Below, in pieces: positions 1 through 37,414 of a stretch of DNA of 37,414 nucleotides (position 1 is its first letter; each line of letters begins with the position of its first letter). Position numbers and translations under genes: made by a program. The notes below the pieces were generated by a model. It was given only the letters and a program-made list of their open reading frames with translations, searched no databases and had not been told where the DNA came from. Origin of the DNA: Lachnospiraceae bacterium (GTDB taxonomy: Bacteria > Bacillota > Clostridia > Lachnospirales > Lachnospiraceae); assembly GCA_017626325.1 (NCBI GenBank), contig JAGAIZ010000070.1, positions 1 to 37,414 of the forward strand, read 5' to 3'.

Positions 1-5
1 AGAAA

Positions 6-1553
6 ATGAAAGAGCAAAAAACGAAAGAGCAGAAATCGGCGGACAAGCGGGTATCAGAGAAAGCAGCATCAGAGAAGAAGGCATCAGAGGAGACAGTGTC
101 CCGGAAAACAACGCCGAAGAAGAAAGCATCAGCAAAGAAAGCGTCTTCGGGGACAGCAGGCGGCCGAAAGACGGCAGGCAGAGAGCGTATAAACACGGCA
201 AATACAGACGAGGAAGACTTCAAAGCCCGTTCTGACAGACGGGATGCGGAACGCGCCAGAAGAAGAGAAGAGCGCCTTAAGAAAGTAAGACGGCAGAAGA
301 TTATTATGGCGGTGTCCGCCGGCGTGATTGTGGCGTCGGTGATCATTCTGGCCGTTATATTTCTTTCTCCGGCGAAATATTTCTATTATATGTCTAAGGG
401 AGATCGCTATCTGGCACAGACTGATTATGTACCCGCCGTAGAAGCCTATGAGAAAGCGCTTGCCTGTGATGACGCATCGGCGGGTGCATATCATGGCGCG
501 GCGGACGCTCTGACAGCGCAGGAGAAAATCTCAGAGGCAGAGAGCGTTGTATATACGGGCTGGCAGAAAACGCAGGATGAAAATCTGCTCCATTACTATT
601 GTACCTTGGTGTTAAATGAGGCGGTGGAGCAGATCAATGCGAAAAACTGTACCTTAGATACGGTGGATAAATGTATACAGGCATTGGAGGCGGATGCGGA
701 CAGCGAAGACGCATTGTCTCTTATGCACACATGTTATGAGCGTCTCTTTGCAGTTTCAGAGGAAGATGAGATCTGTACGCTGTTCTATGATGAAGATGTG
801 GAACAGGATACTTGTGAATATTCTGCTTATGAAGAGCAGCTTCACAGGATATTCGCGGTATATCAGGAGGCTCCTTCCGAAGAGCTTAAGGCGGTTCTGG
901 CACAATATGCGGTGATCGATATGCCGCAGGTCCGTATCAGTATGACGCATACGGATCAGTATGCGGACCTGCTGACAGAGATTAATGGGGTGATAGCTGA
1001 CGCGCAGATTAGCGAGACGCTTGCGTGCCTTGCCAAGGCGGAAGAAGTAGAGGGTTATTTTGCCCGGGCCTTTGCGGAATTTGAACAGGGTAATTATGCT
1101 TATGCCAGAGAACTGATCGCGGAAGACGCTTATCAGCAGATCAGGGATCAGTTTATCAATGAGAATTCCGGATACTGGAAAGGCTCCGTCTATATTCCGG
1201 TGAGCAAAGAGCAGCTTGTGCTGAACCGTGAGGAAGGAAATATTACTTTTTCCTTCCTGGGCTATGAGGACTATGTGAATCCGAAGGGAATCATTACGGT
1301 CTGGGGCAGTAAACAGGAGGATGACGGCGTACAGCGAAGCGTGATATCCTACGAACCCGCATCTGAGAGCGGCGAGGAGTTCCCGCACACAGAATATACG
1401 ATTCAGTATCTGTACAGCAATGTGAAGATTAACGGAGAATATGTACCACAGATGAATTATCGGTTCGATACCAAGATAACGACGGAGGAAGGAACGACGA
1501 CCAATGCAGTCGGCGACTGGGGCGGTGAGCATGAATTTGAAATCGATTATTGA
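6..1553 (+). CDS. TPR-containing single-pass membrane protein
   Basis: The product is 515 residues. The first ~95 residues are very rich in Lys, Ala, Ser and Arg and are probably disordered and cytoplasmic. One hydrophobic helix follows at about residues 99-121, then an extracytoplasmic part. Residues ~130-180 read as one or two tetratricopeptide units (GDRYLAQTDYVPAVEAYEKA type), and the rest is an acidic domain I do not recognise, ending in a beta-rich stretch (~380-515). Only five bases precede the ATG and the frame is open to the window edge, so the true start may lie upstream. The 3' end overlaps the thiamine pyrophosphokinase gene, which suggests co-transcription. I infer a scaffold or envelope role only from the TPR and membrane anchor. 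The reading frame is secure; the function is not. Confidence 0.75.
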   Translation: MKEQKTKEQKSADKRVSEKAASEKKASEETVSRKTTPKKKASAKKASSGTAGGRKTAGRERINTANTDEEDFKARSDRRDAERARRREERLKKVRRQKIIMAVSAGVIVASVIILAVIFLSPAKYFYYMSKGDRYLAQTDYVPAVEAYEKALACDDASAGAYHGAADALTAQEKISEAESVVYTGWQKTQDENLLHYYCTLVLNEAVEQINAKNCTLDTVDKCIQALEADADSEDALSLMHTCYERLFAVSEEDEICTLFYDEDVEQDTCEYSAYEEQLHRIFAVYQEAPSEELKAVLAQYAVIDMPQVRISMTHTDQYADLLTEINGVIADAQISETLACLAKAEEVEGYFARAFAEFEQGNYAYARELIAEDAYQQIRDQFINENSGYWKGSVYIPVSKEQLVLNREEGNITFSFLGYEDYVNPKGIITVWGSKQEDDGVQRSVISYEPASESGEEFPHTEYTIQYLYSNVKINGEYVPQMNYRFDTKITTEEGTTTNAVGDWGGEHEFEIDY

Positions 1554-2259
1554 TACTTCAAAACTACCGGATGCAGACGGGCGGCCGGAACAGGGACGGT
1601 GTATTCTGATCGGGGCGGGGGAACAGCCCTCCGGCGCCATAGAGGTCTGTGAGCGCGACTATGTGATCGCCGTGGACGGTGGTTACGATTATTGCAGAAA
1701 TAAGGGCATCTGCCCGGATTTGGTTCTGGGAGATTTCGACTCGGTTGGCCGGGAAATGAAAAAGGAAATCGACCGGCTGCGGGAAGTCAGTCCTGATAAG
1801 ACCCGGGTGCTTCCCGTGATGAAGGACGATACGGATATGCTTGCGGCGCTGCGCACAGGGCTTGAGAAAGGCTTTCGCAGGTTCTGGATTTACGGCGGAA
1901 TGGGCGGCAGGACGGATCATACCATTGCCAATATCCAGTGTCTGCTTTTTCTGAAAAAAGAGGGCGCCCAGGGATATCTGCTCTCGGATCGGGAGATTTT
2001 GTTTGTGATACAGAACGAAACGGTCAGATTTTCTTCGAAATCTTATGGACTTTTTTCGTTATTCGCTTTACAAAATCGGGTTTCGGGAGTTACCATAAAG
2101 GGGATGAAATATCTGCTGAACCGGGCGGAGCTTACAGATACCTATCCCATCGGAACCAGCAACGAGCTGATCGGGGAGGAAGCAGAGGTGACGGTGGAAG
2201 AGGGAGCGCTGCTGGCAGTGATGCAGCGGACGGCGGCAAGCCGGACCGGCGCAGAATAG
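1504..2259 (+). CDS. thiN: thiamine pyrophosphokinase
   Basis: This cytoplasmic enzyme transfers pyrophosphate from ATP to thiamine to make thiamine diphosphate. Family motifs are clear: VDGGYDY near the start, LGDFDSVG, KDDTDMLAAL, GGRTDHTIANI, and a C-terminal SNEL segment. Two starts are possible. ATG 1504 has an AGGAAGGA ribosome site at 1486-1493 (251 residues). ATG 1531 has a weaker GGGGCGGTGAG site (242 residues) and is nearer the usual family length of about 210-220. Either start lies inside the upstream TPR gene, so translation is probably coupled. No THI-box riboswitch is visible upstream, but the gene's leader would lie inside coding sequence. The next gene (gpmI) follows after 66 bases without a visible promoter. 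Confidence 0.92.
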   Translation: MQSATGAVSMNLKSIIDTSKLPDADGRPEQGRCILIGAGEQPSGAIEVCERDYVIAVDGGYDYCRNKGICPDLVLGDFDSVGREMKKEIDRLREVSPDKTRVLPVMKDDTDMLAALRTGLEKGFRRFWIYGGMGGRTDHTIANIQCLLFLKKEGAQGYLLSDREILFVIQNETVRFSSKSYGLFSLFALQNRVSGVTIKGMKYLLNRAELTDTYPIGTSNELIGEEAEVTVEEGALLAVMQRTAASRTGAE

Positions 2260-2325
2260 GACGGACAGCGGTGCAGGTAAGCTTTACGGTCATCTGAGAA
2301 ATATAACAGGAAAAGGAGAACGATC

Positions 2326-3867
2326 ATGGCAAAGAAACCAGCAGTATTAATGATTTTAGACGGATATGGTCTGAACGAGAAGACGGAGGGCAACGCGGTA
2401 GCGCTTGCGAAGACTCCGGTGATGGACAAGCTTATGGCGGAATGCCCTTTTGTAAAAGGCAATGCCAGCGGCATGGCGGTAGGTCTTCCCGACGGACAGA
2501 TGGGCAACTCTGAGGTAGGTCACTTAAATATGGGCGCGGGACGCATCGTATATCAGGAGCTTACCAGAATTACGAAGGAAATCCAGGACGGTACTTTCTT
2601 CGAGAATCCTGCGCTGTTAGACGCGGTCAATAACTGTAAGGAGAAGGATTCCGCGCTGCATATGTTCGGCTTATTATCCGACGGCGGCGTGCACAGCCAC
2701 AACACCCACCTGTATGGCCTGTTGGAACTGGCGAAGAAGAACGGACTTTCCAAGGTATACGTACACGCTTTCTTAGACGGACGCGATACCCCTCCGGCAA
2801 GCGGTAAGGGCTTCGTGGAGGATCTGGAAGCAGAGATGAAGAAAATCGGCGTAGGAGAGGTAGCTACCGTAACGGGCCGTTACTACGCCATGGACAGAGA
2901 CAATAATTATGACAGAGTGGAGAAAGCTTATATCGCTTTGACTAAGGGAGAAGGTCTTGAGGCTGACAGCGCGGCGGCGGGGATTCAGGCTTCCTATGAC
3001 AGAGAAGAGACGGACGAGTTCGTTAAGCCCACTGTTGTGATGAAAGACGGCGCGCCGGTTGCGACGATCAAGGACGGCGATTCCGTGATCTTCTTCAATT
3101 TCAGACCGGACCGTGCCAGAGAGATTACCAGAAGCTTCTGCGACGACGATTTTAAGGGCTTTGCGAGAGAGAAGAAGTTAGATCTGGTTTATGTATGCTT
3201 CTCCGATTATGATCCCACGATTCCGAACAAGGAAGTGGCGTTCCACAAGATTGCCGTAACCAATACCTTCGGCGAGTGGCTTGCGGCCAACAACATGAAG
3301 CAGGCAAGAATCGCTGAGACAGAGAAATACGCGCATGTTACCTTCTTCTTCAACGGCGGCGTGGAAGAGCCCAATCCGGGAGAAGACAGAATCCTGGTCA
3401 ATTCTCCAAAGGATGTGGCTACCTATGATTTAAAGCCCCAGATGAGCACATACGAGGTATGTGATAAGCTGGTGGGCGCGATCAAGTCCGGCGAGTATGA
3501 CGTAATCATCATCAACTTCGCGAACCCTGATATGGTAGGACATACCGGCGTACAGGAAGCGGCTATCAAGGCGGTAGAGGCAGTGGACGAGTGTGTAGGC
3601 AAGGCAGTAGAGGCTTTGAAAGAGGCAGACGGCGTGATGTTTATCTGCGCTGACCACGGCAATGCGGAGCAGCTCATCGATTACGAGACAGGCGCGCCTT
3701 TCACCGCCCATACCACCAATCCGGTGCCGTTTATCCTGGTGAACGCAGACCCCTCCTATAAGTTGAGAGAGGGCGGATGTCTGGCGGATATCGTACCTAC
3801 TATCATCGAACTGATGGGTAAGGAACAGCCGGCTGAGATGACGGGCAAATCACTGCTTGTAAAATAA
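2326..3867 (+). CDS. gpmI: 2,3-bisphosphoglycerate-independent phosphoglycerate mutase
   Basis: This glycolytic enzyme interconverts 3- and 2-phosphoglycerate using two manganese ions and a phosphoserine intermediate. The 513-residue length is standard for the family. The metal-binding LMILDGYG (Asp12) and the catalytic-serine motif MGNSEVGHLNMGAGR (Ser62) are intact, as are DGRDTPP, GRYYAMDRD, FNFRPDRAREITR and the C-terminal metal motifs FANPDMVGHTG and CADHGNAEQ. AAGGAG sits correctly before ATG 2326. It is the last gene before the terminator at 3882-3928. Enolase, the next step of glycolysis, is about 9.5 kb downstream in a separate transcription unit. Confidence 0.98.
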   Translation: MAKKPAVLMILDGYGLNEKTEGNAVALAKTPVMDKLMAECPFVKGNASGMAVGLPDGQMGNSEVGHLNMGAGRIVYQELTRITKEIQDGTFFENPALLDAVNNCKEKDSALHMFGLLSDGGVHSHNTHLYGLLELAKKNGLSKVYVHAFLDGRDTPPASGKGFVEDLEAEMKKIGVGEVATVTGRYYAMDRDNNYDRVEKAYIALTKGEGLEADSAAAGIQASYDREETDEFVKPTVVMKDGAPVATIKDGDSVIFFNFRPDRAREITRSFCDDDFKGFAREKKLDLVYVCFSDYDPTIPNKEVAFHKIAVTNTFGEWLAANNMKQARIAETEKYAHVTFFFNGGVEEPNPGEDRILVNSPKDVATYDLKPQMSTYEVCDKLVGAIKSGEYDVIIINFANPDMVGHTGVQEAAIKAVEAVDECVGKAVEALKEADGVMFICADHGNAEQLIDYETGAPFTAHTTNPVPFILVNADPSYKLREGGCLADIVPTIIELMGKEQPAEMTGKSLLVK

Positions 3868-3881
3868 AGAATCTGAGACAT

Positions 3882-3928
3882 AACACCTCTTGGGAAGGAA
3901 TGGAACCCTTGCTAAGAGGTGTTTTTTT
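3882..3928 (+). terminator. intrinsic terminator after gpmI
   Basis: A perfect 10-bp stem, AACACCTCTT (3882-3891) with AAGAGGTGTT (3914-3923), is followed by a run of T residues through 3928. It starts 15 bases after the gpmI stop and separates the glycolytic unit from the YtrA-like operon. Confidence 0.92.
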
Positions 3929-4007
3929 GTGCAAAAAGCAGCCTTCACACCGGCGATTGCCTGCTGGATTGTCAGAGGGCAATGTTAAACTGTTCTTGAA
4001 AAACCAA

Positions 4008-4036
4008 TTGACACAGCTATGGTTATGGAATATACT
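4008..4036 (+). promoter_or_regulatory. sigma-A promoter of the GntR/ABC operon
   Basis: TTGACA at 4008-4013 and TATACT at 4031-4036 are separated by exactly 17 bases, so the match to the vegetative consensus is 11 of 12. It lies between the gpmI terminator and the GntR gene and is followed at once by the palindromic operator at 4039-4069. Confidence 0.88.
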
Positions 4037-4038
4037 AG

Positions 4039-4069
4039 GTGTACTAATACCAATAGTACACTTGGTATT
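4039..4069 (+). promoter_or_regulatory. nested palindromic operator for the YtrA-like repressor
   Basis: Two interleaved inverted repeats begin two bases after the -10 hexamer, over the expected transcription start. The first is GTGTACTA (4039-4046) with TAGTACAC (4054-4061). The second is AATACCAA (4046-4053) with TTGGTATT (4062-4069). The outer GTGTA and TACAC half-sites are 13 bp apart, the arrangement I remember for B. subtilis YtrA. A repressor bound here would block transcription start, so autorepression of the operon is the simplest reading. Because the repeats overlap, the RNA could form only one of the two hairpins at a time. Confidence 0.75.
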
Positions 4070-4102
4070 GTGTCGGATAGAGAGCGGAAGGAAGGAGAAC
4101 CT

Positions 4103-4462
4103 ATGATTATCATAGATTATAAAGACAGCAGACCAATCTATGAGCAAATAGTAGAGAAATTTAAGACATTGATCTTAAAAGGCGCTTTGCAGCCGGATGA
4201 ACAGATGCCGTCGGTGCGGAATCTGGCGATAGAGCTGTCCATTAATCCCAACACGATTCAGAAAGCTTACGCGGAATTAGAACGACAGGGCTTTATCTAT
4301 ACGGTGAAAGGCAGGGGCAACTTTGTGTCCGGAGATGGCAGGCTTGTGGAGGAGCGCAAGAAGGAATGCCTGCTAAAGATCCTGGAACTGGCGAAGGAAG
4401 CGCTGGAGATCGGGATGTCCAAGCTTGAGTTGATTACAGAAATTGAAAGCCTGCAGGTGTGA
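4103..4462 (+). CDS. GntR-family transcriptional regulator, YtrA subfamily
   Basis: This 119-residue protein has an N-terminal winged helix (RPIYEQIVEKFKTLIL, MPSVRNLAIELSINPNTIQKAY, ERQGFIYTVKGRGNFV) and only a short C-terminal helical tail, with no large effector domain. That is the hallmark of the YtrA subfamily. ATG 4103 is chosen because GGAAGGAGA precedes it at good spacing; an upstream in-frame ATG at 4019 would run through the promoter and operator. It is the first gene of an operon with ABC transporter genes and probably represses it through the palindromes at 4039-4069. In related Firmicutes such operons respond to cell-wall-active antibiotics; that role here is inference. Confidence 0.92.
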   Translation: MIIIDYKDSRPIYEQIVEKFKTLILKGALQPDEQMPSVRNLAIELSINPNTIQKAYAELERQGFIYTVKGRGNFVSGDGRLVEERKKECLLKILELAKEALEIGMSKLELITEIESLQV

Positions 4463-4505
4463 GCGGACGAAGCCAGGTGTGCAAACGGAAAGCCTGCAGG
4501 TGTGA
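4445..4505 (+). repeat. 18-bp direct repeat at the 3' end of the GntR gene
   Basis: GAAAGCCTGCAGGTGTGA occurs at 4445-4462, where it ends with the GntR stop codon, and again at 4488-4505, an exact copy 43 bp downstream. A partial copy (GCCAGGTGTG) lies between at 4472-4481. This looks like a short local duplication of the gene's end. The rest of the 136-bp gap to the ATPase gene shows no convincing promoter. Confidence 0.8.
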
Positions 4506-4598
4506 CGGATGCAATCTAATACGCAAATTATGTGCAGAGAATAGGTTGAAAAATCACTCTGATGCATAATCGCGTTATGGTTGGAAAGAGAGGAAGCT

Positions 4599-5507
4599 AT
4601 GATTGAGATACATAATCTGACGAAATCCTTTGATCAGAAGATTAAGGCAGTGGACGAAGTCAGTGTTGCAATAAAGGAAAATACGGTGTTCGGGCTGATC
4701 GGAACCAATGGAGCGGGCAAGAGCACGGTGCTTCGTATGGTGGCGGGAGTATTGAAACCGGATGCGGGAATTGTGGCAGTAGACAATATGCCGGTCTATG
4801 ACAATGTGGAAGCGAAAAAACGGTTATTCTTTATTGCGGATGAACCGTATTTCTTTGCGAATGCCAATGCCAGAGCGATGGAGCGGTATTACAGCGGTGT
4901 CTATGAACAGTTTGATCAGGCGGAGTTTTACAGATATTTAGAGAATTTTAATCTGGACAGGAATCGGAAAATAAGCACCTTTTCCAAAGGGATGAAGAAA
5001 CAGCTTGCGCTGCTTCTGGGTATCTGCGCGCATACGAAATACATTCTGTGTGACGAGACATTTGACGGGCTTGATCCGGTGATGCGGCAGGGGATCAAAT
5101 CCATTTTTGCCAAAGAAATGGAAGAACGGGGGCTGACGCCTGTAATTGCTTCCCATAATTTACGGGAATTAGAGGATATTTGCGATCATGTGGGGCTGCT
5201 GCATAAGGGCGGCGTATTGTTGTCCAAGGATCTGGAGGATATGAAGTGCAATATCCAGAAGATCCAGTGTGTATTCAGTACGGTAGAGGACGAGTTAAAG
5301 GCATTGAACGGCATGGAAGTGCTGAAGAAGGAACAGAGAGGTTCTCTTCGCACGATTACGGTCAGAAGTACAAGAGAAGAAGCGACGGCAAGATTTGCTG
5401 CGGTCAATACGGTATTTTATGAGGTGCTTCCCTTGTCTCTTGAGGAGATTTTTATCAGCGAAACGGAGGTAGTGGGATATGACATCAAGAAACTCATTCT
5501 GGGCTAG
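4599..5507 (+). CDS. ABC transporter ATP-binding protein (YtrB-like)
   Basis: This 302-residue ATPase has Walker A GTNGAGKST, a variant signature FSKGMKKQL in place of LSGGQ, Walker B YILCDETFDGLDP and switch histidine ASHNL. SKGMKKQ-type signatures are usual for ATPases that pair with ABC-2 permeases of the YtrB/BcrA kind. ATG 4599 is preceded by GAGAGGAAG; a TTG at 4581 is a less likely start. The gene overlaps the permease gene by 29 bases, indicating translational coupling and a dedicated pair. The C-terminal ~80 residues form the accessory domain common to these exporters. Substrate unknown. Confidence 0.93.
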   Translation: MIEIHNLTKSFDQKIKAVDEVSVAIKENTVFGLIGTNGAGKSTVLRMVAGVLKPDAGIVAVDNMPVYDNVEAKKRLFFIADEPYFFANANARAMERYYSGVYEQFDQAEFYRYLENFNLDRNRKISTFSKGMKKQLALLLGICAHTKYILCDETFDGLDPVMRQGIKSIFAKEMEERGLTPVIASHNLRELEDICDHVGLLHKGGVLLSKDLEDMKCNIQKIQCVFSTVEDELKALNGMEVLKKEQRGSLRTITVRSTREEATARFAAVNTVFYEVLPLSLEEIFISETEVVGYDIKKLILG

Positions 5508-7623
5508 AAGCGTAGAGAATCATAAGAGAAGAATCTGGGTGTGGATTGTGGCCTTCCTGATACAGCTTGTGGCGTATGTGGGGCTTGTCACCATTTACAT
5601 AAGCCGTATCCGCTATTATGAAGCGGAGGGGGTGTATCGGACGGCCCAGGCGTATGCGGAGGCGTTGGCGCAGGCGGTTCAGGACGCCCTGGGATTTTCC
5701 CCCAAACTGTTTCTGGCGGTGGGACTGCTGGCGGCGGTCATAGGCAAACAGGGATTTTCTTATCTGAATGACAGACGCAAAGTGGATATGTACCATAGCG
5801 TGCCGGTTTCTAAGAAGAGAAGATTTCTCGTCATCTATACGAATGGCGTCGTGATCTATCTGACGTCTACGCTGGTGTCGCTTATCATAGGTATTCTTGT
5901 GGCGGCGGCCCAGGGCGTGGTGACCGGTCAGGTGATTGCGGTGGTGGGCATTGCCTTTTTATGGAACCTATTGTTTTTTATGGTAGTTTATCATATGATG
6001 ATACTGGCAGAGATGCTGACGGGCAACAGCTTTGTGTGCCTGTGTGTGTTCGCTCTGCTGGCGTTTTATGAGCAGGTGCTGTACTCCTGTCTCCGCAGCT
6101 TCCGCTACAGCTTTTTTACCAGGGCCAGCAACAATTACGTGCTCTTTGTACCGAAGCTGTCTGTGACGAGCGATTATTATGATCATGTGGACATCATCAA
6201 ATATATGGATACGCCGCAGGAGATGGCCCGTACAGTGTTTCCTTATCTTGGAAAATGGTTTCTGATTGCGCTTGTGTTGTTTGTCTGCGCCTATGTATGC
6301 TATAACAAAAGAATGTCAGAGGCGGCGGGTAAGGCTATCGCTTTTTCCGGCATCAAACCGGTGCTTAAGGTGCTGGTGGTAGTGCTGGCGGCTATGATAG
6401 TAGGCGGTATCGTACGGGATTCCACTTATGAAAACGATATGCTGATGCTGGCGGCCATGCTGGCATGCGCGTTTATTGTCAGCGCGGTGATGGAGATCGT
6501 CTACGAATTTGATTTACGATGTATGCTGCGGCATTGGGGTTCCAGCATAATAGCGGTAGCGTGCACGGCGCTTGTGTTCTGCGTCTTCAAATTCGATCTG
6601 GCAGGCTACGACAGTTATATTCCGGAGGCTGATGAGGTAGAGAGCGTCTTATTCCAGCCCAATACGGATTATGAGAATTATTGGGATGAGAACTTTGACT
6701 ACATCTCCAATGAGGATCATCTGATGGAAAATATGCATATTACCGCCATCGAAGAAGTGATTGCGCTGGCGGACAAGGATCAGAAAGAGGATTATGAGAC
6801 GATGATTGATCCCAGATGGGTGCAAGTGGTATACCATCTGAAATCCGGCAGAGATGTGGAGCGCGCTTTCTATGTGGATTTCGAGAATCCCGGCAACGAA
6901 GAACTTCTGAACCGTATCGTGGGAAGCGATGAATATAAGAACAGTATGTATCAGATTACATGGGATGAGGCTTCCTACGACAGCGTCCAGTCTGTTACCT
7001 ACACCAACGGCTGTGTTACCAGCACGCTTCCTTTAGAGGACGCGCAGGAGCTCAGGGAAGCTTATCTGAAAGATCTGGAGCAGATGGATTTCAGTCTGGT
7101 GCACAATAAGCTTGCCTGCGGACAGTTGCAGTTTGGCTTCTCGAATTATAAGGGAGCCAGTTATCCTGTCTATGACAGTTACACCAATGTGCTGGCCTAT
7201 CTGAAGGAGCAGGGGGCCTATTATCCGGTGACGCTGGAAGCGGAGGATATTGCGGCTGTCACGGTAACCAACTATCATAATGAGCTGTTATATGAAGAAG
7301 AGGACAGCGAAGGTGCGTACGATTACTACAGGGAGGCCGTGGCCACGCAGGATGCTTACTATGAAGATTACTATGAAGACGTGACGGTGCAGGAGAGCTT
7401 TGAGGACAAGGAGGATATTGCCCGGATCGTCGAGCACATTTATCCGGTCACATTGCCCACGGACTGGAACAGACGGGAGACTTTTGATTCCAATTATTTC
7501 GTAGCTGTTGAATTGGAGAAGGACAGCGATTATCCTTATGACAGGACGGAATATTATTTTAATTATAATATGATTGCCGGAGAGGTCCCCGCGTTTGTGG
7601 CGGAGGCGACGGCGCTGAAATAA
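5479..7623 (+). CDS. ABC-2-type permease with large C-terminal extracytoplasmic domain
   Basis: The protein is 714 residues. About nine hydrophobic helices lie between residues ~21 and ~372 (for example 21-43, 76-96, 116-146, 153-180, 260-278, 322-344 and 354-372). A non-membrane acidic, Tyr-rich part of ~340 residues follows, probably outside the cell. GGAGGT precedes ATG 5479, which lies inside the ATPase gene. The order regulator, ATPase, permease matches YtrA-YtrB-YtrC type operons. The long C-terminal domain is of a kind seen in clostridial versions and may act in sensing or docking. I cannot name the substrate. Confidence 0.85.
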   Translation: MTSRNSFWARSVENHKRRIWVWIVAFLIQLVAYVGLVTIYISRIRYYEAEGVYRTAQAYAEALAQAVQDALGFSPKLFLAVGLLAAVIGKQGFSYLNDRRKVDMYHSVPVSKKRRFLVIYTNGVVIYLTSTLVSLIIGILVAAAQGVVTGQVIAVVGIAFLWNLLFFMVVYHMMILAEMLTGNSFVCLCVFALLAFYEQVLYSCLRSFRYSFFTRASNNYVLFVPKLSVTSDYYDHVDIIKYMDTPQEMARTVFPYLGKWFLIALVLFVCAYVCYNKRMSEAAGKAIAFSGIKPVLKVLVVVLAAMIVGGIVRDSTYENDMLMLAAMLACAFIVSAVMEIVYEFDLRCMLRHWGSSIIAVACTALVFCVFKFDLAGYDSYIPEADEVESVLFQPNTDYENYWDENFDYISNEDHLMENMHITAIEEVIALADKDQKEDYETMIDPRWVQVVYHLKSGRDVERAFYVDFENPGNEELLNRIVGSDEYKNSMYQITWDEASYDSVQSVTYTNGCVTSTLPLEDAQELREAYLKDLEQMDFSLVHNKLACGQLQFGFSNYKGASYPVYDSYTNVLAYLKEQGAYYPVTLEAEDIAAVTVTNYHNELLYEEEDSEGAYDYYREAVATQDAYYEDYYEDVTVQESFEDKEDIARIVEHIYPVTLPTDWNRRETFDSNYFVAVELEKDSDYPYDRTEYYFNYNMIAGEVPAFVAEATALK

Positions 7624-7635
7624 ACGGAGGTTGTC

Positions 7636-8394
7636 TTGAAGACAGTAAGAAAGGGAGAACCTGTAATCAGTGTAAAAGATTTATATAAGATTTACCGGGT
7701 CGGGGAAGAGAAGGTGCGCGCCTTAAACGGCGTCAGTTTCACCATCAACCGGGGGGACTTCTGTTCCATTGTGGGAACCTCCGGTTCCGGCAAATCTACG
7801 CTGCTCAATATGCTGGCAGGTTTAGAGAAGCCCACGAAGGGCGAGATCGTGATTGCCGGAGAGCATATAGAGACGAAGACGGAGAACCAGTTGGTTGCTT
7901 TCAGAAGGGAGCACATCGGATTTATATTCCAGTCGTTTAATCTGATGGGAACCATGAACGCCATAGAAAACGTGGCGCTTCCCCTGACCTTTCAGGGAGT
8001 GGATAAGAAGAAGCGCAACGCCAGGGCAGAGGAAATGCTGGACCTGGTAGGGCTTACGAAGCACAAGAAGCACAGGCCCAATCAGATGTCCGGCGGCCAG
8101 CAGCAGCGTGTGGGCGTGGCCAGGGCACTGGTGGTAAATCCCGAGATTATCTTCGCGGACGAGCCAACCGGCAATCTGGATTCCAACACCTCGGTGGAGG
8201 TTATGAACCTGATGAAGCAGGTTGTGCGGGAGAAGAACCAGACCCTTGTCATGGTAACCCACGATGATTATCTGGCCAGCTTCGCGGATCTGGTGATCAG
8301 AATCGTGGACGGCAAGATCGTGGCTACCGAAGACAGGCGCGGACAGGATATGCCGGATGTGATTGGACAGAAGAGCACCGGAAGCGTAGTGTAA
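7636..8394 (+). CDS. MacB/LolD-type ABC transporter ATP-binding protein
   Basis: This 252-residue ATPase has Walker A GTSGSGKST, Q-loop FQSFNL, signature MSGGQQQRVG, Walker B IIFADEPTGNLD and H-loop THDD. The EPTGNLD motif and overall pattern mark the mechanotransmission (type VII, MacB/LolD/BceA) class. The start is a TTG at 7636: GGAGG lies 5 bases upstream and no in-frame ATG occurs before the conserved VKDLYKIY strand. Only 12 bases separate it from the preceding permease. Its own permease is almost certainly the FtsX-type gene at 10372, two genes downstream, with the CARDB protein between. Confidence 0.93.
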   Translation: MKTVRKGEPVISVKDLYKIYRVGEEKVRALNGVSFTINRGDFCSIVGTSGSGKSTLLNMLAGLEKPTKGEIVIAGEHIETKTENQLVAFRREHIGFIFQSFNLMGTMNAIENVALPLTFQGVDKKKRNARAEEMLDLVGLTKHKKHRPNQMSGGQQQRVGVARALVVNPEIIFADEPTGNLDSNTSVEVMNLMKQVVREKNQTLVMVTHDDYLASFADLVIRIVDGKIVATEDRRGQDMPDVIGQKSTGSVV

Positions 8395-8434
8395 AGCGTA
8401 ACATGAAAAGAAATCAAAATGAGGGAGAAGAAGC

Positions 8435-10306
8435 ATGATCAGGAAGACGGGAAGAAAAATAGCGGCAGGAATCGCGCTGTGTATGGCGTGCGTTACATTG
8501 ATTCCGGCGATGCCGCAGGGAAAAGATATGGCCTCTTGCGTATATGCCGAAGAGATCAGCGGCAATTCGGTTACATATCAGGAGCATACTTCCGACCGGA
8601 TTATCAATGACGACGACAGAGGGGATGCCGACGCGGATATGCTCTACTACATGCAGAGCCTGGAAGTGCGCTATCATCTGGATGAAAAAGTGATGGAAGG
8701 TTTACATAAGCTGTTTGACAGCGCGGTATACTACATTGCCAACACGGAGATGAGCGTGACGGATTTGTGGTCATATGTGGCGACGACGAAAGCGAATATG
8801 GAGTCTGCGGCGGTAGCCAAGGTGAGCATAACGACCAGCGAATTCCTGCAGGTAGGGGATAACTGGGAGACGCCTACGGTCAGCTATGGGCAGACGGTGT
8901 CCATCGTGCTTCCGGTGGTGAATTTCGGTACGGAAGAGTTAAACGATCTGATTATCGAGCCTGCCACGTCTACCTTGGTGACGGAATGGCCTTTCGAACC
9001 GGATATGACGAATTATCTGCAGACAGAGCCGTATATTCCCGGCAGCCAGACGAAGGACGCGGCGATGGCAAACCGCAGGGAGTTTACGTTTCAGTTTACT
9101 ACGAGAAGCGATGTGATGAGCGGTTATTATCCGCTGAAATTCAAAGTGTGGTACACCAAAGCGGGTATCCGCTGCGAGGAGCCGGCGGAGTTGACGGTCT
9201 ATGTGAAGACAGTGGGAAAACCCGGCAGCGGTATCATCGGCGGCAGCGGGCAGGAAGCCACAGGCTCCAAACCGCGTATCGTGGTGACGGGCTTCGAGAC
9301 GAACCCTGAGGATGTCTATGCGGGAGACACCTTCACGCTGACGATTCATGTGCAGAATACAGCGAAGGATACCGCGGTGACTAATGTTCTGTTCGATATG
9401 CAGGCGGCGCAGGAGGGCGAGGATAAGACCAATACTTATTCGGCATTCCTGCCTACTTCCGGAGCAAGCTCCGTCTATATGGATCGGATTTCACCGGACA
9501 CGACGGAAGATATTGAAATCGAGATGACGGCGAAAGCCGATCTGGCGCAGAAGCCTTATGTGCTGGATGTGAATATGAAGTATGATGCGGGAACCATGTT
9601 TGATCTGACGGATAAAGCCAGCGTATCCATCCCGATTCTTCAGGAGAGCCGTTTCGATACGAGTATTCCTGAGATTGCGCCTGCGGACATTACGGTTGGC
9701 TCTCAGTCTAACGTAATGATGAGCATTTATAATACGGGCAAGACTACTTTGTATAATGTACAGGTAAAATTCCATGCGGATTCTATCGAAGAAGCGTCTG
9801 CCTTCGTAGGCAATCTCCAGTCCGGCGCGACAGGTAATGTGGATACCATGCTGACAGGCGCGGCGGCGACTATGGACGACGGCACTATTATTATGGAGAT
9901 TTCCTATGAGGACGAGGGCGGTAACGTGACTACCGTGGAGAAAACCTTCACCTTATTCGTCAATGAAGAGGTCTTTGATGATTCTATGATGGACGACATG
10001 ATGGCGGATGATATGATGCCGGAGGAGGAGAGCGGCTCTAAGGGCGGTCTGATTGCCGGAATCATAGCTGTGGTCGTGGTCGCGGGAATCGCGGGGACTG
10101 TGATTTTCTTACAGATACGCAAGAAAAGAAAAGCGGCGAAGGCTTTGGCAGACGAGTTGTCCGAGCTGGAAGAGGATATTAAGGCGGAGACGGCCGCACA
10201 GGAAGAAAGCGTTGAGATGACGGATAGTGATGCACAGGAAGAAAGTGTGGAAGCGGCAAAGGATACCGCAGGACAGAGTGACGAAGAAGTGCAGGAGAAT
10301 AGATAA
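8435..10306 (+). CDS. exported CARDB/NEW3-like adaptor protein with C-terminal anchor
   Basis: The 623-residue product has a signal peptide (about 1-39, ending near VYAEE). Beta-sandwich-like segments resembling NEW3/CARDB domains (the COG1361 type) follow at roughly 138-255, 285-400 and 415-510. Then come a Met/Asp-rich strip at 511-530, one transmembrane helix at ~536-560, and an acidic Glu/Ala-rich cytoplasmic tail. GAGGGAGAAG precedes ATG 8435. Placed between a MacB-type ATPase and a MacB-type permease, it takes the genomic position of the membrane-fusion adaptor in Gram-negative MacAB. That role is inferred from position and architecture, not from sequence similarity to MacA. Confidence 0.82.
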   Translation: MIRKTGRKIAAGIALCMACVTLIPAMPQGKDMASCVYAEEISGNSVTYQEHTSDRIINDDDRGDADADMLYYMQSLEVRYHLDEKVMEGLHKLFDSAVYYIANTEMSVTDLWSYVATTKANMESAAVAKVSITTSEFLQVGDNWETPTVSYGQTVSIVLPVVNFGTEELNDLIIEPATSTLVTEWPFEPDMTNYLQTEPYIPGSQTKDAAMANRREFTFQFTTRSDVMSGYYPLKFKVWYTKAGIRCEEPAELTVYVKTVGKPGSGIIGGSGQEATGSKPRIVVTGFETNPEDVYAGDTFTLTIHVQNTAKDTAVTNVLFDMQAAQEGEDKTNTYSAFLPTSGASSVYMDRISPDTTEDIEIEMTAKADLAQKPYVLDVNMKYDAGTMFDLTDKASVSIPILQESRFDTSIPEIAPADITVGSQSNVMMSIYNTGKTTLYNVQVKFHADSIEEASAFVGNLQSGATGNVDTMLTGAAATMDDGTIIMEISYEDEGGNVTTVEKTFTLFVNEEVFDDSMMDDMMADDMMPEEESGSKGGLIAGIIAVVVVAGIAGTVIFLQIRKKRKAAKALADELSELEEDIKAETAAQEESVEMTDSDAQEESVEAAKDTAGQSDEEVQENR

Positions 10307-10371
10307 GCAGTTGACATTCTGTCTAAAAGAAAGAGCCAGGTACAATGTAAAACGAAACGAGAAGGAGCCTT

Positions 10372-11718
10372 ATGAAATTTCTCGATTTGCTGCGGATGAG
10401 CAGCGGTAATTTATGGAAAAGAAAAGTGCGTACGGTGCTGACCGTACTCGGTGTTGTCATCGGCGTGGCCTCTATTGTGGTCATGGTTTCGCTGGGACTG
10501 GGGCTGAGCCGTTCCCTGATGGCGCAGTATGAATCTTCCGGCAGTCTGACGCAGATACAAGTACAGGCGCCATGGGACAGCGGTTCGGATTCCGACAGTG
10601 AGGTCAAGCGTCTGGACGATAACCTGATTCGTGAACTGGAAAGTATGGAGCATGTAGAATCGGTCTATCCGGTACTGGAGGTGTCCGCACTCGCCAAATA
10701 CGGAAGTTATGAAGGGTATCTCCAGATACGGGGTATGCCGAAGGAAGCTTTCGCGGATATGAATATTGACGTAGGAGAGGGCAGGCTGCCCGGAGAAGAC
10801 AATGAACTGACCTTTTTCTATGGGTGTGAGGTGCTGCAGAATTTCTATAATTCCAAGGGCAGCGGCGGCAGCTATTGGGAGACCGGTATTTTACCGGACA
10901 TTGATTTGATGCGTGATCCGGTATTTATTATTTTCGATACCAGCGCCTATTACGCTTCCCAGGGGACGTCGGAGGACGGTCAGACGGTAAAGCCGCCCAA
11001 GAAATATCTGGTTCCCGCCTGCGGTGTGGAATTGTCGCCGGAAGAAGGCTGGTCCCAGTACGGCTGGTATACCTACTGTGATTTGGAGCAGTTGATGCCT
11101 CAGCTTAAGAAGATATTCAAGAATGGTGTGATTCCGGGGCAGCCTTCTACTAAGACCGGCAAACCCTACAAAGAAATTTATTACAGTGAGCTGGAAGTGA
11201 ATATTGACAACATGGATAATGTTATGGAAGTGCAGAATTATCTCAAAGATCTGGGATATAATGCCTACAGCAACGCGGAATGGATAGAATCCGACCAAAA
11301 GACCATGGGTTATATTCAGGCGGTGCTGGGCGGTATCGGCGCGGTGTCATTGCTGGTGGCGGCTATTGGCATTACCAATACGATGATGATGTCCATCTAC
11401 GAACGGACGAAAGAAATCGGCGTCATGAAGGTGTTGGGCTGTGATTTGCGCAATATCCGCAGTTTGTTTCTGCTGGAAGCCGGATTTATCGGTTTTATCG
11501 GAGGCGTCATCGGACTGATTCTAAGCTTTACCCTGTCTGCCGTTATCAATCATGTGGCGGCCAGCGCCAATGAATATATGACGGGAATTTCCTACATTCC
11601 GTTCTGGCTGGTGCTTCTGTCGCTGGTGTTTGCTGTGCTGGTGGGTATGACAGCGGGATTCTTTCCGGCAAGAAGAGCCATGCGGTTAAGTCCTCTGGCA
11701 GCGATCAGGAATGAATAG
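10372..11718 (+). CDS. MacB/FtsX-family ABC transporter permease
   Basis: The 448-residue protein has the four-helix MacB layout. One N-terminal helix (about 20-42, with the conserved RTVLTVLGVVIGVASIV) leads into a large extracytoplasmic core (~43-305). Three C-terminal helices follow (~312-340, 363-387, 405-437) containing the FtsX motifs NTMMMSIYERTKEIGVMKVLG and FPARRAMRLSPLAAIR. AAGGAG stands before ATG 10372. With the ATPase at 7636 it should form a complete mechanotransmission ABC complex that works on periplasm-side or envelope substrates rather than classical import. Substrate unknown. Confidence 0.93.
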   Translation: MKFLDLLRMSSGNLWKRKVRTVLTVLGVVIGVASIVVMVSLGLGLSRSLMAQYESSGSLTQIQVQAPWDSGSDSDSEVKRLDDNLIRELESMEHVESVYPVLEVSALAKYGSYEGYLQIRGMPKEAFADMNIDVGEGRLPGEDNELTFFYGCEVLQNFYNSKGSGGSYWETGILPDIDLMRDPVFIIFDTSAYYASQGTSEDGQTVKPPKKYLVPACGVELSPEEGWSQYGWYTYCDLEQLMPQLKKIFKNGVIPGQPSTKTGKPYKEIYYSELEVNIDNMDNVMEVQNYLKDLGYNAYSNAEWIESDQKTMGYIQAVLGGIGAVSLLVAAIGITNTMMMSIYERTKEIGVMKVLGCDLRNIRSLFLLEAGFIGFIGGVIGLILSFTLSAVINHVAASANEYMTGISYIPFWLVLLSLVFAVLVGMTAGFFPARRAMRLSPLAAIRNE

Positions 11719-11763
11719 TCCATAATTTAAATAGTAAACAGGAATTATGATGGGAGAAGGGCT

Positions 11764-13095
11764 ATGGACAGAAAATATGGCATTGACAGGAGAAAATATG
11801 CGGCGGCGTTGAGTATTCTGTGTATGGGACTGATGGCGGGCTGCAGCTCCGGGGCGGAGACGGCAGTGGATACGGAGGGGCAGTCTGCGGCCGGTGTCGG
11901 GCAGGAGAGCGCGTCAGGTGATGACACGGCAGAGAAAGCGTTCGCTGAAGGCGCATCAGAACAAGGCGGCGCGTCAGGACAGGAAGCCCGGACAGAGAAC
12001 AGCGGGACGGAAGGAAATGCAGCAGGAGAGAGCGCGTCAAAGGACAGCGCGTCGGGGAATGAGAAAGCAGGAGAAAGTGCGGCAGCAGATGCGGCTCAGG
12101 AAGAACGTAAACTGACGCAGGAAGAATTAAAGGAGTATACGGACTGGCTCAATCAGAAGGATAATTACGGCTTCCTGCTTTCAGAGTGGAGTTCGCCTTA
12201 TCAGATTAATCTGTGGGAGGTATTCTATAACGGCGCCGGCATTTCCCAGCAGGCTACAGAAGAGCAGAAGCGGTTATATTTACTGAAAACAGGGCAGGAA
12301 GAAATTTATACGGACTTCTGGGTCATTTATTATGGGAAGGTGAATGAGCTGATAGAGGAGAAGCTGGGGCTGAGTTATGATGAACTGACTTCTGAGGGCA
12401 ACTTAAGCTTCGAGGAAGCTTATCTGACAGGAGCCGACTGCTTCGCCATGGAAGTAGGGGACACTAACTATACGCAGTTTGAGGCAGTGTCCGGTACGGA
12501 GGACGCAGAGGGAATTGTTACGCTGCAGTACCGCAACGCCCATGCCGCGGGAGAAACGGTCGCCTGGGTGGAAGCGGGAGAAGTGAGGCTTAAGAAAGAA
12601 AGCCGACAGTTCGTTTGCAATCATATTACGGAAGGAATGATACTGGAGGCGGATGATATCAGCGGTGATTCATGGGTAGATTCCGAGGGGCTTGTATGTC
12701 TGATTCCCGAAGAAATCTTCGCAAATCTGAATACAGACGCGGACGCTTCTGCGGTGGAGCATTCCTATGTACTCGGAGACTGGAGTAAAATCACGAAAGA
12801 GGCGCTGCAGGGCACGTGGTATCACCATCCGTCAGACGCAGGCGACAGCACGCAGTATGATGTGATTCTGCAGTTTGACGAAGATGACGCGGTGGTCTAT
12901 TACCCGGCGGTAGATTTCTATGGCGATACCCGGTATGAGTGGGAGATCATAGACAGAAGCGGCAGAGGGTTGTGCCCGGAGCTTGCTATTTATTATGGCG
13001 GCAGAAGCGTAGGGCCGCTGGCGTGGTATATTCTTGGTATTTCGGATTCCGGGGATTACTTCTGGTGTAATGGAGAGGTGTTCTACAGACAATAA
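11764..13095 (+). CDS. lipoprotein with low-complexity linker and lipocalin-like C-terminus
   Basis: The 443-residue protein begins with a lipoprotein signal peptide whose lipobox ends LMAGC (lipidated Cys27). Residues ~28-117 are a Ser/Ala/Gly/Glu-rich linker with repeated SAS/ESA-type words, as in cell-wall-spanning spacers. The folded part starts around 118. The last ~110 residues are beta-rich, with a GTWYHH segment and many aromatic residues, reminiscent of lipocalin-like domains; this is a weak resemblance. It follows the MacB-type permease by 45 bases and is the last gene before the eno region, so it may be the surface partner of the exporter. No function can be named. Confidence 0.8.
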   Translation: MDRKYGIDRRKYAAALSILCMGLMAGCSSGAETAVDTEGQSAAGVGQESASGDDTAEKAFAEGASEQGGASGQEARTENSGTEGNAAGESASKDSASGNEKAGESAAADAAQEERKLTQEELKEYTDWLNQKDNYGFLLSEWSSPYQINLWEVFYNGAGISQQATEEQKRLYLLKTGQEEIYTDFWVIYYGKVNELIEEKLGLSYDELTSEGNLSFEEAYLTGADCFAMEVGDTNYTQFEAVSGTEDAEGIVTLQYRNAHAAGETVAWVEAGEVRLKKESRQFVCNHITEGMILEADDISGDSWVDSEGLVCLIPEEIFANLNTDADASAVEHSYVLGDWSKITKEALQGTWYHHPSDAGDSTQYDVILQFDEDDAVVYYPAVDFYGDTRYEWEIIDRSGRGLCPELAIYYGGRSVGPLAWYILGISDSGDYFWCNGEVFYRQ

Positions 13096-13140
13096 GGGGA
13101 ATGAAATATTGCCTGGCGGCGCGCTGACCGGATGACATTC

Positions 13141-13228
13141 GCGAAAGTTCCTATGAAAAACGCAGAAGAATTGCGAAAGTTCCTATGAAAAACGCAGAGA
13201 AAATGCGAAAGTTCCTATGAAAAACGCA
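13141..13228 (+). repeat. three 24-bp direct repeats at 32-bp period
   Basis: An identical 24-bp unit (starts GCGAAAGTTCC, ends AAAAACGCA) occurs at 13141-13164, 13173-13196 and 13205-13228. The units are separated by 8-bp A/G-rich spacers (GAAGAATT and GAGAAAAT). Unit ends are GCG and CGC, so each could fold weakly. The block lies in the 272-bp gap between the lipoprotein gene and eno, upstream of the eno leader hairpin. A 32-bp period is about three helical turns, which suits cooperative protein binding, but an inert expansion is equally possible. Confidence 0.9.
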
Positions 13229-13309
13229 AAAGAAATACAAAGTGAGACGATAACATACAGTGTGCCGTTGTATTTAATCTGGAAATTGAAACAATATTTA
13301 GACTAGAAG

Positions 13310-14762
<1,453 letters not shown>

Positions 14763-14848
14763 ACAGGGTAAGCGTTCGCAATAAGGATATTCTGATTAAA
14801 AAGCATGTATGGAAGATGATCGCATATCAGTTATGATGCTGTCGTTAT

Positions 14849-14915
14849 AATAAGGACAAAGTTAGGAAAACCCGGTAAACTTAATGGGTTGACGCTAATT
14901 TAGTCCTTATTTTTT
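14849..14915 (+). terminator. long intrinsic terminator after eno
   Basis: AATAAGGACAAAGTTAG (14849-14865) pairs with CTAATTTAGTCCTTATT (14895-14911) over 17 positions with one mismatch and one wobble. Inside the loop AACCC (14869-14873) can pair with GGGTT (14886-14890). The stem runs into a T stretch to 14915. It separates eno from the LytTR-type promoter that begins 15 bases later. Confidence 0.85.
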
Positions 14916-14929
14916 CCCCGTAAATGCAG

Positions 14930-14996
14930 CCAAATCCGCAAAAAATAATACCAAATCCGCAAAGAACTGAGAATCATGAAAGATAATTGATAAAAT
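14930..14996 (+). promoter_or_regulatory. LytTR-type activator site and promoter of the 13-kb operon
   Basis: Two identical copies of CCAAATCCGCA lie at 14930-14940 and 14951-14961, a 21-bp period (two helical turns). A -10-like TAAAAT follows at 14991-14996, 29 bases after the second copy, with no good -35 hexamer. Direct repeats of about 9-11 bp at 21-bp period just upstream of a -35-poor promoter are typical of LytTR response regulators such as AgrA and ComE. The same arrangement recurs at 28915-28981 beside a LytTR gene. Confidence 0.8.
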
Positions 14997-15044
14997 ACAA
15001 AGGATTATGGCGAATTGCAGCCTGAGTTAAATGGAGGAAGAATG

Positions 15045-15236
15045 ATGAACCCTTGTGACAACAACAGACCCTGCCCGTGTACATATGACTGCCCTCGTCA
15101 TGGGAAATGCTGTGCCTGCGTAGCGCACCACCGTGACCACAATGAAGGGGTTCCCGGCTGCTTCTTTTCCAAAGAAGCGGAAGCGACTTATGACAGGAGC
15201 ATTGAAAACCTGGCAAGGGATTATGGTTTACTGTGA
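15045..15236 (+). CDS. small Cys-rich protein, DUF6485-like
   Basis: This 63-residue protein has a dense Cys/His pattern (CPCTYDCPRHGKCCACVAHH, then CFF). It resembles the DUF6485 family of short clostridial proteins and suggests a metal-binding fold. GGAGG at 15033-15037 lies 7 bases before ATG 15045; ATG 15042 in the same frame is also possible. It is the first gene of the operon, only 49 bases from the LytTR-type -10 element, and it ends 35 bases before the VOC gene. No function is known to me. Confidence 0.78.
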   Translation: MNPCDNNRPCPCTYDCPRHGKCCACVAHHRDHNEGVPGCFFSKEAEATYDRSIENLARDYGLL

Positions 15237-15271
15237 CAGAAAAATATTTCAGTAAAAAGGAGAACAGGAAA

Positions 15272-15853
15272 ATGGAAAAACCAAACTTTATAGGATTATC
15301 ACATGTGTGCATTTTTGTAGATGACGTGGAATCGGCATTTGCGTATTACGAAAGAATACTGGGAGCGGTGCCCAACCAGCTTATCCCGCACTGGAAAAAC
15401 AAAGGATTTTTTGAGGCGGGAGGTTTCATCGATGAAGCGGAGGAAGGCGATGTGTCTATCGGTTTCATGGATGTGCCGGGAACAAGGCTTACATTGGAGT
15501 TAATGTGCTACCACAAACCGGAGGGGCGTAAAGAACCGGTGATCTTTGCGGCGAATGACATCAGCGGCGCAAGGCATGTGGCATTGAAGATCACAAATAT
15601 TGAAGAAGCGTTTGCCTATATCAAGTCCCAGCCGGATGTTACGCTGATCAATACGACAGACAAGTATCGTGTCTACCAGATCAGCCAGACTGCGCCCTCG
15701 GATTTTAAATTTTACGATGAGGACAAGGAAAATGACCCGGAGGCAAAACAGGCGGCAGCGGATATTCTGGGCAATACAAAATATTTCTATTTTATTGATA
15801 AGTATGGGCTGCAATGGGAGTTTGAGCAGGGACATACGGATATCGGAGACTAG
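15272..15853 (+). CDS. VOC (glyoxalase/bleomycin-resistance) superfamily protein
   Basis: The 193-residue protein has the two-module glyoxalase fold. The first begins GLSHVCIFVDDVESAFAYYERILG and the second begins near ARHVALKITNIEEAF. Candidate metal ligands are the His of GLSH, the Glu of LTLELM, the His of ARHVAL and the Glu of QWEFEQ, matching the usual H-E-H-E pattern. ATG 15272 is chosen because AAGGAGAACAGGAAA precedes it; a GTG at 15233 would overlap the previous gene. Substrate unknown: isomerase, lyase or dioxygenase are all possible. As an early operon gene it may process a substrate taken up by the transporters that follow. Confidence 0.85.
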   Translation: MEKPNFIGLSHVCIFVDDVESAFAYYERILGAVPNQLIPHWKNKGFFEAGGFIDEAEEGDVSIGFMDVPGTRLTLELMCYHKPEGRKEPVIFAANDISGARHVALKITNIEEAFAYIKSQPDVTLINTTDKYRVYQISQTAPSDFKFYDEDKENDPEAKQAAADILGNTKYFYFIDKYGLQWEFEQGHTDIGD

Positions 15854-15905
15854 AGAGTCTTGCATCGACAGCAGATAAGAAACGAAGAAGGAGCAAGATT
15901 ACATT

Positions 15906-17501
15906 ATGATAGGAAAACGCAGTGAAAAATTCAGTCTGTCGGCACAGACGATTGACCGGATATCCGCAATCTGTGTTCAGACACTTGGGGATGTGGACAC
16001 AGATAAAAAAGATATTGCGCGTATCCGCTTGTCTTTAGAGGAGATTCTCGGTATCTGGCTTAAGACCATGGAGGGCGCTTCGGTCTGCGTGGACTGCGGT
16101 CAGAAATTTGGACGGGCGTTTCTGGAAGTCAGCGTGGCGGGAGACCGCGCGGATGCATGGGACGAAGATGAGGCTTTGCTATTCAGCAACCGTCTGCTGG
16201 CACAGGCGGGATTGTCTCTTGTTTATACATATAAGAACGGGAAGAACTGCCTTTCCTGCAACCCCGTGAGGAAGTCCCATATGGGGCAGATGACACAGCT
16301 TGTGATAGCGGTTATTCTGGCTGTGGTTTTAGGTCTTGCTGCAAGATTTCTTCCGCAGGAAGGACAGTCAGCGGCGCTTGAGGTGACACAGCCTTTATTC
16401 AATATGATTCTTGGCGGACTCAGGGCGGTTTCTTCGCCGCTTGTATTTCTGGCGGTCTGCTGCGGAATTTTCAGTATCGGCGATCTGACGATGGTGGGTA
16501 AGATCGGCAAGAAGCTGATCCTGCGAATGATCGGCGAAACCTTCATTCTGAGTGTAGTCATGGCTTTTATAGGAAGTTTACTGTTTCCGGTTGTTACGGA
16601 AACAAGCAGTGAAATTTCCGGCAATTTTTCAGTAGTTTATCAGATGGTATTAGGAATCGTGCCCTCAGATATCGTGTCGCCGTTTCTGGAAGGGAACGCA
16701 TTGCAGATTGTTTTCCTGGGGGTTTGTATGGGAGCTGCCCTGCTTGTTTTGGGAGAACGGGTAGCATCCGTCCAAAATATTGCCATGCAGGCGAATGAGA
16801 TCATGCAGTTTATGATGGGCGTGATCGGGAAAATGGTTCCGCTGTTCATGTTCCTTAGTATATTTAATCTGCTGTTATCCGATGTTGACAGCGGATTTTG
16901 GAGTTTGTTGAAGGTATTCGTCATTGCGATACCCGGATGTTTCCTGTTGACATTGCTCTATATCTTTGCGGGAGCAGTCCGGTTGTCGGTCAGTCCGGTT
17001 TTGTTAATAAAGAAATTGCTGCCAACCTATCTGATTGCGCTTACAACAGCTTCTTCGGCTGCTGCGCTTACAACCAATCTTGAGACATGCGAAAAACAGC
17101 TTGGCATTCCGAAAAAGGTGTCGGATTTCGCCATTCCGTTAGGTCAGGTAATTTATAAGCCGGGTTTTATGGTTGGTTTTTTCCCGATCGTGCTTTGCAT
17201 GGCTGAGTATTACGGTGTGTCCATTACACCGCGGTTTCTGGTCATGTCGGTTTTGACGATCTGGCTTCTTGCCATGGCGACACCGCCGATTCCCGGCGGG
17301 GCGCTTTCCGTATTTACCATCCTGTTTGCACAGCTTGGCATTCCCAGCGGTGCGATCGCTCTGGCGGTTGCCGTCAATTCCATTCTGGATTTCTTTATGA
17401 CCTCGGTCGGGCTTGCCTGCCTGCAGGTGCAGGTGACGCTTGCAGCCGGAAATATGGATATGCTGGATTGGAAGAAACTCCGCCGTTCCCCCGAACTGTA
17501 G
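15906..17501 (+). CDS. DAACS-type cation symporter with N-terminal degenerate GHKL domain
   Basis: The 531-residue protein is a fusion. Residues ~1-122 are soluble and resemble a GHKL/RsbW-type domain (helix DIARIRLSLEEILGIWL; end YTYKNGKNCLSCN), but the N-box Asn is missing. Residues ~124-520 form a dicarboxylate/amino acid:cation symporter (GltP family): SSPLVFLAVCCGIFS, the serine-rich TASSAAALTTNLE (~379), FAIPLGQVIYKPG and ATPPIPGGALS. In the last helix LDFFMTSVG (Asp495, Met498) stands where GltPh-like proteins have LDRGRTMVN, so the Arg that binds the substrate side-chain carboxylate is Met. By hand alignment this predicts a non-acidic substrate or a changed coupling. AAGGAG lies ~12 bases before ATG 15906. 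Confidence 0.85.
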   Translation: MIGKRSEKFSLSAQTIDRISAICVQTLGDVDTDKKDIARIRLSLEEILGIWLKTMEGASVCVDCGQKFGRAFLEVSVAGDRADAWDEDEALLFSNRLLAQAGLSLVYTYKNGKNCLSCNPVRKSHMGQMTQLVIAVILAVVLGLAARFLPQEGQSAALEVTQPLFNMILGGLRAVSSPLVFLAVCCGIFSIGDLTMVGKIGKKLILRMIGETFILSVVMAFIGSLLFPVVTETSSEISGNFSVVYQMVLGIVPSDIVSPFLEGNALQIVFLGVCMGAALLVLGERVASVQNIAMQANEIMQFMMGVIGKMVPLFMFLSIFNLLLSDVDSGFWSLLKVFVIAIPGCFLLTLLYIFAGAVRLSVSPVLLIKKLLPTYLIALTTASSAAALTTNLETCEKQLGIPKKVSDFAIPLGQVIYKPGFMVGFFPIVLCMAEYYGVSITPRFLVMSVLTIWLLAMATPPIPGGALSVFTILFAQLGIPSGAIALAVAVNSILDFFMTSVGLACLQVQVTLAAGNMDMLDWKKLRRSPEL

Positions 17502-17563
17502 CAGTGATCCTGAACAAAGGGTGAGGATTACCGCCCGAAAACGAAAAGAGGAGGATGAAAGGA

Positions 17564-20335
17564 ATGAAACAGAAAAGAGTTATGCCTCACAGGTTTCTTT
17601 TACTGCTTTTGGGATGCCTGCTGCTTCTTGGAGGCTGCGGTATGGCGCAGACCCAAACGTCTGAGAAGCAGTTTGCAAGCCTTTCGGATTTTAATGGCGG
17701 GACAGTGGCTACGGTGACGGGCGCAACTTATGAACAGCTTATGCAAGAGGAGTATCCGGACACGGTATGGAGTTACTATGACGATCTGGCGACGCTGATC
17801 GCCGCATTGAAAAAAGGCGATGTGGAGGCTCTGGTTTTAGACAGCCCTGTGGCGGAACTGGCGGCTGCACAGTACCCGGAAGAGCTTGCAGTGTATCCGG
17901 AGGTCATTGCCGCCTGTGAGTTTAGTATGATCATGGAAAAGAATGGAGATCTGACGGAGCCTGTCTCGGAAGCGATACGGAATTTTAAAGCGGACGGTAC
18001 GCTGGATGCATTAAAAGAGAAGTGGTTCAGCGGGGATGACAAGATCATGCGGATCGACTGGTCTGCGTACGACCTTTCGGATCAGGGAGGCGGCGTGCTG
18101 CGGTTTGCCCTTGACCCTGCTACCATGCCCATGGTCTACATGGGAGACGACGGAGAGCCTGCCGGTATGGAAGTGGAGATTGTGCTGTTAGTTGCCAGGG
18201 ATTTAGGCATGGGAGTGGAGTTTATCAACACGAAAACCGCCGCTCTGCCGATGTATATACAGCAGGGGCAGGCGGATATAGCGGCTGCCTGCCTGGTGAT
18301 CACGGAGGAACGTCTGGAAAGCATGGACTTTTGTGAATCCTATTATTCCGGCGGCTTTGTGTTCCTGTGCCGGAAGGATTCGATTGCGGAAGAGGTTCTG
18401 GCGCAGCCGCAGGGAACAGGCACGGAAGGCGCAGCAGACGGAAGGGCTTCCGGCGGGTTTTGGAAGGGACTGGTGTTAAGCTTTGAGAAGAACTTTATCC
18501 GTGAAAGCCGTTGGAAACTCATTGCGGGCGGTCTTCTCGTAACCCTTGAGCTTTCGCTGTTTGCCGGATTATTTGGCACGATATTGGGCTTCCTGCTCTG
18601 CCAGTGTCAAAGAAGCAGGATAAGGATTTTGGCTGTCATGGCAAAGGTGATTTCCAAGCTGATGCAGGGCATACCGAGCCTGGTGGTGTTGATGATCACT
18701 TATTTTGTGGTCTTTGGCTCTGTGAAGATAGATCCGGTGATCGTTGCCGTGATCGCGTTTTCCGTACTTTTTGCCGTATCGGTGGCAGGAATTTTGAATA
18801 CGGGTATTGAAGCGGTGGACAAGGGACAATGGGAAGCGGCGGTATCTCTGGGCTTTGGAAATTTGAAAACATTTACCCGTATCATCATGCCGCAGGCGGT
18901 AAAGCATGTGCTTCCCTTGTATAAAGGCGAGTTTGTGGCAATGATGAAGCTGACTTCCATTGTCGGATATATCTCTATCGAGGATCTGACGAAAGCGGGT
19001 GATATTATAAGGAGCCGTACCTATGAGGCATTCTTCCCGCTGATCGTCACGGCAGTGATCTACTTTGTGCTGTCATCCCTGATCACCGCTGTCATTGGCA
19101 GGATCGAGGTGGTGATCGACCCGAAGCACCGCCCCCGGAGATATCCAAAGGGAACAGATGCAGGCGTTTTTTTGGCAGAGCCTTTGCAGGAGCAGGAGAC
19201 AGCCGTCGGTGAAAACGATGGGGCGCGGGTTTTAGCCGACCCGGATGTTACAGAATTGATACATATTGAGCATTTGAGCAAAGAATATCCCAATGTAAGA
19301 CCGCTTACGGACGTAAATACCGTCATCAACAGGGGTGATGTCATAACCATCATCGGGCCCTCCGGCACCGGCAAATCTACCTTACTGCGCTGCATCAATC
19401 GTCTGGAGACATTAACGGACGGTAAAATTGCCGTTTTCGGCATGGATACCTCCGATAAAAAGACGGATCTGCGGATGCTCAGGCGGCGTATGGGTATGGT
19501 ATTCCAGTCCTTTAACCTGTTCGGGCATCTCACGGTGATTGAAAATGTCATCCTGGCTCCTACTGTGTTAAAAGGCATACCAAAGCAGGAAGCGGTGGAA
19601 AACGGAGTGAGGCTTCTGCGCATGGTGGGAATGGCAGAAAAAGCGCTGAATTATCCGGATGAACTGTCCGGCGGACAGAAGCAAAGAGTGGCGATCGCCC
19701 GTACCCTTGCCATGAACCCTGAGATTGTGCTTTTTGATGAGCCCACGTCAGCGCTTGACCCGACGATGGTGGGAGAAGTCTTAAGTGTAATGAAGCGGCT
19801 GGCATCGGAAGGTCTTACGATGATGATCGTTACCCATGAAATGCAGTTTGCCCGTGATGTTTCTACCCGGATCTTTTACATGGATGAGGGCGTGATCTAC
19901 GAGGAAGGCGCGCCGGATGAGATTTTTGATCACCCGAAGCGGGATAAAACCCGTGCCTTTGTGCAAAGGCTGAAAACACTCAGGCTTTCCGTAGAGTCCC
20001 AGGACTATGATTTTATCGGTATGTCGGAAAGTATCCGTCAGTTCGGGGAGAAGAATCTGCTGTCAAGACGGCAGGTGGACAGCTTGCGCCGTGTATATGA
20101 GGAAATTCTGGCACAGAATATTCTCCGGACGCAGGGAGCGGAATATCCGATCACCATTTCCGTCGAGTATTCGGAAAAAGAGGACCGGCTGGAAATGCGT
20201 TTTGCGTGGAGCGGAGAGCAGTATGATCCTATGGAGGAAGGGGATGCGCTTTCCCTTAAACTGGTGAAAGCCGCTGTCCGGGGACACAGCTATGATTATA
20301 CGGACGGTGTAAATCGTCTTATGTTAAAAATATAA
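17564..20335 (+). CDS. single-chain amino-acid-type ABC transporter with fused GHKL-like domain
   Basis: The 923-residue protein carries a whole importer. A lipoprotein signal (LLGGC) is followed by a type II solute-binding region in permuted order: the lobe-2/C-terminal half (ending [15 protein letters not shown]) precedes the N-terminal half ([31 protein letters not shown]). A HisM-type permease follows (~305-530, EAA loop [13 protein letters not shown]), then a GlnQ-type ATPase (~565-805: [35 protein letters not shown]). The last ~110 residues resemble a degenerate GHKL domain ([23 protein letters not shown]). ATG 17564 lies 9 bases after AGGAGG; ATG 17555 abuts the ribosome site and is less likely. 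Polar amino acid uptake is the family expectation. Confidence 0.88.
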
Positions 20336-20361
20336 CATAAAAGAAAACGGAGGTATGTGAA

Positions 20362-20664
20362 ATGCAGGTTGTTAAGACATTAAATGGGGATGAACTGAAA
20401 GTACAGGTAATAGGAAGACTGGAAACAGTGACAGCGCCGATGCTGGACGGAGAATTAAAAGATTCCCTTGAGGGCGTTGCCACACTGATTTTTGATTTTT
20501 CCCAGTTGGAGTATATTTCTTCCGCAGGTCTGCGGGTGCTGTTTTCTGTGCAGAAGATCATGAACAGGCAGGGCAAAATGATAATCCGCGGGGCAAATGA
20601 AGATGTGATGGAAGTCTTTGAAGTGACTGGCTCTGTGGATATTATGACGATTGAAAAGAACTGA
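20362..20664 (+). CDS. STAS-domain anti-anti-sigma-like protein (first copy)
   Basis: This 100-residue single STAS domain is of the SpoIIAA/RsbV type. Aligning YISSAGLRVL with the DSSGLGV of SpoIIAA places the phosphorylatable Ser at position 54; the preceding Asp is Ser here. The C-terminus (VMEVFEVTGSVDIMTIE) is nearly the same as in the second STAS protein at 26032. GGAGG stands 8 bases before ATG 20362. It lies between the GHKL-fused ABC transporter and the SpoIIE-type phosphatase. In known systems such a protein binds a GHKL kinase when dephosphorylated and is reset by a PP2C phosphatase; both partner types are adjacent here. Confidence 0.93.
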   Translation: MQVVKTLNGDELKVQVIGRLETVTAPMLDGELKDSLEGVATLIFDFSQLEYISSAGLRVLFSVQKIMNRQGKMIIRGANEDVMEVFEVTGSVDIMTIEKN

Positions 20665-20704
20665 ATTAAGCAGGATTAAATATTAAGAAGGACTAAGAGG
20701 AAAG

Positions 20705-22483
20705 ATGGATCAGAAATTACTATCAGGACAGGATTTGGAGAACAATCTGTTTCAGGAAAATGAATGGGAAGCCAACCGGTATGTTGCCAGATGCATGAGA
20801 GTGTTGTCTTTGGTTGCTGTTGCCTGCTGGATTTTGGATCTGCTTGGCGTTTTTATTATTCCCAAGATCATCATGAGTATATCCGTGCCGCTTTTTTTGG
20901 TTATGGCGCTGCTTCCGACACTGTTTTGCAGGTATAAACTGAAATGGATAAAGTATGCCATTATGTGCTGTGTTATAGCAGGGATTTTTGTGCTGTCCTG
21001 CTTTATTTCAAAGCATGTTATCATAGCGTGGACCCTGCCGCTTATACTAAGCTGCCATTATTACTCCAAAAAGATGGCACGCCTTGTATTGCTCATGTCA
21101 GAGGTGCTGTTTTCCCTTTCTATCTATATTGCTATGTACTGGGGAGAATGGGATCAGTTGCTTCTGGATGCGGCTTATTATTCGGGGGAACGGATCATCA
21201 CATCTAAGCTTCTGATTGATAATACGCTTTTCTTTGTCCTGCCAAGAGCGCTTGTGTTGCTGGGCGTCTATACGGTCTGTAAGACGATAGCCGGACGGAC
21301 GCGGGGGCTTTTGGAAAAACAGGCGAGGGACAGCGAAGAGCATCAGCGTATCAGCGCGGAATTAAATGTGGCAACCCATATCCAGACATCTATGCTGCCC
21401 TGTATTTTCCCGGCTTTTCCGGACAGACCGGAATTTGATATCTACGCAACCATGACCCCTGCCAAAGAGGTGGGCGGAGATTTTTATGATTTCTTCCTGA
21501 TCGATGATAATCATCTGGCTATTGTGATGGCGGATGTATCCGGCAAGGGAGTGCCGGCAGCATTGTTCATGATGATCGCCAAAAGTCTGCTGAAAAGCGC
21601 TGCCCAGTCGGGTCTTATGCCCGATGCGGTGCTTGCGAAAGTCAATAATGAACTTGTGGAAAATAACGATGCGGAAATGTTCGTGACCTGCTGGCTGGGA
21701 ATATATGACTTTGTGAGCAAAAAACTTGTCTTTGCCAATGCAGGGCATAATGCTCCGGTAGTCCGACGGAGAGGCGGAGCATTTGAATTTCTTGTATTTC
21801 GTCCCAGCTTCGTTCTTGGGGAGATGGAAAATATCTGTTACCGCACAGGAGAGATCGTATTAAATTCCGGAGACGAGATTTATCTCTATACGGATGGCGT
21901 GACGGAGGCAACAAATGCAAAGAAGCAGCTTTATGGAAACGACAGACTGCTTAAGGTTTTAAACAGCGCTTTTCTCAAAGATGTAAGTGCGGAAACAATA
22001 TGCCGCACGGTAAAGGCGGATGTAGACCGTTTTGTAGGAGAAGCGCCACAGTTTGATGATATTACCATGCTGTCCCTGAAACTTTTGTCCAGAGATTCGA
22101 TCACGGTTGTGCCCACAATGGACAGTATCACTGAGGTTTCGGCATTAGTGGAAGGCGTAATGGAAGAACAGCAGATACCGAAGAAAATTCAGGTAAAGAT
22201 GAATATTGCCGTAGACGAGATTTTTTCCAATATTATCCGATACAGCAAAGCGGATGAAGCAACGGTGGAGTGTGATATCAGAAATGGGCGGATCGGGCTC
22301 ATCTTTACAGATAATGGAGAACCGTATAATCCCACAAGGAAGCCTGACCCTGATACCGGCGCCTCTGCGGATGATCGGGAGAACGGCGGCATGGGCATCT
22401 ACATCGTGAAGCAGTTCATGGACAGCATGGAGTATGAATACCGGGGCGGATATAATATCCTGACACTGATCAAAAATGTGTAA
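20705..22483 (+). CDS. membrane SpoIIE-type PP2C phosphatase with C-terminal GHKL domain
   Basis: The 592-residue protein has about six transmembrane helices (~30-200), a short helical linker, a complete PP2C/SpoIIE domain (~230-455) and a C-terminal HATPase_c domain (~460-592). Metal motifs are intact: EVGGDFYDFF (~254), ADVSGKGVPAALFM (~275), NAGHNAP, YTDGVTEA (~394) and FDDITML (~449). The GHKL domain has an intact N-box AVDEIFSN (~501), G1-type FTDNGEPYNP and GGMGIYIVKQF. It could therefore both phosphorylate and dephosphorylate the STAS proteins beside it. GAGGAAAG precedes ATG 20705. No sigma factor is encoded nearby. Confidence 0.94.
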   Translation: MDQKLLSGQDLENNLFQENEWEANRYVARCMRVLSLVAVACWILDLLGVFIIPKIIMSISVPLFLVMALLPTLFCRYKLKWIKYAIMCCVIAGIFVLSCFISKHVIIAWTLPLILSCHYYSKKMARLVLLMSEVLFSLSIYIAMYWGEWDQLLLDAAYYSGERIITSKLLIDNTLFFVLPRALVLLGVYTVCKTIAGRTRGLLEKQARDSEEHQRISAELNVATHIQTSMLPCIFPAFPDRPEFDIYATMTPAKEVGGDFYDFFLIDDNHLAIVMADVSGKGVPAALFMMIAKSLLKSAAQSGLMPDAVLAKVNNELVENNDAEMFVTCWLGIYDFVSKKLVFANAGHNAPVVRRRGGAFEFLVFRPSFVLGEMENICYRTGEIVLNSGDEIYLYTDGVTEATNAKKQLYGNDRLLKVLNSAFLKDVSAETICRTVKADVDRFVGEAPQFDDITMLSLKLLSRDSITVVPTMDSITEVSALVEGVMEEQQIPKKIQVKMNIAVDEIFSNIIRYSKADEATVECDIRNGRIGLIFTDNGEPYNPTRKPDPDTGASADDRENGGMGIYIVKQFMDSMEYEYRGGYNILTLIKNV

Positions 22484-22525
22484 AAAGAGTGTAACGGATA
22501 ATTCCGGTAAAGGAGGTACTGAATC

Positions 22526-23392
22526 ATGAATACAGAGTATGGAATAGAAAAGCGGCTGCGGGAATTGAATAAAGACCTTCATGAGCGGTATCGGAACTGT
22601 GTGACAGTTGCCGGTCAGATACTCGGACGTTATGAGAACTATTTTCCGGACTTTACGGATCATACATTATTGCATACGCTGGATATTCTGGATCTGTGCA
22701 ACCGTTTGATAGGAGAACAGATCACACTTCTTACGGATGACGACCTCTATGTACTTATGATGGGCGCCTTATTTCATGATGTTGGTATGGGCGTATCCTA
22801 TTCGGATTTTGAGGAATTTGGCAGGGTTTTGAAAATCCCCATACCGGCAAATGATGAGGAGCGGGCATGGGCAGTTCGGGATTATCATCAGGAACTGTCG
22901 GGATTATATCTTAAGAAATACTGGCGGATGTTTGACCTGCCAAACGAGCGTTACGCCCATGCAGTCATTCAGGTCTGCAGGGGACACCGCAAAACGGATC
23001 TGATGGATGAGGCGGGTTATCCTGTGCAATATGAAGTGGAACAGGGAAAAACGGTTTATCTGCCTTATCTGGCGGCTTTGCTCTGTCTGGCAGACGAACT
23101 GGATATTTCCACAGATCGGAATATCAGTTTTATGTATGATGTGGAGAAGATGCCAAGCGCCCGCGACCGCAGGGAGTTTCGCAAGCATATGGCGATACAC
23201 GGTCTGGAACTGGAACCGGAGAAGGTGGTTGTCCGTGCATGGTCTATGGATCAGGAAATTCGTGACGGGGTGGAGGAAGTCTGTGCAAAACTGAAAGACA
23301 AACTTCTGATGTGCCGGCGCGTTGCGGCGCAGCGTTCTCCTTTTACGATATCTCAGGAGGATGTAGAGCTTATTTGGGAGGTGGGCGTATGA
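22526..23392 (+). CDS. HD-domain metal-dependent phosphohydrolase
   Basis: The 288-residue protein keeps the HD metal ligands: His46 and His50 (FTDHTLLHTLDI), His84-Asp85 (ALFHDVGMG), a His at ~153 (CRGHR) and an Asp at ~190 (LADELDIS). The spacing of TDHTLLHT and LFHDVGM resembles the HD-CE type of HD domain, which is often found with GHKL-ATPase proteins; that assignment is from memory. AAAGGAGGT is an excellent ribosome site for ATG 22526. It ends in an ATGA overlap with the first purine permease gene. The substrate could be a nucleotide or a phosphorylated signal. No second domain is evident. Confidence 0.85.
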   Translation: MNTEYGIEKRLRELNKDLHERYRNCVTVAGQILGRYENYFPDFTDHTLLHTLDILDLCNRLIGEQITLLTDDDLYVLMMGALFHDVGMGVSYSDFEEFGRVLKIPIPANDEERAWAVRDYHQELSGLYLKKYWRMFDLPNERYAHAVIQVCRGHRKTDLMDEAGYPVQYEVEQGKTVYLPYLAALLCLADELDISTDRNISFMYDVEKMPSARDRREFRKHMAIHGLELEPEKVVVRAWSMDQEIRDGVEEVCAKLKDKLLMCRRVAAQRSPFTISQEDVELIWEVGV

Positions 23393-24696
23393 AAACACTG
23401 GATCGAATCTTTCATCTGACAGAAAATAATACCACTGTCCGCAGGGAGCTTCTGGGGGCGCTTACCTCGTTTTTTTCCATAGCCTATATTATTTTTGTCA
23501 CACCGGGTTATATGGAGACTGCTGGCATGGATTACACCGGTGTGCTGCTTGTGACATGCATTGCATCGGCAGCCGGATGTTTTATTTCCGCAGCCTTCAA
23601 TCTGCCTTTTATGCTTTCGCCGGGTATGGGGCTGAATGCTTTTTTCACATACACGCTTGTGGGGGCTTGCGGCTATACATGGCAGCAGGCGTTGGCGGTG
23701 GTAAGTCTGTCAGGCATTTTCTATCTTGTCATAAGTCTTACGCCGCTGCGTGATCTGATGGTGTCCTGCATACCGCCCAGTATGAAAAATGCGATCACGG
23801 CGGGACTTGGTATATTTATCGCACTGATCGGGCTTCTAAATTCGGGAATAGTGGAAGCATGCGATGGCAGACTGCTTTTGGGCGACATAGGGGCGCCGGC
23901 TACTTTTCTGGCTGTGGCAGGACTTCTGATCACAGGCGTGCTGATGGCATGGAAGGTAAAAGGCGCCATGTTGATCGGGATTGTTGCCACAACGCTTCTG
24001 GGATTCCCATTGGGAGTCACGGAAATGCCAACGTCTGTATCTTTGTCCTTTGCATCTATAAGACCGATGCTTTTATCGCCCGATTTTAAAGGACTGCTTT
24101 CGCTTGGAGTGATCCCCTTGGTGACGTCTGTTGTTACCTTTACGATGTGCCTCTGCTTTGATACCTTAGGAGCGCTGATCAGCATTGCAGGGGCAGGAGA
24201 TATGCTGGATGAAAAGGGCGGCTTGGGAAAACGCAGCAGAGGAATGACTGCAGTGGCTCTTACAACGGCAGTTTCGCCATGGATCGGGGGTCCTGCTATC
24301 GGCGTTCCGGTGGAGGGGTCTACCGGAGTGGCAGTAGGCGCAAGAACCGGACTTTATACGGCTGCCACAGGCTTATTGTTCCTTGCGGCGATTCTTCTTG
24401 CCCCGATTGCGGGTATCATTCCCGGTGCGGCGACCTCACCGGCACTTATATTGATCGGTATGCTGATGATCGGCAGCGCATCTAATATTTACTGGCATAA
24501 TCTGGAGATTGCCCTGCCATGCTTTCTTACGATGATCATGATCCCCTTTACGTATTCGGCTGCGGATGGCATCGGCGTGGGTTTCCTGTCTTATGTGGGA
24601 ATTCATCTGATTACCGGTAAATGGAGGAAGATCCCTCCTATCACCTATATTCTGGCAGGAATGTTTGCGGTCATGTATATTTTGTCAGCATTTTAA
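23389..24696 (+). CDS. AzgA-type (NCS2) purine base permease, first copy
   Basis: The 435-residue membrane protein has around 12-14 hydrophobic helices. AzgA-branch motifs are visible: SPGMGLNAFFTYTLVG, LCFDTLGALISIAG, PVEGSTGVAVGARTGLYT and PGAATSPALILIGMLMIG. This branch takes up adenine, guanine, hypoxanthine or related bases with cations. The start is ATG 23389, which overlaps the HD gene stop as ATGA and follows GGGAGGTGG; an earlier in-frame start at 23311 would lie deep inside the HD gene. The usual ESAAG motif is EGSTG here, so specificity may differ from housekeeping permeases. Confidence 0.92.
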   Translation: MKTLDRIFHLTENNTTVRRELLGALTSFFSIAYIIFVTPGYMETAGMDYTGVLLVTCIASAAGCFISAAFNLPFMLSPGMGLNAFFTYTLVGACGYTWQQALAVVSLSGIFYLVISLTPLRDLMVSCIPPSMKNAITAGLGIFIALIGLLNSGIVEACDGRLLLGDIGAPATFLAVAGLLITGVLMAWKVKGAMLIGIVATTLLGFPLGVTEMPTSVSLSFASIRPMLLSPDFKGLLSLGVIPLVTSVVTFTMCLCFDTLGALISIAGAGDMLDEKGGLGKRSRGMTAVALTTAVSPWIGGPAIGVPVEGSTGVAVGARTGLYTAATGLLFLAAILLAPIAGIIPGAATSPALILIGMLMIGSASNIYWHNLEIALPCFLTMIMIPFTYSAADGIGVGFLSYVGIHLITGKWRKIPPITYILAGMFAVMYILSAF

Positions 24697-24707
24697 GGAG
24701 GACATCA

Positions 24708-26015
24708 ATGGATATGTTAGAACGTCATTTTCATATAAGGGAGCGGGGCTCCAATATAAGACAGGAGCTGCTTGGAGGATTCACGATGTTTTTTGCGGCT
24801 GCGTATCTGGTCGTGATCGTTGCGGGCATCATGGCGCCGGTAGCAGGAGCGGATGAGACCGCTGTTGGATGCCTGATTTGTTTTTTTGCGGCTGTATCCT
24901 GTCTGCTGACAGGTTTTCTGTCAAATCTGCCTTTTGCGGCAGCGCCCGGCTTAGGGTTTGCCTTGTTTTTCTCTCAGACGCTGGTCGGCAGATATGGATA
25001 TTCTTTCAGCGAGGCGCTGCCGGTTGTTTTCCTCTCCGGCATCCTGTTTCTGGTGATCAGTCTGACGCCGCTGCGGGAGTGTCTGCTGGAAGCCGTCCCG
25101 CTGCCCTTTAAATTTGCGGTCAGCGCAGGAGTTGGCTTGATGGTTACGTTATCCGGTCTGATCAACGCAGGGCTTGTCACGGCAGAGAACAATCTGCTTG
25201 ATATGGGGAATATCATATCGCCCGGACCGCTGCTTGCATTCGCGGGCGTGTTCATCACATCGGCGCTGCTTTTGAGAAAAGTGCCGGGCGCAGTGCTGAT
25301 CGGGATGTTCTGTATTACGGTTTTGGGGATTCCCTTTGGGATCACGAAGATTCCAGACCAAATGTTTGCCGGATGGAATATGAGCTTTGCCGCTTTTCAT
25401 CTGTCCGGTGTATTGGAAAAGGGGGCGCTGCCATTTGTTTCTGCTTTGCTGGCGCTTTTGCTTTCCGACTGCTTCGATGTGGCAGGAACACTGCTTGGCG
25501 TAGCCGGGGATGCCAAAATGACAGACAACACGGGCGATCTGGAGGGCAGCGGAAGAGCCATGGCTGCGGTTGCGGTTTCTACCTGTGCCGGGGCATTGGC
25601 GGGAGTACCAAACAGCGTACTTTTGGTGGAATCTGCGGTAGGTGTGCGGGAAGGCGCCCGTACCGGACTTTCGTCCATCGTGACAGGATTGCTGTTTCTG
25701 GCGGCTGTCCCATTTGTGCCGTTACTCGGACTGATACCCGGCGCTGCCACTGCGGCTGCATTGATCGTTGTCGGCATGGGAATGATGTCCGGGATTTCAC
25801 AGATCACATGGAAGCATGTGGAGATCACACTGCCTTGTTTCCTGATCATTGTAGGAATGCCGTTTACCGGCTCTATCACGGACGGGATAGCGCTTGGGTG
25901 CATTTCTTATGTGGTGGTCATGGTCTGCCGCAGGCGGGCGAAAGTTGTCAATCCGTGGATGTATGTGCTGGCAGGACTGTTTGTGCTGATGTATGTGTTT
26001 CAAATAATAACTTAG
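24708..26015 (+). CDS. AzgA-type (NCS2) purine base permease, second copy
   Basis: This is a second 435-residue permease, the same length as the first and clearly a paralogue (N-terminus LERHFHIRERGSNIRQELLG; shared ISLTPLR, ARTGL and PGAAT motifs). The signature loop is VESAVGVREGARTGLSS, closer to the canonical ESAAGV form than the first copy's. AAGGAGG at 24695-24701 lies 6 bases before ATG 24708; the longer frame from 24621 would overlap the first permease. It sits 11 bases after the first copy. Divergence between the two suggests different purines or a heteromeric pair; neither can be chosen from sequence. Confidence 0.92.
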   Translation: MDMLERHFHIRERGSNIRQELLGGFTMFFAAAYLVVIVAGIMAPVAGADETAVGCLICFFAAVSCLLTGFLSNLPFAAAPGLGFALFFSQTLVGRYGYSFSEALPVVFLSGILFLVISLTPLRECLLEAVPLPFKFAVSAGVGLMVTLSGLINAGLVTAENNLLDMGNIISPGPLLAFAGVFITSALLLRKVPGAVLIGMFCITVLGIPFGITKIPDQMFAGWNMSFAAFHLSGVLEKGALPFVSALLALLLSDCFDVAGTLLGVAGDAKMTDNTGDLEGSGRAMAAVAVSTCAGALAGVPNSVLLVESAVGVREGARTGLSSIVTGLLFLAAVPFVPLLGLIPGAATAAALIVVGMGMMSGISQITWKHVEITLPCFLIIVGMPFTGSITDGIALGCISYVVVMVCRRRAKVVNPWMYVLAGLFVLMYVFQIIT

Positions 26016-26031
26016 ATGAGGAGGCTTTATC

Positions 26032-26328
26032 ATGGAGATCAAAAAAGTAACCAGTGGAAATGAATGTACGCTTACTGTGATTGGGAGGCTTGATACAACG
26101 ACTTCGCCAAAGCTGGAGGCTGAGCTGAAAAGTTGTCTGGATGGCATTCAAAAACTGATATTTGATTTGGCTGAACTTGAGTACCTTTCTTCGATGGGAC
26201 TGCGGGTACTGTTTGCAGCACAGAAAAGGATGAACAAACAGGGCAGCATGACAGTGCGGCATGTCAATGAAGCAGTCATGGAAGTATTTGAAGTTACCGG
26301 GTTCGCGGATATTCTGACGATCGAGTGA
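26032..26328 (+). CDS. STAS-domain anti-anti-sigma-like protein (second copy)
   Basis: This 98-residue STAS domain is a close paralogue of the protein at 20362. They share IGRL, the YLSSMGLRVLF core with candidate phospho-Ser54, and the ending VMEVFEVTGFADILTIE. GAGGAGG precedes ATG 26032, which is 16 bases after the second permease. Having two STAS proteins with one phosphatase suggests two branches or two client transporters. Its position after the purine permeases parallels the first copy's position after the ABC transporter. Confidence 0.92.
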   Translation: MEIKKVTSGNECTLTVIGRLDTTTSPKLEAELKSCLDGIQKLIFDLAELEYLSSMGLRVLFAAQKRMNKQGSMTVRHVNEAVMEVFEVTGFADILTIE

Positions 26329-26370
26329 GGCTTGTGGTAATGTGCTTTGCAGCATAATGAGGTAAAAAGA

Positions 26371-28053
26371 ATGATTTTTCGGTCTTTTAAACCGCAGTAC
26401 CGGCGCTTTCCCGCCCTTATGCTTGCGGTTGTGGTATTGATAAGCGGTTGTAGAATTTCAAAAGGCACAATAGAAGCGCAAGACATCATCATATTATATA
26501 CCAATGATGTACATTGCGCCGTGCGTGATGATATTGGTTATGCCGGACTTGCGGCTTATAAGGAGTGGTGCGGGGAAAAGACGCCCTATGTCACGCTGGT
26601 TGACTGCGGGGACGCCTTGCAGGGGGATGCGATCGGAACGATCTCCCAGGGGGAATATCCGGTAGAGATCATGAACCGTGTGGGATATGATTATGCAGTG
26701 CTTGGCAACCACGAGTTTGACTATGGCATGGAACGGCTTTCCGAGTTGCTGGAACAAAGCAATGCCAGGTATCTTGGCTGTAATATCCGTTATACCGGAA
26801 GTGATCAGACTTTTCTTTCCCGGCTTTCGGCTTATGAGATTGTTACTTATGGCGATGTTAAAGTGGGATTGATCGGTGTGTCAACGCCGGAGAGCATCGT
26901 CAAATCCGTTCCTGCGTATTTCTGCGATGAAAATGGAAATTATGTCTATGATTTTTGCGGGGAAAGCGGGGAGGAATTGTATGAATGCGTGCAGGAAAAT
27001 GTGGATGCCTGTATAGAGGAAGGTGCGGACTATGTGGTGGTTTTGGCGCACCTGGGAACAGATGAGGCTTCTTCGCCTTTTTCATCAGTCGATCTGATCG
27101 CGAATACGAATGGTATCGATGTGTTGTTGGACGGACATTCCCACAGCGTGATTTCCTGTGATGTAGTGAAGAATGCGGACGGCGGGAATGTACTTTTGTC
27201 TTCCACCGGCACAGGTCTTAATAATATCGGACGCCTTACCATTACCGCAGACGGCAATATACAGACAGGCTTGATCGGGGAGTATCCGGAGACGGACAGT
27301 GAAGTAGCAAGTTATATTGAAAGCATGGAAGAGGCATATGAATCCGAACTGGATCAAAGCATTGCTGTCACTGACGTACCGCTTACGATAAGCTCTGATT
27401 CCGGTGTGCGGTTGATCAGAAACAGGGAAACCAATCTGGGAGATTTCTGTGCAGATGCTTACCGGGCTGTGTCAGGGGCGGATATTGCCCTTGTAAACGG
27501 CGGCGGCATCCGGGCAGATCTGGAAGCCGGAGAGATTACCTATGGGGACATCCTCAGTGTACATCCCTATGGGAATACGCTCTGTGTTGCAAAAGCTACC
27601 GGGCAGGAGATATGGGACGCTTTGGAGATGGCGAGTCGTCTGACCCTTTCGGATGCAAGTGACGGAGAGAATGCGGCAGGCGAAAATGGCGGGTTCCTGC
27701 AAGTGTCGGGTTTGCAATATACGATCGACACCGGTGTGGAATCCACAGTAGAAGTGGATGCACAGGGAAATTTCATATCCTGCGGGGATACCCGGCGGGT
27801 AAAGGATGTGATGTTCTTACAGGAAAACGGCAGCTATACAAATTTGGAGCCGGATAAGATTTATACGGTAGCCTCCCACAATTACCTGATCAAAGAAGGC
27901 GGGGATGGGCTGAACATGTTTATGGATCATGAACTGATCGTTGATGAGGGTATGCTGGATTATCAGATACTTATGACATATCTCACGGATCATCTTGGAG
28001 GTACGGTGGGAAGTGAATATGCCGAACCGCAGGGACGGATTACGGTTGAATAA
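26371..28053 (+). CDS. lipoprotein 5'-nucleotidase / 2',3'-cyclic phosphodiesterase (UshA-like)
   Basis: The 560-residue enzyme has a lipoprotein signal ending LISGC. A metallophosphatase domain follows (LYTNDVHCAV, DCGDALQGD, GNHEFDYG, LAHLG, LDGHSHS), then the 5'-nucleotidase C-terminal domain (NGGGIRADLEAG, GDILSVHPYGN, ASHNYLIKEGGDG). All metal and substrate motifs look intact, so it should dephosphorylate nucleotides outside the membrane. ATG 26371 lies after GAGG at good spacing; a TTG at 26347 is possible. As the last gene of the operon it could feed nucleosides toward the two purine permeases, although base release would still need a nucleosidase not seen here. Confidence 0.93.
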   Translation: MIFRSFKPQYRRFPALMLAVVVLISGCRISKGTIEAQDIIILYTNDVHCAVRDDIGYAGLAAYKEWCGEKTPYVTLVDCGDALQGDAIGTISQGEYPVEIMNRVGYDYAVLGNHEFDYGMERLSELLEQSNARYLGCNIRYTGSDQTFLSRLSAYEIVTYGDVKVGLIGVSTPESIVKSVPAYFCDENGNYVYDFCGESGEELYECVQENVDACIEEGADYVVVLAHLGTDEASSPFSSVDLIANTNGIDVLLDGHSHSVISCDVVKNADGGNVLLSSTGTGLNNIGRLTITADGNIQTGLIGEYPETDSEVASYIESMEEAYESELDQSIAVTDVPLTISSDSGVRLIRNRETNLGDFCADAYRAVSGADIALVNGGGIRADLEAGEITYGDILSVHPYGNTLCVAKATGQEIWDALEMASRLTLSDASDGENAAGENGGFLQVSGLQYTIDTGVESTVEVDAQGNFISCGDTRRVKDVMFLQENGSYTNLEPDKIYTVASHNYLIKEGGDGLNMFMDHELIVDEGMLDYQILMTYLTDHLGGTVGSEYAEPQGRITVE

Positions 28054-28094
28054 GCAATAAGCTTTCATAGGGTAACCACAATTCAAAGTAAAAA

Positions 28095-28841
28095 TCAAAA
28101 AGCATGGTATCTGCCTCCATTCAGCCAAAAAATTGCCCATTCTTTCTTGACTGTTTCGTACATACGGCGGGGAACCGGGACATGCAGATTCCCGGTCAGG
28201 ATCAGGTCTGATTTGGTAACTTCCGTAACATAGGATAAATTTACCACATAGGAGGAACCTACGAGGAGCATTCCTTTATGCGTCAGCAGGTCTGCCACGG
28301 CGTTTTGAAAAGAACTGTTGAATGTGATACTGGATATAACAGTATTATCTGTAAGGTAGTAATAAATCTGTTTCTCAATGCGTTCCGCATATCGTATGTC
28401 ATAAACGGGAATCATGCGGATGCTGTCGGCAGTTTTCACGGAAACCACTTCCTGCATGATCCGGGAAAAAGAGCGGTAAGCCTTATCGAGACTTTGGAAA
28501 AACAGGTTTTGGTCCACAGGCTTTAACAGATAATCAAAAGCATCTACCCGGTAAGAGTCCAGCGCAAAATCAGGGGACGTGGTAAGGTAGAGCAGAATAC
28601 CTGCGTCGTCACGTCTGCGCAGGGCGCTTCCGAGTTCTATGCCGTTCATTTCCGGCATGATACAGTCCAGAATATAGAGGTCAAAGCCGCCGTATTCGTC
28701 AACATGGTTTAACAGCGCTTTGCCGGAGGCAAAAGAGGACAGGGAAAGGGAGCGGTCAGGATGGAGCTGCTTATATTGTCTGATAAGCTCTTTTATTGTT
28801 TCATGGTATGTTTTTTCATCATCACATAAGGCAATCTGCAA
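28095..28841 (-). CDS. LytTR-family response regulator
   Basis: The 248-residue protein has an N-terminal receiver domain (acidic CDDE, phospho-acceptor Asp59 in LYILDCIMPEMNG, Lys107 in LLKPV). A C-terminal LytTR DNA-binding domain follows (~140-245; VGSSYVVNLSYVTEV, VPVPRRMY). The start is TTG at 28841, preceded on the minus strand by a strong GGGGGAG ribosome site; no ATG is near. No histidine kinase gene lies beside it, so it is an orphan here. It is convergent with the nucleotidase gene (41-bp gap) and divergent from the racemase operon, whose upstream site at 28915-28946 is a LytTR-type direct repeat. Confidence 0.94.
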   Translation of the reverse strand: MQIALCDDEKTYHETIKELIRQYKQLHPDRSLSLSSFASGKALLNHVDEYGGFDLYILDCIMPEMNGIELGSALRRRDDAGILLYLTTSPDFALDSYRVDAFDYLLKPVDQNLFFQSLDKAYRSFSRIMQEVVSVKTADSIRMIPVYDIRYAERIEKQIYYYLTDNTVISSITFNSSFQNAVADLLTHKGMLLVGSSYVVNLSYVTEVTKSDLILTGNLHVPVPRRMYETVKKEWAIFWLNGGRYHAF

Positions 28842-28866
28842 GGCTGCTCCCCCTTTTCAATAATTT

Positions 28867-28872
28867 ATTATA
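28867..28872 (-). promoter_or_regulatory. possible -10 element for the LytTR gene
   Basis: The minus strand reads TATAAT at 28872-28867, about 25 bases before the TTG start. A TTGACT (minus strand, 28900-28895) lies 22 bases upstream, too far for a normal -35, so recognition of this promoter is uncertain. Confidence 0.35.
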
Positions 28873-28914
28873 GTGTAACAAAGAAGAATGTATGAGTCAA
28901 CGAAACCGGTCCGA

Positions 28915-28981
28915 CCAAATCCGCAGAAAATCATACCAATTTCGCAATGGGGCGTTTGAGAAGCCGGGCTTCTGGTATACT
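28915..28981 (+). promoter_or_regulatory. LytTR-type activator site and promoter of the racemase operon
   Basis: CCAAATCCGCA (28915-28925) and CCAATTTCGCA (28936-28946) form a direct repeat at 21-bp period. TATACT at 28976-28981 starts 29 bases after the second repeat. The 32-bp site matches that at 14930-14961 at 28 of 32 positions, including most of the spacer, and the distance to the -10 is identical. The site lies in the divergent region next to the LytTR gene, the natural place for its own target. Confidence 0.82.
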
Positions 28982-29115
28982 ACTTCATCTGTGTAATGAA
29001 TAATGAACTTGTGTAATGATGTAATGAATTGTTGCGGGTTCCATGATGGATTACCGCTGTTAAGGCATAAAGGCATAGAAGATGAAAAGGTGTTAAGGAA
29101 CAAAAGAACGGAGTT

Positions 29116-30279
29116 ATGATAGCAATGGATCCTTGTGATTTGGATATCGCATATCAATATTGTAGCAAATATAATAGGGACAATAAAGACGCGGCATGGG
29201 CGGAAATCAACCTGTCATATATTCTGAAAAATCTGAAAATCGTGAAAACATACGCGGGAGAACATACGGATATCGGCGCAGTAGTGAAAGGAGACGCCTA
29301 TGGACTGGGAGCAGAAGAGATTGTAAAAGTGCTTAGCAAAGAGGACGGTGTCAGCATGTTTATTGTGGGTAGACTTTCGGAGGCGGAAGATATCAGTCCT
29401 TTTACCGATGGAAAATCTGTATTGGTATTGGATAGAGTTTCTGCAGTGGGCGCGGATGGCTGCGGAGCAGAGCTTGTGATTTATTCTGCCTATGATATGG
29501 CTTTTATGCAGGAATTAGAACTGATGGGAATGAGGAAAAATAAGAGTTTTTCGGTGCATGTGCGGGTGGATTTATGGAAAAGCGGTATGGGTTTTGGGCC
29601 GGAGGAGGTCAGCGAAGAACTGTTTTCCTTTCCCCATGTGCAGGTCAAAGGAATTTACACCCATCTGTATTCTTCTTATCAATTTGACTGGGAGAGAAGC
29701 GAGAAGGAGCTTGACAGGTTTGACTGGGTACTGGACAGGCTGCCCGGACGTATACGGCGAAAGCTTATGGTTCATGCGCAGAATTCCTCTTTGATTTTTA
29801 CCCATCCTGATCATGGCTATAATCTGGCACGCAGCGGCGCCGCGTTATATGGTCTTCCCATCCATCCTGTGAAGGAATACGGCCTGACCCCGGTTCTTTC
29901 TTTAAGGGCAAGAGTTGTATCGGTTACAAAACCAAAGGAGGATTGCTGCCTGTCCTATCAGCAGCAGAAAAGCGGCAGGAACGGTGAAATTGCCCGATTC
30001 CTTTTTGGATATTGGGACTGTCCCTTCTTAATGACGCAGGATAATGTTAAGGTATGGGGGAATGGAAAATTATATCCTGTGGCGGACGAACCATGCATGG
30101 ACAGCGCCTGCATCGATGCGGCAGACGGCAGGATTTCCGCAGGCGACGAAATCGTCCTGCTGGGAGCGGAAGAGGGCGTCAGGTTAAGAGATATTCTGGC
30201 GCGCCATCAGATTGATTTGGTACACAGCGAACGGCTGTATATGCTGTCGAAACGACTGCACAGGATCTATCGGCTCTAA
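29116..30279 (+). CDS. divergent alanine racemase-like PLP protein
   Basis: The 387-residue protein has the fold-type III PLP barrel and C-terminal domain of alanine racemases. The PLP lysine is Lys58 in AVVKGDAYGLG, and the second catalytic residue is likely Tyr281 in CCLSYQQQ. It departs from the family elsewhere: VDLWKSGMGF replaces the usual DTGMNRLGF, FGYWDCPF replaces GYADGYPR, and DEPCMDSACID replaces GRVCMDQ. The substrate may therefore not be alanine. GGAG stands close before ATG 29116; ATG 29125 is an alternative start with more normal spacing. It is the first gene of the LytTR-linked operon. Confidence 0.85.
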   Translation: MIAMDPCDLDIAYQYCSKYNRDNKDAAWAEINLSYILKNLKIVKTYAGEHTDIGAVVKGDAYGLGAEEIVKVLSKEDGVSMFIVGRLSEAEDISPFTDGKSVLVLDRVSAVGADGCGAELVIYSAYDMAFMQELELMGMRKNKSFSVHVRVDLWKSGMGFGPEEVSEELFSFPHVQVKGIYTHLYSSYQFDWERSEKELDRFDWVLDRLPGRIRRKLMVHAQNSSLIFTHPDHGYNLARSGAALYGLPIHPVKEYGLTPVLSLRARVVSVTKPKEDCCLSYQQQKSGRNGEIARFLFGYWDCPFLMTQDNVKVWGNGKLYPVADEPCMDSACIDAADGRISAGDEIVLLGAEEGVRLRDILARHQIDLVHSERLYMLSKRLHRIYRL

Positions 30280-30322
30280 GACAGCTTCCGCTTTCAGGGG
30301 CGGCACGGAAATGGGAGAAGCT

Positions 30323-31786
30323 ATGAAAGAAGAATTATTACGGCAGGTGTTAAAGGAAGCTCCGGTACTGGCAGAGTGTATTGCCAAAGACGGGCAAAGC
30401 AGTCTGCGCTCATACTGTGAAAAGATGGTTTCCATAAACAGAGCAAAAGAGGACGCGCTGGAGTGCTATCCCACAGAAGCGGTGGGAGAGGCCGTGAAGA
30501 AATATCTTCTGGTTTTGGTGGGTGAGGAGCTTGCGGAACTAACGGGAGAGCAGGTGAAGAAGCAAAGGCTTATATTGACGGCAAATCATCATGGGGCTGA
30601 GTTCTTCGCACAGTCTGTACAGGGAAATATACTGTATTCTTACATCTTAGAGAGGATGGGATATCCCCATATAGTGCCTGTTTTTGCAAACACTACGGTG
30701 AATATGAGCAATGAAAATTTCCCAAGAGGTCTGTTGGTATATCACACGAATTCAGGTCTGCTTAAGCTGCCGGTATTTCCCTTTAAGGAACGCAATACGC
30801 TTGTGGCGGCGGCTGACGGCTTTACCCGGGAAATGGCAGAGAGAACGCTGGCGGAAACAGTACGTTGTCAGAAAAACGGTTCACTGGCAGAGGAGACGGC
30901 GGCCGTGATTCAAAATATCCTGCGGAAGTGTTATCTGGATGAGTTGATATTAGGGGAGGAAAAGTATGCCAGACAAGTCCTGCACATTAACCGCCGTCTT
31001 TTTCAGAAAATGTATCAGGATGAAAAAAAGGAACTTTTGTATATAGAAATGGAAGCGATATCCTCGCAGCTTTTTCAGTGGGATCTGGCAAATAAGAGCA
31101 ATCCTTTGCTTAAAAATCTGCTTTTTAAAGAGGAGATGACGGAAACGCTTATTATGGAGCTGAACCAAAAAACAGGTTGTTGGGAATCCGGAACTCAGAG
31201 AGGAACCTTTCTATTCTGGGGAGTGGACGAGAGAAAACGGAGATTTTCCTTATCTCTGAGAAAGGAAGGGGCAAGAAGTTATCTTTGGGGCATGGATATG
31301 GAAAAGCAGGAATATCGTTATGCTTATGACGAGGAAAGCATTTTGGATGCGTTGGATAAAAAGCTGCTTGTGCCGGGATTGTTTCTGACCTTTTTCGAAC
31401 TTTACCTGACCCGGGATTTTGTTCCGGCAGGAGGATGCTTTCAGAGCGTTTATCTGAGGGAAATGTGCCGGGGACTGATCAGAGTGCTGGAGAAAGAGAA
31501 GGGGTATGACAGAGAACTTCATATGCTTCGGCGAAAGGAAAGCGTGTATTTGTCAGGGCCTGTATTTTTGACAGCAGGAGCTGAAGCGGCCTATCCCATG
31601 GGAACCGTGGAGATTATAGAACATGGCGGCTTAACGATGAAAGAACTTCCGGCACTGCTGGAGCTTTCTGTCATAAGAGCGCATGAAATCGGACTGTTTC
31701 ATTTTTATCCGGATTTGATACCGGCAACCCGCCGGAAAGAAAACTGGTGGCAGAAGTTGTCAGAAGAGATTGGAGATATCGTATGA
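30323..31786 (+). CDS. protein of unknown family (487 aa)
   Basis: I do not recognise this family. The protein looks soluble, with no signal peptide or clear membrane helix. Notable segments are LILTANHHGAEFF (~90) with paired His, NTTVNMSNENFPRGLLVYH, an acidic and aromatic middle, and VEIIEHGGLTMKELPALL near the C-terminus. The HH-containing segment with the nearby Asn/Ser-rich strand could be an active site, but that is a guess. ATG 30323 is chosen because GGGAG lies 5 bases upstream; the frame is open to 30212. It ends in an ATGA overlap with the lipoprotein gene, so co-translation with a substrate-binding protein is likely. Confidence 0.8.
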   Translation: MKEELLRQVLKEAPVLAECIAKDGQSSLRSYCEKMVSINRAKEDALECYPTEAVGEAVKKYLLVLVGEELAELTGEQVKKQRLILTANHHGAEFFAQSVQGNILYSYILERMGYPHIVPVFANTTVNMSNENFPRGLLVYHTNSGLLKLPVFPFKERNTLVAAADGFTREMAERTLAETVRCQKNGSLAEETAAVIQNILRKCYLDELILGEEKYARQVLHINRRLFQKMYQDEKKELLYIEMEAISSQLFQWDLANKSNPLLKNLLFKEEMTETLIMELNQKTGCWESGTQRGTFLFWGVDERKRRFSLSLRKEGARSYLWGMDMEKQEYRYAYDEESILDALDKKLLVPGLFLTFFELYLTRDFVPAGGCFQSVYLREMCRGLIRVLEKEKGYDRELHMLRRKESVYLSGPVFLTAGAEAAYPMGTVEIIEHGGLTMKELPALLELSVIRAHEIGLFHFYPDLIPATRRKENWWQKLSEEIGDIV

Positions 31787-32967
31787 GAAAAAAAGTAATA
31801 AGCTGCATCCTGCTTTTGTGCCTTACCGTTATAAGTGCTTCCGGATGTGTACAGGAAGAGAAAGAGGTAATACAGCAGAGAGAGGAAACCCAAAATACAG
31901 AACCATCGACAAAGAAAGACGGGGGCAAGTATAGAATTGCTTACGTGGATTATGACGAATATCTGCCTGCCAGTCAACAGTTGTATTATATTTTGTCAGG
32001 GTTAAGGAGTATGGGCTGGATTACCTGTGAGGAGTTCCCCTTTCAGGCGGATACTATGAGCACCGAAGAGATGATACATGCCCTGGCAGGAATGGATTTG
32101 GGAGAGTATATAGAGTTTTGCGGGGATGCATTCTATTATCTGGATTATGACGAGGAAGAGGAGGTGCAGAAGGGGCTGTATTACCATGCGGTAGAGAAAA
32201 AGGATATCGACCTGGTTCTGGTATTCGGCACCAGTGCCGGAAAGATGGTGAAGGATATGAATCTGCCGATCCCAATGGTGAATTTCTCGGCTACAGATCC
32301 GGTTGCGTCCGGCATTATCGAATCATCTGCGGGGGGAAGCGGAAGAGATAATGTATGGGCACAGGTGGAGCCTTCCATGCCTTTACGGCAGTTGAAATAT
32401 TATCACAGCATCAAGCCTTTTGACAGGCTGGGAATCGTAGTATACGGCGATGAAACTGTCTCCGGTGTGCCGGATATAGAGCAGGCGTCACGGGAAGTAG
32501 GGTTTGAACTGGTCAAATATAATCTGCAGGAAGTAAACCGGGAAACAGAGGAAGAGTCAGAGGAATACTATAAAACAGTAGAGCAGAAATTCAGAGAACT
32601 GTGCACAGAGGATATTGATGCGTTTTTTCTGACAGTGGGCTTAATCAATGATCTGGAACGGCTGCCGGAATGTCTGTCCGTCTTCTATGAGAAAAAGATT
32701 CCGGTTTATGTGATGGACGATACCAATACGGTGAAGAACGGCGCTCTTTTGATTATTTCCACCTATGATTTTGAAAATGTAGGTTATTTCATTGCGGACG
32801 CCATGGCGCAGATTTTAAACGGAGCCGTGGCAGGAGATTTGCCCTGTGTTTATACAAGCTCTCCCTATATTTGTCTGAACTATGACGTGGCGAAACAGAT
32901 TTCTTATCCGTTGGATATTAAGTTTCTTATGGCATGTGATGAAATCTATACAGACAGGATAAATTGA
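31783..32967 (+). CDS. substrate-binding lipoprotein (ABC_sub_bind type), orphan
   Basis: The 394-residue protein has a lipoprotein signal with lipobox SASGC, then a two-lobed periplasmic-binding fold of the ABC_sub_bind (TrpX-like) kind. It opens YRIAYVDYDEYLPASQQLYY, with VFGTSAGKMVKDMNLPIPMV, LGIVVYGDE and PVYVMDDTNTVKNGALLI as lobe strands. ATG 31783 overlaps the previous stop (ATGA) and follows GGAGAT; the longer frame from 31747 would bury the signal peptide. No ABC permease or ATPase follows. The next gene is an MFS protein with extracytoplasmic sensor-like domains, which may be its partner. Ligand unknown; family members often bind aromatic amino acids. Confidence 0.85.
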   Translation: MRKKVISCILLLCLTVISASGCVQEEKEVIQQREETQNTEPSTKKDGGKYRIAYVDYDEYLPASQQLYYILSGLRSMGWITCEEFPFQADTMSTEEMIHALAGMDLGEYIEFCGDAFYYLDYDEEEEVQKGLYYHAVEKKDIDLVLVFGTSAGKMVKDMNLPIPMVNFSATDPVASGIIESSAGGSGRDNVWAQVEPSMPLRQLKYYHSIKPFDRLGIVVYGDETVSGVPDIEQASREVGFELVKYNLQEVNRETEEESEEYYKTVEQKFRELCTEDIDAFFLTVGLINDLERLPECLSVFYEKKIPVYVMDDTNTVKNGALLIISTYDFENVGYFIADAMAQILNGAVAGDLPCVYTSSPYICLNYDVAKQISYPLDIKFLMACDEIYTDRIN

Positions 32968-32994
32968 AAAAGCGCTGCAGGAATGAGGAAGATA

Positions 32995-35310
32995 ATGAAC
33001 AGAAGAAGAACCTGTATATATGGCGTCGTCATGACGGGAATCATTTTGTTTTCCTGTGTTTTTATTGCTTTGATCGGATATATGAATTTCAAAGCAAATT
33101 ATCAGGAAATTAAGGATGCCGCTTATGGTGAAATTGCACATGAATTTGTAGAACAGATTGAGGATGCTTTAAGCTTTGGCAAGAGTCTGGAGAATTACTA
33201 TGGCATGGCAGAAGTTTTTGAACAGTGCAGGAAGCGTCTGGGAGAAGATACAGAACTGTTCGTAATCGATACGAAGGATAATTTCTGCTATACCGCCTTT
33301 GAAGAAGAGCGGTATCAGCAGATACAGCAGGCAATCCTTCACAGGAATTTTCAGCAGGCCAAAACACAGGAAGGAAGTATCCGGATCAACCATTATAATT
33401 ATCTGCTGAATGCCATTGAAAATGACAACGAGGTAATCGGTTATTATGTGGCAGTATATTCAGATCAGGTAATTGAAGATTTGCTGTCGGATGTGAGAGA
33501 AGCTGTGATCGTTCAGACACTGATCTGCACGGCGGCGCTGTTGCTTTTGTTTTTTGCAGGAAGTGTTCTTTTATCTCGTTTCCGTACGGTATGGACTAAA
33601 ACAGACAGGATACGGCATATTTATCCGCTGGCGCTTATTTTGTGTACGTTAATCCTGCAAAGCGCCTGTTCTTTATATGTCTATCAGAATAGCTATCGGG
33701 ATTGCATGATAGCAGGCGCGGATGAGATTATGACTCATTTGCAGGAATCGATTTCATCTCTTGTAGAAAGCGGTGTTGATTTAAAAGAGATTGACGGAGT
33801 ATCGGAGTATTTAGGGGAAAAAGTATCGCAGATGCCGATTCTGTGGAATATAAGGATTTCTGATGAAATTGCCAATGCGGCAGAAGAACGGGAGAATACA
33901 CTGTTAAAGCGTTATAGTCTGGATGGAGCGTATCTTACGCTGGAGGCGGAATTGTCTGCTGAATATATTCAGGATAAGATGACACAGAATGTTCTGGTGC
34001 TTGTCTCCACGTTGATTATTATGATGATATTGATTCTTGAACTGATGAAGCTTCCGGGTCTTAGTATGTATCTGGCAAGCGAAAAAAGAAACAGGGAATG
34101 TGACGAAAGCTATCTGCAGGTAAGCAATACGCTTAGAATCTCGGGCTTTCTGTGCAGTACGGCGGAATATATATGCGTACCTTATGCAGCAATGATGATC
34201 CGGGAATGGAATGAATCGGTATTAGGACTGTCAGTGGGAATGACTGCGGCGCTGCCCTTATCTTTAGAGTGTTTCATGCAGATGGCAGCCATGCTTATTC
34301 TTCCAAAGATAATCGGGAAAATGGATATACGCAGGGCATTGGCGATGTTCGGCGTATCTATGGCGGCTATTAATTTCGCAGCCTTTTTTGCTGACAGTGC
34401 AGCCGCCATCATATTGTTCCGCGGGGCAGCGGGCATTGCCTATGCAGGATTTAAGCAAATCTCCAACTATCTGATTACAAGAGGCTATCATACGGAATTG
34501 GAGAGAAGCCGCAATTTGTCCCAGGATAATGCGGGACTCTTAGCGGGCGTGACCTGCGGGGCAGGGCTTGGAGCCATTATCTGTGAAACCGCCGGATATT
34601 CCGCCACATTTCTTGTTTCTGCGGGTGTGTTCGCGGTATATCTGCTGCTGACACTATTTACAGTACCGTGGAAATGGCTGAAACAAAAACAAAGTGATGA
34701 AAAGAAGGCGGATAAAATAGGCGTGAAAAATCTTATCCGCATGATTTGCTCAAAGCAAATGCTCTGGTACATTGTGCTGATTGGTATGCCGTTAAATATC
34801 GGCGTACAGCTTTGCGTGACGTTAATCCCCGCAATCTGCCAGAAGGAAGGAATTTCTACGGCAATGCTGAGCTATTGCTATATCGTCAATGGAATTGCGG
34901 GGATTTACATCGGACCGGCATTGGTCAACGTTGTCAAAAAGAAGATGGGGATATGTCCGGCGATTGCTGCTGCAATGGCTTTGACAGGCGCTTCGCTGCT
35001 TCTGTTAAAGATGCCGCCGGCGGTAGTTATGCTGATGATTGCCAGTATGGTATTCGGCTTTTTGGATGGCTTTGCCACGCCCCTGTCTATGGATGAATTT
35101 ATGGAACTGTCTGTTGTGAAAAAGACAGTGACAGAATCTTCCGCCTTAATTATCTGCGTGGTGCTTTCCTATATATTAATGACGATTGCGCCCATGATTG
35201 CAGAAACGATGTTATTGGAAACTGACTTTTTTTTAAGTCCGCTGATGATCGGTGCAATCGCGTATTTTCTTGCGGCATTTCTTTTAATGCGGGCAAAAAG
35301 GAAACGATAG
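32995..35310 (+). CDS. MFS transporter-like protein with two N-terminal extracytoplasmic sensor domains
   Basis: The 771-residue protein starts with a helix (~5-30) and an extracytoplasmic domain (~31-165). A helix pair (~168-191 and ~208-230), a second extracytoplasmic domain (~231-326) and another helix (~328-353) follow. A core of some ten to twelve helices then begins near 375, reading as an MFS transporter (SVGMTAALPLSLECFMQMAA, GAAGIAYAGFKQISNYL). Both outer domains have the size and placement of Cache-like sensors. GAGGA precedes ATG 32995; ATG 32983 has a weaker ribosome site. It follows the orphan binding protein by 27 bases and is the last gene of the operon. I infer a sensor-transporter. 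Confidence 0.8.
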   Translation: MNRRRTCIYGVVMTGIILFSCVFIALIGYMNFKANYQEIKDAAYGEIAHEFVEQIEDALSFGKSLENYYGMAEVFEQCRKRLGEDTELFVIDTKDNFCYTAFEEERYQQIQQAILHRNFQQAKTQEGSIRINHYNYLLNAIENDNEVIGYYVAVYSDQVIEDLLSDVREAVIVQTLICTAALLLLFFAGSVLLSRFRTVWTKTDRIRHIYPLALILCTLILQSACSLYVYQNSYRDCMIAGADEIMTHLQESISSLVESGVDLKEIDGVSEYLGEKVSQMPILWNIRISDEIANAAEERENTLLKRYSLDGAYLTLEAELSAEYIQDKMTQNVLVLVSTLIIMMILILELMKLPGLSMYLASEKRNRECDESYLQVSNTLRISGFLCSTAEYICVPYAAMMIREWNESVLGLSVGMTAALPLSLECFMQMAAMLILPKIIGKMDIRRALAMFGVSMAAINFAAFFADSAAAIILFRGAAGIAYAGFKQISNYLITRGYHTELERSRNLSQDNAGLLAGVTCGAGLGAIICETAGYSATFLVSAGVFAVYLLLTLFTVPWKWLKQKQSDEKKADKIGVKNLIRMICSKQMLWYIVLIGMPLNIGVQLCVTLIPAICQKEGISTAMLSYCYIVNGIAGIYIGPALVNVVKKKMGICPAIAAAMALTGASLLLLKMPPAVVMLMIASMVFGFLDGFATPLSMDEFMELSVVKKTVTESSALIICVVLSYILMTIAPMIAETMLLETDFFLSPLMIGAIAYFLAAFLLMRAKRKR

Positions 35311-35395
35311 CCGGAAGGGAGGACTGGTCTTGCCGTCTATAGAAACAGGAATGGGAACACGCGCTTTCGAAAAATTAATATTTTTTATGTTTTGA

Positions 35396-35481
35396 AACCG
35401 ATTTATTGCTATATCAGATGGAAAATTATAACATTCTGTGAATCGGTTATGGTATAATAAAAATATTGTTTTACCAATATT
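35396..35481 (+). promoter_or_regulatory. hemZ promoter with flanking inverted repeats
   Basis: An extended -10, TGGTATAAT (hexamer 35453-35458), lies 46 bases before the hemZ start; no good -35 is seen. AACCGATT (35396-35403) is inverted as AATCGGTT (35441-35448) just upstream of the -10. AATATTG (35462-35468) is inverted as CAATATT (35475-35481) just downstream. Either palindrome could be an operator. No terminator for the preceding MFS gene is visible in this 194-bp gap. Confidence 0.6.
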
Positions 35482-35504
35482 GATATCTGGAAAGGAACAG
35501 CAGA

Positions 35505-37073
35505 ATGTTAATTGTTCAGACCAATAAAGCGAAATATGAATATGATATCCATTCTCTTGTCAAAGCCTTCTATCCGGAACAGGAAGTGAAGGTTTTGACG
35601 CCCGAATCAGTGATCAAAGACAGAAAAATAAAAGAAATCGAGCCGATGATGGAGATTGTATTCAGCGGGTCGGAGGTATTGCTGAAAATACGGAACGAAG
35701 CAGGAAAATATAGTTTACATAACAACAAAGATTTTGCGGTGGGATCTGATGATGCGGATTACGAAACTATACAGAAAGACGAGCAGAGGCAGGCAGAAGA
35801 AGGATGGCATGTGTATACATGGACAATCCCGGATCGGTTGTCGGATTCTGACTATAAGAACGCCTTCAAACGTTTCCTCTACACATCCCTTCGGGAAGAA
35901 ACAGGCGTTTCTTTGCCATGGGGCAACCTGACCGGAATCCGTCCGACGAAGATTGCCATGACCATGATGGAACAGGGGAAAAGGGAGAAAGAAATCGCAG
36001 CCTATTTGCGGGAGGAGCACCTGGTAAGCAAAGAGAAAACCAGACTGGGAATCGAGATCGCCAAGCGGGAGAAATCCCTCTTAGACCAGCTTCATTATGA
36101 GGACGGCTACAGCCTGTACATCGGCATTCCGTTCTGCCCCACCACCTGTTTGTACTGCTCCTTTACCTCGTTTCCCATCAGCGTATGGAAAGAGCGGGTA
36201 GGGGAGTATCTGAGCGCGCTGGAGAAAGAGATTGATTACATTGCCGGAGCTTACCGGGACAGAAAATTAGATACCATTTACATTGGCGGCGGCACGCCCA
36301 GCGCCCTGTCTGCGGCAGAGCTTGACCGGCTGCTTGCGAAGGTGCGGACGGCGTTTGATTTTACTTATGTGAAGGAGCTGACTGTAGAGGCAGGGCGCGC
36401 GGACAGCATTACGAGGGACAAGCTGCAGGTGCTGTATCGGCACGGCGTAACCAGAATCTCCGTTAACCCGCAGACCATGAAGCAGGCAACCCTTGATTTT
36501 ATCGGCAGGCGGCACACGGTGGAGCAGGTGGCGGATGCCTTCCGGCTGGCAAGGGAGGTTGGGTTTGACAATATCAATATGGACATTATCTTAGGCCTGC
36601 CGGGAGAAACGGCGGCGGATGTGCAGGCAACCGTTGATGCGATTAAAGAGTTGGAGCCGGACAGCCTGACGGTTCATTCGCTGGCGGTGAAGAGGGCTTC
36701 TAAGCTTCGCGGCTGGATTGAGCAAAACGGCATCGCCATGATCAATAATACGGAAGAAATGATGCAGATTGCAGCCCAGGGGGCCGCCGATATGGGGATG
36801 TTTCCCTACTATCTGTACCGCCAGAAGAACATGTCCGGTAATTTTGAGAATGTGGGATATGCCGGGGAAGGAAAATACGGTATTTACAATATTCTGATTA
36901 TGGAGGAAAAACAGACGATTGTGGCACTGGGAGCAGGTTCGATTACGAAAAAGGTTTATCCTGACGGAAGGATTGAGCGCTGCGAGAACGTGAAGAATGT
37001 AGCGGAGTACATCGAGAGAATCGATGAGATGATTGAGAGAAAACGGAAACTTTTATCCGACAGTACTGAATAA
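35505..37073 (+). CDS. hemZ: HemZ-type radical SAM coproporphyrinogen III oxidase-like protein
   Basis: The 522-residue protein has a ~165-residue N-terminal region typical of clostridial HemZ. The radical SAM core contains the cluster motif CPTTCLYC (Cys211, Cys215, Cys218), followed by SFTSFPI, IYIGGGTPSAL, ELTVEAGRADSI, RISVNPQTM and NINMDIILGLPGET. The C-terminal HemN-like part includes NMSGNFENVGYAGEGKYGIYN. AAAGGAACAG precedes ATG 35505. The annotated activity is oxygen-independent coproporphyrinogen dehydrogenation, but many HemN/HemW-like proteins have other roles, and no other haem gene is in the window. It appears to be a single-gene unit. Confidence 0.92.
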   Translation: MLIVQTNKAKYEYDIHSLVKAFYPEQEVKVLTPESVIKDRKIKEIEPMMEIVFSGSEVLLKIRNEAGKYSLHNNKDFAVGSDDADYETIQKDEQRQAEEGWHVYTWTIPDRLSDSDYKNAFKRFLYTSLREETGVSLPWGNLTGIRPTKIAMTMMEQGKREKEIAAYLREEHLVSKEKTRLGIEIAKREKSLLDQLHYEDGYSLYIGIPFCPTTCLYCSFTSFPISVWKERVGEYLSALEKEIDYIAGAYRDRKLDTIYIGGGTPSALSAAELDRLLAKVRTAFDFTYVKELTVEAGRADSITRDKLQVLYRHGVTRISVNPQTMKQATLDFIGRRHTVEQVADAFRLAREVGFDNINMDIILGLPGETAADVQATVDAIKELEPDSLTVHSLAVKRASKLRGWIEQNGIAMINNTEEMMQIAAQGAADMGMFPYYLYRQKNMSGNFENVGYAGEGKYGIYNILIMEEKQTIVALGAGSITKKVYPDGRIERCENVKNVAEYIERIDEMIERKRKLLSDSTE

Positions 37074-37147
37074 TGCTTGATGATGTAATGGAATAACCTA
37101 ATAAAGCGCCTAAAGGACAAACTTATTTTAATGAATAAGGATGAGGA

Positions 37148-37175
37148 ATTTGCCGGAGCGGGATTGGAACCGGCG
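37148..37175 (-). other. possible tRNA 3'-end remnant
   Basis: Read on the minus strand, this stretch resembles the T-arm and 3' acceptor half of a tRNA: GCCGG, loop TTCCAAT, CCCGC, then TCCGGCA. The T-stem has one mismatch. No matching 5' half (TGCCGGA or D/anticodon arms) is found in the window, so it would be a fragment, as left by integration or deletion at a tRNA gene. Confidence 0.35.
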
Positions 37176-37214
37176 GAGGAAATATCGTAGAATTTAGAGG
37201 GTAGTTGGCTGTGT

Positions 37215-37326
37215 GGCGGGTTGCCTGCCTGCTTTTTATTGTTTTTTAAATACAATTTAATTGAGAAATCAGCATTGAACAAAATCGCTGCGCGATGGCC
37301 TGCCGAGGCTGTGGCATAGCGATTTT
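37215..37326 (+). terminator. two hairpins in the non-coding tail after hemZ
   Basis: The 341 bases after hemZ hold no gene. GGCGGG (37215-37220) can pair with CCTGCC (37224-37229), with one wobble and a three-base loop, followed by T-rich sequence; this is a candidate terminator for hemZ. AAAATCGCT (37281-37289) pairs perfectly with AGCGATTTT (37318-37326) around an inner GCCT/AGGC hairpin and is followed by CTGTTTTCT; it could stop transcription from either side. CTGTTTT (37327-37333) with AAAACAG (37342-37348) adds a third small stem. Confidence 0.5.
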
Positions 37327-37414
37327 CTGTTTTCTATAACAAAAACAGTGGAAAGCAAGTCCTAAAAGTAGTATTGTTAAGTCACCACAACAAAACAATC
37401 AAACAGGATCGACC

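Follow-up and report, generated by a model that had tools for sequence, protein, structure and literature searches.

A Degenerate Anti-Sigma Kinase Fold Apparently Serves as a Docking Socket on Several Unrelated Membrane Transporters of Gut Clostridia

The window, a 37,414-nucleotide stretch of a Lachnospiraceae genome (contig JAGAIZ010000070.1), carries between positions 15906 and 28053 a string of nine genes on the plus strand, in which a SpoIIE-type phosphatase and two STAS proteins lie among transporters. Open frames and Pfam recover each of the parts claimed in a first-pass annotation exactly where it had placed them. The genes and their principal features are as follows, with the basis of each assignment in brackets.

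15906..17501, + strand: DAACS (SDF) transporter, 531 aa, with an N-terminal degenerate RsbW-type GHKL domain at 15906-16280 (open frames, Pfam, predicted fold, motif loss)
16293-17408, + strand: SDF match inside the DAACS gene (Pfam)
17555..20335, + strand: amino-acid ABC fusion protein, 926 aa, with solute-binding stretches, permease, ATPase and a C-terminal GHKL domain (Pfam, predicted fold)
About 19259-19972, + strand: ATPase part of the ABC fusion protein (motifs, Pfam)
19955-20332, + strand: degenerate RsbW-type GHKL domain at the C-terminus of the ABC fusion protein (predicted fold)
20362..20664, + strand: STAS protein 1, 100 aa, with candidate phospho-Ser54 at codon 20521-20523 (Pfam, alignment)
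20705..22483, + strand: SpoIIE-type phosphatase, 592 aa (Pfam, motif alignment)
22106-22480, + strand: predicted intact GHKL kinase domain, C-terminal in the SpoIIE-type phosphatase (motif alignment)
22526..23392, + strand: HD-CE domain protein, 288 aa (Pfam)
23389..24696, + strand: NCS2-type permease 1, related to AZG adenine/guanine permeases, without a fused domain (match to AZG1 in the PDB)
24708..26015, + strand: NCS2 permease 2 (Xan_ur_permease), without a fused domain (Pfam)
26032..26328, + strand: STAS protein 2, 98 aa, with candidate phospho-Ser54 (Pfam, alignment)
26347..28053, + strand: 5'-nucleotidase-like protein, by eye probably exported, whose start may be 26371 (Pfam)

The first five genes are separated by 53, 26, 40 and 42 bases, and the later ones overlap or lie 11-18 bases apart, given preferred later start codons: start-codon choice makes 23389 the likelier start in the frame 23311-24696, and 24708 in the frame 24621-26015. 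Because the gaps are short or overlapping, the arrangement suggests a single transcript. Promoter and terminator scans yielded fewer promoter-like sites than shuffled sequence, and no conclusion is drawn from them. The SpoIIE-type protein combines a SpoIIE match (Pfam, 4.7e-51) with an HATPase_c_2 match (4.9e-19), and its C-terminal domain retains six of six ATP-site residues, in keeping with its initial description as a phosphatase with an intact GHKL domain. Its hydrophobic N-terminal part, judged by eye, is probably membrane-anchored. Both STAS proteins are recognized by Pfam, and in each the Ser54 proposed earlier as a phosphosite aligns with the phosphorylated Ser56 of RsbV; this position is Ser in all 56 distinct STAS proteins of the module (56/56). 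NCS2-type permease 1 has zero Pfam match and was identified through AZG1 in the PDB (E 3.2e-45), being 42% identical to the adjoining NCS2 permease 2. Since neither permease bears a fused domain, the suggestion that the switch also gates purine transport is unsupported.

The domains fused to the two transporters are nearly invisible to Pfam, which assigns nothing to DAACS residues 1-125 or to the end of the ABC protein (about 807-926), and which matches the domain in 2/29 DAACS and 1/23 ABC members (E up to 0.01). Profile comparison is more telling. A profile, hereafter A1, built from the DAACS N-domain of the window together with seven counterparts in family genomes, aligned with true GHKL domains at a probability of 94.5% (hhalign, E 7.8e-8), and a 29-member DAACS N-domain profile did so at 94.0%; A1 also matches the window's own SpoIIE GHKL domain (5.7e-7) and ABC protein (3.9e-6). 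The profile-profile match of the ABC C-domain to GHKL is weaker (68.9% for 23 ABC domains, 77.9% for the ABC domain together with a MATE domain), but against A1 the ABC-plus-MATE pair reaches 95.0% probability. Against PDB chain sequences the DAACS N-domain profile found nothing credible, and only comparison of folds produced matches. AlphaFold models of the DAACS domain (29 sequences) and the ABC domain (23 sequences) reached mean pLDDT values of 87.2 and 93.8, respectively, and in Foldseek searches of the PDB the first 18 places for both were all taken by UsfX/anti-SigF, SpoIIAB or RsbW chains. By VIA-align, the DAACS domain scored 13.1 against RsbW (rmsd 2.4, 111 aligned) and 12.8 against UsfX, and the ABC domain 14.1 against UsfX (rmsd 2.3, 117 aligned), 13.0 against SpoIIAB and 12.5 against a SiaB-SiaC entry, while the best histidine kinase scored 8.2 and 7.6, respectively. 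By these predicted models, both blank regions are Bergerat folds of the RsbW/SpoIIAB type, which bears out the GHKL fold originally ascribed to them.

What the fused domains have lost is the ATP site. Motifs were counted over distinct sequences, namely 34 kinases and 158 transporter-fused domains on one alignment, and 56 STAS proteins; the DAACS set of 92 represents the clade of the window's protein. Among kinases that stand alone or are attached to a phosphatase, 34/34 retain the N-box Glu and Asn, the G1 Asp and Gly and the two G2 glycines, a full score that is partly by construction, as they were picked with a profile of intact domains; all six residues are kept in 0/158 transporter-fused domains. 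The G1 Asp is present in 0/92 DAACS, 0/52 ABC and 7/14 MATE domains, and the N-box Glu in 84/92, 52/52 and 14/14. Clustering at 60% identity leaves the pattern in place, with an intact ATP site in 13/13 kinase clusters and in 0/19 DAACS, 0/12 ABC and 0/11 MATE clusters. Two observations count against a role in gating transport, the interpretation developed below: the N-box Glu persists in 14/19 DAACS clusters at this level, and the ATP site of some MATE-fused domains is better preserved. Of the idea that these transporters carry GHKL-like domains, the covalent attachment and the fold hold up; a working kinase site does not. Because the ATP site is eroded in the DAACS and ABC classes, their domains look like docks for STAS proteins rather than kinases.

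The residues that would face a STAS partner have fared differently from the ATP site. In the sections available of PMC7340262, RsbW Asp42 bonds RsbV Arg84 and Arg87, and RsbW Glu49 bonds RsbV Ser56; from our alignment and the construct numbering it follows that Glu49 corresponds to the N-box Glu. In the module the charges at the Asp42-Arg87 contact appear inverted. The position of RsbV Arg87 is Glu or Asp in 55/56 module STAS proteins, and that of RsbW Asp42 is Arg in 76/92 DAACS domains (Gln in 15) and Lys or Arg in 27/52 ABC and 8/14 MATE domains; among the kinases (n=34) it is Gln in 20, Lys in 13 and His in 1. After clustering at 60% identity a basic residue occupies the Asp42 position in 17/19 DAACS, 6/12 ABC and 6/11 MATE clusters, the last two figures counting against gating. 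Sporulation pairs of the same family, by comparison, have SpoIIAA with Arg or Lys at position 87 in 20/20 and SpoIIAB with Asp in 20/20, a count that omits one truncated SpoIIAA (L299); the window's own genome (L206) is among these 20 pairs with unreversed charges. Because non-sporulation STAS proteins in these genomes generally have an acidic position 87, including those whose kinase carries Gln, the alignments indicate that charge reversal is not unique to pairing with transporters, a further point against gating. The pattern fits, and does not prove, a module insulated from sporulation, with one interface common to its kinase and transporter domains. Overall, the STAS-facing surface seems largely retained in the fused domains. 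No natural STAS-GHKL fusion occurs among the labelled locus proteins, where such long STAS fusions as exist lack a GHKL part; the one that was scanned carries an APH-type domain.

The interpretation that we consider most likely, and hold with somewhat more conviction than doubt, is a partner-switching module with transporters as its outputs, gated by the docking of unphosphorylated STAS proteins on pseudokinase sockets; the docking step alone can be regarded as probable. The SpoIIE protein, with its phosphatase and intact GHKL kinase domain, would set STAS phosphorylation at Ser54, activities predicted from its sequence. Because ATP-site motifs are lost while the STAS-facing surface is largely kept, unphosphorylated STAS would dock on the fused domains and phospho-STAS would not, as the fold, motif and charge evidence together suggest. 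Docking may then alter transport activity. The simplest case would be the ABC protein, whose ATPase has intact motor motifs and bears the fused domain at its C-terminal end. A single switch could set several transporters together. Transport gating is thus a plausible output of the module.

The transporters themselves bear on this proposal in different ways. The ABC fusion protein comprises two SBP_bac_3 stretches, BPD_transp_1 and ABC_tran (Pfam), and its Walker A, signature, Walker B and H-loop motifs are all present. Walker A and signature are found in 26/26 fused ABC proteins, with the Walker B pattern unmatched in two and the H-loop pattern in five of the 26. This preservation argues that the fused ABC proteins are working pumps, and thereby for gating. 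The DAACS protein is less straightforward. Its SDF domain spans residues 130-501 (PF00375, 7.3e-59). In it YKPG replaces the NMDG cation motif and, in TM8, Met stands in place of Arg, Gly of Asn and Leu of Asp; the roles of these residues are taken to be those in GltPh. Across the clade of the window's DAACS protein, NMDG and the TM8 Asp are missing while other positions are conserved; the TM8 Arg is also missing in many unfused relatives, being present in 5/20. A second DAACS group, of about 550 aa and mostly unlinked to module genes, keeps NMDG in most members. Because NMDG is lost and the TM8 residues are replaced, an acidic amino acid is an unlikely substrate of the DAACS protein. Since these cation and substrate residues are altered, it is uncertain whether this protein transports at all, which counts against gating. 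Transporters of at least three families (DAACS, amino-acid ABC and MATE) carry such a fused domain. The MATE case is exemplified by a gene string in the genome G157, in which DAACS, STAS and SpoIIE genes, a separate kinase and an acetyltransferase-like gene (identified by eye) lie near a MATE transporter that ends in a domain of this type.

The fused transporters might instead be sensors, as in the known transporter-fused sensor kinases, CbrA among them. Substrate occupancy would then change how much STAS the fused domain holds and the freed STAS would act elsewhere, the transporters reporting nutrient status instead of being gated. A DAACS class devoid of NMDG and TM8 residues is what a receptor might look like, and the many unlinked fused transporters could feed a common STAS pool. 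Against this, the fused ABC proteins, with their uniformly preserved Walker A and signature, should transport, and at least one phosphatase relative (L106) has a sensor-type membrane domain of its own, 5TMR-LYT. On balance, a sensory role is unlikely, less clearly so for the DAACS proteins of the window's clade, and gating by docked STAS remains the preferred explanation.

A1 matches 48/397 family genomes, some of the matches being true kinases, including the window's SpoIIE, and the ABC C-domain profile matches 26/299; at the level of the phylum, 10/398 genomes match (E up to 1e-6), seven of them in families other than the window's. A contig scan with a profile of five closer DAACS proteins, 15 full DAACS proteins having proved too divergent, retrieved 144 relatives of the DAACS protein, from which 79 loci were kept. 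These are mostly from Lachnospiraceae and other Clostridia, including Blautia schinkii DSM 10518, Oscillibacter sp. MSJ-31, Sporofaciens musculi and Petralouisia muris, with relatives also in a Spirochaetaceae MAG and the archaeon Methanocorpusculum petauri. Gene strings like that of the window recur, as at L096, where DAACS, ABC, STAS, SpoIIE-GHKL, NCS2 and 5'-nucleotidase genes are found together. The architecture is genuine, it recurs, and the constraint on it resembles that on an interface.

Linkage to the switch genes was assessed against unfused controls. In sampled family genomes, a STAS, SpoIIE-type or kinase gene lies within 9 kb of 7/36 fused versus 0/21 unfused DAACS genes (p 0.03; either strand) and, in family genomes, of 8/26 fused versus 0/23 unfused ABC genes (p 0.003; same strand); pooled and with the window left out, the figures are 13/60 and 0/44 (p 0.0004). 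The DAACS count covers 57 genes of 64 place rows. Five unfused rows were left out (L187, L188, L194, L196, L203), whose stretches gave no STAS, phosphatase or kinase match and would add to the zeros, and the remaining omissions were second gene pieces or a partial match. The 26 fused ABC genes are 20 from the profile scan together with L064, L075, L079, L086, L087 and the window; the rest of the 34 ABC-scan rows were MATE-type, kinase or partial, and an ABC-length row, G233:C89, was also left out. Within 9 kb, 29/36 fused DAACS and 18/26 fused ABC genes are unlinked, which counts against gating. The linkage is real, yet most fused transporters stand alone, so that the expected conservation of linkage is seen in its presence here and absence from unfused controls, and fails for the majority of fused genes; as proof, it was rejected for this reason. 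In the named set, 50/98 DAACS genes have such a neighbor within 10 kb on the same strand, and of 17 clusters at 60% identity, 11 have such a neighbor, 10 a STAS gene and 9 a fused ABC gene (lower bounds through contig ends, raised by any-member cluster scoring).

At the level of whole genomes, non-sporulation STAS genes, defined by a TIGR02886 E above 1e-20, occur in 27/28 genomes with fused transporters versus 3/18 without (p 2e-8, shared ancestry ignored), the latter being the first listed without a profile match, a non-random choice of which six are under 90% complete and which may hide a missed MATE-fused domain. Of the 6 non-sporulation matches in these 18 genomes, one, L302, carries a Lys at position 87, and one genome with fused transporters, G395, yielded no STAS match, which counts against gating. 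The genome-level co-occurrence makes action in trans possible. Alternatively, each fused domain might be a structural relic, helping assembly or stability and binding no STAS: the lost ATP-site motifs and the many unlinked genes would suit a relic, whereas kept STAS-facing glutamates, reversed charges, genome-level co-occurrence with STAS and attachment to at least three transporter families would not be expected of one, leaving this explanation distinctly improbable beside gating by docked STAS.

A query with one SigF, which sigma factors unlike it could escape, found no SigF-like gene in the window, in line with the initial statement that no sigma factor is encoded; such genes occur at 1/79 named loci and 0/78 family loci, as opposed to 20/20 spoIIA loci. 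That the fused domains are membrane-tethered anti-sigma factors, holding a sigma factor until STAS releases it, is the least probable alternative. The best structural matches, which include SpoIIAB-SigF (1l0o) and an anti-sigma factor-SigF complex (8jzt), speak for it, and the rarity of SigF-like genes at these loci speaks against it, a count that an unlinked sigma factor would escape. The claimed partner-switching set of kinase, phosphatase and STAS protein is all present, with no sigma factor found near. Going by its gene content, the module would work like a partner switch and, because the SigF-like gene is absent from the window and found at so few named loci, is not classed as a sigma-regulating one.

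Partner switching is a textbook mechanism for transcription control. With SpoIIAA/SpoIIAB/SpoIIE and RsbV/RsbW/RsbU the module shares the STAS phospho-Ser position, a GHKL kinase and a SpoIIE-type phosphatase, and its fused domains have the fold of SpoIIAB and RsbW. It differs in having no sigma factor found near, in its reversed interface charges and in its extra kinase-like domains, fused to transporters and without an intact ATP site. A close parallel for a STAS protein acting on an ABC transporter, as proposed here, is MlaB, which binds the MlaF ATPase and is required for its function; its Thr52, the phosphosite equivalent, lies at the MlaF interface, where a phosphomimetic lowers binding (PMC7367683). 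MlaB, however, sits on the ATPase itself without a GHKL domain, and the portion of that article at hand reports no in-cell phosphorylation, kinase or phosphatase (PMC7367683). In SiaABCD of Pseudomonas aeruginosa the output is instead a diguanylate cyclase, and the available main text mentions no fused pseudokinase on a transporter, nor the word "transporter" (PMC7647112). SLC26/SulP proteins likewise join a partner-switch domain family to a transporter, but there, in the parts accessible of PMC8256260, it is STAS that is fused, whereas in the module GHKL is fused and STAS is free. CapK/CapS and VapK/VapS are described, in the excerpt available, as GHKL-STAS pairs with other outputs (PMC13373217). 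Among the matches listed from the open-access literature, none describes partner switching joined to fused transporters, and the view that the architecture is undescribed is upheld to that extent.

If the socket reading is true, the module links a sensor phosphatase to nutrient uptake quickly and at the post-translational level, a connection easily missed because Pfam hardly recognizes the fused domain, and the kinase fold becomes a catalytically dead socket that can be reused from one transporter to another. The abstract of the MlaFB study proposes that control by small regulatory proteins may extend to ABC transporters more widely (PMC7367683), and the module would be a concrete, testable case of this. 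More tentatively, and with belief falling a little short of even, one may envision a control bus in gut Clostridia: a rewired sporulation-type phospho-switch, insulated from sporulation by its reversed charges, would act on a standard pseudokinase socket borne by transporters of at least three unrelated families. A single sensor phosphatase would then adjust many fluxes together, of nutrients and in efflux, without transcription, both within operons and in trans. Several unrelated membrane transporters in gut Clostridia thus apparently bear the same dead copy of an anti-sigma kinase as a docking socket, through which a switch known for controlling transcription would steer nutrient uptake instead.

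GHKL-type domains attached to known or putative transporters, or genes adjoining such fusions, appear in the following relatives' loci (L numbers, coordinates local to each).

L073:9738-11807, 689-residue protein whose N-terminus matches the fused-domain profile, with an ABC ATPase at its C-terminus
L132:19540-21261 (Blautia schinkii DSM 10518), MATE transporter with a C-terminal GHKL domain
L174:9989-11605, stand-alone fused DAACS gene in the methanogenic archaeon Methanocorpusculum petauri
L156:11640-12104, small cyclic-nucleotide-binding protein flanked by two tandem fused DAACS genes

The 689-residue protein perhaps represents an additional class of transporter bearing this domain. The archaeal DAACS gene was probably acquired by transfer. 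The GHKL domain of the MATE transporter retains five of the six ATP-site residues (N-box Glu and Asn, G1 Asp and Gly, both G2 Gly); this domain may represent an intermediate stage, or else a transporter-borne kinase that is still active. In the window itself, an MFS transporter (32983-35310) adjoining an ABC_sub_bind protein carries ~380 additional N-terminal residues, for which no Pfam family was found; profiles built from fused GHKL-type domains did not match this protein.

Two STAS proteins bear a long C-terminal part, and both genes adjoin fused DAACS or ABC genes.

L056:11043-12233, STAS fusion with an APH-type phosphotransferase (Pfam)
L132:16814-18001, STAS fusion whose C-terminal part resembles, by eye, that of L056

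Such APH-type fusions possibly provide an alternative route to STAS phosphorylation.

Two further genes, one in the window's module and one at a related locus, are as follows.

Window 22526-23392, + strand, HD-CE domain gene within the module
L106:2982-5843, SpoIIE-GHKL relative carrying a 5TMR-LYT sensor domain

The HD-CE gene recurs adjoining NCS2 genes at L113, L122 and L125-L127. The sensor domain of the SpoIIE-GHKL relative indicates that the input side of the module differs among loci.
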